Positions 1 to 64,000 of a DNA stretch of 64,000 bases are shown one piece after another. The DNA is taken from NCBI RefSeq assembly GCF_005048225.1, contig NZ_SUNI01000002.1, positions 186,001 to 250,000 of the forward strand, read 5' to 3'. A model generated the notes under the pieces. That model worked only from the letters and a program-made list of their open reading frames with translations. It did not search any database and had not been told where the DNA came from. The stretch comes from Paracoccus gahaiensis (GTDB lineage: Bacteria; Pseudomonadota; Alphaproteobacteria; Rhodobacterales; Rhodobacteraceae). Every line of letters starts with the position of its first letter. The first letter of the stretch is position 1. The position numbers were made by a program, and so were the translations under genes.

Positions 1-339
1 CTGCTGAAGGGCCGCGAGCTGACCGAGCGCATCCTGACCCGCGCGCCGGATCTGGATTTCCTCTATTTCTCGAACGACATGATCGGGGCGGGTGGGCTAC
101 TGCACTGCCTGGACAAGGGCATGGACATTCCGGGCCGGATCGGGCTGGCGGGCTTCAACGGGGTCGATCTGCTGGACGGGCTGCCGATCCGGCTGGCCAC
201 CACCGATGCCCGGCGCGTCGATGTGGGGCGGCGTGCGGCGCGGCTGGTCTCGGGCAAGGATGTCGCGCCCGAGAACCGGATCATCGCGCTGACGCCGACC
301 TTCCTGCCGGGCGACACGATCCGCGCCGTGCCCGGCTGA
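1..339 (+). CDS. LacI-family transcriptional regulator, C-terminal fragment (5' end outside window)
   Basis: The reading frame is open from base 1 to a TGA at 337-339, giving about 112 residues of the effector-binding half of a LacI/GalR regulator. The signature is a segment reading FLYFSNDMIGAGGL (residues 21-34), followed by a glycine-rich stretch ending GLAGFNGVDLLDGL, typical of the periplasmic-binding-protein fold of sugar-responsive repressors such as GntR/GntH. The DNA-binding head lies upstream of the window, so neither the effector nor the operator can be judged. The next gene starts 60 bases downstream on the same strand and is unrelated in function. I am sure of the family and not of the target. 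Confidence 0.8.
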   Translation: MLKGRELTERILTRAPDLDFLYFSNDMIGAGGLLHCLDKGMDIPGRIGLAGFNGVDLLDGLPIRLATTDARRVDVGRRAARLVSGKDVAPENRIIALTPTFLPGDTIRAVPG

Positions 340-398
340 TCGCTGTGCCGCAGCGGGTCCGGCTTGTGACAAGGCCGGCTTCCGCCTATCTCTGATCC

Positions 399-1208
399 AT
401 GCGTATTCCCCTCATCTCCCGCCTTCTGTCCCGTCGGCCGCGCGTTGCGGTCCTTCGCCTGTCCGGCACCATCGGCGGATCGGGCCGGGGGGGCGGGCTG
501 AACGACGCGGCCTTGGCCCCCCTGATCGAGCGCGCCTTCAAGCGCGGCAAGCCCCTGGCGGTGGCGCTGATCGTCAACTCTCCGGGCGGATCGCCGGTGC
601 AGTCCTCGCTGATCGCCGCCCGGATCCGGCGGCTGGCGGAGGAGACGAAAACCCCCGTCCATGCCTTTGTCGAGGATGTGGCGGCCTCGGGCGGCTACTG
701 GCTGGCCTGCGCGGCGGATGACATCTGGGCCGATGATAGCTCGATCCTGGGCTCGATCGGGGTGATCTCGGCCGGTTTCGGTTTTCACGAGCTGATCGAC
801 AAATGGGGGATCGAGCGGCGGGTGCATACGGCGGGGGAATCCAAATCGACGCTGGACCCGTTCCGCCCGCAATCGCCCGAGGATGTCGCCCGGCTGCACA
901 CGATCCTGGAACCCATCCACGCCGCCTTCAAGGATCATGTCCGGTCCCGGCGCGGGGCGCGGCTGGCCATCGATCAGGACCTGTTCACCGGCGCCTTCTG
1001 GGCCGGGCGCGAGGCCGTGCGTCTTGGGCTGGCCGATGGCATCGCCCATCCGGTGCCCAAGCTGAAGGCGCTTTACGGCGACAAGATCCGCTTCGAAGTC
1101 CACGGCATGCGCCGGCCCCTGCTGCGCCGCCTCGGGCTCTCCGCCGAGGCGCTGCTGGATGCCGCCGAAGACCGCGCCGCCTTCCAGCGCTTTGGAACCC
1201 GGGGATGA
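399..1208 (+). CDS. S49 family serine peptidase (SppA/SohB type)
   Basis: A 269-residue protein of the S49 family, which cuts membrane-embedded remnants such as signal peptides using a Ser/Lys dyad. The nucleophile lies in the motif VAASGGYW (Ser97) and the candidate general-base lysine is Lys149 in GESKS. The 52-residue spacing is the one known for single-domain SppA. An oxyanion-type NSPGGS motif is at 60-65. I see no convincing N-terminal membrane helix, so the protein may be peripheral, and no strong ribosome-binding site precedes the ATG. The stop overlaps the start of the 39-codon gene at 1205 (ATGA), suggesting coupled translation. Confidence 0.88.
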   Translation: MRIPLISRLLSRRPRVAVLRLSGTIGGSGRGGGLNDAALAPLIERAFKRGKPLAVALIVNSPGGSPVQSSLIAARIRRLAEETKTPVHAFVEDVAASGGYWLACAADDIWADDSSILGSIGVISAGFGFHELIDKWGIERRVHTAGESKSTLDPFRPQSPEDVARLHTILEPIHAAFKDHVRSRRGARLAIDQDLFTGAFWAGREAVRLGLADGIAHPVPKLKALYGDKIRFEVHGMRRPLLRRLGLSAEALLDAAEDRAAFQRFGTRG

Positions 1209-1324
1209 GCCTGCGCGTCATCGTCCTGTTCCTGCTGGTCATGATCGTCATCGCCCTTCTGGGCGGTCCCGGCGCCCGGCGCATGTTGAAGAAGATTTTC
1301 GGGGTCGGACGACGTGATAAATGA
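1205..1324 (+). CDS. 39-residue single-span membrane peptide
   Basis: A very short gene starting at the ATG that shares ATGA with the stop of the S49 peptidase. The product begins with a hydrophobic segment (about residues 3-20, rich in V, L, I, M) and then a strongly basic tail with RR, KK and RRDK, so it should sit in the inner membrane with its positive end in the cytoplasm. Its last codons overlap the GTG start of the antiporter gene at 1314. The double overlap on both sides argues that it is translated as part of this operon. No known family comes to mind; function unknown. Confidence 0.65.
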   Translation: MSLRVIVLFLLVMIVIALLGGPGARRMLKKIFGVGRRDK

Positions 1325-2237
1325 GATTCTGCTGGTGCTGGGCGGCTTGGCCCTGCTGGTGCTGGGCGGCGACCTGCTGGTGCGGGGCGCGGTCAATCTG
1401 GCGCTGAAACTGGGCATGACGCCCCTTGTGGTGGGCCTGACCGTGGTGGCCTTCGGCACTTCGGCGCCCGAACTTCTGGTCTCGCTGTCGGCAGCGCTGC
1501 AGGGCTCCAGCGGCATCGCGATGGGCAATGTCGTCGGCTCCAACATCGCCAATGTGCTGGTGATCCTGGGGGTGACGGCGCTGATCTCGGTCATCGTGAC
1601 CAAGGGGCACGACCTGCGCGAAAGCTGGGCGATGATGATCGGCGCCTCGGTCCTTCTGATCGCGCTGTCCTTCGCCGGAGAGATCGGGCGCCTGCAGGGG
1701 ATCATCCTGCTGCTGGCCCTGGGCGCGGTCCTGTGGCGCCAGCTGACCACCGGGCGCGCCGAGCCCGGCGAACTGGAGGGCGCGGCCCTGGGCGCGGGCT
1801 GGGGCAAGATCATCTTCTGGCTGGTGGCCGGGCTGATCGCCCTGCCGATCGGCGCCAACCTGTTGGTGACCGGGGCGACCGTGATCGCCCGCGAGTTCGG
1901 CATCAGCGAGACGGTGATCGGCCTGACGCTGGTGGCCATCGGCACCTCGCTGCCGGAACTGGCGGCCTCGGTCGCGGCGGCGCTGCGGGGGCGGGCGGAC
2001 ATGGCGCTTGGCAATGTCGTCGGCTCGAACATCTTCAACATCCTGGCGATCCTGGGCATCACCACCGTGGTGGCGCCGCTGACCGTCCCGCCCGAGATGC
2101 TGCGGCTGGACCTGTGGGTCATGCTGGGATCCTCGCTGCTGCTGGCCCCGTTCCTGTTCCGCAGCCTCAGCCTGACGCGGATCGTGGGCGCGGTCTTCGT
2201 GCTGGCCTATGGCACCTATGCCTGGGTGCTGCTGTGA
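1314..2237 (+). CDS. calcium/sodium antiporter, CaCA superfamily (YrbG-like)
   Basis: A 307-residue inner-membrane antiporter with about ten hydrophobic segments. The two inverted alpha repeats that bind the ions are clear: GTSAPEL followed by GNVVGSNIANV near residues 44-80, and GTSLPEL followed by GNVVGSNIFNI near 210-245. The acidic residues in the two GTSxPEL motifs are the expected ion ligands. The start is a GTG at 1314 inside the end of the small membrane gene, and the stop overlaps the next gene's GTG (2234), so the block 399-3013 reads as one operon. By family it exchanges Ca2+ for Na+ or H+; the direction here is not determined by sequence. Confidence 0.9.
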   Translation: MINEILLVLGGLALLVLGGDLLVRGAVNLALKLGMTPLVVGLTVVAFGTSAPELLVSLSAALQGSSGIAMGNVVGSNIANVLVILGVTALISVIVTKGHDLRESWAMMIGASVLLIALSFAGEIGRLQGIILLLALGAVLWRQLTTGRAEPGELEGAALGAGWGKIIFWLVAGLIALPIGANLLVTGATVIAREFGISETVIGLTLVAIGTSLPELAASVAAALRGRADMALGNVVGSNIFNILAILGITTVVAPLTVPPEMLRLDLWVMLGSSLLLAPFLFRSLSLTRIVGAVFVLAYGTYAWVLL

Positions 2238-3013
2238 GGGGCACGGCGCTGGTCACCGGCGGCGCCCGCCGGCTTGGACGCGCCATGGTGCTGGAACTGG
2301 CGCGTCAGGGTCATGACGTCGCCATCCATTATGCGGGCTCGGCCAAGGCCGCCGAGGACACGGCCGACGAGGCGCAGGCCCTGGGCGTGCGGGCGCAGGT
2401 CTTTCAGGCCGACCTGCTGGACGCCGATGCCGCCGCCGCGCTGGTGCCGCGGGTGGCAGAAGCGATGGGGCCGTTGACGGTGCTGGTGAACAACGCCTCG
2501 ATCTTCGAGCATGACACGATCCGCAGCGCCACCATGGCGGGATGGGACCGCCATCTGGGCTCGAACCTCCGCGCCCCCTTCCAGCTGATCCAGGCCTTCG
2601 CCGCCCAGGCCCCCAATGCCGTTCCCGACGAGAATGGCGAGCCGCAGGCGCAGGCTCTGGTCGTCAACATGGTCGATCAGCGGGTGCTGAAGCCCACGCC
2701 CGAATTCATGACCTATTCGCTGGCCAAGGCGGCGCTGTGGTCGCTGACGCGTACCGCCGCGCAGGGACTGGCCCCCGACATCCGCGTGAACGCGATCGGA
2801 CCCGGCCCGACCCTGATCGGCACCCGGCAAAGCGCGGATCATTTCGCCGCCCAACGCGCCGCGACGGTGCTGGGCCGGGGCAGCGATCCGCAAGGCATCT
2901 CCCAGGCCCTGGCCTATCTGCTGGACGCGCGGGCGGTGACCGGGCAGCTGATCTGCGTGGACGGTGGCCAGCATCTGGCATGGCGCACCCCCGACATGCT
3001 GGAGCGCGGCTGA
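2234..3013 (+). CDS. SDR family oxidoreductase, pteridine-reductase/FolM-like
   Basis: A 259-residue short-chain dehydrogenase. The Rossmann nucleotide motif TGGARRLGRA begins at residue 6, NNAS follows the fourth strand, and the catalytic YSLAK (YxxxK) is present. An Arg pair in the first glycine loop suggests NADPH. The TGGARRLG start, and a C-terminal end reading VDGGQHL, resemble FolM/pteridine reductases that make tetrahydromonapterin or tetrahydrofolate, but the substrate cannot be proved. The GTG start overlaps the antiporter stop. The 304-base non-coding gap that follows separates it from uvrC. Confidence 0.85.
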   Translation: MRGTALVTGGARRLGRAMVLELARQGHDVAIHYAGSAKAAEDTADEAQALGVRAQVFQADLLDADAAAALVPRVAEAMGPLTVLVNNASIFEHDTIRSATMAGWDRHLGSNLRAPFQLIQAFAAQAPNAVPDENGEPQAQALVVNMVDQRVLKPTPEFMTYSLAKAALWSLTRTAAQGLAPDIRVNAIGPGPTLIGTRQSADHFAAQRAATVLGRGSDPQGISQALAYLLDARAVTGQLICVDGGQHLAWRTPDMLERG

Positions 3014-3036
3014 CGCACGTTACGGCAGGCGGCGCG

Positions 3037-3076
3037 GCGTCTTGTCCACGCACCGCAGGGACCGTGGACAAGGCGC
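3037..3076. repeat. 14-bp inverted repeat, terminator-like or protein-binding
   Basis: CTTGTCCACG (3041-3050) is matched perfectly by CGTGGACAAG (3063-3072) across a 12-base loop. The stem extends outward by a T-G wobble and three more pairs, to 3037 and 3076. It sits 23 bases after the SDR stop, where a terminator would be, but no T-run follows. The arms resemble degenerate DnaA boxes (TTGTCCACG). Confidence 0.6.
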
Positions 3077-3210
3077 GGATTCTGCAAGGTTTTTCCGTCC
3101 AGCCCCTAAAGTGGATATAAATTTTCCAGCAAAATCAAAGTCCTTTAGATATGCCTTAATATTGGGCAAGGTCACGGAACTGTAACGATTGCTGGCCGAC
3201 CACCCCTCTC

Positions 3211-3240
3211 CCCACAGCTCGCCCACAGGCTTATCCACAG
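3211..3240 (+). promoter_or_regulatory. CCACAG array with a perfect DnaA box
   Basis: CCACAG occurs at 3212, 3223 and 3235, that is every 11-12 bases (one helical turn). The last copy is inside TTATCCACAG, a perfect match to the DnaA box consensus TTATNCACA. It is 80 bases upstream of the uvrC start and next to the AT-rich block. It may be a DnaA-controlled promoter or a replication-related site; the sequence alone does not decide. Confidence 0.4.
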
Positions 3241-3317
3241 GTTTGGTGGAAAGCTTCCTGCTTGCGTCCGGTCCCCGGAACTTGCAGCGAGGGGCCAGAA
3301 TCACCACTCTGAAAGAC

Positions 3318-5168
3318 ATGACCCAGAAAACCGGCCACGCCCTGATCCAGGACTACCTCAAGACCCTCGACGCCAGCCCGGGCGTCTACCGGATGCTGGA
3401 TGCGTCCCAGGCCGTCCTCTATGTCGGCAAGGCGCGCGACCTGCGCGCGCGGGTGTCGAACTATGCCCGCCCCTCGGGGCATTCGGGGCGCATCGCGCGG
3501 ATGATCCGCGAGACGGCCAGCATGATGTTCCTGACCACCCGCACCGAGACCGAGGCCCTGCTGCTGGAGCAGAACCTGATCAAGCAGCTGAAGCCCCGCT
3601 ACAACGTGCTGCTGCGCGACGACAAGTCCTTCCCCAACATTCTGGTGGCCAAGTCCCACGGCTTTCCGCAGATCAAGAAGCACCGCGGCGCGAAGTCCGA
3701 AAAGGGCGACTATTACGGCCCCTTCGCCAGCGCAGGCGCGGTGAACCGCACGCTGACGCAGCTGCAGCGGGTCTTCCTGCTGCGCAACTGCACCGACAGC
3801 ACCTTCGAGTCGCGCACCCGCCCCTGCCTGCTGTTCCAGATCAAGCGCTGCAGCGCGCCCTGCGTGGGGCGGATCACCGAACCCGACTACAACGCGCTGG
3901 TCAGCGATGCCGAGCGTTTCCTGCAGGGCAAGACGACCACCATCCAGTCCGATCTGGCCGCCGAGATGGCCAAGGCCGCCGAACAGATGGAATATGAACG
4001 CGCCGCCGCGTTGCGCGACCGCATCAAGGCGCTGACCGCCGTGCAGTCGGTGCAGGCCATCAACCCTAAGGGCGTGGCCGAGGCCGATATCGTGGCCCTG
4101 CACATGGAAGGCGGGCAGGCCTGCGTGCAGGTCTTCTTCATCCGCGGCAACCAAAGCTGGGGGAACCGCGATTTCTATCCGCGCCTCGGCGGGGCGGAAA
4201 GCCCGGACGAGGTCATGCAGGCGTTCCTCGTGCAGTTCTACGACGACAAGCCGCCACCGCGACAGATCCTGCTGTCCCATGCGCCCGAGGATCCGGAACT
4301 GGCCGCCGACATCCTCTCGGACCGCGCGCGGCGCCGGGTCGAGGTGCTGGTGCCCCAACGCGGCGAGAAATCCGACCTGGTGACCAATGCCCTGCGCAAT
4401 GCCCGCGAGAGCCTCGCGCGGCGCATGTCGGAAAGCGCGACCCAGGCCCGGCTGCTGGAGGGATTGGCCGAGGCCTTTGATCTGCCGGTCGCGCCGCGCC
4501 GGATCGAGGTCTATGACAACAGCCACATCATGGGCACCAACGCGGTCGGCGGCATGATCGTCGCGGGCCCCGAGGGCTGGATCAAGAACCAGTACCGCAA
4601 GTTCAACATCAAGGGCACCGAGATCACGCCGGGCGACGATTTCGGCATGATGAAGGAGGTGCTGATGCGCCGCTTTCAGCGCCTGCTGAAGGAGGATCCC
4701 GACCGCCAGACCGAGGCCTGGCCCGACCTGCTGCTGATCGACGGCGGCGCGGGCCAGGTGAGCGCGGTCGAGGAGATCATGGCCGAGCTGGGCGTCGAGG
4801 ACATCCCGATGATCGGCGTCGCCAAGGGCCAGGACCGCGACCACGGCAAGGAGGAGTTCCACCGCCCCGGCAAGCGGCCCTTCGCGCTGCGCATGAACGA
4901 CCCGGTGCTGTATTTCGTCCAGCGCCTGCGTGACGAGGCGCATCGTTGGGCCATCGGCACCCACCGCGCCAAGCGCGCCAAGGCTGTGATGGCCAATCCC
5001 CTGGACGAGATCGCGGGCATCGGGGCGGCCCGCAAGCGCGCGCTGCTGACCCATTTCGGCAGCGCCAAGGCGGTCAGCCGCGCGGGCCTGACCGACCTGC
5101 TGGCCGCGCCCGGCATCTCGGCCGCGATGGCGCAGAGGGTGCATGATCACTTCAATCCCCGGGGGTGA
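3318..5168 (+). CDS. uvrC: excinuclease ABC subunit C
   Basis: UvrC makes both incisions around DNA lesions in nucleotide excision repair. The 616-residue product has the GIY-YIG nuclease domain near the N-terminus (PGVYRM and [10 protein letters not shown]), the UVR helical domain that binds UvrB (about 205-240, [12 protein letters not shown]), and the RNase H-like second nuclease ([10 protein letters not shown] and [10 protein letters not shown]). Two C-terminal helix-hairpin-helix motifs follow. I chose the ATG at 3318 (MTQKTGHAL) because it gives the usual family length and the upstream in-frame codons from 3189 look non-coding. No GTTC-N7-GTTC SOS box is visible upstream. pgsA, moaD and moaE follow on the same strand, a linkage I believe is common in this family. 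Confidence 0.97.
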
Positions 5169-5186
5169 GGGGTGGCTGGACATGCC

Positions 5187-5232
5187 CAAAGCCGGGGGCC
5201 AGCCCCCGGACCCCCGGGATATTTCGGGACCA
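5187..5232 (+). repeat. intergenic GGGATATTT repeat with GC hairpin
   Basis: Member of the dispersed repeat family of this window. The hairpin CCGGGGGC/GCCCCCGG (5192-5209) is followed by ACCCCCGGGATATTTCGGGACCAA. It lies 20-60 bases after the uvrC stop, where it could end transcription. Confidence 0.7.
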
Positions 5233-5366
5233 ATGCAGGGGGAACCGAAGCGAGCGGTGCCGGCCTGCGGACCGGGGCATCGGGGATCGGTCACGGTTTC
5301 GGGGGGCACGGGCGGGCGGCGGCATCCCCCCTTTCCAAGCGCGGCGACAGCGACTAGCGTGCCCCC

Positions 5367-5999
5367 ATGCGCTGGAACCTTCCCAATCTTCTGACCCTTC
5401 TTCGTCTGCTGGCCGCCCCGGGCGTGCCGCTGATGTTCCTGTATTTCCATCGGCCTTGGGCGGATTGGGCGGCGCTGGCACTGTTCTTGCTGGCGGCGAT
5501 CACCGACTGGTTCGACGGCTACCTGGCCCGCGCCTGGAAGCAGGAGAGCCGCTTCGGCGCCGCCATGGACCCGATCGCCGACAAGGCGATGGTGGTGATC
5601 GCGCTGGTCGTGATCACCGGCTATTCCGGCATGAACCCCTGGCTGATCCTGCCGGTGACGGTGATCCTGTTCCGCGAGGTCTTCGTGTCGGGCCTGCGCG
5701 AATTCCTGGGCGACAAGTCGCGCATGCTGGCCGTGACCAATCTGGCCAAGTGGAAGACGACGCTGCAGATGGTCGCGATCTCGGTCCTGTTCCTGGCGAC
5801 GGGGCTGGCCTATGTCGAACACGGCCACGCCCCCCGCGTGGGCGAGACGGGGCTGGTCTGGTCGGGCAGCTGGGCGGCGCTGGCCACCTATGCCGGGCTG
5901 ACGCTGATCTGGATCGCGGCGGCGCTGACCGCCTGGACGGGCTGGGATTACTTCGTCAAGGCGCGGCCCTTCCTGAAGGATCCGGGCCATGACGATTGA
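5367..5999 (+). CDS. pgsA: CDP-diacylglycerol--glycerol-3-phosphate 3-phosphatidyltransferase
   Basis: PgsA makes phosphatidylglycerol phosphate from CDP-diacylglycerol and glycerol 3-phosphate at the inner membrane, the committed step to phosphatidylglycerol and cardiolipin. The 210-residue protein has the full CDP-alcohol phosphotransferase signature D-x2-D-G-x2-A-R-x8-G-x3-D-x3-D: TDWFDGYLAR followed by FGAAMDPIADK near residues 46-74. Several hydrophobic helices surround it. The last codons overlap the moaD start by 11 bases, so the two are co-transcribed although unrelated in function. Confidence 0.95.
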   Translation: MRWNLPNLLTLLRLLAAPGVPLMFLYFHRPWADWAALALFLLAAITDWFDGYLARAWKQESRFGAAMDPIADKAMVVIALVVITGYSGMNPWLILPVTVILFREVFVSGLREFLGDKSRMLAVTNLAKWKTTLQMVAISVLFLATGLAYVEHGHAPRVGETGLVWSGSWAALATYAGLTLIWIAAALTAWTGWDYFVKARPFLKDPGHDD

Positions 6000-6240
6000 G
6001 ATCCTGTATTTCGCCGCTCTGCGCGAGCGCGTGGGCCATCCGCGCGAGACGGTGACCAGCGACGCGCGGACGCCCCGCGATCTGGTGGCCGAGCTGGCCG
6101 CCCGGTCCGATGGCCATGCGGCGGCCTTCGCCGACATGGCCGCGCTGCGCTGCGCCGTGGACCAGCAGCTGACCGATCTGGACGCGCCCCTGGGGCAGCC
6201 GCGCGAGGTGGCCTTCTTTCCCCCGATGACCGGCGGCTGA
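5989..6240 (+). CDS. moaD: molybdopterin synthase sulfur carrier subunit
   Basis: MoaD is the small ubiquitin-like subunit that carries the thiocarboxylate sulfur used to make the dithiolene of molybdopterin. The product is 83 residues and ends in the diagnostic Gly-Gly (PPMTGG), which must be the free C-terminus for adenylation by MoeB and thiolation. The start ATG lies inside pgsA, with AAGGATCC as a plausible ribosome-binding site. moaE begins 6 bases after the stop, giving the normal two-subunit gene pair. Confidence 0.95.
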   Translation: MTIEILYFAALRERVGHPRETVTSDARTPRDLVAELAARSDGHAAAFADMAALRCAVDQQLTDLDAPLGQPREVAFFPPMTGG

Positions 6241-6246
6241 GGCCTC

Positions 6247-6681
6247 ATGTCGGCCCGGGTCCAGACCGCGCCCTTTGATCTGGCCACCGAGCTTGCGGGC
6301 TTTGGCGCGGGGGCGGGCGCCGTGGTGACCTTCACCGGCCTTGTGCGCGACGACACCGGCAGCCTGGCCGCGCTGGAGATCGAGCATTATCCCGGCATGA
6401 CCGAGCGCGCGCTGACGGATTACGGGCAGGCCGCCGCCGCCCGCTTCGGCCTTTGTGACTGGCGCATCGTGCATCGCCATGGCCGCATCGCGACGGGCCA
6501 GCCGATCATGATGGTGGCCACCGCCGCCCGCCACCGCCGTGCGGCCTTCGAGGCGGCGGATTACCTGATGGACTGGCTGAAATCCCGCGCCCCCTTCTGG
6601 AAGCGCGAGATCGGCCAGGACGGCGCGGCGCGATGGGTGGCGGCCAAGACCGACGACGAAGACTCGCTGGCCCGGTGGTGA
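6247..6681 (+). CDS. moaE: molybdopterin synthase catalytic subunit
   Basis: MoaE pairs with MoaD to insert two sulfurs into precursor Z (cPMP) during molybdenum cofactor synthesis. The 144-residue product shows the family landmarks FTGLVRD near residue 35, EHYPGM in the middle, WRIVHRHG, and the C-terminal KSRAPFWKRE with the lysine used in catalysis. The distance to moaD (6 bases) supports one transcript. No frame damage is visible. Confidence 0.95.
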   Translation: MSARVQTAPFDLATELAGFGAGAGAVVTFTGLVRDDTGSLAALEIEHYPGMTERALTDYGQAAAARFGLCDWRIVHRHGRIATGQPIMMVATAARHRRAAFEAADYLMDWLKSRAPFWKREIGQDGAARWVAAKTDDEDSLARW

Positions 6682-6715
6682 GCGCCCGGCGCCCCGTCCT
6701 TGCGGCCGCGCGGCC

Positions 6716-7222
6716 ATGATCCGGCCCCGCCTGCAGGCGATGCTGCGCGCGAATGCCGAACTGCTGGTTTTTGCGGGGCTGGCACTGTTCGGCCTGTGGG
6801 TGGCCTTCTGGGGCGGCTGGTTCTTTGCCGCGCTCGGCGTGGCGGTGGCGCTGGTCGGCGGCAGCCTGGCGCTCGGGGCGCTGCGGCGGGGGCCGTTCCG
6901 GCGTCCCGTGGGGGCGCCGGGCGTGGTCGAGATCGTCGAGGGCGCGATCCGCTATTACGGCGCCACCGAGATGGGCGGCGAGATCCCGCTGCGCGACTTG
7001 GTCGAGATCCGCCTGCTGCGCCTCGAGGGCCGCGTGCATTGGCGGCTGCGCAGCCAGACGGCCGAGGCCCTGCTGATCCCCGTCGATGCGGCGGGCGCCT
7101 CGGCGCTGGCCGATGCCTTCACCGCACTGCCCGGCTTGCACATGGGCACCGTCTCGGCGGCGCTGGCGCAGGTGGCCGATCAGGGCGAGGCGATGCGCAC
7201 CGTTTGGCGCAGGCCGGTCTGA
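6716..7222 (+). CDS. hypothetical membrane protein, 168 residues
   Basis: The product begins with two hydrophobic segments (about 15-35 and 38-60) separated by a short WGG turn. A soluble domain of about 100 residues follows that alternates acidic and basic positions and looks like a mixed alpha/beta fold (EGAIRYYGATEMGGEIPLRDL). It does not match a named family that I can recognise. Coding potential is supported by its position between moaE and gshA on the same strand and by consistent codon bias. The ATG at 6716 lacks a clear ribosome-binding site. Confidence 0.75.
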   Translation: MIRPRLQAMLRANAELLVFAGLALFGLWVAFWGGWFFAALGVAVALVGGSLALGALRRGPFRRPVGAPGVVEIVEGAIRYYGATEMGGEIPLRDLVEIRLLRLEGRVHWRLRSQTAEALLIPVDAAGASALADAFTALPGLHMGTVSAALAQVADQGEAMRTVWRRPV

Positions 7223-7291
7223 CGCGGCTTGACTTGACCGGCGGGCATTGCCACCTGTGGCCGACCGAAACGCAAGAAAGGCCTCTGCCCC

Positions 7292-8662
7292 ATGTCCATA
7301 CCCCAGCAGGGCGGCGGCCCCATCGAACATCGCGACCAGCTGGCCGCCTATATCGCCAGCGGCGAAAAGCCCAAGGCCGACTGGCGCATCGGTGTCGAGC
7401 ACGAGAAGTTCGGCTATGACGATGCGGGCAAGATGCCCTTGCCCTACGAGGGGCCGGTGTCGATCACGGCGATGCTGGAGGGGCTGCGCGACCGCTTCAA
7501 CTGGACCCCGGTGCTGGAGGCGGGCAAGCTGATCGGGCTGGAGCGCGACGGCGCCAATGTCAGCCTGGAGCCGGGCGGGCAGCTGGAGCTGTCCGGCGCG
7601 CCGCTGGAGACGATCCACCAGACCTGCGACGAGGTGAACGGCCATCTGGCCGAGGTCGAGGCCGTGGCCCATGACATCGGCGCGGGCTTCATCGGCTTGG
7701 GCGCGGCGCCCATATGGGCGGCCTCCGACATGCCGATGATGCCCAAGGGGCGCTATCGGCTGATGACCGACTACATGGGGCGCGTGGGCACGTTGGGCAC
7801 GCAGATGATGTACCGGACCTGCACCGTGCAGGTGAACCTGGACTTCGCCTCCGAGGCCGACATGGTGCAGAAGATGCGCGTGGCGCTGGCTTTGCAGCCG
7901 GTGGCGACCGCGCTTTTCGCCAATTCGCCCTTCCTGGACAACAAGCCCAACGGGATGAAATCCTGGCGGGCGCATATCTGGCAGAACCTGGACGGCGCGC
8001 GCACGGGCATGCTGCCCTTCGTCTTCGAGGAGGGCTTCGGCTATGAGGCCTGGGTCGATTACGTGCTGAACGTGCCGATGTATTTCGTCTATCGCGACGG
8101 GAAATACATCGACGCCCTGGGCCAGAGCTTCAGGGATTTCCTGAACGGTCGCCTGCCGGCCCTGCCGGGCGAGGTGCCGACCCTGTCGGACTGGGCCGAT
8201 CACATGACGACCGTCTTCCCCGAGGCGCGGGTCAAGAAATACATCGAGATGCGCGGCGCCGATGGTGGCCCCTGGCGGCGGCTATGCGCGCTGCCGGCGC
8301 TATGGGTCGGGCTGACCTATGATCAGGGCGCGCTGGACGCGGCCTGGGATCTGGTCAAGGGCTGGGACGCCGAGACCCGCGAGGGGCTGCGCGTGGCCGC
8401 CGGCCGCGACGGGCTGCAGGCGCAGGCCGGCGGCGTGAAGATGCACGATCTGGCCCGCGAGGTGCTGGCCATCGCCGAAGGGGGCCTCAAGGCCCGCGCG
8501 CGGTCCGGCAATGACGGGCTGGTGCCGGACGAGACGCATTTCCTCAATGCGCTGAAGGAAAGCGTGGACAGCGGCAAGGTACCCGCCGACGAGCTGCTGG
8601 AGAAATATCAGGGCGTCTGGGGCGGGGATCTGTCGCGGATCTACGACGAATACTCCTATTGA
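7292..8662 (+). CDS. gshA: glutamate--cysteine ligase (plant/alphaproteobacterial type)
   Basis: This enzyme joins L-glutamate and L-cysteine with ATP, the first and limiting step of glutathione synthesis. The 456-residue product belongs to the plant-like class rather than the E. coli class: the N-terminal KADWRIGVEHEKFGYD, the EPGGQLELSGAP segment, TVQVNLDF and the PNGMKSWRAHIWQNLD stretch are all typical. Plant forms are redox-regulated by disulfides; whether this one is cannot be told. A ribosome-binding site (AAGAAAGG) lies near 7272. The cell also has a YghU-type glutathione transferase (37495-38358), which fits glutathione use. Confidence 0.93.
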   Translation: MSIPQQGGGPIEHRDQLAAYIASGEKPKADWRIGVEHEKFGYDDAGKMPLPYEGPVSITAMLEGLRDRFNWTPVLEAGKLIGLERDGANVSLEPGGQLELSGAPLETIHQTCDEVNGHLAEVEAVAHDIGAGFIGLGAAPIWAASDMPMMPKGRYRLMTDYMGRVGTLGTQMMYRTCTVQVNLDFASEADMVQKMRVALALQPVATALFANSPFLDNKPNGMKSWRAHIWQNLDGARTGMLPFVFEEGFGYEAWVDYVLNVPMYFVYRDGKYIDALGQSFRDFLNGRLPALPGEVPTLSDWADHMTTVFPEARVKKYIEMRGADGGPWRRLCALPALWVGLTYDQGALDAAWDLVKGWDAETREGLRVAAGRDGLQAQAGGVKMHDLAREVLAIAEGGLKARARSGNDGLVPDETHFLNALKESVDSGKVPADELLEKYQGVWGGDLSRIYDEYSY

Positions 8663-8736
8663 CCCGGTGAGCTGCGGCGAGGGCTTCGGGGCGGCGCCCT
8701 GCCTCTGCCGAACCCCGCGATCTTGGGCCGGTCAGA

Positions 8737-8762
8737 GGGATATTTGGGCCAAGATGAAAGCT
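8737..8762 (+). repeat. intergenic GGGATATTT...CCAAGATGAAAG repeat
   Basis: Core copy of the dispersed repeat, GGGATATTTGGGCCAAGATG and following bases, about 75 bases after gshA. No strong GC hairpin is attached here, so this is a reduced copy. Confidence 0.7.
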
Positions 8763-8862
8763 CTGGCGCACGGGAAGGTGACGCGCGCCGCTGTTGCTTC
8801 GGGTTGAACCGAGGCGCGCGTGGTGGCACCCCCACGGGACATTCCGGCGAGGAGGAGCCGTC

Positions 8863-9291
8863 ATGGGTGGTGGTGATGTGATGCAATGGGTCGGGCGGCT
8901 GGTCGCGGTCGTCTTCGGGCTGGGGGTGCTGGCCCTGCTGGGCGCGGTGGCCGTGCTGGTCGGCCAGGCCGAGGGCGTGCCGCCGATGCCGGTCTTCCTG
9001 GGGCTGGTGGGGCTGGTCGTGTTGATCCTGCTGGCCGGGGCCTGCCTGGCGCTGATCTCGATCGCCGTCTCGGCGCGGCGGGGGGCCGAGGCGCTGCGGC
9101 ATCTGGCCGGAGCTGCGGTGGCCGGCGATGCGGTGGTGGGCCCCGAGGTCGCGACGCCCGAACCCGTGATGCCCGCACCCGGGGCGCCGGCGGATCAGGG
9201 GCCGTTCACGCAGGCCGGCCCGCCCCGGGCGATGGCCGCGCCGCCGCGCGGGGCGGCGCGCCCGAACCGGGTGCTGGTCGCGGAACGCTAG
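8863..9291 (+). CDS. hypothetical membrane protein with proline-rich tail
   Basis: I start this at the ATG at 8863, preceded by a strong GGAGGAG at 8850-8856, rather than at the in-frame codon at 8794. The 142-residue product has two long hydrophobic helices (about 8-33 and 42-68), a short polar region, and then an Ala/Pro-rich low-complexity tail (EPVMPAPGAPADQGP). The topology suggests a small inner-membrane protein with a disordered tail. I do not recognise the family. It converges on plsY with only three bases between the stops. Confidence 0.7.
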   Translation: MGGGDVMQWVGRLVAVVFGLGVLALLGAVAVLVGQAEGVPPMPVFLGLVGLVVLILLAGACLALISIAVSARRGAEALRHLAGAAVAGDAVVGPEVATPEPVMPAPGAPADQGPFTQAGPPRAMAAPPRGAARPNRVLVAER

Positions 9292-9294
9292 GCG

Positions 9295-9870
9295 CTATTT
9301 TTGACCGATGCGGGGCTCGGTCCCCGACAGCAGGCGGCGGATGTTGGCGTGGTGGCGGATGAAGATCAGCGCCGCCATGAAGGCCGTCACCGCCGCGATG
9401 TCCGGCCGCCCCAGGCCCCAGGCAAGGACCGGGGTCAGGGCGGCGGCGATCAGCGCGCTGAGGCTGCTGATCCGGGCGACGGCGGCGACCAGCGCCCAGA
9501 CCGCGCAGGCGATCAGCCCCAAGGGCCAGTGCAGCGCGGCCAAGGTGCCGAGGAAGGTCGCCATGCCCTTGCCGCCCTTGAAGCCCAGCCAGACCGGGAA
9601 GCAATGGCCCAGGAAGGCCGCGCCGCCCGCCAGCAGGCCGGCGGTCTCGCCGCCGAACTGGCGGGCCAGCAGGACCGCGATGGCGCCCTTGCCGCTGTCC
9701 AGCAGCAGCGTCGCCAGCGCGGCGGTCTTGTTGCCGGTCCGCAGCACGTTGGTCGCGCCGATATTGCCCGAGCCGATGGCGCGCAGATCGCCCAGACCCA
9801 TGGCCTTGGTCACGACGATGCCGAAGGGCACGGCGCCCAGAAGATAGCCGAAGATCGTCCAGAGGATCAT
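9295..9870 (-). CDS. plsY: acyl-phosphate glycerol-3-phosphate acyltransferase
   Basis: PlsY transfers an acyl group from acyl phosphate to glycerol 3-phosphate, starting phospholipid synthesis at the inner membrane. The 191-residue product has about five hydrophobic segments and the three conserved loops: GSGNIGATNVLRTGNK near residue 35, KGGKGMATFLG near 100, and the terminal HHANIRRLLSGTEP. The start shares ATGA with the stop of the preceding gene (pyrX), so it is the last gene of a pyrB-pyrX-plsY operon. Confidence 0.95.
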   Translation of the reverse strand: MILWTIFGYLLGAVPFGIVVTKAMGLGDLRAIGSGNIGATNVLRTGNKTAALATLLLDSGKGAIAVLLARQFGGETAGLLAGGAAFLGHCFPVWLGFKGGKGMATFLGTLAALHWPLGLIACAVWALVAAVARISSLSALIAAALTPVLAWGLGRPDIAAVTAFMAALIFIRHHANIRRLLSGTEPRIGQK

Positions 9871-11150
9871 GCGAGGTCTCCGAAGACGGGGGTGCCCGCG
9901 ACCCAGGTGCCCAGGACGCGGCCCTGCATGCGGGCGCCGTCGAAGGGGGTGTTCTTGGATTTGGACAGCAGCGCGAAGCGGTCCAGCACGAAGGGCGCGT
10001 CGGGATCGAAGAGGATCAGGTCTGCGGGCGCGCCCTCCGACAGCCTGCCGCCGGGCAGGCGCAGGCGGCGGGCCGGGTTCAGCGACATCGCGCGGAAGAG
10101 TTGCGGCAGGCTCAGCCCGCCCTGGTGATAGAGCCGCAGGGCCGCGGGCAGCAGGGTCTGCAGGCCCACGGCGCCGGGGGCGGCGGCCTCGAAGGGCAGG
10201 CGCTTGGATTCCTCGTCCTGGGGCGTGTGGAAGCTGGCGATGGTGTCGATCAGCCCCTCGGCCACGGCCTGGACCATGGACAGGCGGTCATCCTCGGACC
10301 GCAGGGGCGGCGTGAAGCGGAAGAAGGTGCGATAGTCGCCCACGTCGAATTCGTTCAGCGTCAGGTGGTGGATCGAGATGCCCGCCGTCACGTCCAGCCC
10401 CGCCTCGCGCGCGCGGATCAGGGCGGGCAGGCTGGCCGCCACCGTGATCTGGTCGGCGTGATAGCGCCCGCGCGTCATCGCGACCAGCGCCAGATCGCGG
10501 TCCAGCCCCATCACCTCGGCCATGGGCGAGACGGCGGGGATGCCATAGAGGGACGCGAACTTGCCGCTGGTCGCCACCGCGCCGTGGGTCAGGCCGGGAT
10601 CCTGCGGATGGCCCATGATCAGCGCATCCAGACCGCGTGCATAGGTCATGCAGCGCGACATCAGCTTGCTGTCACGCACCACGCGCACCCCGTCGGTGAA
10701 GGCCACGGCGCCCAGATCGGTCAGGAAGCCGATCTCGACCATCTCGCGGCCCTCGCGGCCCTTGGTCAGCGCGGCCATGTGGCGGATGTTCACCGGCGCA
10801 TCGGCGGCGCGGCGGGCGACGAATTCCAGCGCCTCGGGCGTGTCGAGGGGGGGCGTGGTGTCGGGGCGGGCGATGATCGTGGTCACGCCCGCCGCCGCCG
10901 CCGCCAGACCCGCGCTGCGGAAGCTTTCCTTGTGACGCTCGCCCGGCTCGCCGATCTTGACGCCCCAGTCGATCAGGCCCGGCGCCAGCGCGCGGCCCTG
11001 CGCGTCGATGACGGTGGCGCCCTCGGGGGCGGGTTCCTCGGGGGCGCCGCGTCCGGCGATCACGCCATCGGTGACGCGCAGGCTGCCCAGGGCGTCCGTC
11101 TGCGCCTCGGGGTCGATCAGGCGGGCATTGCGGAAGATCAGGTCCATCAC
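9867..11150 (-). CDS. pyrX: dihydroorotase-like protein lacking catalytic residues (PyrX / PyrC' type)
   Basis: A 427-residue class I dihydroorotase homologue in an operon with pyrB. Active enzymes have DxHxHLREPG; here the same place reads [10 protein letters not shown] (residues 61-70), so both metal histidines are gone. The HxSt metal site reads DQIT, and the catalytic aspartate motif DHAPH reads FHTPQ. The scaffold is otherwise normal (NPPLRSE-like [10 protein letters not shown], and [12 protein letters not shown] at the C-terminus). This is the pattern of the inactive PyrC'/PyrX partner that holds some aspartate transcarbamoylases together, known from Pseudomonas. A true dihydroorotase should lie elsewhere in the genome. 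The start is GTG 11150 (GTGA overlap with pyrB) or ATG 11147. Confidence 0.88.
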
Positions 11151-12106
11151 GGCTCTCCGACGGCGGTGCGGCCACGGCTGGCGCGCAGGTTGCGGGCCAG
11201 AAGGTCCAGCGCCGCCATGCGGACGGCGACGCCCATCTCGACCTGGTCCTGGATGACGCTGCGGTTGATGTCGTCGGCCAGCGTGCCGTCGATCTCGACG
11301 CCCCGGTTCATGGGCCCGGGATGCATGACGATGGCATCGGGCGCGGCGAGGGCCAGTTTCTCGGCATCCAGTCCGAAGCGGTGGAAGTATTCGCGTTCCG
11401 AGGGGATGAAGCCGCCATCCATCCGTTCCTTCTGCAGGCGCAGCATCATGACGACATCGACGCCCTTCAGTCCCTCGCGCATGTCCTCGAAAAGTTCCAC
11501 CCCCATGTCGCCCACGCCGGCGGGCATCAGCGTGGCGGGGCCGATCAGGCGGATGCGGTTCTCCATCTTGCCCAGGAGGATCAGGTTGGACCGGGCCACC
11601 CGGCTATGGGCGATGTCGCCGCAGATGGCGATGGTCAGGCGGTGCAGGCGGCCCTTGGCGCGGCGGATGGTCAGCGCGTCCAGAAGCGCCTGCGTGGGAT
11701 GTTCGTGCCGCCCGTCGCCCGCATTGATGACCGCGCAGTTCACCTTTTCGGCCAGCAGGTTCACCGCGCCCGATTGCGGGTGGCGCACGACCAGCAGGTC
11801 GGGCTGCATGGCGTTCAGCGTGAGCGCGGTGTCGATCAGCGTCTCGCCCTTCTTCACGGAGGACTGGCTGACGGCCATGTTCATCACGTCGGCGCCAAGC
11901 CGCTTGCCCGCCAGCTCGAAGCTGGCTTGGGTGCGGGTCGAGTTCTCGAAGAACATGTTGATCAGCGTCATGCCGGCCAGTGCGTCGGAATGCTTGACCG
12001 TGCGGCGGTTCAGCGCCGCGTAATCCTGTGCCAGGTCCAGCAGCTCGGTGATCTCGTCGGGCTTGAGATGGTCGATGCCCAGAAGGTGGCGGGCGCGAAA
12101 GCTCAT
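11147..12106 (-). CDS. pyrB: aspartate carbamoyltransferase catalytic chain
   Basis: PyrB condenses aspartate with carbamoyl phosphate, the first committed step of pyrimidine synthesis. The 319-residue product carries the carbamoyl-phosphate loop FFENSTRT (near 52-59), HPTQALLD, and HPGPMNRG near residue 265. Its length is the normal catalytic-chain size. The immediately downstream, coupled pyrX suggests a PyrB-PyrX dodecamer. No pyrI regulatory subunit gene is nearby, consistent with this class. Confidence 0.95.
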
Positions 12107-12181
12107 GGCGGCCTCTTGCGTCGGGGATCCGAGGGGTCCGGGGATCTATTGCAGATGGCGCAAGGGGCGGCAAGCGCCGGC

Positions 12182-12247
12182 GGGGGGCCGTCCGCCCCCC
12201 GTCGCGTTCCGCGACTCCCCCCGGAGGATATTTGCGGACCGCCGCAG
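12182..12247 (+). repeat. intergenic hairpin/GGATATTT repeat
   Basis: A GGGGGGC/GCCCCCC hairpin (12182-12200) is followed by GTCGCGTTCCGCGAC, itself a palindrome, and CCCCCCGGAGGATATTTGCGG. It occupies the divergent gap between pyrB and the MATE gene. It is the same repeat family as at 27541 and 43265. Confidence 0.65.
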
Positions 12248-12311
12248 GAGGCATGCAGATCGTGCAATCTGGGCTCTTGCCGGACGCGGCGCGCGGGGCT
12301 ATGGCAAGGCC

Positions 12312-13688
12312 ATGCAACGGCACCGGTACCGCCCCCATATCCTTGCGACGCTGTCGCTTGGCCTGCCGCTGATCGGCAGCCATCTGGCCCGCATGGCCAT
12401 CGGGGTGGGCGACACGGTCATGATCGGCTGGTACGGGGTCGAGCCCTTGGCGGCGCTGGTCATCGCGACCTCGTTCTTCCACATCCTGTTCTTCCTGGGC
12501 ATGGGCTTCGGCACCGGCCTGATGGGGCTGATCGCCAGCCACATCGCCTCGGGCCGCGAGGTCGAGGTGCGGCGCGGCGCCCGGATGGCCCTGTGGCTGT
12601 CGGCGGGCTTCGGGCTAGCCGTCATGCCGCTGATGTGGTGGTCCGAGCCGATCCTGCTGAGCCTGGGCCAGACCGCGACCGTGTCCGCCCTGGCGCAGGA
12701 ATACCTGCGCATCGCGGGCTGGGGGCTGGCCGTCGTGCTGGGGCAGCTGACGCTGGCCTCGTATCTGGCGGCGCTGGAGCGGACGCAGATCGTCATGTGG
12801 GTGACGCTGGCCGGGCTGCCCCTGAACCTGTTCCTGAACTGGGTGCTGATCTTCGGCAATCTGGGCGCGCCCGAGCTGGGCGTGCAGGGCGCGGCCATCG
12901 CCAGCGTGACGGTGCAGGTGATCCAGCTGCTGGCGCTGGTGGGCTATGCCGCCTGGCTGCCCATCGCCCGGCAGTACAACCTGTTCCAGCGCTTCTGGCG
13001 CCCCGACTGGCAGGCCATGCGGCAGGTGGCCTGGGTCGGCTGGCCCATCGGCCTGACCATGGTGGCCGAGGGCGGGCTGTTCGTCGGATCCAACATCATG
13101 ATGGGCTGGATCGGCACGTCGGAGCTGGCCGCCCACGGGATCGCGCTGCAGATCACCTCGGTCACCTTCATGGCGCATCTGGGCCTGTCCAACGCGGCCA
13201 CCGTACGGGTGGGCCAGGCCAAGGGGCGCGGCGACCGGGCCTGGATGCGCGATGCGGCGCTGACCATCTGCTGGATGTCGCTGGTCTTCTCGGCCATCTT
13301 CATCGCGATCTACCTGCTGTTCGCCGAGGCGCTGGTGCGGCTCTATCTGGACCCCGCCGATCCGCAGGCGCCGCAGATCGTGGCGCTGGGGGCCATGCTG
13401 CTGATGTATGCGGCGCTGTTCCAGTTGACCGACGCCTTCCAGGTGATCGCGCTGGGCTTCCTGCGGGGCGTGCACGACACCAACGTGCCGATGTGGATCG
13501 CGGGCTTCAGCTATTGGGTCGTCGGCATGCCGGTGGCCTGGGCGCTGGCCTTTCCCCTGGGCTTCGGCCCGGCGGGCCTGTGGCTGGGCATGTGCGCCGG
13601 ACTGACCGTCGCGGCCGTCCTGCTGATGCGCCGCTTCTGGCGGGGCCATGCGCGCGGGGACTGGACCCGCGCCCCGGCCCCGGTCTAA
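12312..13688 (+). CDS. MATE family efflux transporter
   Basis: A 458-residue inner-membrane protein with about twelve hydrophobic helices in two homologous halves, each starting with a GDTVMIGW- or GSNIMMGW-like segment as in NorM/DinF proteins that exchange drugs for Na+ or H+. I chose the ATG at 12312 (MQRHRYRPHI) because the upstream codons of the same frame are GC-rich non-coding repeat. The substrate is unknown. The AsnC-domain gene begins 23 bases downstream. Confidence 0.92.
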   Translation: MQRHRYRPHILATLSLGLPLIGSHLARMAIGVGDTVMIGWYGVEPLAALVIATSFFHILFFLGMGFGTGLMGLIASHIASGREVEVRRGARMALWLSAGFGLAVMPLMWWSEPILLSLGQTATVSALAQEYLRIAGWGLAVVLGQLTLASYLAALERTQIVMWVTLAGLPLNLFLNWVLIFGNLGAPELGVQGAAIASVTVQVIQLLALVGYAAWLPIARQYNLFQRFWRPDWQAMRQVAWVGWPIGLTMVAEGGLFVGSNIMMGWIGTSELAAHGIALQITSVTFMAHLGLSNAATVRVGQAKGRGDRAWMRDAALTICWMSLVFSAIFIAIYLLFAEALVRLYLDPADPQAPQIVALGAMLLMYAALFQLTDAFQVIALGFLRGVHDTNVPMWIAGFSYWVVGMPVAWALAFPLGFGPAGLWLGMCAGLTVAAVLLMRRFWRGHARGDWTRAPAPV

Positions 13689-13711
13689 CCTGCCCCGAAA
13701 AGGAACCACCC

Positions 13712-13948
13712 ATGCGCCCCGTCTTCGTCCAGTTCCGCTGCGAGCCCGGCACGACCTATCAGGTCGCCGAGGCGATCTATGACCGCGAGGTGGTCAGCGA
13801 GCTGTTCTCGACCTCGGGTGATTACGACCTGATCGCCAAGGTCTACATCCCCGAGGACGAGGATGTCGGCCGCTTCCTGTCGGACCGGCTGTTCGACATC
13901 CCCCATATCAGCCGCACGCTGACCACGATGACCTTCCGCGCCTTCTGA
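13712..13948 (+). CDS. stand-alone Lrp/AsnC ligand-binding (RAM) domain protein
   Basis: The 78-residue product is an Lrp/AsnC C-terminal domain without the helix-turn-helix: VFVQFRCEPG at the start, then SELFSTSGDYDLIAKVYIPEDEDVGRF split around the conserved glycine, and ISRTLTTMTF at the end. Such SARD proteins are thought to bind amino acids and form octamers. A ribosome-binding site AAAGGAACC precedes the ATG. Its stop overlaps the start of the aminotransferase gene by one base, suggesting an amino-acid sensing link. Confidence 0.9.
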   Translation: MRPVFVQFRCEPGTTYQVAEAIYDREVVSELFSTSGDYDLIAKVYIPEDEDVGRFLSDRLFDIPHISRTLTTMTFRAF

Positions 13949-15045
13949 TGCCCCGCTTTGCCCCCTTGCCCGACAGCCTGCCGCAGACCGTCCCCTTCAT
14001 CGGCCCCGAGACGCTGGAGCGGCGGCGCGGCACCCCCTTCGCGGCCCGCCTCGGCGCCAATGAAAGCGCCTTCGGCCCCAGCCCGCTGGCGGCGCGGGCC
14101 ATGCGCGAGGCGGTGGGCGGCATCTGGAAATACGGCGACGCCCCCGGCCACGATCTGACCCATGCGCTGGCTACTCAACTGGGCGCGGCGCCCGCCAACA
14201 TCATGCTGGGCGAGGGGATCGACGGGCTGCTGGGCACGCTCGTGCGGCTGATGGTGGCGCCGGGCGATGCCGTGGTGACCTCGGACGGGGCCTATCCGAC
14301 CTTCAACTATCACGTGACGGGCTTCGGGGGCGTGCTGCACAAGGTGCCCTATCGCGACGATGCCGAGGATCCGCAGGCGCTGCTGCAGGCCGCCCGTGAA
14401 ACGCAGGCGCGGCTGATTTACCTGGCCAATCCCGACAACCCGATGGGCAGCTGGCACAAGGGTGCGGCGATCGAGGCGATGCTGGACGACCTGCCCCCCG
14501 ATTGCCTGCTGGTGCTGGACGAGGCCTATGCCGAATTCGCCCCCGCCGAGGCGATCCCCCGGATCGACCCCGCCGATCCCCGGGTAATCCGGATGCGGAC
14601 CTTCTCCAAGGCCTATGGCATGGCGGGCGCGCGGATCGGCTATGCGGTCGGCGCCCCGGACCTGATCGCGGGCTTCGACCGCATCCGCAACCATTTCGGC
14701 GTCAACCGCATCGCGCAGGCGGGGGCGCTGGCGGCGCTGGCCGATCCCGGCTGGCTGGCCCATGTCGTGGCCTCCGTCACCGCCGCCCGCGACCGCATCG
14801 CCCAGATCGGCGCGGAAAGCGGCCTGACCGCGCTGCCCTCCGCCACCAATTTCGTGGCCTTGGACACGCATCGCGACGGCGCCTTCGCCCGCGGCCTCGT
14901 GGCCGCGCTGGAGGCCCGCGACGTCTTCGTCCGCATGCCCGGCGTGGCGCCCCTGGACCGCTGCATCCGCATCAGCTGCGCCCCCGACCCAGAGCTGGAC
15001 GTGCTTGCCAAGGCGCTGCCCGCCGCCCTGCAGGACCTCGCCTGA
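13948..15045 (+). CDS. PLP-dependent aminotransferase, histidinol-phosphate aminotransferase-like
   Basis: A 365-residue fold-type I aminotransferase. The PLP lysine is in TFSKAYGMAGARIGY (Lys221), with NPDNPMG near residue 161, DEAYAEF near 191, and an N-terminal GANESAFGPSP as in HisC proteins. HisC makes histidinol phosphate from imidazole acetol phosphate, but related enzymes use aromatic amino acids. Without other his genes nearby I do not assign hisC. The TGATG overlap with the AsnC-domain gene shows coupling. Confidence 0.88.
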   Translation: MPRFAPLPDSLPQTVPFIGPETLERRRGTPFAARLGANESAFGPSPLAARAMREAVGGIWKYGDAPGHDLTHALATQLGAAPANIMLGEGIDGLLGTLVRLMVAPGDAVVTSDGAYPTFNYHVTGFGGVLHKVPYRDDAEDPQALLQAARETQARLIYLANPDNPMGSWHKGAAIEAMLDDLPPDCLLVLDEAYAEFAPAEAIPRIDPADPRVIRMRTFSKAYGMAGARIGYAVGAPDLIAGFDRIRNHFGVNRIAQAGALAALADPGWLAHVVASVTAARDRIAQIGAESGLTALPSATNFVALDTHRDGAFARGLVAALEARDVFVRMPGVAPLDRCIRISCAPDPELDVLAKALPAALQDLA

Positions 15046-15049
15046 ACCC

Positions 15050-15085
15050 CTTCTTCTTTGCTGAAATACCCCCGCCGGAGGCGCC
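15050..15085 (-). repeat. inverted copy of the GGGATATTT repeat between convergent genes
   Basis: CTTCTTCTTTGCTGAAATAC followed by CCCCGCCGGAGG is the reverse-oriented core of the dispersed repeat (compare 35183). It lies between the convergent stops of the aminotransferase gene and valS. Confidence 0.6.
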
Positions 15086-15114
15086 CGCAAGCACCCTCGG
15101 CGGGCTGGCGGACC

Positions 15115-18204
<3,090 letters not shown>

Positions 18205-18218
18205 CGCAAATCCCCTTG

Positions 18219-18276
18219 GTTGGGGACGGGATTACCCAATGCGCGGCCAAAGGCCAAGAGATCCCGTCGCCCCAAC
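18219..18276 (-). promoter_or_regulatory. long hairpin directly upstream of the valS ribosome-binding site
   Basis: GTTGGGG+ACGGGAT (18219-18232) pairs with ATCCCGT+CCCCAAC (18261-18276) over 14 base pairs, with a single two-base CG bulge. The 28-base interior contains GGCC-AAA-GGCC. The hairpin lies between the DUF1428 stop (18311) and valS. No T-run follows in the minus direction, so a simple terminator is unlikely. Confidence 0.55.
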
Positions 18277-18310
18277 GAATCCGGGCTTGGGCCAGACAGT
18301 GGATCCGAGG

Positions 18311-19033
18311 TCAGGGCAGGTCGACGACCGGGGTGAATCCGCCCCAGAACATCCGCTTGCCGTCGAAGGGCATCTGCGGAAAGTCGTGTCCCTCCATCCC
18401 CGCCGCCATCTTCGCGGCTGCGGCGTCGCAGGTGGCGCGGTCGGGCCATTCGACCCAGCTGAAGACCGGCACCTCGTCGGGTTTGGCCTGCACGGCGCGG
18501 TAAAAATCGGTGACCTTGCCATGGGGCACATCCTCGCCCCAGCATTCGGTCTGGAAGGTGGCGCCCAGATCCGCGAACATCCGGGTCGCGCCTTGGGCCA
18601 TCTCGACATAGGCCTGCCTGGCGTCCGCCGAAACGGCCAGCACGAAGCCCTGCACATAGGCGCCCCGGCGGCTGTCGCCCACCGTCACGATCGGCGCGAA
18701 GCCGCCCCACATCATCCGCATCCCGTCGAAGGGCATCTCGCCCATCAGCGCCATCTCGGGCTCCTGCCCCTCGGCCATCTTCGCGCCGGCGGCATCGGCG
18801 GTGGCACGGTCGGGCCATTCGATCCAGCTGAACAGCGGCGCCTCGTTGTCGCGGGCCTGGGTGGCGCGATGGAAATCGGTCTGCGTGCCATGCGGCACAT
18901 CCTCGGCCCAGCATTCGACCATGCGACGCGCGCCCAGGCGCTGGAACATCGGCCAGGCCTGCCGCGCGTGATCGACATAGGTCTGCCGGTTGGCCACGGG
19001 CACGGCCAGCAGAAGCCCGGTGTAATAGGTCAT
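18311..19033 (-). CDS. tandem DUF1428 protein (two fused copies)
   Basis: The 240-residue product consists of two homologous halves of about 117 residues. Each contains ECWxEDVPHG, TDFxRA, FSWxEWPDRAT and a terminal PFDGxRMxWGGF, the DUF1428 signature. Single-domain homologues are typically about 115-120 residues, so this is an internal duplication. The fold is thought to be a ferredoxin-like (dimeric alpha/beta barrel) domain of unknown function. A two-domain chain would mimic the dimer. I prefer the second ATG (19033), which has AGGGGG six bases upstream; 19039 is an alternative. Confidence 0.85.
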   Translation of the reverse strand: MTYYTGLLLAVPVANRQTYVDHARQAWPMFQRLGARRMVECWAEDVPHGTQTDFHRATQARDNEAPLFSWIEWPDRATADAAGAKMAEGQEPEMALMGEMPFDGMRMMWGGFAPIVTVGDSRRGAYVQGFVLAVSADARQAYVEMAQGATRMFADLGATFQTECWGEDVPHGKVTDFYRAVQAKPDEVPVFSWVEWPDRATCDAAAAKMAAGMEGHDFPQMPFDGKRMFWGGFTPVVDLP

Positions 19034-19243
19034 CGTCATCCCCCTGTGTCTGACGGCGCGGGCGCCGGGTCGCCGGCCCCGCAGGACCAAATGTCGCAGG
19101 CGGGGTCGGAAAAATCAAACGTCCGGGGGCGTCCGGCGCGCCGCTGGCACCATCCTGCCTGCCCTTGGCCACGCCTGCACGGCCTGCCGGACCCGGGTGT
19201 CGACCGGCAGGCGCGCATGGGGCTTTTCCGCCTGCCGGTTTCG

Positions 19244-19272
19244 TTGAACTGACATCCGTTCCGGCATAGATA
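19244..19272 (+). promoter_or_regulatory. predicted promoter of the ornithine decarboxylase gene
   Basis: TTGAAC (19244-19249), a 17-base spacer, and TAGATA (19267-19272). Transcription would start near 19279, giving a leader of about 95 bases. Confidence 0.6.
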
Positions 19273-19274
19273 CG

Positions 19275-19372
19275 GGCCTTGGCGCACGACTCGTCCGAAG
19301 GATCGGAACCCGGCGCTGCCACCTTGGGTTGTGCGAAGGCCACCCGCTCCTGTCTGTGCGAAAGGAACCGCA
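19275..19372 (+). ncRNA. structured leader of the ornithine decarboxylase mRNA (speF-element candidate)
   Basis: GGCCTT-gg-CGCAC-g-AC (19275-19290) pairs with GT-t-GTGCG-AAGGCC (19328-19341), enclosing a small hairpin TCCGA-AGGA-TCGGA (19294-19307). The 3' partner GTGCGAAGG (19331-19339) recurs as GTGCGAAAGG (19356-19365), which overlaps the ribosome-binding site AAAGGA. The 5' strand CCTTggCGCAC could therefore pair with either copy, and the second pairing would hide the site. A conserved alphaproteobacterial leader called speF is known upstream of ornithine decarboxylase genes; I infer this is one but could not compare it with the published consensus. The predicted transcription start falls inside the 5' strand, so its extent is uncertain. 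Confidence 0.55.
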
Positions 19373-20527
19373 ATGGGACAACAGAAGACCGTCTGGGACA
19401 ATCCGGCCGAGGTCATCCGACATCTGGCACCGGAACATCCGGTCATGGTCTTCGCGCCGACGGTGCTGCAGGACCGTGCGCGGCAGTTCATCCAGGGCTT
19501 TCCGGGGCTGGTGACCTATGCGGTCAAGTCCAATCCCGACGAGGTGGTGATCCAGAACCTGGTCGCCGCCGGCATCCAGGGCTTCGACGTGGCCTCGCCC
19601 TTCGAGATCGACCTGATCGGCCGCATGGCCCCCCATGCCGCCCGCCATTACCACAACCCCGTCCGCGCGCGGTCCGAGATCGCGCATGGCGTGGCGCAGG
19701 GTATCCGCGCCTGGTCCGTGGACAGCCGGTCCGAACTGGACAAGCTGTTCGACCAGGTGCCGACCGAGGTGGACGGCAAGGGCGTCGAGATCTCGCCCCG
19801 CTTCAAGCTGCCGGTGCTGGGCGCCGCCTATGATTTTGGCTCCAAGTTCGGCGCCTCGCCGGAACTGGCCGCCGAGCTGCTGGCCGAGGTCGCGCGGCGC
19901 GGCTACGTCCCTTCGCTGACCTTCCATCCGGGCACGCAATGCACCGACCCGATCGCCTGGGAAAGCTATATCCGGGTGTCGAAGGACATCTGCGACATGG
20001 CGGGCGTCCGCGCGGTGCGCCTGAATGTCGGCGGCGGCTTCCCCTCGCATCGTGTGGTGGGGGTCGAGCCCGACCTGACCTCGATCTTCCAGGAGATCGC
20101 CGACACCACGACCGAGATGTTCGGCACCGACGCCCCGGCGCTGGTCTGCGAGCCCGGGCGCGGCGTCGTGGCCGATGCCTATGCGCTGATCACCCGTGTG
20201 AAGGGCGTGCGCGACGGCGGCCATGTCTTCCTGAACGACGGCGTCTATGGCGGTCTGGCCGAGCTGCCGATCATCGGCAATATCGACCGGATCGAGGTGC
20301 TGACCCCGCAGGGCCATCCCCGCGCGGGGGATCATGGCGGCCGGGTGATCTTCGGCCCGACCTGCGATTCGGTCGACCGCCTGCCGGGCGAGCTGAGCCT
20401 GCCCGAGGATGTGGCCGAGGGGGATTTCGTGATCTTCCACGGCGCCGGCGCCTATTCGACCGTCACCAACACCCGCTTCAACGGCTTCGGCGCCATGAGC
20501 CATGCAACCGTGATGGCGCTCTCCTGA
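19373..20527 (+). CDS. ornithine decarboxylase, PLP fold-type III
   Basis: The enzyme removes CO2 from ornithine to give putrescine. The 384-residue product is the eukaryotic-like alanine-racemase-fold type: the PLP lysine is Lys52 in TYAVKSNPDE, the phosphate-binding glycines are LNVGGGFPS, and the second-subunit catalytic cysteine is Cys331 in GPTCDSVD. The aspartate after it (Asp335) matches the ornithine-binding position. Some relatives also use lysine. The ATG at 19373 has AAAGGA six bases upstream; an in-frame GTG at 19331 lies inside the leader and is not preferred. Agmatinase (42302-43261) is a second putrescine route. Confidence 0.92.
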   Translation: MGQQKTVWDNPAEVIRHLAPEHPVMVFAPTVLQDRARQFIQGFPGLVTYAVKSNPDEVVIQNLVAAGIQGFDVASPFEIDLIGRMAPHAARHYHNPVRARSEIAHGVAQGIRAWSVDSRSELDKLFDQVPTEVDGKGVEISPRFKLPVLGAAYDFGSKFGASPELAAELLAEVARRGYVPSLTFHPGTQCTDPIAWESYIRVSKDICDMAGVRAVRLNVGGGFPSHRVVGVEPDLTSIFQEIADTTTEMFGTDAPALVCEPGRGVVADAYALITRVKGVRDGGHVFLNDGVYGGLAELPIIGNIDRIEVLTPQGHPRAGDHGGRVIFGPTCDSVDRLPGELSLPEDVAEGDFVIFHGAGAYSTVTNTRFNGFGAMSHATVMALS

Positions 20528-20532
20528 ACCGT

Positions 20533-20566
20533 CGGTCCTGCCCCCCTGACGCCGGGAGCAGGACCG
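20533..20566 (+). terminator. hairpin after the ornithine decarboxylase gene
   Basis: CGGTCCTGC (20533-20541) is perfectly inverted at GCAGGACCG (20558-20566) with a 16-base loop, 5 bases after the stop codon. There is no T-run, so it may end transcription poorly or serve as a 3' stabiliser. Confidence 0.45.
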
Positions 20567-20644
20567 CATTGCCCGCCTGAGCGCCGAATCGCGCAAAGGG
20601 CAGATTTCCCGCCGCCCTGAATCCTTACGCCGCTCCTGCGTTGG

Positions 20645-20688
20645 TCCCCAAATATCCTCTGGGGGTCCGGGGGGCGAAGCGCCCCCGG
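20645..20688 (-). repeat. inverted GGGATATTT repeat with GC hairpin
   Basis: CCCCAAATATCCTC followed by TGGGGGTCCGGGGGGC-gaa-GCGCCCCC is the reverse orientation of the dispersed repeat. It lies just beyond the metF stop (20707), so in the metF direction it reads hairpin then ATATTTGG. Confidence 0.65.
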
Positions 20689-20706
20689 TCTGCGCCAACC
20701 ACGAAT

Positions 20707-21579
20707 TCAGGCCACCGCGTCCAGGCTTCCCGCAGGCCGCACGCCCAAGGCGGCGCAGACGTCGCGGGTCAGTTCGGGCCGGTTCAGCGTGTAGAAATGC
20801 AGCCGGTCCACGCCGCCCGCGATCAGCGCCTCGCACAGTTCAACGCTGAGGCTGGTGGCCAGGGTCCGTTGCGCCTCGGGGCCGTCCAGCGCGGCCATCT
20901 GGAACGCCTCCTCGGCCCAATCGGGCACGGTGGTGTTGCAGGTGGCGGCGAAACGCTTGGTCCCGGCCCAGCTCTGCACCGGCAGGATGCCCGGGATGAT
21001 CGGCACGTCGATCCCGGCGGCGGCGCATTTGTCGCGGAAGCGGAAGAACGTGTCCGCCTCGAAGAAGAACTGGGTGATCGCACTGGACGCCCCGGCCTCG
21101 ATCTTGCGCTTGAGCCAGGCCACGTCGGCATCGCCGTCGGGGCTGTCGGGATGCGGCTCGGGATAGGCGCCTGCACGGATGGTCATGTCGCCACGCGCGG
21201 CGATCGCCTCGATCAGCTCGACCGAATTGGCGAAGCCGTCGCCATGCGGCACGAAGCCGTCCGAGCCCTTGGGCGCGTCGCCGCGCAGGGCCACGATCTC
21301 GCGGATCCCGGCATCGGCATAGGATTGCACGATCTCCATCGTCTCGGCCTTGGTGGCCTCGACGCAGGTCAGGTGGGCGGCGACCTGCAGCCCAAACTGG
21401 CGGTTGATCGTGGTCACCGCCTCGTGGGTCAGCTGCCGGGTGGTGCCGCCCGCGCCATAGGTGACCGACACGAATTCGGGGGCCAGCGGCGCAAGAACGC
21501 GCGCGGCCTCCCACAGCTTGAACGAAGCCTCCAGCGTTTTGGGCGGGAAGAACTCGAAGCTGATCTTCGGCGGGGTCAT
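20707..21579 (-). CDS. metF: methylenetetrahydrofolate reductase
   Basis: MetF reduces 5,10-methylene-THF to 5-methyl-THF with FAD and NADH, supplying the methyl group for methionine. The 290-residue product begins PPKISFEFFPPKT with the catalytic Glu, and has VSVTYGAGGTTR, LTCVEATKAE, ALRGDAPKG and AITQFFFEAD as in the family. The start at 21579 is fixed by homology; codons upstream in the frame read as non-coding. It is divergent from a LysR gene of the MetR type, with a candidate MetR site between them. Confidence 0.96.
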   Translation of the reverse strand: MTPPKISFEFFPPKTLEASFKLWEAARVLAPLAPEFVSVTYGAGGTTRQLTHEAVTTINRQFGLQVAAHLTCVEATKAETMEIVQSYADAGIREIVALRGDAPKGSDGFVPHGDGFANSVELIEAIAARGDMTIRAGAYPEPHPDSPDGDADVAWLKRKIEAGASSAITQFFFEADTFFRFRDKCAAAGIDVPIIPGILPVQSWAGTKRFAATCNTTVPDWAEEAFQMAALDGPEAQRTLATSLSVELCEALIAGGVDRLHFYTLNRPELTRDVCAALGVRPAGSLDAVA

Positions 21580-21624
21580 GGCGAATCCTCTCTGTTGGCG
21601 GGACTTGTGCCACGCGGCGCGGCG

Positions 21625-21637
21625 TGAGACAAATTCA
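21625..21637. promoter_or_regulatory. candidate MetR binding site
   Basis: TGAGACAAATTCA fits the MetR consensus TGAANNTNNTTCA with one mismatch in the left arm plus the central base. It sits in the 91-base divergent metF/metR gap, where a LysR regulator would control both genes. Confidence 0.4.
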
Positions 21638-21670
21638 TAATCCTCAAGATAAACGTGAAAGCCGCTCATC

Positions 21671-22585
21671 ATGCATCTGGAACTGCGGCATCTGCGCACC
21701 GTCCATGCGATCCACGAACAGGGCGGTCTGGCCCGCGCCGCCGAGGCGCTGAACATCACCCAATCCGCCCTGTCCCATCAGGTCAAGGCGCTGGAGGAAC
21801 AGGCCGGCACCCTGCTGTTCGTGCGCCGCGCCAAGCCCATGAGCCTTTCCGCCGCCGGGATGCGCCTGCTGCGGCTGGCCGAACAGGTGCTGCCGCTGGT
21901 CGCCGCCACCGAGGCCGAGTTCAAGGGCGTCGAGGCGGGGCGCATCGGGCGGCTGCACATCGCGATGGAATGCCATGCCTGCTTCGACTGGCTGCTGCCG
22001 GTGCTGGACATCTTCCGCCGCAGCTGGCCCGATGTCGACGTGGACATCCGCCAGCGCCTGGCCTTCGGCGCACTGCCCGCGCTTCTGCGCGAAGAGGTCG
22101 ATCTGGTCATCTCGTCGGACCCCGAGGATCTGGCCGACGTCACCTTCCAGCCGCTTTTCGACTATGCGCCCACGCTGGTCGTGCCTGCGGGCCATCCGCT
22201 GATCGCCAAGGGATACGCCGATCCCGCCGATCTGGCGCCCGAGACGCTGATCACCTATCCCATGGACCGCAGCCGGCTGGACGTCTTCAGCCAGTTCCTG
22301 ACGCCTGCGGGGATCGAGCCCGCCCGCGCCCGCACGGTCGAACTGACGGCGGTGGCGCTGATGCTGGTCGCCTCGGGTCGCGGGGTGGCGGTCATGCCGG
22401 ACTGGGTGCTGCGGCGCGAGGCGGCCAATCCGGAACTGGCCATGCTGCCCCTGGGCCCGCAGGGCATCCGGCGGCGCCTGTTCGCGGCGGTGCGCACGGC
22501 GGATCTGGCGCAGCCCTACATGGCCCATGTCCTGCGCCTGTCGCGAACCGAGCCCCTGCGGATGCTGCGCGGCGCCGTGGCCTGA
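21671..22585 (+). CDS. LysR family regulator, MetR-like
   Basis: A 304-residue LysR protein with the winged helix-turn-helix at residues 1-60 (LRTVHAIHEQGGLARAAEAL, then NITQSALSHQVKALEEQ) and a two-lobe effector domain. The SALSHQ recognition helix and the divergent position next to metF are both typical of MetR, which uses homocysteine as co-activator. The assignment is from context plus this resemblance. The start ATG at 21671 gives the normal MHLELRHL beginning. Confidence 0.85.
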   Translation: MHLELRHLRTVHAIHEQGGLARAAEALNITQSALSHQVKALEEQAGTLLFVRRAKPMSLSAAGMRLLRLAEQVLPLVAATEAEFKGVEAGRIGRLHIAMECHACFDWLLPVLDIFRRSWPDVDVDIRQRLAFGALPALLREEVDLVISSDPEDLADVTFQPLFDYAPTLVVPAGHPLIAKGYADPADLAPETLITYPMDRSRLDVFSQFLTPAGIEPARARTVELTAVALMLVASGRGVAVMPDWVLRREAANPELAMLPLGPQGIRRRLFAAVRTADLAQPYMAHVLRLSRTEPLRMLRGAVA

Positions 22586-22652
22586 CCCGTTTCGCTTCAC
22601 ATTCCGGCCGGCCTCGCCTAAGAGGCGCCAACCCCAATCTCCGGAGCACCCG

Positions 22653-23441
22653 ATGGCAAGCGCCAATCTGAACGTCATGATCAAGGCCGCCCGCAAGGCC
22701 GGGCGCGGCCTCGTCAAGGATTTCCGCGAGGTCGAGAACCTGCAGGTCAGCGTCAAGGGCGCCGGCGATTTCGTCACCCGGGCCGACCGCGAGGCCGAGC
22801 GCGCGATCAAGGAAGAGCTGATGAACGCGCGGCCCAGCTATGGCTGGCTGGGCGAGGAGACCGGCGCCGAGCCGGGCGAGGATCCCACCCGCCGCTGGAT
22901 CGTCGACCCGCTGGACGGGACCACGAACTATCTGCACGGGTTGCCGCATTGGGCCATCAGCATCGCGCTGGAGCACAAGAAGGAGATCGTCGCCGCCGTC
23001 ATCTTCGACGCCGCCAAGGACGAGATGTTCATCGCCGAGAAGGGCACCGGCGCCTATATGAACGATGCGCGCCTGCGCGTGTCGGGGCGCACCCGGCTGG
23101 CCGATTCGGTCTTTGCCACGGGCATTCCCCATGCCGGCACCGGGCCGCTGCCCGCGATGATCCAGGATCTGGCGCAGCTGATGCCGGTCTGCGCGGGCGT
23201 GCGGGGCTTCGGCTCGGCGGCGCTGAACCTGGCCTATGTCGCCGGGGGCCGCTTCGACGGCGCGTGGGAGCGCGGTGTCAAGGCCTGGTCCGTGGCGGCG
23301 GGCCTCTTGCTGGTGCGCGAGGCCGGCGGCTTCGCCCATGGCATCCGGGAAAACGACGATCCGCTGGAATCGGGCCGGCTTGTGGCCGCCAACCCGACTT
23401 TGCTGGAGCCCTTCGCCAAGATCATCCGCGCCCGCGACTAG
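22653..23441 (+). CDS. inositol monophosphatase family protein (SuhB-like)
   Basis: The 262-residue product has the Li+-sensitive phosphatase metal sites: GEETG (Glu pair), WIVDPLDGTTNYLHG, and the C-terminal DGAWERGVKAWSVAAG aspartate. In bacteria this family includes SuhB, which acts on inositol-1-phosphate in vitro and also has a role in rRNA antitermination. Which applies here cannot be told. I used the ATG at 22653, preceded by CCGGAGC; upstream codons of the frame overlap the LysR gene. Confidence 0.9.
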   Translation: MASANLNVMIKAARKAGRGLVKDFREVENLQVSVKGAGDFVTRADREAERAIKEELMNARPSYGWLGEETGAEPGEDPTRRWIVDPLDGTTNYLHGLPHWAISIALEHKKEIVAAVIFDAAKDEMFIAEKGTGAYMNDARLRVSGRTRLADSVFATGIPHAGTGPLPAMIQDLAQLMPVCAGVRGFGSAALNLAYVAGGRFDGAWERGVKAWSVAAGLLLVREAGGFAHGIRENDDPLESGRLVAANPTLLEPFAKIIRARD

Positions 23442-23563
23442 GCCTGCGGCCCGCGACGGGGCGTCCCGGCCACAGGGGCAGAGTTGCATGACGTGCAACC
23501 CTGCCCCCCGCTTGACCTTGCCGGGGGCGGGGCGCAACAGGGACCATCCCCAGAGGCGCGCCC

Positions 23564-24517
23564 ATGTCCGACGACCGATCCCACCCGCCCTACGCCGCCT
23601 CTGCCGCCGTCTCGGCGCCGCCGCCGATCCCGCCCCGGACCCCGCCGCCCGTCCGCGACCGCACCCGGCTGGCCATCGCGCTGATGTGCGCGGTCAGCCT
23701 GATCTTTGCCTTCCAGGACGTGTTCTCGCGCATTCTGGGGGGCGGCTATCCGCCCGTGCTGATCGTGATGATCCGGTACTGGGTCTTCGCGATCTTCGTG
23801 ATCGCGCTGGTCGCGCGCCAGCCCGGCGGGCTGAAGCGCGCCATCCGCACCAAGCGCCCGCTGACCCAGATCGCCCGCGGCGTCATCCTGGCGCTGGAGG
23901 TCACGCTGATGGTCGAGGCCTTCGTGCAGCTGGGCCTGATCGAGACGCATGCCGTCTTTTCCGTCTATCCGCTGCTGGTCGCGGCCCTGTCCGGCCCGGT
24001 CTTGGGCGAATCGGTGGGCTGGCGGCGCTGGACCGCCATCGTCATCGGCTTCACCGGCATCCTGGTGATCCTCAATCCCGGCGGCGGGGTGGTCAGCATG
24101 GCGGCGCTGCTGCCCTTCGCGGCCGCGCTGATGTTCGCGCTCTACGGCCTGCTGACGCGGCATGTGTCGCGCGACGATCCGGCGATGGTCAGCTTCTTCT
24201 GGACCGGCGTCTCGGGCGCGGTGGCGATGACGCTGATCGGCATCTGGGACTGGCAATGGCTGGCGCCGGTCGACTGGATCTGGATGGCCTGCCTCTGCGC
24301 CTGCGGCATGTCCTCGCATTACCTGATGATCCGCAGCTACGAGCTGGCCGAGGCCTCGGCCCTGCAGCCCTTCGCCTATACCCAGCTGGTCTGGGTCAGC
24401 TTCCTGGGCGTCTGGCTGTTCGACGAGACCTTGCGCAGCAATGTCGTGATCGGCGCGGCCATCGTGGTGGCGGCCAGCCTGTTCACTCTGTGGCGGCAGC
24501 GGAAGACATCGGCATAG
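23564..24517 (+). CDS. DMT superfamily transporter (EamA domains)
   Basis: A 317-residue membrane protein with a proline-rich cytoplasmic start (about 1-40) and ten hydrophobic helices arranged as two EamA repeats. The second repeat begins around GVVSMAALLPFAAALMFALY and ends with PFAYTQLVWVSFLGVWLFDE, a typical RhaT/YdcZ-like feature. The substrate is unknown; family members move metabolites or purines. Its 3' end overlaps the converging lytic transglycosylase gene by 35 bases. Confidence 0.9.
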   Translation: MSDDRSHPPYAASAAVSAPPPIPPRTPPPVRDRTRLAIALMCAVSLIFAFQDVFSRILGGGYPPVLIVMIRYWVFAIFVIALVARQPGGLKRAIRTKRPLTQIARGVILALEVTLMVEAFVQLGLIETHAVFSVYPLLVAALSGPVLGESVGWRRWTAIVIGFTGILVILNPGGGVVSMAALLPFAAALMFALYGLLTRHVSRDDPAMVSFFWTGVSGAVAMTLIGIWDWQWLAPVDWIWMACLCACGMSSHYLMIRSYELAEASALQPFAYTQLVWVSFLGVWLFDETLRSNVVIGAAIVVAASLFTLWRQRKTSA

Positions 24518-26549
24518 GCCAGCCCTCGGGCAGGCGCGGGCCGATGAAGGGCTTGGGGTTGGGCCGGGCCGACAAAGCCAGCGTCAGCCGCGCGGGCGGG
24601 GGCGGCACCGCGCCGCCGCCCGACAGGTCCCACCGGGTCACGACCGGCGCGGGCGTGCCATGGATGCGGGCGCGATAGACAGGCAGCGCCTCGGCCACGC
24701 GCATGACATAGTTGCGGGTCTCGTCGAAGGGGATCAGCTCGACCCAGTCCACCGGATCGGCGTCGCGGCGCAGGTCGCCGAAATCGCCCAGCCAGCGTGC
24801 CGGACGCCCCGGCCCGGCATTGTAGCCCGAGGCGATCAGCGCCACCGAGGGTCCGAAGCGTTCCGTCAGCCCGATCAGATATTGCGATCCGATCCGGGCG
24901 TTATAGGCCGCATCATTCGACAGCCGCGCCAGGTCATAAGGGATGCGCAGCTGCCGGGTGACCTGCTCGGCGGTGCCCGGCATGACCTGCATCAGCCCCT
25001 GCGCGCCGACCGGGCTGCTGGCGGTGAAGTTGAACTCGGATTCCTGCCGGGCGATGGCCATGACCAGCTCGGGCGGCACACCCAGATCCTCGCGCTCGAG
25101 GCCGGTCAGCGGGAAATGCGCGACGGGCCAGATCACCCCCTGGCTGGCCGACTGCTTGGCCAGCCGCAGCCCGTGCCAGGGCGTGCCCGCCTCGTACATC
25201 AGGCGCGACATGCGGGCGATGTCCTGGGGCGTCGAGGATTGCGCCAGATGCAGCAGGAAGCGCTGCGCCTCGTCACGACGCCCGCTGGCGATCAGCCACA
25301 GGGCGGCGCGGAACTGCCCGTTCTCGCGCAGCGCGCTGCCGCGCCAGTCGGGCAGGCTGTCGATGCCCGGATCGGCCACGGCATAACCGGCGGGCAGGGC
25401 GGCGCCGGTCTTCTCCATCGCCAGTTGGCCGTAATAGGTGCCGGGGAAGGCCGCGGCGGCCTGATAGGCGGCCTCTGCGGCGGCGGCGTCGCCAAGCGCC
25501 TCATGCGCGCGGCCCTGCCAGTAATGGGCGCGCGATGTGCTGATCGCCGCGCCGACCACGGTTTCCAGATGCCGGAAGTGATCCAGCGCGCGGGCGGGAT
25601 CATCGGTCTTCAGCGCCGCGAAGCCCGCCAGCCATTCCAGATCGGGATAATGGCGATTGTCGGGGGTCAGGAAATGCGGATGGGCCAGCCGCAGCGCGCG
25701 CGGCCAGTCGCCGTTGCGCATCGCCAGCCGCGCGTAATCCACCCGCATCGACGCCCATTGCGCCGGATCGCGCAAGGCCTCCGCACTGGTCGAGGCCGCC
25801 AGCATCAGCGCCTGCGCGCCCTCGTGCTGGCGCGCGGCCACCCGCCAGGCGAAGCGGTCCATGGTCAGGCCCGGATCGGCGCGCAGGGGATCGGGCAGGG
25901 CCAGGATCAGGTCGTCCACGCCGGCGCGACCGGCCTGCAGCACGATGCGGGCGCGGGGCAGGGGGCGCTGATCCTCGGGCAGGCGGGGCAGCAGGCGTTC
26001 GGCATTGGCCCATTCGCCGGCGTCCAACAGGGCCGTCACGCGGGCGGGGATCAGGGCGGTCAGGTCGGGATGGGCGGCCAGCAGCGCGGCCTCGTCCTCG
26101 GCGGTCAGGGGCTGGCGGGTGAAGACGGCGGCGCGCATCGCGGCGGCTTCGTTTGCGGGCAGGACCGCGCTCAGCGCCTCCAGCGCCGCGCGGCTTTGGG
26201 GCAGGCGGTCCGCGAACCACAGCCGGATGTCGTCGGGATCGGCGCCGGGGCGCAGCTTGGCCTCGCCCCGCGTGATCAGCAGGTCGAGGCCGGGCCAGTC
26301 GGGGTTCTCGCGCAGAAAATCGGCATAGTCGGAAAAATCGCCATAGCCCGCGCGCAGGGCATGCCAGCCGACCAGCGCCTCGCCCAAGGGGCCGGCGCGC
26401 AGGCCGGCGTCGCGGGCGGTCACCCAGTCCCGCGCCTGCACGGCGGCCAGGGCCAGGGCCATCGCGCCCGGCTCCTCGGCCCGCGCCGGCGGGGCGAAGG
26501 GCAGGGCCAGCAGAAGGCCCAAAGCCAGCATGTCACGCAGAAGTCGCAT
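24483..26549 (-). CDS. soluble lytic murein transglycosylase (Slt70-like)
   Basis: The enzyme cleaves the glycan strand of peptidoglycan between MurNAc and GlcNAc, forming 1,6-anhydro ends in the periplasm. The product (688 residues) starts with a signal peptide ([20 protein letters not shown], cleavage after ARA). It continues with a long alpha-superhelical region of repeats and ends with the goose-lysozyme-like domain: catalytic Glu503 in QESEFNF, then [16 protein letters not shown] and [14 protein letters not shown] use ATG 26549 because AGGG lies about five bases upstream; GTG codons at 26552 and 26555 are in frame. The gene is divergent from dapA. Confidence 0.92.
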
Positions 26550-26661
26550 CACCACCCTGTGTCATGGTCAAAGCCCGCCCGTGCAATTCACAACCTTGGC
26601 AAGTCCCCCGCCCGGGGATAGGGAGGGCGCCGAACCAGAAAATCCCACCAAGGAGCGTGTC

Positions 26662-27537
26662 ATGTTCAAAGGGTCGCTGCCAGCCCTCGTCACGCCGTTC
26701 ACTCCGGACGGCGAGCTGGATCTGGACACGCTGAAGGCGCTGGTCGAGTGGCATGTCGAGCAGGGCACGCATGGTCTGGTCCCCGTGGGCACCACTGGCG
26801 AAAGCCCGACCCTGACCCATGACGAGCACCGGCTGGTCATCGAGGAGGTCGTGCATGCGGTGAATGGCCGCATCCCAGTCATCGCCGGGGCCGGGTCCAA
26901 CTCCACCCGCGAGGGCATCGGGCTGCTGCAGCACGCCAAGTCCGTGGGCGCCGATGCGGGGCTGGTCGTCACGCCCTATTACAACAAGCCGACCCAGGCC
27001 GGGCTTATCGCGCATTACACCGCGCTGACCGATGCCTGCGACCTGCCGATCATCATCTACAACATCCCCGGGCGCTCGGTCATCGACATGATGCCCGAGA
27101 CGATGGGCGTGCTGGCGAAGATCCCCTCGATCATCGGGGTCAAGGACGCGACCGGCCGGCTGGAGCGGGTCAGCTGCCAGCGGATGACCTGCGGGCCCGA
27201 TTTCATCCAGCTGTCGGGCGAGGATGCGACGGCGCTCGGCTTCAACGCCCATGGCGGCGTGGGCTGCATCAGCGTCACCGCGAATGTGGCGCCGAAGCTG
27301 TGCGCCCAGTTCCAGGAGGCGACCCTGCGCGGCGATTATGCCACAGCCCTGGCGCTGCAAGATCTTCTGATGCCGCTGCATCTGGCGATCTTCGTCGAGC
27401 CGGGGCTGGTCGGCGCGAAATACGCCATGTCGCGCCTGGGGCTGTGCCACGAGCGCGTCCGCCTGCCGCTGACGCCGCTGACCGAGCCGACCCGGCATCT
27501 GATCGACGCGGCGCTGGAGCATGCCGGGCTGGTCTGA
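26662..27537 (+). CDS. dapA: 4-hydroxy-tetrahydrodipicolinate synthase
   Basis: DapA condenses pyruvate with aspartate semialdehyde, opening the lysine/diaminopimelate branch. The 291-residue product has the Schiff-base Lys161 (IGVKDATG), the catalytic Tyr133 in IIYNIPGR, and the Thr44-Thr45 pair in [13 protein letters not shown] lies six bases before the ATG at 26662, which settles the start. No lysine riboswitch is visible in the short upstream region. It is divergent from the transglycosylase gene, linking two peptidoglycan functions. Confidence 0.96.
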
Positions 27538-27540
27538 TTT

Positions 27541-27604
27541 GCGTCCCGCGACGGCGGGGGGCCAGCCCCCCGCACCCCCCGGGATATTTTTGCCAAGATG
27601 AAGG
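27541..27604 (+). repeat. full-length GGGATATTT repeat (terminator-like)
   Basis: The most complete copy: GTCCCGCGACGGCGGGGGGC-ca-GCCCCCCG hairpin, then CACCCCCCGGGATATTTTTG and CCAAGATGAAGG. A GC hairpin followed by ATATTTTTG directly after dapA looks like an intrinsic terminator. Confidence 0.75.
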
Positions 27605-27634
27605 GGAGGCGGCGGGGCTGTTGGCCCGGCCGGG

Positions 27635-28834
27635 TCAGGTCAGGCCCAGGCCGGCGCGCATCACCAGGCGGCGCAGGGGGGCGACGCCATGCAGCCCGCC
27701 CAGGGCTGCGGCGCGCAGGTCGCGCAGCGGGCGCAGCTGGACCTGGCTGGCGCGGTTCAGGGCGTCGATGCCCATCAGCCTCGCCTGCGCCTCGGGGCGG
27801 CGGGTCCGGTCGTAGCGGGCCAGCGAGGCGGGGCTGCCGGGGTCCTCTCGGCTGAGATCCAGAAGCGCGGACAGATCGGCCAGGCTCATGTTCAACCCCT
27901 GCGCGCCGATGGGCGGCAGGACATGGGCGGCCTCGGCGATCAGAGCGGTGCGCGGCCCCGCGAAGCGATGCGCGATCTGGCTGATGATCGGCCATTCAGT
28001 CAGGCCCGTGGCCTGGGTCAGGTGCCCTAGCACATCGGCGGAGCGGGCGTTCAGCGCGGCCTCGAAGGCCTCGCGGGGCAGGGCCCTGAGGCGCGCGGTC
28101 TCGGCCCCGCTCTCCATCCAGACCACGGCCGAGGACGGCGTGCCGTCGCGGTCGGGCAGGGGCACCAGCGTGAAGGGCCCGCCCGAGCGGTGCACCTCGG
28201 TCGAGATGTTGTGATGCGGGCGGTCATGGGTGACGGCGAAGGCCAGCGCCTTCTGGCCATAGCGCAGCGTGCGGGCGCCGATGCCGAGCGCGCGGCGCAC
28301 CGGGGAGGTGCGCCCGTCGGCGGCGATCAGCAGGCGCGCGCGCAGCCGCTGGCCGTCGGTCAGGGTGACCACCACGCCCTCGGTCCGGGGCAGGACGGCG
28401 GCGGTGCCGGTGCCGGGGCGGAAGCGCACATTGGGCATCTGGGCCAGCCGGGCCGAGATCTCGCGCCGCAGCAGCCAGTTGGGCAGGTTCCAGCCAAAGG
28501 GCTGGTCGCCGATCTCGGCGGCGTCGAAGTCGCGGATCTGCCGGGGCACGGGCCGGTCGCCGCCCGCATCGACGATGCGCATGATCTGCAGCGCGGTGGC
28601 ATGGGGGGCCAGCCGTTCCCACATTCCGATGCGCTCCAGAAGCCGGACCGAGGGCATCAGGAAGGCGGTCGAGCGCAAGTCGGCGCCCGCCGCCCCTTCC
28701 TCGGTCACCGGGGGGGCGGGATCGACGCAGAGGGTCGAGAATCCCTCGGCCCCAAAGGCCGCCGCGGCGATCAGCCCGGCGATGCCGCCGCCCGAGATGA
28801 GGATGTCGATGTCGTCGATGGTCGTGCCGGTCAT
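27635..28834 (-). CDS. UbiH/UbiF-type FAD-dependent monooxygenase (ubiquinone biosynthesis hydroxylase)
   Basis: A 399-residue flavoprotein hydroxylase. The dinucleotide motif is ILISGGGIAGLIAAAAF near residue 10, the middle DG motif is LLIAADGRTSPVRRALG, and the FAD ribityl motif is AEAAHVLPPIGAQGLNMSLAD near 290. That last motif is the hallmark of the UbiH/UbiF/UbiI/UbiL group that hydroxylates the ubiquinone ring. Which ring position it serves cannot be assigned from sequence. The ATG at 28834 was chosen; the ten upstream codons lack conservation. Confidence 0.9.
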   Translation of the reverse strand: MTGTTIDDIDILISGGGIAGLIAAAAFGAEGFSTLCVDPAPPVTEEGAAGADLRSTAFLMPSVRLLERIGMWERLAPHATALQIMRIVDAGGDRPVPRQIRDFDAAEIGDQPFGWNLPNWLLRREISARLAQMPNVRFRPGTGTAAVLPRTEGVVVTLTDGQRLRARLLIAADGRTSPVRRALGIGARTLRYGQKALAFAVTHDRPHHNISTEVHRSGGPFTLVPLPDRDGTPSSAVVWMESGAETARLRALPREAFEAALNARSADVLGHLTQATGLTEWPIISQIAHRFAGPRTALIAEAAHVLPPIGAQGLNMSLADLSALLDLSREDPGSPASLARYDRTRRPEAQARLMGIDALNRASQVQLRPLRDLRAAALGGLHGVAPLRRLVMRAGLGLT

Positions 28835-28881
28835 GGAAGCATCCCCGCTTGCGTGTCGGCCCATCCTGCCCGCCGGGCGCG

Positions 28882-29574
28882 TCAGGGGGAAGGGGGGACG
28901 CTGTCGCAGGCCAGCTCCAGCCCGCGCAGGAAGCCCGTCAGGTCCTGGGTCTGGTGCTGGACATGGGGCCCGGGCGCGCCGGTCAGCGCCTCGGGGCCGT
29001 GGCGGCCCGTGCCCACCAGCACCGTGCGCATCCCCAGGCTGTGCGGCACGATCAGGTTGCGGGGATCGTCCTCGAAGAAGGCGGCCTGGCGCGGGTCGAT
29101 CCGGGCCGCCGTCAGGACGCGGTCGAAGGCCTCGGCCCCGGGCTTGGGGTGAAAGCCGGTCTCCTCGATGCCATAGACCGCCTCGAACAGATCCTCGGGC
29201 AGGTGCCGCGCGGCCAGCACGCGCCGGGCATAGGCCGCATCGCCATTGGTGTGGATGATCCGCCGCCCCGGCAGGGCCGCGATGGCCTGCGCCAGATCGG
29301 GATCGGGGGTCAGCACCGAGAAGTCGATGTCATGCACGTCGGCCAGATAGTCGGCCGGGTCCATCGCATGCTCGGCCATCAGCCCGGCCAGCGTGGTGCC
29401 ATGCAGGCGCCAGTACTCGGCCCGCAGGCGGTTGGCATGATCCTGCGGCACGCCCAGGCTGCGCATCATCCAGGCGGTCATCCGCGTCTCGATCTGCGCG
29501 AAGAGCTGCGCCTCGGGCGGGTAGAGGGTGTTGTCCAGATCGAAGATCCAGACCCGAACGTTTGAAAAATCCAT
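28882..29574 (-). CDS. HAD-family hydrolase, pyrimidine 5'-nucleotidase type
   Basis: The 230-residue product begins VWIFDLDNTLYPP with the HAD nucleophile Asp12 and acid Asp14. Motif II is IIHTNGD, the motif III lysine is in FHPKPG, and motif IV is AFFEDDPRN. The DLDNTLYPP start followed by an alpha-helical cap is typical of the SDT1/pyrimidine 5'-nucleotidase group in alphaproteobacteria. The substrate is unproven. The gene is divergent from gntR, and the 66-base gap between them carries a perfect 21-bp palindrome. Confidence 0.9.
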   Translation of the reverse strand: MDFSNVRVWIFDLDNTLYPPEAQLFAQIETRMTAWMMRSLGVPQDHANRLRAEYWRLHGTTLAGLMAEHAMDPADYLADVHDIDFSVLTPDPDLAQAIAALPGRRIIHTNGDAAYARRVLAARHLPEDLFEAVYGIEETGFHPKPGAEAFDRVLTAARIDPRQAAFFEDDPRNLIVPHSLGMRTVLVGTGRHGPEALTGAPGPHVQHQTQDLTGFLRGLELACDSVPPSP

Positions 29575-29600
29575 GCCGCAGGGCATAGCTGGACCGGCGC

Positions 29601-29621
29601 GCGCTTGCAATTTGCAAGCGC
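29601..29621. promoter_or_regulatory. perfect palindrome, candidate GntR operator
   Basis: GCGCTTGCA-ATT-TGCAAGCGC is a perfect 9+9 inverted repeat with a 3-base centre. It lies 19 bases before the gntR start and 26 bases from the divergent HAD start. A symmetric site of this size immediately upstream of a regulator gene is the usual autoregulatory arrangement. Confidence 0.6.
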
Positions 29622-29640
29622 AGGGCCAATCGTCGGGTCC

Positions 29641-30264
29641 ATGAAAGATGCCTATTCCCTGATCCTGACCGCCATCGAGGGCGGCACCTATCGCCCCGGC
29701 GACCGTCTGGTCGAATCCGAGCTGGCCGAGCGCTTCGGCGTCAGCCGCACCCCCGTGCGCGAGGCCCTGCAGCGGCTGGAGACGCAGGCCATGCTGGTGC
29801 GCGACGGGCGCAGCCTGATCGTGGCCTCGCTGGATCACAACCAGCTGGCCGAGCTGTACACCGTGCGCGCGGAACTGGAGGCGCTGGCCGGGCGCCTGGC
29901 TGCCCGCCACGCCACCCCCGAGGAGGTGCGCGTGCTGGCCCAGATGGTCGACGAGGACCGCCGCGCCAAGGGCGACCCCGAGGTCCTGGCGCGCAGCAAC
30001 AAGCGCTTCCACCGCCAGATCCACCTGGCCTCGCACAACCGCTATCTGGTCCAGCAGCTGGATCTGGTGCATCGGACGATGGCGCTGATGGCGCGGACCT
30101 CGCTGGCCGCCGAGGGGCGCGGAGAGACGGCGCTGGCGGAACATGGCCGCATCGTGGACGCGATCGCCGCGGGGGACGGGCAGGCCGCCGACCGCGCGCT
30201 GCGCCAGCACATCTCGATGGCCTGGGAGACGCGGCTGAGGCTGGACGCGCGGGCCGGTGGCTGA
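29641..30264 (+). CDS. GntR family transcriptional regulator (FCD domain)
   Basis: A 207-residue regulator with the GntR winged helix at residues 5-65 (ERFGVSRTPVREALQRLE) and an all-helical FCD effector domain after it. The likely metal-binding histidines are in NKRFHRQIH and, near the C-terminus, EHGRIVDAI and RQHI. FCD proteins generally sense organic acids. I start at 29641; the codons from 29605 run through the palindrome. The stop overlaps the glycosylase gene by 8 bases, and a third gene overlaps that, so gntR heads a three-gene operon. Confidence 0.9.
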   Translation: MKDAYSLILTAIEGGTYRPGDRLVESELAERFGVSRTPVREALQRLETQAMLVRDGRSLIVASLDHNQLAELYTVRAELEALAGRLAARHATPEEVRVLAQMVDEDRRAKGDPEVLARSNKRFHRQIHLASHNRYLVQQLDLVHRTMALMARTSLAAEGRGETALAEHGRIVDAIAAGDGQAADRALRQHISMAWETRLRLDARAGG

Positions 30265-30934
30265 GGCCCCGACGACCGTGGTGCCGCCGACCCTGGCCCC
30301 GCCGTCCGCAATCCGAGTGATCGAGACGCAGGCCGATCTGGACGAGGGCTGCGCCCATCTGGCCGCCATCTGCCCGGTCTGGGCGCGCGTGCTGCCCGAC
30401 GTGCACCCCCTGCCGCTGCGCCGAAGCGCGGACGGCTTCGCGGCCATGGCCAGCGCCATCGTCGGGCAGCAGATCTCGGTCGCCGCCGCCGGGGCGATCT
30501 GGGCGCGGCTGCAGGCGGCGGGCCTGACCGACGAGGCCGCGATGCGCGACGCCTCGGACGAGGATCTGCGCGCGGCGGGCCTCTCGCGGCCCAAGCAGCG
30601 CTATCTGCGGGGCATCGCCGGGGCCGGGCTGGACTGGGCGGGCCTGCGCGCGCTGCCCGACGACCGGGCGGTGGCCGCGCTGGTGGCCCTGCCCGGCGTG
30701 GGCGTCTGGACCGCCGAGATCTACCTGAAATTCGCCCTCGGTCGCGCCGATGTCTTCGCGGCGGGCGATCTGGCCCTGCAGGAGGCCGCGCGGATCATGT
30801 ACGACCTGCCCGCCCGCCCCGGCCCTGCCGCGCTGCGGGCGCTGGCCGAACCATGGCAGCCGTGGCGCGCGGTTGCGGCGCGGGGGCTGTGGGCCTATTA
30901 CCGGCTGGCCAAAGGACGCGAGGGAACGACATGA
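30257..30934 (+). CDS. DNA-3-methyladenine glycosylase II (AlkA-like)
   Basis: A 225-residue HhH-GPD superfamily glycosylase that removes alkylated bases in base excision repair. The helix-hairpin-helix is ALPGVGVWTAEIY (145-157), and the catalytic aspartate is Asp171 in DVFAAGDLALQ, matching Asp238 of E. coli AlkA. A conserved IVGQQISVAAA (68-78) leads the domain. No Ada-like N-terminal domain is present, so it is the short form. The GTG start at 30257 lies inside gntR. Confidence 0.9.
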   Translation: MAEAPTTVVPPTLAPPSAIRVIETQADLDEGCAHLAAICPVWARVLPDVHPLPLRRSADGFAAMASAIVGQQISVAAAGAIWARLQAAGLTDEAAMRDASDEDLRAAGLSRPKQRYLRGIAGAGLDWAGLRALPDDRAVAALVALPGVGVWTAEIYLKFALGRADVFAAGDLALQEAARIMYDLPARPGPAALRALAEPWQPWRAVAARGLWAYYRLAKGREGTT

Positions 30935-31587
30935 CCGAGACGCTGACATCCGCCCGCAAGGGCCCCGCCAAGGCCTCTTCGGTGGTGGTCTTCCTGCATG
31001 GCTACGGGGCGGACGGATCCGACCTGCTGGGTCTGGCCGATCCGCTGGCCCCGCATCTGCCGCAGACGGCCTTCTATGCCCCCGACGCGCCCGAGCCGTC
31101 GCGCAACAATCCGATGGGCAACCAGTGGTTCCCGATCCCCTGGCTGGACGGCTCGTCCGAAGAGGATGCCCGCTCCAGCATGGGCCGATCGGTCACGATG
31201 CTGAACGCCTTTCTGGACAAGGTGCTGGCCGACGAGGGACTGACGCCTGAGCGCATGGTGCTGGTCGGTTTCTCGCAGGGCACGATGATGGCGCTGCATG
31301 TCGCGCCGCGCCGCGCGGAGGCGGTGGCGGGGATCGTCGGCTTCTCGGGGCGCCTGCTGGTGCCCGAAACCCTGGCCGAAGAGGCGCGGGTCAAGCCGCC
31401 AGTCCTGCTGATCCACGGCGATCAGGACGAGATGGTCCCCTTCGACGACATGGCGCTGGCGGGCCAGACCCTGCAGGAGGCGGGCTTCACCGTCTATGGC
31501 CATGTGATGGAGGGCACCGGCCACGGCATCGCCCCCGACGGGCTGTCCGTGGCGCTGGCCTTCCTGCGCGAGCGCCTGCCCGACTGA
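30931..31587 (+). CDS. alpha/beta hydrolase, carboxylesterase/phospholipase family
   Basis: A 218-residue serine hydrolase of the YpfH/acyl-protein-thioesterase-like group. The catalytic triad is visible: Ser115 in VGFSQGTMM, Asp166 in HGDQDEMVP, and His198 in GTGHGI. The oxyanion glycines are in FLHGYGADG near residue 22. Its natural ester is unknown. The ATG overlaps the glycosylase stop (ATGA), so it is translated with alkA and gntR. There is no signal peptide; it should be cytoplasmic. Confidence 0.9.
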   Translation: MTETLTSARKGPAKASSVVVFLHGYGADGSDLLGLADPLAPHLPQTAFYAPDAPEPSRNNPMGNQWFPIPWLDGSSEEDARSSMGRSVTMLNAFLDKVLADEGLTPERMVLVGFSQGTMMALHVAPRRAEAVAGIVGFSGRLLVPETLAEEARVKPPVLLIHGDQDEMVPFDDMALAGQTLQEAGFTVYGHVMEGTGHGIAPDGLSVALAFLRERLPD

Positions 31588-31722
31588 CAGGCCTTCCCCG
31601 GGCCCTCTCGCATTTGCCTCCGCATCGCGCATCCCAGGCAGGCGGCCTGCCGCCGCCTGTCATGCGCACGTCACGCCCGACCGCTATGGGCTGGTTTGTT
31701 GATGCGAATAGATGCGGGGGGC

Positions 31723-31750
31723 TTGCCAGAAACCCGACGCCAGATATAGT
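31723..31750 (+). promoter_or_regulatory. predicted promoter of the HNH gene
   Basis: TTGCCA (31723-31728), a 16-base spacer, and TATAGT (31745-31750), about 60 bases before the HNH start. The rest of this 222-base gap holds a GGCAGG-cgg-CCTGCC hairpin (31637-31651) that may end the preceding operon. Confidence 0.5.
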
Positions 31751-31809
31751 CGAGGCAACGGATCTGACGGGCGCCCCGGTCAACCCCTTGGGGCAGACGG
31801 GAAGTCGCT

Positions 31810-32409
31810 ATGCTGGACGACCATCACCATACGGATTTCAGAACCCAGTTCGTGCGCGAACCGGCCAGCCTGCGCCATTACCCGGCGCTGGTGCTGAATG
31901 CCGATTACCGCCCGCTCAGCTATTATCCCCTGTCGCTCTGGCCCTGGCAGGAGGCGATCAAGGCGGTGTTCCTCGACCGCGTCTCGATCATCGCGGAATA
32001 CGACCACGAGGTCCGAAGTCAGCGACAGGCCTTCCGAATCCCTTCGGTCGTCGTGCTGAAGGATTATGTCCGACCCCAGAAGCGCGTGGCATTCACGCGC
32101 TTCAATCTTTTTCTGCGGGACGAATTCTGCTGCCAGTATTGCGGCGCCAAGGGCGACCTGACCTTCGACCATGTCGTGCCCCGGTCCCGGGGCGGGGTGA
32201 CCAGCTGGGAAAACGTCGTCGCGGCCTGCTCGCCCTGCAACCTGAAGAAGGCCAATCGCAGCCTGCGCCATTCCGGCATGCATCTGCGCAAGCCCGCCCG
32301 CCAGCCCTCGGCCGACGAGATGCACGCGATCGGGCGGCGCTTCCCGCCCAATCACCTGCATGAAAGCTGGATGGATTTTCTCTATTGGGATGCCGAACTC
32401 GACAGCTGA
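31810..32409 (+). CDS. HNH endonuclease domain protein
   Basis: A 199-residue protein with an N-terminal region of about 95 residues (LNADYRPLSYYPLSLWPWQEA) and a C-terminal HNH domain. The zinc-type CQYCG and CSPCN pairs flank the HNH core FDHVVPRSRGG (His of the motif) and SWENVVAACS. This domain order is that of a small chromosomal HNH protein widespread in bacteria, not of a homing or restriction enzyme; its role is unknown. It has its own promoter and a GGGCAGACGGGAAG upstream. No adjacent methylase or toxin is present. Confidence 0.88.
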   Translation: MLDDHHHTDFRTQFVREPASLRHYPALVLNADYRPLSYYPLSLWPWQEAIKAVFLDRVSIIAEYDHEVRSQRQAFRIPSVVVLKDYVRPQKRVAFTRFNLFLRDEFCCQYCGAKGDLTFDHVVPRSRGGVTSWENVVAACSPCNLKKANRSLRHSGMHLRKPARQPSADEMHAIGRRFPPNHLHESWMDFLYWDAELDS

Positions 32410-32433
32410 GGCGGCGCGCCTGCCGCCGTCAGG

Positions 32434-32607
32434 TCAACTGTCGTGGTCATGCCCGTTGCGCTGGCCCAGATGCAGCAGCAGCGCCGCGCCAAGCGTCACC
32501 ACCAGGATCGCCGCAGGAGGCACGCCTGCCGACAGGCCGAACCACAGCGTCAGCCCGGCAGCCAGGATGACGGCAGCGATCAGCATCAGGAAATGGGTCA
32601 GCGGCAT
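32434..32607 (-). CDS. small hypothetical membrane protein, 57 residues
   Basis: The gene starts at the ATG at 32607, with an excellent GGAGAGGAG just upstream. The product has two hydrophobic segments (about 5-22 and 28-48) separated by a GLSAGVPP turn, and ends in a His/Asp-rich tail (GHDHDS). It looks like a genuine two-span inner-membrane miniprotein. I do not recognise a named family. It is divergent from gdx and convergent with the HNH gene. Confidence 0.7.
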   Translation of the reverse strand: MPLTHFLMLIAAVILAAGLTLWFGLSAGVPPAAILVVTLGAALLLHLGQRNGHDHDS

Positions 32608-32743
32608 GGGGCACTCCTCTCCTTGACCCTCAATATGGGCCGGGGCCGGGCAATTGAAAAGCCCACCTGTCGGGGGATGCGCGCTTCCGCGCCACCGGGC
32701 CGTCATTTGCGCGGTTTTGACGCAGCACAGGCCGGGCGGGGCC

Positions 32744-32772
32744 TTGACCGGTGGGGCGGGCGTGACTAGATG
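32744..32772 (+). promoter_or_regulatory. predicted promoter of gdx
   Basis: TTGACC (32744-32749), a 17-base spacer, and TAGATG (32767-32772). The predicted start near 32779 is right before the first riboswitch hairpin. Confidence 0.6.
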
Positions 32773-32778
32773 CTGTGG

Positions 32779-32830
32779 TCGAGGACGACCTCCCCCATAT
32801 CGGGATGCAGCACCGGGACGACCCGAAGAC
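32779..32830 (+). ncRNA. guanidine-II (mini-ykkC) riboswitch
   Basis: Two short hairpins carry the identical loop ACGA: GAGG-ACGA-CCTC (32781-32792) and CGGG-ACGA-CCCG (32814-32825). Two 4-5 bp stems with ACGR loops joined by a linker, just upstream of a ribosome-binding site, is the definition of the guanidine-II class. The gene downstream encodes an SMR guanidinium exporter, the classic target. The linker is 21 bases, and the second hairpin is 24 bases from the ATG. Confidence 0.85.
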
Positions 32831-32848
32831 TGGAACGAGGTATCCGTC

Positions 32849-33163
32849 ATGCCCTGGCTTCTTCTTCTCATCGCCGGCCTGCTCGAGATCGTCTGGGCCA
32901 GCGCGATGAAATATTCGCAAGGCTTTACCCGCGTCACCCCCACGGCCATCATGCTGGTCGCCATGATCGCTTCCTTCTGGCTCTTGGCCCTGGCGATGCG
33001 GCAGCTTCCGTTGGGGACCGCCTACATGGTCTGGACGGGCATCGGCGCGGTGGGCAGCTTCATCGTCGGCGTGGTGTTCCTGGCCGAGCCGGTGACCGCC
33101 CTGCGCATGGCCGCCGCCGGGATGATCGTGGCGGGCATCGTGACTATGAAGCTGGCCTCCTGA
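32849..33163 (+). CDS. gdx: guanidinium exporter of the SMR family (Gdx/SugE)
   Basis: A 104-residue four-helix transporter that exports guanidinium in exchange for protons as an antiparallel dimer. All residues described for the Gdx subtype are present: Glu13 and Trp16 in helix 1, Ser42 in helix 2, and Tyr59 and Trp62 in helix 3. These distinguish Gdx from EmrE-type multidrug members. The guanidine-II element in its leader agrees independently with this substrate. GAACGAGG lies upstream of the ATG at 32849. Older annotations would call it sugE or a quaternary ammonium pump. Confidence 0.94.
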   Translation: MPWLLLLIAGLLEIVWASAMKYSQGFTRVTPTAIMLVAMIASFWLLALAMRQLPLGTAYMVWTGIGAVGSFIVGVVFLAEPVTALRMAAAGMIVAGIVTMKLAS

Positions 33164-33190
33164 CCCCCGCCCCAGCCCCCGACGCCGCCC

Positions 33191-33240
33191 CTTGCGTCCC
33201 GCGACGGCCGGGGGCGCTCGCGCCCCCCGGACCCCCCGCC
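33191..33240 (+). repeat. GTCCCGCGACG-hairpin repeat, partial
   Basis: GCGTCCCGCGACGGCCGGGG with a GGGGGCG-ctcg-CGCCCCC hairpin matches the left half of the repeat at 27541 and 43265. The ATATTT part is missing. It lies between gdx and ilvD. Confidence 0.6.
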
Positions 33241-33342
33241 GCCCCCCGCTGCGGACAGAAAACAGCCGCAATCGGCCCCCGGTGGTAATTTCCTTCCGCC
33301 CCGGGGGATGCTAAAGCCACCTTCAGCCAAAGGAGATCCGCC

Positions 33343-35181
33343 ATGCCCGCCTATCGTTCCCGCACCACCACCCATGGCCGCAACATGGCCGGCGCACGTG
33401 GCCTGTGGCGCGCGACCGGGGTGAAGGAGGGCGATTTCGGCAAGCCGATCATCGCCATCGTCAACAGCTTCACCCAGTTCGTGCCCGGCCATGTCCATCT
33501 GAAGGACCTGGGCCAGCTGGTCGCCCGCGAGGTCGAGGCGGCGGGCGGCATCGCCAAGGAGTTCAACACCATCGCCGTCGATGACGGCATCGCCATGGGC
33601 CATGACGGCATGCTCTATTCGCTGCCCTCGCGCGAGATCATCGCCGATTCGGTCGAATACATGGTCAATGCCCATTGCGCCGACGCGATGGTCTGCATCA
33701 GCAATTGCGACAAGATCACGCCGGGCATGCTGATGGCGTCCCTGCGGCTGAACATCCCCACCGTCTTCGTCTCGGGCGGCCCGATGGAGGCCGGCAAGGT
33801 CGTCCTGCAGGACGGGCGCGTCAAGGCGCTGGACCTGGTCGATGCCATGGTCGCGGCGGCCGATGATTCGGTCTCCGAGACCGATCTGGCCGCGATCGAG
33901 CAGGCGGCCTGCCCGACCTGCGGGTCCTGTTCCGGCATGTTCACCGCCAATTCCATGAACTGCCTGACCGAGGCCCTGGGCCTGTCGCTGCCCGGCAACG
34001 GGTCCACGCTGGCCACCCATGCCGACCGCAAGCGGCTGTTCGTCGAGGCGGGCCACCTGATCGTCGATCTGGCCAAGCGCCATTACGAGGGCGACGATTA
34101 CGGCGTCCTGCCGCGCAACGTCGCCAGCTTCGCGGCCTTCGAGAACGCGATGACGCTGGACATCGCGATGGGCGGCTCGACCAACACGGTCCTGCACCTG
34201 CTGGCCGCGGCGCACGAGGCCGAGATCGACTTCACCATGTCCGACATCGACCGCCTGTCGCGCAAGGTCCCGGTCCTGTGCAAGGTCGCCCCCGCCAAGG
34301 ACGACGTGCATATGGAGGATGTCCACCGCGCCGGCGGGATCATGGCGATCCTGGGCCAGCTGGACCGGGCGGGGCTGCTGGACACCTCGGTGGGCAGCGT
34401 CCATTCGGGCACGCTGGCGCAGGCGCTGGACCGGTGGGACGTGTCGCGCACGACCTCGGCCTCGGTCCATGACTTCTACCGCGCCGCGCCGGGCGGCGTG
34501 CCCACGCAGACCGCCTTCTCGCAGGCCAACCGCTATGACGACGTGGATCTGGACCGCGAAGGCGGCGTGATCCGGTCGTCCGAGCATGCCTTCTCGCGCG
34601 ATGGCGGTCTGGCGGTCCTTTATGGCAACCTGGCCGAGGATGGCTGCATCGTGAAGACGGCGGGCGTGGACGATTCGAACCTGACCTTCGAGGGCCCGGC
34701 CCATATCTTCGAAAGCCAGGACGATTCGGTCAGCGCCATCCTGACCGGCAAGGTCAAGTCGGGCGAGGTCGTGCTGATCCGCTACGAAGGCCCGCGCGGT
34801 GGCCCCGGCATGCAGGAGATGCTGTATCCGACCAGCTACCTGAAATCGAAGGGTCTGGGCAAGGAATGCGCGCTGGTCACCGATGGCCGCTTCTCGGGCG
34901 GCTCCTCGGGGCTCTCGATCGGCCATGTCTCGCCCGAGGCGGCCGAGGGCGGCGCGATCGGCCTGGTCGAACAGGGCGACCTGATCCGCATCGACATCCC
35001 CAACCGCAAGATCGAGCTGCTGGTCGATGACGCCACCCTGGCCGCGCGGCGCGCCACCCGCGAGGCGGAGGGCTGGAAGCCCGCCAAGCCCCGCAAGCGC
35101 AAGATCACCACGGCGCTGCGCGCCTATGCCGCCATGACCACCAGCGCCGCCAAGGGCGCGGTCCGGGTCGTTCCGGACTGA
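33343..35181 (+). CDS. ilvD: dihydroxy-acid dehydratase
   Basis: IlvD dehydrates the dihydroxy acids to 2-keto acids, the third common step of valine, isoleucine and leucine synthesis. The 612-residue product has the cluster cysteines in [11 protein letters not shown] and in [19 protein letters not shown] (near 195-210), plus [20 protein letters not shown] near the C-terminus. The length matches the E. coli-type enzyme. AAAGGAG is seven bases before the ATG. ilvC lies 1.1 kb downstream, separated by two regulators on the other strand. Confidence 0.97.
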
Positions 35182-35182
35182 T

Positions 35183-35212
35183 CCCTTCTTCTTTGCCCAA
35201 ATACCCTCAAGA
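35183..35212 (-). repeat. inverted core of the GGGATATTT repeat
   Basis: CCCTTCTTCTTTGCCCAAAT followed by ACCCTC, one base after the ilvD stop, is the reverse-oriented core, close to the copy at 15050. No GC hairpin is attached. Confidence 0.55.
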
Positions 35213-35259
35213 CCGCCGGTCCGATCTGCCCTGCCTGGGAAGGACGGACCGGCAGCCCC

Positions 35260-35714
35260 TCACCCCAGGGGCCCCGGGCGCCGTTCCTCGGACAGCATGA
35301 CATTCGCCTCCACCTGCCCCACGCCGGGCAGGGTCATGATCCGCCGCCGCAGGATGCGCTCGAAATCGCTGATGTCGCGGGCGGTGATCCGCAGCCGGTA
35401 ATCGAACTGCCCCAGCACATGCTGGACCAGCTGCACCTCGGGAATAGCGGTCACGGCGCGCTCGAACTCCTCCAGGCTGGTGCGGCCCTTCGCGGCCAGC
35501 CGGATGCCCAGAAACACCGTCACCCCGAACCCCAATGCGGCAGGGTCCAGCACCACCCGCCGCCCCGCGATCACCCCCTGATCCGTCAGCCGCTTGATGC
35601 GCCGCCAGGCGGCAGGCTGCCCGATCCCCACCGCCCGGCCCGCATCCGCGGCGCTGCGCGTGGCGTCCCCCGCCAGCACCCGCAGGATGGCCAAATCGGT
35701 CGCGTCCAAGCCTG

Positions 35715-35718
<4 letters not shown>
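35260..35718 (-). CDS. Lrp/AsnC family regulator (second gene of a coupled pair)
   Basis: A 152-residue Lrp-type protein with an N-terminal helix-turn-helix (ATDLAILRVLAGDATRSAAD through QPAAWRRIKRL) and a RAM ligand domain (VQHVLGQFDYRLRITARDI). The GTG start shares GTGA with the stop of the upstream paralogue, so both are made together and could form mixed octamers. The pair is divergent from ilvC, suggesting control of branched-chain amino acid synthesis; the effector is not known. Confidence 0.9.
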
Positions 35719-37320
<1,602 letters not shown>

Positions 37321-37331
37321 TCTGTCGCAAG

Positions 37332-37457
37332 CCGGGGGTTTCACACCCGTCGCCGAAAGGGCCTCGGACCGGTGGCGCCCCATCCGGCGACCCCCCGTGG
37401 GATATTTCGACCAAGATGAAGCGCAGGCTTTCATCTTGGCGCAAATATCCCGGGGGG
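37332..37457. repeat. long composite repeat and head-to-head GGGATATTT pair
   Basis: Left part (37332-37422): CCGGGGGTTTCACACCCGTC, GCCG, a variable middle, then GGCGACCCCCCGTGGGATATTT and CCAAGATGAAG. This is a near copy of 47725-47811. Right part (37429-37457): TTCATCTTGG...CAAATATCCCGGGGGG, the same core inverted. The two arms (37391-37420 and 37429-37457) can snap back over nearly 30 bases. It sits between the convergent stops of ilvC and the YghU-like gene. Confidence 0.75.
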
Positions 37458-37494
37458 AGTCCGAAGGACGGGGGGCAGCGCCCCCCTTCCTGCT

Positions 37495-38358
37495 TCAGCC
37501 GTCCAGCTTGTCCTGCGTGCGGGTCTGGAAGTCCCCCGCGTCATGGCGCTCGTGCAATTGCCCGGAGGGCTCGCCCGAGACGTTGTTGACCATGATGCCC
37601 CGCTGCACGGCGGGACGCGCGGCGATCTCGGCCTGCCAGCGGTGGACATGCGTGTAGCTTTCCGCGTCGAGGAAGGTTGCCGCCTCGCCATAGGCGCCGC
37701 CGGTGATCAGGCGCCCGTACCACGGCCAGATCGCCATGTCGGCGATGGTATAGTCCTCGCCCGCGATGAAGCGCGTCTCGGCCAGGCGCTTGTCCAGCAG
37801 GTCCAGCTGGCGCTTGACCTCCATGGTGAAGCGGTCGATCGCATATTCGATCTTGATCGGCGCATAGGCGTAGAAATGCCCGAAGCCGCCGCCCAGATAG
37901 GGGCCCGCGCCCATCTGCCAGAAGAGCCAGTTCAAGGTCTCGGTCCGCGCCGCCAGATCGGTGGGCAGGAAGGCGCCGTATTTCTCGGCCAGATACAGCA
38001 GGATGGATCCGGATTCGAACACCCTCTGCGGCGGCGATACCGAATGGTCCATCAGCGCGGGGATCTTGGAATTGGGGTTCACGCCCACGAAGCCGCTGCC
38101 GAACTGGTCGCCGTCGCCGATCTTGATCAGCCAGGCGTCGTACTCGGCGGCATGACCGGCCTCCAGCAGCTCCTCCAGCAGGATGGTGACCTTCTGCCCG
38201 TTGGGGGTCGCCAGCGAATACAGTTGCAGCGGATGGCGGCCCACCGGCAACGCGCGGTCGTATTGCGCGCCGGCGGTCGGCTTGTTGATGCTGGCGAACT
38301 GGCCGCCGTTTTCCGTGCCGGGGGTCCAGACCTTCGGCGGGGTATAGTCGTCGCTCAT
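37495..38358 (-). CDS. yghU: glutathione S-transferase family protein (YghU-like)
   Basis: A 287-residue protein of the Nu-class glutathione transferases, which in E. coli (YghU, YfcG) act as glutathione-dependent disulfide reductases. It has a 40-residue extension (YTPPKVWTPGTENGGQFASI), then the thioredoxin-fold domain with LYSLATPNGQKVTILLEELL, NPNSKIPAL and ESGSILLYLAEKYG. The C-terminal helical domain contains YTIADMAIWPWYG. The Nu-class active site uses threonines near the TPNG turn rather than Tyr or Cys. The ATG at 38358 has AGGA seven bases upstream. Confidence 0.9.
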   Translation of the reverse strand: MSDDYTPPKVWTPGTENGGQFASINKPTAGAQYDRALPVGRHPLQLYSLATPNGQKVTILLEELLEAGHAAEYDAWLIKIGDGDQFGSGFVGVNPNSKIPALMDHSVSPPQRVFESGSILLYLAEKYGAFLPTDLAARTETLNWLFWQMGAGPYLGGGFGHFYAYAPIKIEYAIDRFTMEVKRQLDLLDKRLAETRFIAGEDYTIADMAIWPWYGRLITGGAYGEAATFLDAESYTHVHRWQAEIAARPAVQRGIMVNNVSGEPSGQLHERHDAGDFQTRTQDKLDG

Positions 38359-38422
38359 GGCATATCCTGTCATTGACCTTGGACCCAAGGATGGGGGCGG
38401 CTCCGGCGAACATCAACGGGCT

Positions 38423-38451
38423 TTGCAAATGTTCCTATTATGTTCTATCAT
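38423..38451 (+). promoter_or_regulatory. sigma-70 promoter with LexA (SOS) box in the spacer
   Basis: TTGCAA (38423-38428) and TATCAT (38446-38451) are separated by exactly 17 bases. The spacer holds GTTC-CTATTAT-GTTC (38431-38445), a perfect match to the alphaproteobacterial LexA site GTTC-N7-GTTC. The predicted transcription start falls on or near the ATG at 38458, and no ribosome-binding site is visible, so the message may be leaderless. Confidence 0.7.
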
Positions 38452-38457
38452 GTCCCC

Positions 38458-39537
38458 ATGCTGCCGCCCCGCAATCCCGACCTGCGCCTGAAGGCCCGTG
38501 GTGCCGATACCCGCCCCGAGGGGCGGTTCGAGCGGCTGACCCACCGGCGCGAGGATGATGGCTGGGACATTCCCGAGGATCAGACCCTGCTGCGCACCGA
38601 GGTGACGATCGAGGAGCCGCGCAGCATCCTCACCCGCAACAGCTCGCCCGATATCTCCTTCGACCGCTCGATCAATCCCTATCGCGGTTGCGAGCATGGC
38701 TGCATCTACTGCTATGCCAGGCCCAGCCATGCCTGGCTGGGCCTGTCGCCGGGTCTGGATTTCGAGACCAAGATCACCGCCAAGCCTCAGGCCGCCGCGC
38801 TTCTGGCGCGCGAACTGGCCCGGCCTCGCTACAAGCCCGCGCCCATCGCGTTGGGGACCAACACCGATCCCTACCAGCCGGTCGAGGCGCAGCTGGCGAT
38901 CATGCCCGGCCTGCTGCGGGTGCTGCGCGACTGGAATCACCCGGCCACGCTGATCACCCGCGGCGCGACGGTGCTGCGCGACATCGACCTCTGGGCAGAA
39001 CTGGCGGCGCGCGATCAGGCCGCCGTGGGGGTCAGCATCACCACGCTGGACCCCGATCTGGCCCGGGTGATGGAGCCGCGCGCGCCCACCCCCGCCACCC
39101 GCCTGCGGATGATCCGAGAGCTGTCCCGCGCCGGCATCCCCGTGCGCATCATGGTGGCTCCGGTCATCCCCGTCCTGACCGAGCCCGAGATCGAGGCGAT
39201 CCTGACCGCCGCCCGCGAGGCGGGGGCCAGCACCGCCAGCATGATCGCCCTGCGCCTGCCGCACGAGGTGGCGCCGCTGTTCCGCGACTGGCTGGAGCGG
39301 CACCGCCCCGGCATGGCCGCGCATGTCATGAACCGCGTGCAGGCGATGCGCGGCGGGCGCGACAACGACCCGCGATTCGGGCATCGCTTCAAGGGCGAGG
39401 GGGTCGAGGCCGATCTGGCTCGGCAGCGCTTCCGGCTGGCGCGCAGGCGGCTCGGCTATCGCGAGGGCAGTCCGCCGCTGGATTGCTCGCGCTTCGGGCC
39501 GCCGCCCCGGGCCGGGGACCAGCTGTCGCTGTTCTGA
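38458..39537 (+). CDS. PA0069-family radical SAM protein (SplB-related)
   Basis: A 359-residue radical SAM enzyme with the cluster motif CEHGCIYC (Cys78, Cys82, Cys85), followed by YARPSH and later IALGTNTDPYQPVE. This is the PA0069 branch of the group that includes spore photoproduct lyase (SplB), a DNA-repair enzyme. The substrate of the PA0069 branch is, as far as I know, not established. The ATG at 38458 was chosen over 38440 because the latter lies inside the promoter and SOS box. The SOS box is a direct hint at a DNA-damage role. Confidence 0.9.
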   Translation: MLPPRNPDLRLKARGADTRPEGRFERLTHRREDDGWDIPEDQTLLRTEVTIEEPRSILTRNSSPDISFDRSINPYRGCEHGCIYCYARPSHAWLGLSPGLDFETKITAKPQAAALLARELARPRYKPAPIALGTNTDPYQPVEAQLAIMPGLLRVLRDWNHPATLITRGATVLRDIDLWAELAARDQAAVGVSITTLDPDLARVMEPRAPTPATRLRMIRELSRAGIPVRIMVAPVIPVLTEPEIEAILTAAREAGASTASMIALRLPHEVAPLFRDWLERHRPGMAAHVMNRVQAMRGGRDNDPRFGHRFKGEGVEADLARQRFRLARRRLGYREGSPPLDCSRFGPPPRAGDQLSLF

Positions 39538-39546
39538 CCCGCAGCC

Positions 39547-40536
39547 TCAGGGGCGTCGCCCGATGGTCAGCCTGTCGCTGCCGGGCGTGCCGCTGAAGGC
39601 GCCAAGGCGGGCGGTGATCTGGTCCAGCGCCGGGCGGGGCCCCTGCGGGCGGCTGTCTAGGGCGGCGCGCATGGCGCGCAGATGCTCGGGCATGGTCCCG
39701 CAGCAGCCGCCGATGACCCGCACGCCCATGTCGCGCGCCAGACAGGCGTAGTCGGCCATCAGCTCGGGCGTGCCGTCGTAATGCAGATGCCCGTTCTGCA
39801 GATGCGGCACTCCCGCATTGCCCTTGGCGATGATCGGGCGCTCGGTGCCCGAGGCGACCAGCCCGGTCACCGTGCGCAGAAGGTCCGAGGCGCCGACGCC
39901 GCAATTCGCGCCATAGGCCACCGGCGGGTTGGGCAGGGTCTCGACCGCGGCGGCCAGTTGCGCCGGCGTCACGCCCATGATCGTGCGCCCCGCCGTGTCG
40001 AAGCTGAGGCAACCGCACCAAGCCATGCCCACCCGCCGCGCGGCGGTGGCGGCGGCGCGCAGCTCGTCCAGCGAGGCCAGGGTCTCGACCCACAGGATGT
40101 CGGCGCCGCCGTCGCGCAGCGCCTCGGCCTGCTCGTGGAACATCTCGACGGCGCGGGCCTGGGTCAGGCTGCCCATCGGGGCCATGATCTCGCCGATCGG
40201 GCCCATGCTGCCGGCGACGATGACGGGGCGTCCGGCGCGGTCGGCCTCGGCGCGGGCGATCTGGGCGGCAAGGCGGTTCAGCTCGGTCACGCGGGCGCCG
40301 GCGCCGTGCAGGCGCAGCCGGCTGGCATTGGCGCCGAAGCTGTTGGTCAGGAAGAGGTCGGACCCGGCCTCGATGGCGCCGCGATGATGGGCGGCGATGC
40401 GGTCGGGATGGGTGGCGTTCCAGATCTCGGCGGGGGTCGCCGGGTCCAGGCCCATGTTGAAGAGCGCCGTGCCGGTCGCGCCGTCCGCCAGCACATGGGG
40501 GCGGGTGGCCAGCATCCGGGACAGCGCATCGGTCAT
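39547..40536 (-). CDS. bmt: homocysteine S-methyltransferase family protein (betaine--homocysteine type)
   Basis: The 329-residue product has the zinc-binding pattern of Hcy methyltransferases: the first cysteine in YGANCGVG and the pair in VIGGCCGT, with DGATGTALF at the N-terminus. It resembles the alphaproteobacterial betaine-homocysteine methyltransferase BmtA, which makes methionine without cobalamin or folate; the methyl donor remains an inference. The ATG at 40536 has GAGGAA six bases upstream; a GTG at 40542 is in frame. It converges on the radical SAM gene. Confidence 0.85.
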   Translation of the reverse strand: MTDALSRMLATRPHVLADGATGTALFNMGLDPATPAEIWNATHPDRIAAHHRGAIEAGSDLFLTNSFGANASRLRLHGAGARVTELNRLAAQIARAEADRAGRPVIVAGSMGPIGEIMAPMGSLTQARAVEMFHEQAEALRDGGADILWVETLASLDELRAAATAARRVGMAWCGCLSFDTAGRTIMGVTPAQLAAAVETLPNPPVAYGANCGVGASDLLRTVTGLVASGTERPIIAKGNAGVPHLQNGHLHYDGTPELMADYACLARDMGVRVIGGCCGTMPEHLRAMRAALDSRPQGPRPALDQITARLGAFSGTPGSDRLTIGRRP

Positions 40537-40631
40537 CGTCACTTCCTCGCCCAGAGCGCCACAGCCCCGCTTGCCCGGACCTCACGCCCCTTGCGGATCA
40601 TGCCATGCGGGGAGGGGCGCGCCCATGAAAC

Positions 40632-40663
40632 AAATGAAAAACCGCGCCGGTTTCCCGGCGCGG
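40632..40663 (-). terminator. intrinsic terminator of the rpsF-rpsR-rplI operon
   Basis: In the minus direction CCGCGCCGG-GAAA-CCGGCGCGG (40663-40642) has nine perfect pairs and a GNRA loop, followed by TTTTTCATTTG. A second small hairpin GATCCC-cgaa-GGGATC lies between it and rplI (about 40679-40694). Confidence 0.9.
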
Positions 40664-40692
40664 CAAAGATCGTCCGACGATCCCTTCGGGGA

Positions 40693-41283
40693 TCAGTCGC
40701 GGTCGCGGTCGTCGCTTTCGCCGTCATCGGCGCCGCCGATGTCGTCGAACAGTTCGGCGATCTCGAATTCGGCCTCGGCATCGGCCTCGTCGGCGATGTC
40801 GCGGATCGACTTGCCCTGCGCCTGCAGCTCGGCCTCTTCGGGCGAGCGGGCGACGTTCATGGTGATCGTCGCCTCGACCTCCGGGTGCAGCACGACGGTG
40901 ACGTCATGCAGGCCCAAATCCTTGATCGGCTCGCGCAGCACGACCGACTTGCGGTCGACCGTGAAGCCGGCCTCGGTCGCGGCATCGGCGGCGTCACGCG
41001 TGGTGACCGAGCCGTAGAGCGCGCCCGAATCGGAGGCCGAGCGGATGACCACGAAGGTCTGGCCGTCCAGCTTTTCGGCGATCTTCTGGGCTTCGGCCTT
41101 GGATTCCGCATTGCGGGTTTCCAGCTGGGCCTTCTGGCCTTCGAACGCCTTGATGTTGGCCTCGGAGGCCCGCATCGCCTTGCCCTGCGGCAACAGGTAG
41201 TTGCGCGCGAAGCCCTGCTTGACGTTCACGACTTCGCCCATCTGGCCAAGCTTGGCCACACGTTCCATCAGGATGACTTGCAT
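40693..41283 (-). CDS. rplI: 50S ribosomal protein L9
   Basis: L9 binds 23S rRNA and helps hold the reading frame. The 196-residue product begins [20 protein letters not shown] and [15 protein letters not shown], the conserved N-terminal domain, joined by a long helix to the C-terminal domain. The C-terminus has about 40 extra residues that are strongly acidic ([17 protein letters not shown] and ending DDRDRD), beyond the roughly 150 residues of E. coli L9. It is the last gene of the rpsF-rpsR-rplI operon. Confidence 0.97.
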
Positions 41284-41296
41284 CGTTCAGGTCTCC

Positions 41297-41524
41297 TTAC
41301 TTGATGACATAGGGCAGCAGGGCCAGGAAGCGGGCGCGCTTGATGGCACGGGCCAACTCGCGTTGCTTCTTGGCCGAGACGGCGGTGATGCGCGAGGGCA
41401 CGATCTTGCCGCGTTCGCTGATATAGCGCTGCAGCAGGCGGGTGTCTTTGTAGTCGATGGCCGGAGCATTCTCGCCCGAGAACGGGCAGACCTTGCGGCG
41501 GCGGAAGAACGGTTTGTTTGCCAT
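41297..41524 (-). CDS. rpsR: 30S ribosomal protein S18
   Basis: A 75-residue S18 of standard length, with the conserved core [20 protein letters not shown] near the start and [20 protein letters not shown] in the middle. S18 pairs with S6 on the platform of the small subunit. It lies 13 bases after rpsF and 13 bases before rplI, so the three are co-transcribed. The single cysteine motif VCPF is the non-zinc form. Confidence 0.97.
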
Positions 41525-41537
41525 GTCTCAGATCCTC

Positions 41538-41996
41538 TCAGTTCCGGTCGCGGCGTTCGCCGCCACGGTCACCGTCACGGGGACGATCGTCACGGGGACG
41601 GTCGCCACGGTCGGGACGGTCGCCCCGGGGACGGTCGCCGCGATCGCCACGGTCACCGCGCTCGCCACGCTCTTCGCGCTTCTGCATCTGGACCGAGGGG
41701 CCTTCCTGATGCTCGTCCACGCGGATGGTCATCACGCGCATCACGTCATCATGCAGGCGGGCCAGGCGTTCCATCTCGAGCACGGCGCCCGAGGGGGCGT
41801 CGGTGCGCAGGAAGGCGTAATGGCCCTTGCGGTTCTTGTTGATCTTGTAGGCGAGGGTGCGGACACCCCAATATTCGTTTTCCACGACCTTGCCGCCGTT
41901 ATCGGCGAGTACGGTCGAGAAATGTTCGATCAGCCCTTCGGCCTGCGTGTTCGACAGGTCCTGGCGGGCGATCAGCACATGCTCGTAGAGGGGCAT
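41538..41996 (-). CDS. rpsF: 30S ribosomal protein S6 with an RD-rich C-terminal tail
   Basis: S6 binds 16S rRNA together with S18. Residues 1-100 are a normal S6 fold ([34 protein letters not shown]). From residue 107 to 152 follows a low-complexity tail of RGD/RD/RP repeats ([20 protein letters not shown], then more of the same), encoded by imperfect 9- and 15-base repeats. E. coli S6 instead carries a short glutamate tail. The ATG at 41996 fits the conserved start. An AT-type promoter and a leader hairpin lie upstream. Confidence 0.96.
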
Positions 41997-42029
41997 GGCG
42001 ATCCTTTCGGGTGCTGTGCGCATTTCATC

Positions 42030-42055
42030 GACGGGTCGGCCCTTCCGCACCCGTC
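42030..42055 (-). promoter_or_regulatory. rpsF mRNA leader hairpin
   Basis: On the minus strand GACGGGT-g-CGG-aaggg-CCG-ACCCGTC forms ten pairs with one bulged G, 34 bases upstream of rpsF. S6:S18 is known to bind an rpsF leader hairpin that exposes a CCG; here CCG and GGA are present but CCG can be fully paired, so the match is only suggestive. Confidence 0.35.
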
Positions 42056-42100
42056 ACGAGAGGCTGCGCTGTTATGGAAATCCAGGCGGAAGGATGGGGT

Positions 42101-42128
42101 CTTCTAGCAGCGAATGCTGCGGATGCAA
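42101..42128 (-). promoter_or_regulatory. candidate rpsF promoter
   Basis: Minus strand TTGCAT (42128-42123), 16 bases, TAGAAG (42106-42101). Transcription would begin near 42094, giving a leader of about 100 bases. Confidence 0.4.
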
Positions 42129-42164
42129 GGTGATTCGGCTGGCGGGGGCATGGTGGGAGGCGTG

Positions 42165-42232
42165 GTCGGGGGGCTGCCGCCCCCGGCCGCAGGGCGGCCT
42201 CCCCCGCGGGTATTTGGGCAAAGAAGAAGGGC
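42165..42232 (+). repeat. GC hairpin/GGGTATTT repeat
   Basis: GGGGGGC-tgcc-GCCCCC and AGGGCGGCCTCCCCCGCGGG followed by TATTTGGGCAAAGAAGAAGG: a diverged copy of the dispersed family, between divergent promoters rather than after a gene. Confidence 0.55.
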
Positions 42233-42301
42233 GGGGGCTTGCGCCGCCGGCCGGGGGCGGGCCATCCTGCCGCCCAGGGTGACCAAGAGGCGGGGGCGGG
42301 C

Positions 42302-43261
42302 ATGGCGCTGGAAGATGCGAAGACGCAGGTGGATCAGGCCTTCACGCGCGAGAGCTTGCGCGGGCTGTCCTTCGAGAATGCCTTCGGCGGGGCGACGAGT
42401 TTCCTGCGCCGGCGCTATACCAAGGATCTGGCGGGCGTCGATCTGGCGGTGACGGGCATTCCCTTCGATCAGGCGGTGACGCACCGGCCCGGCACGCGCT
42501 TCGGGCCGCGCGCGATCCGCGAGGCGTCCACGCTGCAGGCCTTCGACGCGCCCTATGGCTGGGGCTACGATCCGTTGGCGCTGCTGGACGTGGTCGATTA
42601 CGGCGACATGGCGTTCGATTATGCCAATACCCGCGAGGTGCCCGGGCGGATCGAGGCGCATATCGGCGCGATCCTGGATGCCGGGGTGGCGCCCGTGACC
42701 TTGGGCGGTGATCATTCGATCACGCTGCCGATCCTGCGGGCGGTGGCGGCACGGCGCGGCCCGGTTGCGCTGATCCAGTTCGACGCGCATTCCGACACTT
42801 GGGTGGATGACGACCCGGAGCGGATCGATCACGGGACCTTCCTCTACAAGGCGATCCGCGAGGGGGTGGTCGATCCCGCCGCCAGCGTCGCGGTGGGCAT
42901 CCGCACCGACAATCCCGACACGATGGGGGTGACGATCCTGGATGCGCCGATGGTCCATCGCGAGGGGGTCGAGGCGGTGCTGGCGCGGGTGCGGGCCGTG
43001 GTGGGCGACCGCCCCGTCTATGTGACCTTCGACATCGACGCGCTGGACCCGGCCTTCGCGCCGGGCACCGGGACGCCCGTCTGGGGGGGGCTGGCCGGCT
43101 GGCAGGCGGCGGCCCTGCTGCGCGGGCTGGCGGGGGTGGATCTGATCGGCGGCGACGTGGTCGAGGTCTCGCCGCCCTATGACACGACGGGGGCGACGGC
43201 GATCGCCGGGGCGCATGTCGCGCTGGAGCTGATCGCACTCTATGGCTGGACCCGGCGGTGA
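42302..43261 (+). CDS. speB: agmatinase
   Basis: The enzyme hydrolyses agmatine to putrescine and urea. The 319-residue ureohydrolase has the two-manganese site: LGGDHS, FDAHSDTW, and FDIDALDPAFAPGTGTP near residue 240. The GT following the aspartates and the N-terminal region with ENAFGGATSFLRR fit agmatinase better than arginase or formimidoylglutamase, though guanidino-acid relatives cannot be excluded. The ATG at 42302 was chosen. Its urea product could be used by the urease whose ureG is at the right edge. Confidence 0.88.
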   Translation: MALEDAKTQVDQAFTRESLRGLSFENAFGGATSFLRRRYTKDLAGVDLAVTGIPFDQAVTHRPGTRFGPRAIREASTLQAFDAPYGWGYDPLALLDVVDYGDMAFDYANTREVPGRIEAHIGAILDAGVAPVTLGGDHSITLPILRAVAARRGPVALIQFDAHSDTWVDDDPERIDHGTFLYKAIREGVVDPAASVAVGIRTDNPDTMGVTILDAPMVHREGVEAVLARVRAVVGDRPVYVTFDIDALDPAFAPGTGTPVWGGLAGWQAAALLRGLAGVDLIGGDVVEVSPPYDTTGATAIAGAHVALELIALYGWTRR

Positions 43262-43264
43262 TCT

Positions 43265-43330
43265 GTGTCCCGCGACGCCCGGGGGGCCTCCTGCCCCCCG
43301 GAGCCCGCTGCGGATATTTGCGGGCCCAGG
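43265..43330 (+). repeat. full repeat: GTCCCGCGACG, GC hairpin, GGATATTT
   Basis: TGTCCCGCGACGCCCGGGGG, hairpin GGGGGGC-ctcct-GCCCCCC, then GGAGCCCGCTGCGGATATTT. It starts four bases after the agmatinase stop and could act as its terminator. Confidence 0.65.
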
Positions 43331-43380
43331 CAGGCCATGTGCCGCTTGTCGTGTCGCCGGCGCGGGGGTAAGCCGCTGGC

Positions 43381-44436
43381 ATGTTGCCCGAAGACCGCCT
43401 GATCCAGATCCTGCAACGTTTCGAGTTTCTCGAGGCGCGGCTGAATGCCGGCGCTGCGCCCGACCAGATCGCCGCGATCAGCCGGGAATATGCGGATCTG
43501 CGGCCGGTGGTCGCGCAGATCGGGCTGTGGCGCGCCGCGCAGGACGGGCTGTCCGAGGCCCGCGCCATGCTGGGCGATCCCGAGATGCGCGGTCTGGCCG
43601 AGGACGAGCTGCGCCGCCTCGAGGCCGGGCTGCCCGCGCTGGAACAGGCGTTGCGGCTGGCGCTGCTGCCCAAGGACGCCGCCGACGCGCGCCCGGCCAT
43701 CGTCGAGATCCGCCCCGGCACCGGGGGCGACGAGGCGGCGCTGTTCGCGGGCGACCTTCTGGAGATGTATCGCCGCCATGCCGAGGGGCAGGGCTGGCAG
43801 TTCCAGATGCTGGACCTGACCCGGACCGAGCTGGGCGGCGTCAAGGAGGCCACGGCCCGGATCGAGGGCGAGGGGGTCTTTGCCCGGCTGAAATACGAAT
43901 CCGGCGTGCACCGGGTGCAGCGCGTGCCCACCACCGAATCGGGGGGCCGCATCCATACCAGCGCCGCCACCGTGGCCGTCCTGCCCGAGGCCGCCGAGGA
44001 CGTGGTCCTAGACATTCCCGCGGGCGACATCCGCATCGACACGATGCGCGCCAGCGGGGCGGGCGGCCAGCATGTGAACACCACCGATTCGGCGGTGCGG
44101 ATCACCCACCTGCCCACCGGCATCGTCGTCACCAGCAGCGAGAAGTCGCAGCACCAGAACCGCGCCAATGCCATGGCCGTGCTGCGCGCGCGGCTTTATG
44201 ACATGAGCCGCGCGGCGGCGGATGCGGAACGCTCGGCCGACCGCAAGTCGCAGGTGGGCAGCGGCGATCGCAGCGAACGCATCCGCACCTACAATTTCCC
44301 GCAGGGCCGCATGACGGATCACCGCATCAACCTGACGCTCTATGCGCTGGACCGGATCATGGCGGGCGACCTGTCCGAGATCATCGACGCGCTGACCGCG
44401 CATGACCAGGCCGCCCGGCTGGCGGAGGCGGAATGA
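43381..44436 (+). CDS. prfA: peptide chain release factor 1
   Basis: RF1 reads UAA and UAG and triggers peptide release. The 351-residue product has the codon-recognition tripeptide in RVPTTES (Pro183-Thr184-Thr185; PAT in E. coli) and the catalytic GGQ at 228-230 in [11 protein letters not shown]. The shift from PAT to PTT keeps the required Pro and Thr. The gene overlaps prmC by four bases; PrmC methylates the GGQ glutamine, so substrate and modifier are made together. Confidence 0.97.
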
Positions 44437-45275
44437 ACCTGTCGCAGGCCCAGGCCGAGGGCGCGGCGCTGCTGCGCGCTGCCGGCATCGAGGGCGGCGC
44501 CCGCGATGCCGACCGCATCCTGGCCGCCGTGCTGGAGATCGAGCCCGGTCGGCTGCGCATCACCGAGGATCTGGCGCTGACCGAGGAGCAGGCGGCGCGC
44601 TTTCACCACGGCATCGCCGCGCGGGCGTTGCGCCAGCCGGTGGCGCAGATCGTGGGGTTCCGCGATTTCTGGGCGCATCGCTTTCAGGTCACCCGCGACA
44701 CGCTGGACCCCCGCCCCGAGACCGAGGCGCTGGTCGAGGCGGCGCTGGCCCGCCCCTGGCGCAGCGTCCTGGATCTGGGCACCGGGACGGGGGCGATCCT
44801 GATCTCGCTTCTGGCGGCGCGCCCGGGCACGACGGGCCTGGGGACCGACCTGTCCGAGGCGGCGCTGCAGGTCGCCCGCTTCAATGCGCGCCGGATCGGG
44901 GTGAATGCCCGGTTCCGGCAGGCCGACTGGCTGGAGGGGATCGCCGGGCCCTTCGATCTGATCGTCTCGAACCCGCCCTATATCGCCGCGGCCGAGATGG
45001 CGGGGCTGGACGCGGACGTGCGCGACTGGGAGCCGCGCATGGCGCTGACCGATGGCGGCGACGGGCTGGGCGCCTATCGCGTCATCGCGGCGGGGGCGCG
45101 GGCGCTGCTGTCGCCCTCGGGCGCGGTGCTGGTCGAGATCGGCCCCAGCCAGGGGGCGACGGTGCGCGCGCTTTTCACAGACCAGGGCGCACAGGCGCGG
45201 GTGCTGCCCGATCTGGACGGGCGCGACCGGGTCGTGCTGGCCGATTTCGCGGAAAGGGACGGGCCCCCCGACTGA
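44433..45275 (+). CDS. prmC: release factor glutamine methyltransferase
   Basis: PrmC (HemK) uses SAM to N5-methylate the Gln of the GGQ motif in RF1 and RF2. The 280-residue product has the SAM loop [10 protein letters not shown] (113-122) and the catalytic NPPY at 180-183 in [17 protein letters not shown] near residue 92 is the usual family landmark. The ATG overlaps the prfA stop. A non-coding stretch of 263 bases follows. Confidence 0.96.
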
Positions 45276-45342
45276 CCCACGTCCCGCTCGCGCGGATGTG
45301 CGGCAGTTTTTGCTTGTCTAAGCGCGCGCGACATGGTTAGTC

Positions 45343-45375
45343 GGCGGCGTGCGACAGCCACAAGCCGCCGTCGCA
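45343..45375 (+). repeat. two interleaved inverted repeats upstream of the DUF4167 gene
   Basis: GGCGGC (45343-45348) pairs with GCCGCC (45364-45369), and TGCGAC (45350-45355) with GTCGCA (45370-45375). The two hairpins exclude each other. The rest of the 263-base gap has a looser GGGGCTG/CAGCCCC pair (45440-45467) and no gene. Confidence 0.4.
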
Positions 45376-45538
45376 TGGGTCAGCCTGACACTGCCTGTTC
45401 CGAAAGGGCGCGCAACCGCGCCATCGACGGGACTGGGCAGGGGCTGAACGGAGAGGTCACCAGCCCCCGTAACCGTCCGACACCGCCGTCCAGTTCATGC
45501 TGGCATCCCGACGCCCGGAAACATTTACAGACAGTCTG

Positions 45539-46663
45539 ATGAGATCATCAAAATCCCGCTCGCGTAGCAAATCGAACCGCCAGCGCACGCTGGGAAACAT
45601 CACCAATCGCGTCTTCGACAGCTCGGGACCCGAGGGCAAGGTGCGTGGCACCCCCCAGCAGATCATCGAGAAATACCTGACGCTGGCGCGCGACGCCCAG
45701 CTGTCCCATGATCGCGTGGCCGAGCAGAGTTTCCTTCAGCATGCCGAGCATTACACGCGCATGCTGGGCGAGGCGAACAAGGAAATGGCCGATCGCCAGG
45801 GCCGGCCCGAGGATGACGGCTATCAGTCCAGCATGGGCGGCCATGGCTATCATCAGGGCGGCAACGGCCAGAACGGCAACTCGAACCACGGCTATCAAAG
45901 CGCCGGGAATTCCGGCCAGAGCGGCTATTCGGGCGACAGCAATGCCCGCCAGGACAACAACCGCGACCGCTCGCGCGACAATCAGAACCGGGACGGCCAG
46001 AACCGGGATGGTCAGAACCGCGACTACCAGCAGCGGGACAACCAGAACCGTGACGGCCAGAACCGCGATCATCAGCAGCGGGACAACCAGCAGCGGGACG
46101 CGTCGAACCGGGACAATCAGCCCCGGGACAATCAGCGCGACAACCAAAACCGTGACAACCAAAACCGGGATGGCCAGAACCGCGACAACCAGAACCGCGA
46201 CCAGCAGGGTCGTGACCAGCAAAGTCGTGACGGCGGACAGCGGGACCAGCAGACTCGCGACAGCCAGCCCCGCGACACCGCGCCGCGGGAAGCGCAGCCC
46301 CGCGTGTCGCGGTCGCGCCGCGAGCCCCGCGACAACAACGACCCGCGCAATGCCGAAGCTGCGGCACCGCTGGAGCCCGGCCTGCCCGATTTCCTGACCT
46401 CGCGCGAGAACGAGGGGGCCGCTCCGGTGATCACCCCCGAATCCGAAGTCCGGTCCGAGGGCCCGACGGAGGCCACGCCCAAGCCCGTCCGCACGCGGAC
46501 CCCGCGCGCCAAGGCGCCGCGCCCGGCGCCCGATGCGGCTTCCGGCGATGGACTGCCGGGCGATGCGGCCCCCGCCGCGCCGACGCGCAGCCGCCGCAAG
46601 CCGGTGGTGCGGGACGAGGCGCCCGCGCCGGCCTCCGACCCGCAGGACAGCACGCAGGACTGA
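45539..46663 (+). CDS. DUF4167 protein with long RD-repeat tail
   Basis: Residues 1-90 form the basic, conserved DUF4167 domain of alphaproteobacteria (RSSKSRSRSKSNRQRTLGNI, then NRVFDSSGPEGKVRGTPQQI and YLTLARDAQLSHDRVAEQ). Residues 91-140 are Gly/Asn/Ser-rich. About 145-250 is a near-perfect pentapeptide repeat of the type NRDGQ/QRDNQ with over twenty RD pairs, and the C-terminus alternates acidic and basic Pro/Ala-rich stretches. The composition suggests a disordered RNA-binding protein, but the function is unknown. I use the ATG at 45539 because the conserved domain begins there. Confidence 0.88.
   Translation: MRSSKSRSRSKSNRQRTLGNITNRVFDSSGPEGKVRGTPQQIIEKYLTLARDAQLSHDRVAEQSFLQHAEHYTRMLGEANKEMADRQGRPEDDGYQSSMGGHGYHQGGNGQNGNSNHGYQSAGNSGQSGYSGDSNARQDNNRDRSRDNQNRDGQNRDGQNRDYQQRDNQNRDGQNRDHQQRDNQQRDASNRDNQPRDNQRDNQNRDNQNRDGQNRDNQNRDQQGRDQQSRDGGQRDQQTRDSQPRDTAPREAQPRVSRSRREPRDNNDPRNAEAAAPLEPGLPDFLTSRENEGAAPVITPESEVRSEGPTEATPKPVRTRTPRAKAPRPAPDAASGDGLPGDAAPAAPTRSRRKPVVRDEAPAPASDPQDSTQD
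45975..46277 (+). repeat. 15-base coding minisatellite in the DUF4167 gene
   Basis: Units like AACCGGGACGGCCAG repeat about twenty times with synonymous and Asn/Gln/Gly changes, encoding [N/Q]RDxQ. One unit is shortened by a codon near residue 198. Copy number is likely to vary between strains. Confidence 0.85.
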
Positions 46664-46691
46664 TCCCCCGACCGGATCGTCAGTTGCGACG

Positions 46692-46720
46692 GGGCGCGCC
46701 GCAAGGCGCGCCCTTTGTCA
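46692..46720 (+). terminator. intrinsic terminator after the DUF4167 gene
   Basis: GGGCGCGCC-GCAA-GGCGCGCCC (46692-46713): nine perfect pairs and a GNRA loop, followed by TTTGTCATGTT, 29 bases after the stop codon. Confidence 0.88.
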
Positions 46721-46865
46721 TGTTATGGAGGCCGTTTTCAGGCCGGCAGGTTACGTTCCCTGGACGCAGGACCGGCCCGAAAGCAGGCCCGCACGTTTCC
46801 TCCAGTTCCGCCCGAATATCCCGGCAGAAGTCCCAGAGCGCCAAAGCCCGGGGCAGTTTCCAAAA

Positions 46866-47711
46866 TTACGCCTCGCGTGCCGCCTTCAGCGCCCGGGCGA
46901 GGGTGCAGAACCGTTCCAGCTCGATCTCTTCGGCGCGGGCGGTGGGGGGGATGCCCGCACCTTCCAGCAGCGCCTCGATGTCCGGATGCAGGCCGCGCAG
47001 GCTGGCGCGCAGCATCTTGCGGCGCTGGTTGAAGCCCGCGCTGGTGACCTGCGTCAGGACCGCCGGATCGGCGGGAAAGCGGGGCTCGGGCAGGGCGGTC
47101 AGGTGGACGACGGCGGAATGAACCTTGGGCGCGGGGGTGAAGGCCTCGGGCGGCAGGGTCATCACGATGCGCGCCTCGGCCCGCCACTGCGCCAGCAGCG
47201 CCAGCCGCCCATAGGCCTTGGAGCCGGGCCTGGCGATGATGCGCTCTGCCACCTCCTTCTGGAACATCAGTGTCAGGGACTGCCAGAAGGGCGGCCAGTC
47301 GCGGGGCGTCAGCCAGCGGATCAGCAGCTCGGTGCCGACGTTGTAGGGCAGGTTCGCGGCGATGCGGATGGGCGGCGTCAGATGGGCCAGCGGGTCGATG
47401 GCCAGCGCGTCGCCGGTGATCACCGTCAGCCGCCCGGGATAGGCGGCGGCGATCTGCTCCAGCGCGGGCCGGGCGCGGGGGTCCTTCTCGATGGCCAGCA
47501 CATGGCGGGCGCCGCAGGCCAGAAGGCCGCGCGTCAGCCCGCCCGGACCGGGCCCCACCTCCAGCACGTCGCAGCCGGTCAGGTCACCCGCCTGCCGCGC
47601 GATCTTGTGCGTCAGGTTCAGGTCCAGCAGGAAGTTCTGGCCCAGCTGCTTCTTGGCGCTCAGGTCGTGCGCGGCGATCACCTCGCGCAGCGGGGGGAGG
47701 TTGTCGATCAT
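46866..47711 (-). CDS. rsmA: 16S rRNA (adenine1518/1519-N6)-dimethyltransferase
   Basis: RsmA (KsgA) dimethylates two adenines in helix 45 of 16S rRNA late in small-subunit assembly. The 281-residue product begins with [19 protein letters not shown], has the SAM motif [11 protein letters not shown] and the catalytic [11 protein letters not shown]. It is the last gene of the lptF-lptG-lptD-surA-pdxA-rsmA operon; its ATG overlaps the pdxA stop (ATGA). The pdxA-rsmA linkage is conserved widely, and here it continues the LPS-assembly block. Confidence 0.96.
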
Positions 47712-48775
47712 GGCTGGTGCCGGACCGGGGGTTTCACACCCGTCGCCGGGCGGTCTTGACCCGATGGCGCCCGCCCGGCGACCCCCCGTGGGATATTTTT
47801 GCCAAGATGAAGGGGCAGGCGGGCCTCGGCCATCCCGGCGGCCATCCGCAGGGCGGCGATGGTCGAGGCGGGGTCCGCGATCCCGCGACCCGCGATGTCG
47901 AAGGCGGTGCCGTGGTCGGGAGAGGTGCGGATGAAGGGCAGGCCGAGCGTGACGTTCACGCCGCCCGCGAAATCCAGCGTCTTGATCGGGATCAGCGCCT
48001 GGTCGTGATAGGTGCAGACGGCCGCGTCATAGGTTGCGCGAGCGGGGGCATGGAACATCGTGTCGGCGGGCAGGGGGCCGGTCAGGTCCATCCCCTCGGC
48101 CTGAAGCCGGGCGATCAGGGGAGCGATCATGTCCGCTTCGGTGCGGCCCATCGTGCCGCCCTCGCCCGCATGAGGGTTCAGGCCCGCGACCGCGATGCGG
48201 GGGTTGGGCAGGCCGAAATCGCGGATCAGCGCGGCATGGGTCAGCCGGATCGCCTGCTCCAGCGCGGCCTCGGTCAGGGCAGCGGGAACCTCGGACAGGG
48301 GGATGTGGATCGTCGCGGGCACCACCCGGCAGGGCGGCGTCACGCTGGTCGAGGCCAGCATCATCGCCACCGGCACCCCGCCCGCCAGATGGGCCAGGTA
48401 TTCGGTATGGCCGGGAAAGGCGAAGCCCGCGCCCTCCTTCAGGGCCTGCTTGCTGATGGGCGCGGTGGTGATCGCCGCCACCCGGCCCCCCAGCGCCAGA
48501 TCGACCGCGCGGGCGATCACCGCGATCACATCCGCCGCATGGGCGGGATCGGGGCGGCCCGGGGTCGCGGGGCCCGCGAAGTCGTGGCGCAGCACCGGCA
48601 GATGGCCGGGGGGCACCGGGTCGGATGGGTCCGCGACCTCCGTGAAAGCGCAGCCCTGCGGCAGGTGGCGCGGATCGCCCAGCCAGACCAGATCGACGCC
48701 CGAGGCCAGCGCCAGCGGCGCCAGTTCCGGGCCCACGCCCGCGGGCTCACCGCAGGTCAGAAGGATGCGCGCCAT
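47708..48775 (-). CDS. pdxA: 4-hydroxythreonine-4-phosphate dehydrogenase with repeat-derived C-terminus
   Basis: PdxA oxidises 4-phosphohydroxy-threonine in pyridoxal phosphate synthesis. The 355-residue product has the core motifs [50 protein letters not shown] and [11 protein letters not shown]. Most PdxA proteins are about 325-335 residues. Here the last 30 or so residues (after LPLHLGK) are read from a copy of the dispersed intergenic repeat (47725-47811), which also sets the overlap with rsmA. The start overlaps the surA stop. Confidence 0.94.
47725..47811 (+). repeat. composite repeat inside the pdxA 3' end
   Basis: CCGGGGGTTTCACACCCGTC...GGCGACCCCCCGTGGGATAT, TTTTGCCAAGATGAAGG. It matches 37332-37422 along its length except the variable middle. 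It is translated in the minus direction as the pdxA C-terminus. Confidence 0.8.
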
Positions 48776-50049
48776 CAGGGGCGCCGGATGATCGCGTCGG
48801 CGCGCAAATCGGCCAGAAGCCCCTCGGCGGCGGTGTTGATCTTGCGGTTGAACAGCTCGTTCCGGACCGCCTCGCGGGTGGGCACGCCGCCGGCCTCGGG
48901 CTGCTGCGGAACCGCCGCCTCGACGCCATCCTCGGGCAGGGCGGTCACCGGAACCTCGGCCTGGGCGGCCAGCGCGGGCTGGCGCGAGCACAGCATCACC
49001 AGATCGGCGCCGGCGCCTGCGGGAACGACCCCCGCCTCGTCCGCGTCCAGCGAGGCCAGCCGCGCGGCGATGCCCTGCGGGATCGCCCCCTGGCCCGCCG
49101 TCTGGCGCTGCACCTGGGCCGCCGCCTCGGGGCCGGCCTGCAGGTACAGATCGTCGCAGCCGCGCACCGTCGCCGCCAGCGCCGCCGCATCCTGGACCGA
49201 GGCCAGCCGCAGCGTCAGGTAATCCAGCACCTGCTCGCGCGCGCCGGGGCGCAGCGTGCCCTGCACGTCGCGCAAAAAGAACAGCACCACCGCGCCCTCG
49301 ACCGGCAAGGGCGGGCTGACCTGCCCGGGCTGCAGCGAGGCGATGATCGGGCGCAGCGAGGGCGGCAGGTTGTCCAGCGCCAGCAGCTCCAGCCGCCCGC
49401 CCGCCTCGGCCGAGGGGGTGGCTGAATAGGCGCGGGCGGCCTCGGCGAACTGCGCCTCGTTCGGGCGCGACCCGGCGATGCGCTCGGCCAGCTGCAGGGC
49501 CTGCGCCTCCTGGCCCGGAGGGGCGGGGATGATCAGTTCCGACAGCAGCACGCGGTCGATGATCGGCGTCTCGATCGCGCGCTGCAGTTCCTGATCGACC
49601 TCGGCATCCGAGATCTGGGTGCGCGGCAGCAGTCGGGCGCGCACGACCTCGCGCCAGACGGTGCCCGCCTCGATGAAGTCGCGAAACACCCCGTCCTCGA
49701 CGCCGGCGCGTTCCAGCTGGGCGATGAAGCCCGCCGCGTCCAAACCGGCGCGGGCGGCGAATTCCTCCATCCCCTCCTGCAGGCCCTCGGGCGTGATCTC
49801 GATGCCGATCTCGGCGGCGGCCTGGATCCGCAGCCGGTCGTCGATCAGCGCCTCGCGGGCGGCCTCGATGCCGGCCTCGGGGGCGCCGATCACCTGCATG
49901 AACCGCATCCGCTGATCGACCTCATAGCCGGTGACCACGGACTGGTTCACATAGACGGCGGGCGCGAACAGGTTCTGCGCCAGGGCGGGTGCCACGGCGC
50001 CCGTGGCGATCACCGCCGCCAGCGCGATGCCCGAAAGGAAATGCCGCAT
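48775..50049 (-). CDS. surA: periplasmic peptidyl-prolyl isomerase / outer-membrane protein chaperone SurA
   Basis: SurA escorts outer-membrane proteins, including LptD, through the periplasm. The 424-residue product starts with a signal peptide (MRHFLSGIALAAVIATGAVA, cleavage after ALAQ). It then has a SurA N-terminal helical domain and one parvulin-like domain (VLLSELIIPAPPGQEAQALQ through EGAVVLFFLRDV). Key parvulin active-site residues are poorly kept, so it may act mainly as a chaperone. I use the ATG at 50049, which has AGGG at a normal distance; 50061 is an alternative. Its place between lptD and pdxA is typical. Confidence 0.92.
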   Translation of the reverse strand: MRHFLSGIALAAVIATGAVAPALAQNLFAPAVYVNQSVVTGYEVDQRMRFMQVIGAPEAGIEAAREALIDDRLRIQAAAEIGIEITPEGLQEGMEEFAARAGLDAAGFIAQLERAGVEDGVFRDFIEAGTVWREVVRARLLPRTQISDAEVDQELQRAIETPIIDRVLLSELIIPAPPGQEAQALQLAERIAGSRPNEAQFAEAARAYSATPSAEAGGRLELLALDNLPPSLRPIIASLQPGQVSPPLPVEGAVVLFFLRDVQGTLRPGAREQVLDYLTLRLASVQDAAALAATVRGCDDLYLQAGPEAAAQVQRQTAGQGAIPQGIAARLASLDADEAGVVPAGAGADLVMLCSRQPALAAQAEVPVTALPEDGVEAAVPQQPEAGGVPTREAVRNELFNRKINTAAEGLLADLRADAIIRRP

Positions 50050-50081
50050 GTCTGCCCTCATCCTCGTTTGTTGGCGCCAGA

Positions 50082-52517
50082 TTAGCGCATACAGTTGCGA
50101 CGCGCCACCGTGCCCGGCCCGTCCTGCTGCATCCCGAATCCGCCCAAGCGCACCGACAGCTCCAGGCTGGTCTCGGCGCGCAGCAGATCCGAGCTGGAGA
50201 AGCGCCGCGACAGGCCGGTTTCCACCGTGATGCATTCGGTGCGATAGGCCACCCGCAGGGCGGCGCGCTGCGCCCGGTCGGCGGCGAAATCATAGCGGGT
50301 CTCGGCCTCGCCCCACCAGCCGCGCGCGATCTGCCAGCCGACATTGGCGGCCAGTTCGCTGGCATTGGTGTCGCGGCCCTCGGCCTCGTCGCGGTCGATC
50401 CAGATATAGCCCGCCGACAACTGCAGGTTGGGGCGCAGCCAGCCCACCCGCAATTCGTTGCGCGAGACGGCGAAATCGTCGCCGAACAGCGCGCGGTTGG
50501 CGACGGCCAGCCCGGTGCCGCTGTCGTAATGCGCCGCCAGCAGCCAGTCGGAGCTGCGCCCGCCCAGGGGGCTGTCGGGGTCCAGATTGTCGGCGTCGCG
50601 CGCACGCAGGATGCGCCCGCCGGTCACGCCCAGGGACCAGCCGGTCGGGTCGATCCGCGTCCAGGTGGCGCCGATATTGGCGCGCAGCCCGGTCTCGCGC
50701 GCGTCCCAGCCAGGAAAGCGGTTGTCGGAATACAGGTTGCCCTCGTCGAACTCGATCAGGCGGCTGTCCTCGTTGGGAATGTCGTCATCCTTCCCGCGCG
50801 GCGAGAACAGCACCTGCACCACCGGCTCGACCAGATGCGTGGCGCCGCCCGCTCCGCCCGCCAGCGGCCAGCGCAGTTCCACGCCCACCTGCGGATCGAC
50901 GCGGGTCACCACATCGTCGAAGCGGTCGTCCTGCGCGATGCGGTACAGGTCGGCATCCAGCGCGACCAGCCCCGCCGCCATCACCCCGCCGGTCAGGATC
51001 TTGCTGCGCCGCCAGTCGAGGCCGACCGAGGCCCGCGCCACGTCCCGCCCGATCCGGTTCTGGTCCGAGGGTCGCCTGTGCGCATGGGCCGACCATTCCA
51101 GCAGCGCCTCGCCGCCGATCAGGGCCGGGACCATCCGCCGCTGCCAGATCACGTCGGCTACCTGCGCGGGCGAGGTGGCGTTGTCCTCGTCCTCGCGCAG
51201 CGAATCATAGGTGCCGACCCGGCCCCAGATCATCTTGTCGCGGCGCACCCGCTCCAGCGAGACGCCGCTCCACAACCGGTCGGCATCTGTGATGCCGTAA
51301 TCCAGCAGATAGGCCCGGTCGGAGGCCGTCTGCACCTGCACGGACAGGCGATAGTCGCGCGGCAGCAGGAACTGCGCGGCGCCGAAGACATAGCCCCGCG
51401 TCTCGCCGGGGCGCAGGTCGTCGCGGCTGATCGCGCCGTTCCATTCCGTCGCACCATTGGAGAAGGCCTGGCGATAGCGCAGCTCCAGCGTCCGGGTCCG
51501 GTCCAGCGAGACATAGGGCGTCACCGTCACATCGGCCTGATCGCCCAATGTCTGGAAATAGGGCAGCTTCAACCCGAACCCCAGCCCCGAGGTCGTGCGG
51601 ATCTGCGGCCGCAGAAAGCCCGACCGCCGCTCGACCGTCGGATCGGGCGCGGTCACGGTGAAGGGCGCATAGGCCAGGGGCACGCCGAAGGCGCGCAGCT
51701 GCGGCCGGTCGAAGGTGATCAGCCGGGTCTGCGCGTCATGGGTGATGCTGCGGGCGCGGATCTCCCACAGAGGGGTGGGGTCGCTGGCGCAGATCTGGCA
51801 GGACGAGGCCACCACCTGCGTCAGCTCGCTGATGCGGCCGTCCTCGCGCCGCTCCAGCCGGGTGGCGGCCAGCTGCAATTCGCGCGCCAGCACCAGCCGG
51901 GCGCCCAGCACGATGCCGTCGCGCAATTCGCGGTCCAGCTGGGCGCTGTCCCCGATCAGGATCGCATCGGAGGCGGGATCGTCGCTGTCGGGATCCGCGC
52001 CGGGGCGGGACAGGTGGATCGGCCCCTCGATCGTCAGATCGCCCGAGGCCCCGTCCACGACGATGCGCGAGGCGACCAGCCGCGACCCCTGATACCAGAC
52101 GACCACGCCGCCCCCCGCGACCAGCGTGCGGTCGCCCTGCAGCTGGATCGTGTCGGCCAGCACCGTCGCGGGCCCCGCATCCGCGGCGGGCGCGGTGCTG
52201 CCGGGCAGGGTCACCCCCGTCTGCGGAGCGACGGCGGCGGGGTCCTGCGGCGTGGGCGTGCGGTCGCCCACCGGCGCGCGGCCCAGGGTCTCGGCCTCGG
52301 GCGCCAGCGCGGTCACGCCCCCGTTCATCGTCCCGCGTGTCTGGCCCGGCATCCCGGTCAGCCCGGGCATGCCGGGGCCGTCGGCATCGTCGAAGATCGA
52401 CTGCGCGGCGACAGGCCCGGCCAGCAGCGCCAGCACGACCCCGGCCCGCAGGACGCGCCTCAGCCGCCCGGCAGCGGGCGCGGCCCACAGGTCCTTCGTC
52501 ACGATGCGCGCGCTCAT
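50082..52517 (-). CDS. lptD: LPS-assembly protein LptD
   Basis: LptD is the outer-membrane barrel that inserts lipopolysaccharide into the outer leaflet. The 811-residue product has a signal sequence (VLRAGVVLALLAGPVAAQS near residue 22), then a periplasmic OstA/LptA-like beta-jellyroll (VLADTIQLQGDRTLVAGGGV) and a long beta-barrel domain. A cysteine pair reads SSCQICASDP near residue 240, with another cysteine at NCMR at the end, candidates for the disulfides of LptD maturation. The start shares ATGA with the lptG stop. Confidence 0.95.
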   Translation of the reverse strand: MSARIVTKDLWAAPAAGRLRRVLRAGVVLALLAGPVAAQSIFDDADGPGMPGLTGMPGQTRGTMNGGVTALAPEAETLGRAPVGDRTPTPQDPAAVAPQTGVTLPGSTAPAADAGPATVLADTIQLQGDRTLVAGGGVVVWYQGSRLVASRIVVDGASGDLTIEGPIHLSRPGADPDSDDPASDAILIGDSAQLDRELRDGIVLGARLVLARELQLAATRLERREDGRISELTQVVASSCQICASDPTPLWEIRARSITHDAQTRLITFDRPQLRAFGVPLAYAPFTVTAPDPTVERRSGFLRPQIRTTSGLGFGLKLPYFQTLGDQADVTVTPYVSLDRTRTLELRYRQAFSNGATEWNGAISRDDLRPGETRGYVFGAAQFLLPRDYRLSVQVQTASDRAYLLDYGITDADRLWSGVSLERVRRDKMIWGRVGTYDSLREDEDNATSPAQVADVIWQRRMVPALIGGEALLEWSAHAHRRPSDQNRIGRDVARASVGLDWRRSKILTGGVMAAGLVALDADLYRIAQDDRFDDVVTRVDPQVGVELRWPLAGGAGGATHLVEPVVQVLFSPRGKDDDIPNEDSRLIEFDEGNLYSDNRFPGWDARETGLRANIGATWTRIDPTGWSLGVTGGRILRARDADNLDPDSPLGGRSSDWLLAAHYDSGTGLAVANRALFGDDFAVSRNELRVGWLRPNLQLSAGYIWIDRDEAEGRDTNASELAANVGWQIARGWWGEAETRYDFAADRAQRAALRVAYRTECITVETGLSRRFSSSDLLRAETSLELSVRLGGFGMQQDGPGTVARRNCMR

Positions 52518-53623
52518 CCGTCCTCCCGCTTCAGGATCAGGCCCAGGGCCAGCATCGCGCCGACCAGAACCGGGGTCCAGGCCGCCATCGCGGGCGGGAT
52601 CTGTCCGTTGTCGCCCAGAACCTGCGCCAGATTGCGCAGAAAGAACAGCGCGATCCCGGCGCCGAAGGCCAGCAGCACCGCGCCTCCGGCATTGCGCCCG
52701 CGCATGTGCTGCATGGTGAAGGCGGCGGCGATCATCACCATCGCGCCCATCACGAAGGGCCGCGCCAGCTCCATCTGGAACCAGACCCTGTGGCGCGCGG
52801 CGGAAAAGCCCGCGCGCTCCAGCCCGGCGATGAAGGCGGGCAACTGCCAGACCGGCACCGATTCGGGGCGCCCGAAGCCCTCGCGGATGCGCTGCGCGGT
52901 CAGATCCGAGGCCAGTGTCATCGACGCGCTGCGCGTCACCCCGGCCTGCGGATTGTCGCGGTCCAGCGCAAAGTCGCTGACCTGATGCAGCTGCCAGGCG
53001 CCGGGCGTCAGCCGCGCCTCGCGCGCCTCGATCCGGCGCACCGGCCCTGCCTCGGCATCAAAGACCAGAAAGCTGGCGTCGTACAGCGTCACCGCATCGG
53101 GGCTGGCGCGGCGGGCGCGGATGACGATCTGCCCCGCCTCGCGCCCGTCCTCCTGCATCGCCTGGCGCAGCCAGACGGCGCTGTCGCCCACGCTGACCGT
53201 CTGGCTGCCCTCGCGCCCGATCTCGGCCACCGCCTCGTCATAGATCGAGCCCGTCGCGGCGACGATCGGGTTCAGCAATCCCACCGTCAGCGCCCCCAGG
53301 GCCAGCGCCGCCGCCACCGGCGCCGCGATCACCCGCAGGGCCGAGCGCCCCGAGGCGCGGATGGCCACCATCTCGGAACTGCGGGCCAGCCCCAGGAACA
53401 GCGCGATCCCGGCCAGCACGGTCATCAGCGGCAGGATCGCGTAGAAGCTGCCCGCGATGTTCAGCGCCGCCAGCCGCGCCGCCCCCGACAGCCCGATCTG
53501 GCGGTCCGAAAAGCGGCGGATCATCTCGATCATGTCGATCAGGAACAGGATCAGCAGGAACACCCCCGCGATCATCACGAAGCTGCGCAGGAAGCGGCAG
53601 GCGACATACCACGCCAGGATCAT
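52514..53623 (-). CDS. lptG: LPS export ABC transporter permease LptG
   Basis: LptG and LptF form the inner-membrane channel that lifts LPS onto the periplasmic bridge, powered by LptB. The 369-residue YjgP/YjgQ-family product begins MILAWYVACRFLRSFVMIAG with the first helix, has a large periplasmic beta-jellyroll between helices 3 and 4, and three helices at the end. I start at 53623 because the upstream in-frame codons overlap lptF. The stop overlaps lptD (ATGA). Confidence 0.94.
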   Translation of the reverse strand: MILAWYVACRFLRSFVMIAGVFLLILFLIDMIEMIRRFSDRQIGLSGAARLAALNIAGSFYAILPLMTVLAGIALFLGLARSSEMVAIRASGRSALRVIAAPVAAALALGALTVGLLNPIVAATGSIYDEAVAEIGREGSQTVSVGDSAVWLRQAMQEDGREAGQIVIRARRASPDAVTLYDASFLVFDAEAGPVRRIEAREARLTPGAWQLHQVSDFALDRDNPQAGVTRSASMTLASDLTAQRIREGFGRPESVPVWQLPAFIAGLERAGFSAARHRVWFQMELARPFVMGAMVMIAAAFTMQHMRGRNAGGAVLLAFGAGIALFFLRNLAQVLGDNGQIPPAMAAWTPVLVGAMLALGLILKREDG

Positions 53624-54762
53624 GCGGGGGCCCCCCGCGCCGTGCCCGCGCCGGGACGCGGCCCCCGGGGCCGTGCGGCCAGCCATAACAGTCCCGCGCA
53701 AAGCAGCGCGCCCGCCAGCGCCGGCAGATACAGAAGCGGCCACAGGTCCACGTCGCGCCCGACCCGCTCGGCGGCGGCATTCGACAGGAACTGGACCGCG
53801 ATCAGCGCCCCGATCGCCCAGCCCACCTGCCGCCAGACGCCGAAGCGGGAGAACCCGCCGATCATCAGCGCGGCAAAGCCGATCATCGCCGCGACGGGCG
53901 ACAGCAAAGGCTGGGCGATCCGCTCATGCGCCTCGCGCCGCGCATCGCCGGGGGTGGCGCCGGTCGCCTCCAGCAGCGCGGCATCGGGCGACAGCAGCCG
54001 CAAGGTGCCGTAATCGCGCAGATCGCGCCCCCGCTGCCCGCCGCCCGCGAACATCGCCCCCACGTCATAGCTGAACTCGGCGAATCGCGTCACCGACAGG
54101 TCCGGCCCGTCGGCGCCCGCCCGCATGTTCTGGACCATCCCCTCCAGCAGGACCAGCACCGGGCCGGTCTCGGCGCGCACCACCAGCGCCTCCTGCGCGG
54201 TATAGGTGACCTGCGCCGCCGGATCGCGCCCGTCCTCGATGAACAGGTCCAGCAGCCGCCCGTCGCTTGCGATGTCGCGGATGAACAGCGTGACGCCGGC
54301 CCCCGGATACTGGAAGGCGCCGGGCCGCAGGAACTGCGCGGTCACGTTCTCGGCGATCTCGGCCGACCGGTCCGCCAGCCGCGCGCGCGCCAGGGGCACC
54401 AGCCCGTGGACCAGCATCGCCACCATCACCCCCACGAAGACGCCGAAGACCAGCACCGGCCGCGCCAGCCGCCACGGGCCCAGACCCGCCGCCTGCATCG
54501 CCACCAGCTCGGATTCGCCCGACAGGCGGTTCGTGCCATAGGCGGTGGCCGCGAAGGCCGCGACCGGCAGCACCACCGAGATCACCAGAGGCAGCGTCAG
54601 CGCCGTGAATTCCAGCACCACCAGCGCCGTCTGGCCGTCGTTCAGCAGGTCGTCGAACAGCCCCACCGCCCGGTTGATCCAATAGACCGACACCAGCACC
54701 AGCGCGAAGAACCCGAACAGCGTCAGCAGCTGACCAAGGATGTAGCGGTCGATCCGGGGCAT
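53620..54762 (-). CDS. lptF: LPS export ABC transporter permease LptF
   Basis: The 380-residue partner of LptG, first gene of the operon. It begins MPRIDRYILGQLLTLFGFFA, with SGESELVAMQAAGLGPWRLARP marking the coupling helix that touches LptB. A periplasmic domain and three C-terminal helices follow. The ATG at 54762 was preferred to 54786. It is divergent from pepA across a 112-base gap. The lptB ATPase gene is not in the window. Confidence 0.94.
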   Translation of the reverse strand: MPRIDRYILGQLLTLFGFFALVLVSVYWINRAVGLFDDLLNDGQTALVVLEFTALTLPLVISVVLPVAAFAATAYGTNRLSGESELVAMQAAGLGPWRLARPVLVFGVFVGVMVAMLVHGLVPLARARLADRSAEIAENVTAQFLRPGAFQYPGAGVTLFIRDIASDGRLLDLFIEDGRDPAAQVTYTAQEALVVRAETGPVLVLLEGMVQNMRAGADGPDLSVTRFAEFSYDVGAMFAGGGQRGRDLRDYGTLRLLSPDAALLEATGATPGDARREAHERIAQPLLSPVAAMIGFAALMIGGFSRFGVWRQVGWAIGALIAVQFLSNAAAERVGRDVDLWPLLYLPALAGALLCAGLLWLAARPRGPRPGAGTARGAPA

Positions 54763-54874
54763 GGGCGGCCTTCTTGCGCGTGACACTCGGTCCTGCTTAG
54801 CGGCAAGGGCGCCTCTGGAAAAGGGCCGGGCAGGGGTCTAGGGTCGGGCGCAACCAGACGTGAGGACCGTTTCC

Positions 54875-56452
54875 ATGACCCATCCTGTCGAAATCAATTT
54901 CACCGAGGTCGCCCCCGATCAGCTGGCGGATCATCCCGGCCGCGTGGCCATCCTTCTGACCGCGCATGACAAGCTGCCGGGCAAGCTGCCCCGCGCCGCC
55001 CAGGACGCGGCCATGCGCGCGCTGGCCTCGAAGGCCGGACAGGCGCTCAAGCCCGGCCAGGCGATGGAACTGGCCTTCCCCTCGGGCATGGCCGCCGAGG
55101 CGCTTGTCCTGATCGTGCTGCCCAATGCCTCGACCCAGGCCGAGGCGCGCCGCGCCGGCGCCGTGCTGGGCGCGAAGCTGGGCCGCAGCCACACGCTGGT
55201 CTTCGCCGGCGGCCACAAGCTGGCGGGCGAGGTCGCGTTGGGCCTCGCGCTGCGCGGCTATGACTTCTCGGTCTACCAGACCAAGCCCCCCAGTGACGCG
55301 CCCGACCAGGGCAGCGCCACCCTCCCCGAATCCGAAGGCCAGGCGCCCCATGCGGTCTTGGGCGACGCGCAGGCCGATGACCGGCTGGAGGGGCCTGCCG
55401 CCCCGGTGTCCGAGAAGGCGCGCGTGACCATGATGGTCAAGGAGCCCGAGGTGCTGGCCAAGGCCGCGCAGGACGCCGCCGCCGTGGCCGAGGGCGTGTT
55501 CTTCACCCGCGATCTGGTGAACGAGCCTGCGAACGTGCTGACCACCTCCGACTTCGCCGACCGCCTGCTGGCGATGCAGGAGATCGGGCTGGAGGTCGAG
55601 GTGCTGGACGAGGACGAATTGGCCAAGCTCGGGATGCGCGCCCTGCTGGCCGTGGGCCAGGGCAGCGAAAGCCCGACCAAGGTGGTGGTCATGCGCTGGA
55701 ACGGCGGGGCCGGCGAGGCGCCGCTGGCGCTGGTCGGCAAGGGCGTGGTCTTCGACACCGGCGGCATCTCGATCAAGCCGGGCGCCGGCATGGAGGAGAT
55801 GACGATGGACATGGGCGGCGCCGGCGTCGTGGCGGGCGTCATGCGCACGCTGGCGCTGCGCCGTGCCAAGGCGAATGTCGTGGGCCTCGTGGGTCTGGTC
55901 GAGAACATGCCCGACGGGCGCGCCTATCGTCCCGGGGACATCCTGAAATCCATGAAGGGCGACACGATCGAGGTCGTCAACACCGACGCCGAGGGCCGCC
56001 TCGTGCTGGCCGACGTGATGTGGTACGCGCAGGAACGATTCAAGCCCCGCGCGATGATCGATCTGGCCACGCTGACCGGCGCGGTCATCACCGCGCTCGG
56101 CCATGACAATGCCGGGGTGTTCAGCAATGACGACGCGCTGGCCGACCAGATCCTCGCCGCCGCCAAGGCCGAGGGCGAGGGGGCCTGGCGCCTGCCCCTG
56201 GGCCCGTCCTATGACGGGCTGATCAAGTCGCGCCTGGCCGACATGAAGAACTCGGGCGGCCGCGCGGCGGGCTCGATCACCGCCGCGCAGTTCCTGGCGC
56301 GCTTCGTGCGCGAGGACCAGCCCTGGGCCCATCTCGACATCGCGGGGGTGGCCCTGCCGCCCGCCGCCACCGATCTGGCGCCGCGCGGCGCGACGGGCTG
56401 GGGCGTGATGACGCTGGACCGCCTGGTGCGCGACGGGTTCGAGACCCGGTGA
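54875..56452 (+). CDS. pepA: leucyl aminopeptidase
   Basis: A 525-residue M17 aminopeptidase with two metal ions, usually hexameric. The catalytic half has VGKGVVFDTGGISIKPGAGM (metal-binding Lys and Asp) and the family signature NTDAEGRL near residue 372, with the conserved Arg in the same loop. The N-terminal 180 residues are a macro-like domain. In E. coli PepA also binds DNA for plasmid resolution and carAB control, which sequence alone does not show. GAGGA lies eight bases before the ATG at 54875. Confidence 0.95.
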   Translation: MTHPVEINFTEVAPDQLADHPGRVAILLTAHDKLPGKLPRAAQDAAMRALASKAGQALKPGQAMELAFPSGMAAEALVLIVLPNASTQAEARRAGAVLGAKLGRSHTLVFAGGHKLAGEVALGLALRGYDFSVYQTKPPSDAPDQGSATLPESEGQAPHAVLGDAQADDRLEGPAAPVSEKARVTMMVKEPEVLAKAAQDAAAVAEGVFFTRDLVNEPANVLTTSDFADRLLAMQEIGLEVEVLDEDELAKLGMRALLAVGQGSESPTKVVVMRWNGGAGEAPLALVGKGVVFDTGGISIKPGAGMEEMTMDMGGAGVVAGVMRTLALRRAKANVVGLVGLVENMPDGRAYRPGDILKSMKGDTIEVVNTDAEGRLVLADVMWYAQERFKPRAMIDLATLTGAVITALGHDNAGVFSNDDALADQILAAAKAEGEGAWRLPLGPSYDGLIKSRLADMKNSGGRAAGSITAAQFLARFVREDQPWAHLDIAGVALPPAATDLAPRGATGWGVMTLDRLVRDGFETR

Positions 56453-56470
56453 CCCGCGCAACGCCCGCAG

Positions 56471-56520
56471 CCTGTGCACGCCCTGTGCACGGGCTGTGCC
56501 TGCCCGGTGCACGCCCTGTG
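56471..56520 (+). repeat. 11-bp tandem repeat, 4.5 copies
   Basis: Units CCTGTGCACGC, CCTGTGCACGG, GCTGTGCCTGC, CCGGTGCACGC and CCTGTG follow each other with an exact 11-base period. Three contain the palindrome GTGCAC. It begins 18 bases after pepA and ends about 105 bases before holC. Confidence 0.75.
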
Positions 56521-56624
56521 AGGGCCGATCCCCAGCAATCGCTGGCCCTCCGCCCCTCCGCACCGGGGCCGTCCTTCTCCGCACCGCGCGCTGCCGTTGC
56601 GCGCCCGTTGCGCGGGGGGGCCTG

Positions 56625-57074
56625 ATGGGCAAGGCGCTCTTCTACCACCTGACCCGCTCGCCCGCCGAAGCGCTGCTGCCGGTCCTTCTGACGAAGGCGC
56701 TGGCCGCCGGCTGGCGGGTCGAGCTGCGCGCCCCCGACGAGCAGCGCCTCGACCATCTCGACCGCCAGCTCTGGCTGGCCGAGGACTTTCTGCCCCATGG
56801 CATCGCCGGCGGCCCGCATGACGCCCGCCAGCCGGTCCTGCTGACTTTGCCCGGCCAGCCCCCCGCCAACAGCCCCGCCTGCCTGATGGCGCTGGACGGC
56901 GTCGAGGTCGCCCCGCCCGAAGCGACCACGCTGGACCGCACCTGCATCCTCTTCGACGGCGGAGACAGCACTGCCGTCGACCGCGCCCGCACCCAATGGC
57001 GCGCCCTGACCGGCGCCGGCATCGAGGCCGAATACTGGTCCGAGGACTCAGGCCGGTGGGCCAGAAAACGCTAA
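56625..57074 (+). CDS. holC: DNA polymerase III subunit chi
   Basis: HolC links the clamp loader to SSB at the replication fork. The 149-residue product starts GKALFYHLTRSPAEALLPVL and has the chi landmarks TKALAAGWRVELRAPDEQRL, LDRQLWLAEDFLPHG, and an FDGGD near residue 110. pepA-holC is a common gene order in proteobacteria, supporting the call. The start is the ATG at 56625; upstream codons run through the tandem-repeat region. Confidence 0.93.
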   Translation: MGKALFYHLTRSPAEALLPVLLTKALAAGWRVELRAPDEQRLDHLDRQLWLAEDFLPHGIAGGPHDARQPVLLTLPGQPPANSPACLMALDGVEVAPPEATTLDRTCILFDGGDSTAVDRARTQWRALTGAGIEAEYWSEDSGRWARKR

Positions 57075-57100
57075 AGAATCAACGCTTAGCCCGCTTTAGC
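57070..57100 (+). terminator. inverted repeat at the end of holC
   Basis: GCTAAAG (57070-57076) overlaps the holC stop and is inverted at CTTTAGC (57094-57100). The stem is AT-rich and no T-run follows, so the terminator role is weakly supported. Confidence 0.3.
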
Positions 57101-57183
57101 AAGCAGACCCTCACCCCGCCAAGTGCCGCCTGCCACCACCTGACAGCGCCCGGCCAACACCCCGCCCCGATCCAGCTTCGGTC

Positions 57184-57243
57184 TGCAAATATCCCCGGGG
57201 GGTGAATTGGCCGCAGGCCAAGAGGGGGGCAGGCAGCCCCCCT
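57184..57243 (-). repeat. inverted GGGATATTT repeat after urtE
   Basis: TGCAAATATCCCCGGGGGGT, then TTGGCC-gca-GGCCAA and GGGGGGCaggcaGCCCCCC. In the minus direction it reads hairpin then ATATTTGC, just beyond the urtE stop, between convergent genes. Confidence 0.65.
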
Positions 57244-57280
57244 TTTCCCCCGCCCGCGGCGACGTCCGACGTCCGAGGTC

Positions 57281-57988
57281 TCAGACCTCCGCATGCCCCG
57301 CCAGCCGCGCATGCAGATCCTCGCGCCTCAGCTCGGCCTTGGCACCCTGCATGACCGCGCGCCCCCGCTCCATCACCAGGAACCGGTCGCCCAGATCCCA
57401 GGCAAAGTCGAAGAACTGCTCGACCAGCACGATGGCCATGTCGCCCCGGTCGCGCAGGGCGGCGATCACCCGCCCGATCTGGGCGATGATGTTGGGCTGG
57501 ATGCCCTCGGTCGGCTCGTCCAGCAGCAGGACGCGCGGCCTGGTGATCAGCGCCCGGGCGATGGCCAGCTGCTGCTGCTGCCCGCCCGACAGATCGCCGC
57601 CGCGCCGATGCGCCATCTCGGCCAGCACCGGGAAGCTGTCGAAGATCTCGTCGGGGATGCGCCGCTCGGCGCGGGGCAGGCAGGCGAAGCCCGTCTCCAT
57701 GTTCTCGCGCACGGTCAGCATCGGAAAGATCGCCCGGCCCTGCGGGACATAGCCCACGCCCATCCGCGCCATCCGCTGCGCCGCCAGGCGCTCCAGCACC
57801 TGCCCGTCATGGCGGATCTCGCCACCCGAGCGGGGATGCCGCCCCGCCAGCAGGTTCATCAGCGAGGTCTTGCCCACCCCGTTGTTGCCCATCACGCAGG
57901 TGACCTCGCCGGGCCGGGCGGTGATGTCGATGCCGTGCAGGATCTGGCTGCCGCCGTAATGCAGGGTCAGGTTCGTCGCTTCCAGCAT
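57281..57988 (-). CDS. urtE: urea ABC transporter ATP-binding subunit UrtE
   Basis: One of the two ATPases of the Urt high-affinity urea importer (branched-chain amino acid transporter superfamily, LivF-like). The 235-residue product has Walker A GNNGVGKTS (34-42), signature LSGGQQQQLAIARAL, and Walker B VLLLDEPTEGIQP. The TEGIQP after Walker B is usual for UrtE. It follows urtD after one base and is the last gene of the operon. Confidence 0.95.
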   Translation of the reverse strand: MLEATNLTLHYGGSQILHGIDITARPGEVTCVMGNNGVGKTSLMNLLAGRHPRSGGEIRHDGQVLERLAAQRMARMGVGYVPQGRAIFPMLTVRENMETGFACLPRAERRIPDEIFDSFPVLAEMAHRRGGDLSGGQQQQLAIARALITRPRVLLLDEPTEGIQPNIIAQIGRVIAALRDRGDMAIVLVEQFFDFAWDLGDRFLVMERGRAVMQGAKAELRREDLHARLAGHAEV

Positions 57989-57989
57989 C

Positions 57990-58730
57990 CTATCGCCCCA
58001 GATAGACGTCGATGACGTCGGGATTGCGGGTCACATGGTCCAGCGACCCCTCGGCCAGCACGGACCCCTGATGCAGCACCGTGACCTTGCAGTTCAGGCG
58101 GCGCACGAAATCCATGTCATGTTCCACCACGACCACCGCCCGGCTTTCGGCCAGACGGCACAGCAGCGAGGTCGTCTGCTCGCGTTCCGCCAGCGTCATG
58201 CCGGCGGCGGGTTCGTCGACCAGCAGCAGGCGCGGCTCCTGCGCCAGCAGCATGCCGATCTCCAGCCACTGCTTCTGGCCGTGGCTCAGCTCTCCGGCGC
58301 GGCGATCCACGGCGTCCGACAGCCCCACCTCGGCGGCCAGTTCGGCCACCCGGGCGACCGAGACCGACGACGGCCGCCAGCCCAGCACGGAAAACGGGCT
58401 GCGGTCAGCCTTCAGCGCCATGGTCAGGTTGTCGGCCACCGACTGATCCTCGAAGACGGTGGGGCGCTGGAACTTGCGCCCCACGCCCTCGCGGGCGATC
58501 TGCGCCTCGTTCATCTTCAGCAGCGACTTGCCCGTCTCGCCAAAGCGGACCTCGCCCTCGTCGGGGCGGGTCTTGCCGGTGACGATGTCCATGAAGGTGG
58601 TCTTGCCCGCGCCGTTCGGGCCGATGACGGCGCGCAGCTCCACCGCGTTGATGGAAAAGGACAGGTTGTTGATGGCCTTGAACCCATCGAAGGACTTGCT
58701 GATCCCGCTGACCTCCAGCAGCGCGCTCAT
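57990..58730 (-). CDS. urtD: urea ABC transporter ATP-binding subunit UrtD
   Basis: The LivG-like ATPase of the urea importer. The 246-residue product has Walker A GPNGAGKTT near residue 41, the signature LSHGQKQWLEIGMLL (which replaces the usual LSGGQ and is typical of UrtD), and Walker B LLLVDEPAAGMT. The ATG at 58730 overlaps the urtC stop (ATGA). The YLGR end is also common in the family. Confidence 0.95.
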   Translation of the reverse strand: MSALLEVSGISKSFDGFKAINNLSFSINAVELRAVIGPNGAGKTTFMDIVTGKTRPDEGEVRFGETGKSLLKMNEAQIAREGVGRKFQRPTVFEDQSVADNLTMALKADRSPFSVLGWRPSSVSVARVAELAAEVGLSDAVDRRAGELSHGQKQWLEIGMLLAQEPRLLLVDEPAAGMTLAEREQTTSLLCRLAESRAVVVVEHDMDFVRRLNCKVTVLHQGSVLAEGSLDHVTRNPDVIDVYLGR

Positions 58731-59902
58731 GCCCGGTCCCCCTTGCGGCCGATCAGGTCGAAGATCCCGGCGATGCCCTTGGGCGCATAGAGCGTGACCA
58801 GCACGAAGGACAGGCCAAGCGCCACCTGCCACCAGTCCACCCAGTTCACCACATAGCCCGGCAGGTTGATCGAGGGTGCCCGCCCCCCGGTGAACCATGT
58901 CGACAGCAGCGACACGACGAAGGCCCCGATGACGGCGCCATACAGCCGCCCCCGTCCGCCGATCGCCACCCAGACCGCCAGATAGATCGAGGCGATGGGC
59001 ATCATCTCGGCCGGGTTGATGATCCCGGCCTGCGGGTAATACAGCGCGCCGGCGATGGCGGTGATCATCGCGGCCAGCGTGAAGACGACCAGCTTGAACC
59101 CCTCGACCGGATAGCCCAGGAACCGAACCCGAGTCTCGTCATCGCGGATCGCGCGGGTCACGCTGCCGAACTTGCCCGAAACCAGCCAGGCGGCAATCAC
59201 GTAGAACAGCCCCAACGCCAGGGCCGAGGCCCAGAGGAACCACACCGACAGCCGCGCCTGGCCCACATGGTCCAGCCCCGGCAGGTTCTGCAGCCCCGAC
59301 AGCCCGTTGTTGCCGCGAAAGCCGCTGTCGTTCTGAAACAGCCACAGGGCCAGCGCCAGGGTCATCGCCTGCGTCAGGATCGACAGATAGACGCCGTTCA
59401 CGCGGCTGCGGAAGGCCAGCCAGCCGAAGACCAGCGCCAGCAGCCCCGGCACCGCCACCACCAGGATCAGCTGCAGCGTCAGGGAATGCGCAAAGCCCCA
59501 GACCATCGGCAGCTCGGCGCTGCCGACCACGCCGAAGATCTGGTTGGTGACGCCGTCGCGCAGCTCCTGCGGGGTGAAGGGGATGGGGTTGCCGGACAGG
59601 GACGCCGCGACGATGCCCTCGGTCCGGGCATACATCAGCCATTGCCCGATCATGTAGCCGCCAAGCGCGAAGAACGCCATCTGGCCAAGCGACAGGATGC
59701 CCAGATAGCCCCAGACCAGATCCATCGCCACCGCCGCCAGCGCCAGGCACAGGGTCATACCGAGCGTCTTGACCATCGAGGTCGGGATGGCCCCCGTCCC
59801 ATAGGCCGCGCTGAGCAGGGTGACCGTGATCGTGAACACCGCCAGCACCGCCAGCACGATCAGCGTCGAGGGGGTGCGCAGGATGAAGGGGGTTCGGGTC
59901 AT
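58727..59902 (-). CDS. urtC: urea ABC transporter permease UrtC
   Basis: A 391-residue inner-membrane permease (LivM-like) with about ten helices. It contains GYLGILSLGQMAFFALGGYM near residue 65 and the AGIINPAEMMPIASIYLAVWVAIGG coupling region split near residue 300, both characteristic. It forms the channel with UrtB. The start is three bases after the urtB stop. Confidence 0.95.
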   Translation of the reverse strand: MTRTPFILRTPSTLIVLAVLAVFTITVTLLSAAYGTGAIPTSMVKTLGMTLCLALAAVAMDLVWGYLGILSLGQMAFFALGGYMIGQWLMYARTEGIVAASLSGNPIPFTPQELRDGVTNQIFGVVGSAELPMVWGFAHSLTLQLILVVAVPGLLALVFGWLAFRSRVNGVYLSILTQAMTLALALWLFQNDSGFRGNNGLSGLQNLPGLDHVGQARLSVWFLWASALALGLFYVIAAWLVSGKFGSVTRAIRDDETRVRFLGYPVEGFKLVVFTLAAMITAIAGALYYPQAGIINPAEMMPIASIYLAVWVAIGGRGRLYGAVIGAFVVSLLSTWFTGGRAPSINLPGYVVNWVDWWQVALGLSFVLVTLYAPKGIAGIFDLIGRKGDRA

Positions 59903-59905
59903 GCG

Positions 59906-61828
59906 CTATGCCTCGGCCGCGCGGCCCTTTTGCGGGATGATCCCGCGGGGCCGGAACTGGATGAAGATGATGATGAAGAGGATCATGAAGGTCTGCGCCG
60001 CCAGCGTGTTGCCGGGGTTGAAGCTTTCGATGACCTTGGACAGCCCGCCGATCAGCGTGGCGCCCGCCAGCGTGCCCCAGATGTTGCCGACACCGCCCAC
60101 GACCACGGTCATGAAGCTCTGCACGATGTATTGCTGGCCGATCTCGGACGTGACCTGCGCGAAGAGGCCGATGGCCACGCCCGCGATCCCGGCGATGCCC
60201 GAGCCGAGGCCGAAGGTCATCATGGCGATGCGGTCGGGGTTGATGCCCATGGAGGCCGCCATGCCGGGGTTCTGGGTGACGGCGCGGACCTCCAGCCCCA
60301 GCCTGGTGCGCTTCATGATGAACAGGAACAGCCCCAGAAACAGCAGCGCCAGCACGAAGATCGCCACCCGGATCGAGCTGATCGAGATGACGTCGTTGAT
60401 GGTGATCGACCCCTCCAGCCAGGCGGGCGCGGTCAGCGGGCGGGCCTGCGTGCCGAAGATGTTCTTGGCGAGCTGCTGCAGCGCGATGGACACGCCGAAG
60501 GTCGCCAGCAGCGTCTCCAGCGGGCGATGCGCCAGATGGCGAATGACCAGCCGGTAGAGGACCACCCCCGCGCCGAAGGTCACCGCGAAGGCCAGGGGCA
60601 GCGCCACCACCAGCGACAGGGTGCGGTCGGCGATCAGCGTCTGCACGGTGTAGCCGGTATAGGCGCCCATCATGATGAATTCGCCATGCGCCATGTTGAT
60701 GACCCGCATGACGCCGAAGGTCACGGCCAGCCCGATGGCGGCCAGGAAGTAGATCGAGGCCAGCGACAGCGCGTCCAGCCCCAGATCGATCCCCTGCATC
60801 GCGCCAAGCCGCACCTGCGCGCGGATCTGGGCGGCGCGGGCGGCCTCGGTGACAGCGGGGTCGGGCTCGGCATAAAGTTCGTAGACGCGATGGGCATCCA
60901 GGGCGGCCTGCACCTCGGCCTCGGTCGCGGCGGGGGGGACGGTGCCGGCATCCTCCAGCGCCTCATAGGCGCGGTCGCGGGCATCGGGATCGGACAGATC
61001 GGCCACGGGCACGCCGCCCACCCTGCCGTCGGACAGGTTCGCCGCCAGCGCCGCGCGCTGTTCGGCCGAGGTCAGGCGCGGTTCCAGCACGCCCTCGGAC
61101 ACCAGCAGCGCGATGGCGGCCTCGCGGGGAAGGTCGTCGCCGTCGATGGAGATCTCGCGGGCGACATTGCCCTGCGGTTCCTCGGTCGCGACCACCCGGC
61201 GGGTGACCAGCAGCGGGTTCAGCGCGGCGCGGAAATCCAGGCTGACATCGCCGGCCAGATCCTCGATGGCGGTGACGCGGGCCTCGCTGTTCTCGCCCAC
61301 CTGGATGGTCAGCAGCCGCTCCAGCCGGGCCTTGCGGGCGGCCAGCGTCGGATCGGGGTCGTCCAGGGCAGCGCGCAGCGCGGTCAGCTGCTCGAACGAG
61401 CCGCCGCGCGCCAGCGAATCAAGTGCGGCCCTGCGCCGCGAGGGGTCGGGATCGTTCAGCGCGCCCGCGACCAAGGCCGATTCGATGACGCCGCGCACGC
61501 CCGAATTGGGCCGCAGCATCTGCGGATCGGCCTCCGGGACCGGCTGTCCGGTCACCGCGTCGGTGGCCGCGTCGTCGTCGCCGATGATGACCGCGCGCCC
61601 GTCCTCGGTCAGGCCCAGCTGGCGTTCCGACCAGGCCTGCAGCAGCGCCAGCCCCTCGGGGCCGGTGGCGGCGATCTGGGCGACCAGGGGCTCGACGGTC
61701 AGGCGCGAGGGACGTTCCAGCCCTTCGAGATTGTCGGCGATCACCGCCTCCAGCGCCGGATTGGCCTGGGCACAGATCGGCATCAACAGGGCCGCAAGAA
61801 GCGGCAGAACACGTCCGAGGCGGGTCAC
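59906..61828 (-). CDS. urtB: urea ABC transporter permease UrtB (long form)
   Basis: The LivH-like permease partner of UrtC. The C-terminal 290 residues are the membrane domain (YFLAAIGLAVTFGVMRVINM, HGEFIMMGAYTGY, NRxxRA-like EVRAVTQNPGMAASMGI). The first 350 residues are a signal peptide (VLPLLAALLMPICAQA) followed by a soluble, HEAT-like helical extension that presumably faces the periplasm. This long form is common for UrtB in proteobacteria and its role is unclear. I chose the GTG at 61828 (AAGGAA upstream), so the signal peptide starts the protein. Confidence 0.9.
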   Translation of the reverse strand: MTRLGRVLPLLAALLMPICAQANPALEAVIADNLEGLERPSRLTVEPLVAQIAATGPEGLALLQAWSERQLGLTEDGRAVIIGDDDAATDAVTGQPVPEADPQMLRPNSGVRGVIESALVAGALNDPDPSRRRAALDSLARGGSFEQLTALRAALDDPDPTLAARKARLERLLTIQVGENSEARVTAIEDLAGDVSLDFRAALNPLLVTRRVVATEEPQGNVAREISIDGDDLPREAAIALLVSEGVLEPRLTSAEQRAALAANLSDGRVGGVPVADLSDPDARDRAYEALEDAGTVPPAATEAEVQAALDAHRVYELYAEPDPAVTEAARAAQIRAQVRLGAMQGIDLGLDALSLASIYFLAAIGLAVTFGVMRVINMAHGEFIMMGAYTGYTVQTLIADRTLSLVVALPLAFAVTFGAGVVLYRLVIRHLAHRPLETLLATFGVSIALQQLAKNIFGTQARPLTAPAWLEGSITINDVISISSIRVAIFVLALLFLGLFLFIMKRTRLGLEVRAVTQNPGMAASMGINPDRIAMMTFGLGSGIAGIAGVAIGLFAQVTSEIGQQYIVQSFMTVVVGGVGNIWGTLAGATLIGGLSKVIESFNPGNTLAAQTFMILFIIIFIQFRPRGIIPQKGRAAEA

Positions 61829-61887
61829 GCGGGGGGATTCCTTCGGCAAGAGGGACCCGGGCGACACGCGCCGCCCGGGCCAGGGGA

Positions 61888-63171
61888 TCAGTAGTTCGAC
61901 TGGACCTGCACGCAAGTTTCGGTCTCGGTGTTGAACATCCCGCAGGACTGGCCGGGCCAGTCCGCCTCCAGCACCGCCGATTCAGGCAGGAAGTCGGTCC
62001 AGGCGTCGCCCGGCACGGGTTCGGTCTGGCTGACGATGTCGAACTGGCCGTCGTCGCGGATCTCGCCGATCAGGACGGGCTTGGTGATGTGGTGGTTGGG
62101 CAGGACGGTGGCGGTGCCGCCGGTCAGGTTCGGTACCTCGACGCCCACGATCGCGTCCAGCACCGGGTCCACATCGGTGGTCCCCGCCGCCTCGACCGCC
62201 GCGACCCAGGCATTGAAGCCGATCACCGTCGCCTCCATCGGGTCGTTGGTCACGCGATCCTCGTCGCCGGTGAAGGCCTTCCACTCCTCGATGAAGGCGG
62301 TGTTCACGTCGCTTTCGGCGGTCTGGAAGTAGTTCCAGGCGGCCAGATGGCCGACCAGATCGGCGGTATCCAGACCCGACAGTTCCTCTTCGCCGACCGA
62401 GAAGGCCATGACCGGGATGTCGTCCGCCGAGACGCCCGCCGCCGCCAGCTCCTTGTAGAAGCCCACATTGGCGTCGCCGTTGATGGTCGACACGACGCCG
62501 ACCTTCTTGCCGCCCGCGCCAAGCGCCACGACATCGGCCACGATCCGCGACCAGTCCGAATGGCCGAAGGGGGTGTAGTTGACGAAGATGTCCTCGGGCG
62601 CGGTGCCGTTATCCTTCAGATAGGCGTCCAGGATGTTGTTCGTGGTGCGCGGATAGACATAGTCGGTGCCCAGCAGCGCCCAGCTTTCCACGCCCAGCTC
62701 GTCGCGCATGTAGTCGACGGCGGGGATCGCCTGCTGGTTCGGCGCGGCGCCGGTATAGATGACGTTCTTGGACGATTCCTCGCCCTCGTACTGCACCGGA
62801 TAGAACAGGAGGCCGTTCAGCTCCTCGATGACCGGCAGGACGGACTTGCGGCTGACCGAGGTCCAGCAGCCGAAGATCGCATCGACCTCGGACACGGTCA
62901 GCAGCTCGCGCGCCTTTTCGGCAAACAGCGGCCAGTCCGAAGCGGGGTCGACCACCACCGCCTCCAGCGGGCGGCCCAGCACGCCGCCCTTGGCGTTCTG
63001 CTGCTCGACCAGCATCAGGACGGTGTCCTTCAGCGTGGTTTCCGAAATCGCCATCGTGCCCGACAGCGAATGCAGCACGCCGATCTTGATCGGCTCGCCT
63101 TCCTGCGCATGGGCGGTGTGGGCCAGCGTCAGCGCGCTGGTCATCAACATGATCCTGGTCAGCTTGGTCAT
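61888..63171 (-). CDS. urtA: urea ABC transporter substrate-binding protein UrtA
   Basis: The periplasmic urea receptor. The product (427-428 residues) starts with a signal peptide (LTRIMLMTSALTLAHTAHAQ). It has the family core IKIGVLHSLSGTMAISET, FGCWTSVSRKSVLPVIEELN, LLFYPVQYEGEESSKNVIYT and LGTDYVYPRTTN. Two ATGs in a row (63174, 63171) are possible; AGGGG is too close to the first. It lies 193 bases downstream of ureG, so uptake and urease genes form one cluster. Confidence 0.95.
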   Translation of the reverse strand: MTKLTRIMLMTSALTLAHTAHAQEGEPIKIGVLHSLSGTMAISETTLKDTVLMLVEQQNAKGGVLGRPLEAVVVDPASDWPLFAEKARELLTVSEVDAIFGCWTSVSRKSVLPVIEELNGLLFYPVQYEGEESSKNVIYTGAAPNQQAIPAVDYMRDELGVESWALLGTDYVYPRTTNNILDAYLKDNGTAPEDIFVNYTPFGHSDWSRIVADVVALGAGGKKVGVVSTINGDANVGFYKELAAAGVSADDIPVMAFSVGEEELSGLDTADLVGHLAAWNYFQTAESDVNTAFIEEWKAFTGDEDRVTNDPMEATVIGFNAWVAAVEAAGTTDVDPVLDAIVGVEVPNLTGGTATVLPNHHITKPVLIGEIRDDGQFDIVSQTEPVPGDAWTDFLPESAVLEADWPGQSCGMFNTETETCVQVQSNY

Positions 63172-63223
63172 CATACCCCTTTTCCCCCCGGCACGTTGGC
63201 CGGTGTCCCTGTCGTTGTTCTGG

Positions 63224-63239
63224 AAGGGCCCCGGCCCTT
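63224..63239. repeat. 16-bp palindromic hairpin upstream of urtA
   Basis: AAGGGCC-CC-GGCCCTT is a perfect 7+7 inverted repeat, 50 bases upstream of urtA. It could be an operator or the end of the ureG transcript. The rest of the 190-base gap holds no gene. Confidence 0.4.
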
Positions 63240-63364
63240 GCAGATGCAGAAAGAGCGCAAAAACGGGCAGTTGGACAGGAATAGGGCAGGTCTGGGGCGA
63301 CCCGCACCGACCCTGGCGCGGGCTTGGGCAGATGCAGGGGCAGATGCCTGCCGTTTAGGCAGTC

Positions 63365-64000
63365 CTAGGCCGGACGCGGCGTCAGACCCCCCTGTTCGAT
63401 CAGGAAATCGACGATCCTGTCCACGCCCTGCCCGTGGCGCAGCTGCGCCATGACCACGGGCCGCGTGCCCCGCGCCTCATGTGCATCCTTTTCCAGCAGC
63501 ACCGGGTCGACGCCGACATGCGGGGCCAGATCGGTCTTGTTCACCACCAGCAGGTCGGATCGCGCCAGACCGGGGCCGCGCTTGCGGGGAATGTCCTGCC
63601 CCGCCGCCGTGTCGATCACATAGATCGTCAGGTCGGCCAGCTCCGGGCTGAAGGTCGCGGCCAGATTGTCGCCGCCCGATTCGATCAGGATCAGATCCAG
63701 ATCCGGGAATTGTTCGTTCAGATCGGCGATGGCGGCCAGGTTGATGCTGGCATCCTCGCGGATGGCGGTATGGGGGCAGCCGCCGGTCTCGACCCCGCGG
63801 ATGCGCTCGGCGGGCAGGACCTGCGCGCGCATCAGCGCCTCGGCATCCTCGCGGGTGTAGATGTCGTTGGTGATTACCGCCATCGACAGGCGGGGGGCCA
63901 GCGCGCGGGCGATCTGTTCGGTCAGCGTGGTCTTGCCGGAGCCGACGGGGCCGCCGATGCCGACGCGCAAGGGTCCGTGTGGGGAGGGGCCGTTGAGGCT
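63365..64000 (-). CDS. ureG: urease accessory GTPase UreG (5' end outside window)
   Basis: UreG hydrolyses GTP to drive nickel insertion into urease. The visible 211 residues include [20 protein letters not shown] (P-loop), the metal-binding [11 protein letters not shown], the SIMIBI motif [11 protein letters not shown], and [12 protein letters not shown]. The frame stays open to the window edge and the family usually begins one to ten residues before SPHG, so only the first codon or few are missing. The TTG at 63970 is not a real start. The other urease genes should lie just to the right. Confidence 0.96.

Follow-up and report, generated by a model that had tools for sequence, protein, structure and literature searches.

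How is a radical SAM gene expressed when a perfect SOS box fills the spacer of its promoter and its start codon lies where transcription itself is expected to begin? This question is raised by a locus in the window, as we call the whole 64,000-nucleotide stretch of DNA analyzed here. GTTCCTATTATGTTC, a perfect GTTC-N7-GTTC, takes up 15 of the 17 spacer bases between a −35-like TTGCAA and a −10 hexamer TATCAT (Table 1), and thereby overlaps the promoter as an operator of the alphaproteobacterial LexA (SOS) regulon is expected to do. The −10 hexamer is separated by 6 nt from an ATG whose A is the predicted +1, and the 16 bases 5′ of this codon contain no GGAG, GAGG or AGGA. Among same-genus loci the −35 element keeps T at −35 in 48/58 and G at −33 in 43/58, with G instead of T at −34 in 36/58; it is a weak element. 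The hexamers, box and ATG named in the original prediction proved exact to the base on direct reading, and the promoter geometry and motif scan lead to the same +1 and the same missing ribosome-binding site. Taken together, the evidence makes it probable that the gene belongs to the SOS response, with a LexA box in its promoter, a leaderless mRNA beginning at the ATG, and a product of the PA0069 family whose fold resembles that of spore photoproduct lyase (SPL); we infer LexA binding, induction, transcript start, translation mode and substrate alike.

Table 1. Features of the radical SAM locus (window coordinates) and boxes of the ImuA-like genes (coordinates within each locus).
Feature	Position	Strand	Basis
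YghU-type glutathione-dependent disulfide-bond oxidoreductase, divergent	37495..38358	-	NF008731, 504.5 bits
-35-like hexamer TTGCAA	38423..38428	+	read from sequence
Spacer, 17 nt	38429-38445	+	read from sequence
Predicted LexA operator (SOS box) GTTC-N7-GTTC, in promoter spacer	38431..38445	+	sequence and conservation
-10 hexamer TATCAT, -12..-7 relative to ATG	38446..38451	+	hexamer placement in same-genus loci
Start codon ATG, predicted transcription start (+1 = A)	38458..38460	+	promoter geometry, absence of Shine-Dalgarno motif
PA0069-family radical SAM protein, 359 aa	38458..39537	+	NF033668, PF04055, SPL-like predicted fold
CEHGCIYC (CxxxCxxC), [4Fe-4S] cluster motif, residues 78-85	38689..38712	+	family alignment
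Box of ImuA-like gene, L337 (contig C9)	1938-1952
Box of ImuA-like gene, L338 (contig C30)	1081-1095
Box of ImuA-like gene, L339 (contig C34)	1500-1514

Is the box more than a coincidence? GTTC-N7-GTTC occurs once in the window against 0.82 matches expected from shuffles, and 79 times in the genome against 56 for a reversed control pattern. With about one chance box expected per 64 kb, an unrelated promoter could carry such a match; the box by itself is not significant, and the evidence has to be comparative. The comparison draws on three sets of loci. A match to the enzyme is present in 79/101 relatives which, once a 50-residue C-terminal fragment (G001) is left out, yield 58 same-genus loci and 20 others of the class; 163/289 class genomes also have a match, from which 58 further loci were taken, one per family except for four from the window's own family. 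The class-wide set thus holds 20 + 58 = 78 loci from 75 families, and a third set holds 80 named loci. Loss of the box among relatives had been named as one observation that would speak against the prediction. Instead, the 350 nt upstream of the conserved coding block contain an exact box in 57 of the 58 same-genus loci (the window's own included; these loci are not independent of each other), in 67/78 class-wide loci (18/20 and 49/58 in its two parts) and 68/80 named ones. It is through this conservation that the predicted operator gains significance. Retention in 67/78 loci from 75 families, along with the betaproteobacterial sites described below, rules out a chance match in an unrelated promoter, for which we leave practically no probability.

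The exceptions are informative. The sole same-genus locus that lacks the exact box, in G013, has a site with one mismatch. In six of the 11 class-wide loci without the exact box, a site one mismatch away likewise lies within 250 nt, although some of these may be chance matches, and five have not even that; G087, one of the six, retains a 39-nt box-to-ATG spacing, and G327, with neither an exact nor a one-mismatch box, has a GGAG motif 5′ of its ATG. Among the 12 named loci without the box, 11 are beta- or gammaproteobacterial by name (Burkholderia, Caballeronia, Duganella, Gallionellaceae, Nitrosomonadales, Methylophaga, Solimonas, and a gammaproteobacterial MAG) and one is labeled only Pseudomonadota. 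In each of the six Burkholderiales of the named set, the gene is preceded by a perfect CTGT-N8-ACAG, which is the LexA box of beta- and gammaproteobacteria (PMC3323433); the other six lack this motif as well. Judged by sequence, LexA control of the gene thus seems to have been kept as the LexA motif changed. Two loci from Gallionellaceae/Nitrosomonadales (L151 and L176), in which neither known LexA box occurs in exact form, share a palindrome-like AGAACG(A/T)TCGTTCT, possibly another LexA-type motif, which precedes the conserved coding block by 113 and 49 nt, respectively. Two records in the collection deserve a remark of their own. L138 (JAFKDC010000016.1), titled Enemella evansiae, holds a copy of the gene that resembles those of Rhodobacteraceae and has the same box and spacing; Enemella is an actinobacterial genus, and the record may be mislabeled. 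At G031:C1:1486842-1487917, the radical SAM gene of one same-genus genome is matched in two parts that overlap, perhaps owing to a frameshift or an error of assembly.

The box also faces a divergent gene for a disulfide oxidoreductase, with which the radical SAM gene shares an intergenic region of 99 bp if the neighbor starts at 38358. Could the box serve this gene, or both? In a survey of 30 same-genus loci with flanks of ~1.5 kb, the box precedes the radical SAM gene in all 30, yet the neighbor lies within ~1.5 kb in only 16, being farther off in two of these; furthermore, the box sits within the promoter of the radical SAM gene. Because the neighbor is found in only 16/30 loci, a box that works for it is very improbable: the oxidoreductase is context only and not a conserved companion of the box.

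SOS control of this gene was proposed in the original prediction, and fits what is already in print. LexA control of ‘splB’, called a predicted photolyase, was predicted for alpha- and betaproteobacteria by Sanchez-Alberola et al. (2012; PMC3323433), whose genomes include those of Paracoccus denitrificans and Rhodobacter sphaeroides; the idea is thus not new. The published splB resembles the gene studied here in being a radical SAM gene with a LexA box in its promoter, against a background of LexA motifs that differ between alpha- and betaproteobacteria. That this splB is a member of the PA0069 family we infer because the Paracoccus denitrificans homolog (L113) carries the box. SplB or a radical SAM protein is named in other SOS regulons (PMC8565304; PMC7739468), and SplB-like proteins have been linked to ImuB-C operons (PMC3765255), according to the parts of these papers available to us; a term search of the accessible text of two further studies, on Dinoroseobacter LexA (PMC6473078) and on the Caulobacter SOS response in 2026 (PMC13384398), returned no radical SAM, photolyase, splB or photoproduct. 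In the genome to which the window belongs, lexA, recA and uvrA each have a GTTC-N7-GTTC box, so that LexA and a shared operator are both present.

If the box is an operator, where does the message begin? The answer lies in the distance between box and start codon. Counted from the start of the box, the in-frame ATG lies at 26–28 nt in 49/57 same-genus loci, at 38–39 nt in seven and at 48 nt in one, whereas across the class the first in-frame ATG falls at 38–42 nt in 42/67 loci and at 26–29 nt in six, with 17 at other distances and two lacking one. Reading frame provides a control for these clusters. At 38–42 nt, the 67 class-wide loci have 47 in-frame ATGs vs. none out of frame, and at 26–28 nt the same-genus loci have 49 vs. 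2 and the named loci 31 vs. 2; class-wide, however, there are five in-frame and five out-of-frame ATGs at 26–28 nt, so that the operator position in the spacer is well supported only in Rhodobacteraceae. The longer spacing is, on these sequence counts, well supported in the rest of the class. Read in this way, the two spacings are two predicted operator positions on one promoter: in one, the box fills the spacer; in the other, it contains the −35 element (GTTC-TTGnnn); in both, the −10 element usually occupies −12 to −7 of an in-frame ATG. TAnnnT sits exactly at −12 to −7 of the ATG in 39/58 same-genus loci vs. ~0.6% expected from composition, and 43 class-wide loci of the longer spacing, when profiled column by column, yield the same hexamer (T in 23, A in 28 and T in 29 of the 43).

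The choice of start codon matters to this argument, and a second in-frame ATG, at 38440 inside the box, is an alternative candidate. It is not supported: 28/58 same-genus loci have an in-frame stop within 60 nt upstream and no other start codon between. Protein similarity among relatives begins at the ATG at 38458, with MLPPRNPDE.

A promoter scorer agrees with the spacing data, with the caveat that its weights are those of E. coli. It places +1 no more than 2 nt from an in-frame ATG in 43/57 same-genus, 44/67 class-wide and 37/68 named loci, whereas 40 rounds of shuffling average 13.6, 18.4 and 14.8 and reach at most 21, 28 and 21; 14/57, 23/67 and 31/68 loci fall outside this range. Motifs resembling a Shine-Dalgarno (SD) sequence occur in 2/43, 2/44 and 0/37 of the loci with +1 near the ATG, and in 0/14, 5/23 and 18/31 of the remainder; the motif is missing from 56/58 same-genus loci overall. 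Other SOS genes of the genus serve as controls (21 recA, 19 lexA and 17 uvrA loci out of 30 fetched for each; three lexA loci have no ATG under the rule used, leaving 16). The TAnnnT placement is found in 0/54 of these recA, lexA and uvrA genes, and the scorer, run without reference to the box, succeeds in 38/58 radical SAM loci vs. 1/21 recA, 0/16 lexA and 0/17 uvrA. For recA, it puts +1 at 1–6 nt before the chosen ATG in 8/21 loci (4–6 nt in seven of them), close enough to expose the limits of the scorer; an SD-like motif is present in 14/21 recA genes.

The gene might still be controlled by LexA and yet have a leader, with transcription starting upstream and translation from a short or long leader proceeding without an SD sequence. 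Many leadered alphaproteobacterial mRNAs lack this motif, which is found at 24.6% of Caulobacter initiation sites according to the text at hand (PMC4117421). The Rhizobiales offer an actual example of a leader: TA is kept at the expected −10 place, 26–28 nt past the box start, in 22/24 Rhizobiales-labeled loci, so the promoter is kept there, and in 21/24 an ATG preceded by an SD-like motif lies further downstream, 58–132 nt from the box in 20 of them (a Bartonella locus, L139, has its ATG 39 nt from the box). An SD leader behind the same promoter in most of these loci means that leaderlessness is not essential; the leader was either gained in Rhizobiales or lost elsewhere. A leadered gene, however, has no obvious reason to hold the distance between operator and ATG across many families, and this distance clusters at two values, both with a −10-like hexamer at −12 to −7, a placement unseen in the 54 control genes. 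A leader at the window locus is thus unlikely. The leaderless reading put forward in the original prediction gains support from the recurrent distance between the −10 hexamer and an in-frame ATG across families, and the gene is predicted to be leaderless, with the mRNA 5′ end at the ATG, in many relatives across the class.

Such messages are common in these bacteria. Transcript mapping counts 375 leaderless mRNAs in Caulobacter crescentus, 9.6% of coding sequences (PMC4117421), and 171 in Sinorhizobium meliloti (PMC3616915), figures taken from the portions of these papers available; unlike these mapped transcripts, the start described here is predicted from conserved promoter geometry. The accessible text of the 2012 study makes no mention of leaderless transcription, operator position, the PA0069 family or a missing cysteine (PMC3323433), and nothing was found in the literature searched on splB together with leaderless messages. 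Judged mostly by titles and the openings of abstracts, the combination of a leaderless SOS promoter shared this widely and an operator at two positions did not turn up in print either. The points not found in print are thus the conserved leaderless layout and, as discussed below, the missing cysteine, SOS control having been predicted before.

The proposed mechanism is compact. LexA bound to GTTC-N7-GTTC would cover the interval between the −35 and −10 elements and block RNA polymerase; DNA damage would free the promoter through RecA-stimulated self-cleavage of LexA; transcription would then start at the A of the ATG to yield a leaderless mRNA, whose 5′-terminal AUG would be used directly by ribosomes, as it is in many alphaproteobacterial mRNAs. 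The product, a radical SAM enzyme of the PA0069 family, would have an SPL-like fold. Damaged DNA or nucleotides are its most likely substrates, and its chemistry would dispense with the cysteine hydrogen donor of SPL.

What kind of enzyme is this? Membership in the PA0069 family, as originally proposed, is secure: residues 12–359 align with positions 1–348 of the 348-position NF033668 model at 469.5 bits vs. a cut-off of 360, and nothing contrary to this full-length match was found. NCBIfam rates the model ‘hypoth_equivalog’ and states no function. The three cluster cysteines are present in 37/37 aligned family members. For an AlphaFold2 model built with these 37 sequences (pLDDT 82.7, pTM 0.81, with pLDDT below 50 for most of residues 1–43), both structure comparisons rank SPL first (Z 19.8, rmsd 3.3 over 263 residues), ahead of other radical SAM enzymes at 15.4 and lower, 15.4 being the Z of the next family. 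The structural alignments with SPL have 13–14% identity. At the sequence level, the family profile finds no SPL in a PDB search up to an E of 10, and hhalign yields a partial match of 68 columns with a probability of 5.95%, so that the relationship to SPL rests mainly on fold.

Is the enzyme then a true SPL that repairs spore photoproduct? The fold would suit this role, as would the name splB and its predicted photolyase function (PMC3323433). SPL (PDB 4FHC, 4FHF, 4K9R) and the protein share CxxxCxxC and a tyrosine that precedes the last of the three cluster cysteines; Y84 corresponds to SPL Y96(Gt), and opposite Y98(Gt) the window protein has Tyr as well. The SPL model TIGR04070 matches 19/37 family members at E up to 10, weakly (best 1.3e-6); the window protein itself scores 10.5 bits vs. 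a cut-off of 400 (E 0.21). SPL needs a fourth cysteine, C141(Bs)/C140(Gt), as hydrogen donor and uses the tyrosine next to the third cluster cysteine, as described in the available part of PMC3742179. By contrast, no fourth conserved cysteine exists in the 37 members, the next commonest cysteine column reaching 12/37, and the column of SPL Y99(Bs) is Phe in 29/37, with Tyr in the window protein. Aligners disagree on the residue opposite C140 (N135 in two runs out of three, P127 in the other), so only the family-wide lack of a fourth conserved cysteine is used here. By this sequence test the enzyme does not qualify as a photoproduct lyase, and a role in the repair of spore photoproduct is quite improbable. 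The relatedness to SPL that was originally suggested thus holds for the fold and fails for the catalytic residues. The modeled PA0069-family enzyme may work on DNA; given the missing cysteine, neither the name splB nor a photoproduct lyase function should be adopted without a test.

PA0069 itself belongs to the LexA regulon of Pseudomonas aeruginosa. As far as the sources at hand go, SOS regulons whose LexA motifs differ widely repeatedly include this gene group (PMC3323433; PMC8565304), and no report on the function of the family was found in the literature searched. The promoter offers a testable case in which repression, transcription start and translation start are fused within ~40 bases, and the Rhizobiaceae provide a lineage with a leader behind the same promoter. 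A bolder reading, which we offer only tentatively, is that much of the class outside Rhizobiaceae has kept a leaderless message, perhaps ancestral, for this one SOS gene while only the operator moved between the −35 element and the spacer. This might suggest selection for a message that intact 70S ribosomes can start on under damage; the enzyme could then be a radical SAM protein for DNA lesions which, lacking a cysteine hydrogen donor, works by a chemistry unlike that of photoproduct lyase.

Boxes elsewhere in the genome and genus add some observations of their own. GTTCCTGTTTTGTTC, the same box in reverse orientation, precedes three separate ImuA-like genes in the genome of the window (Table 1), and downstream of one of these lies a gene with weak similarity to Y-family polymerases; the name ImuA is provisional, since the matches reach ~60 bits vs. 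a cut-off of 150. By sequence, the genome apparently has three copies of a mutagenesis cassette. Orientation differs among SOS genes of the genus (57 of 90 loci, L247–L336): relative to the gene, the operator reads GAAC-N7-GAAC in front of recA and lexA, and GTTC-N7-GTTC in front of uvrA, as it does in front of the radical SAM gene. Upstream of lexA in two same-genus genomes, at L288 (G002) and L301 (G013), two overlapping boxes lie 11 bases apart, with three GAAC half-sites in register.
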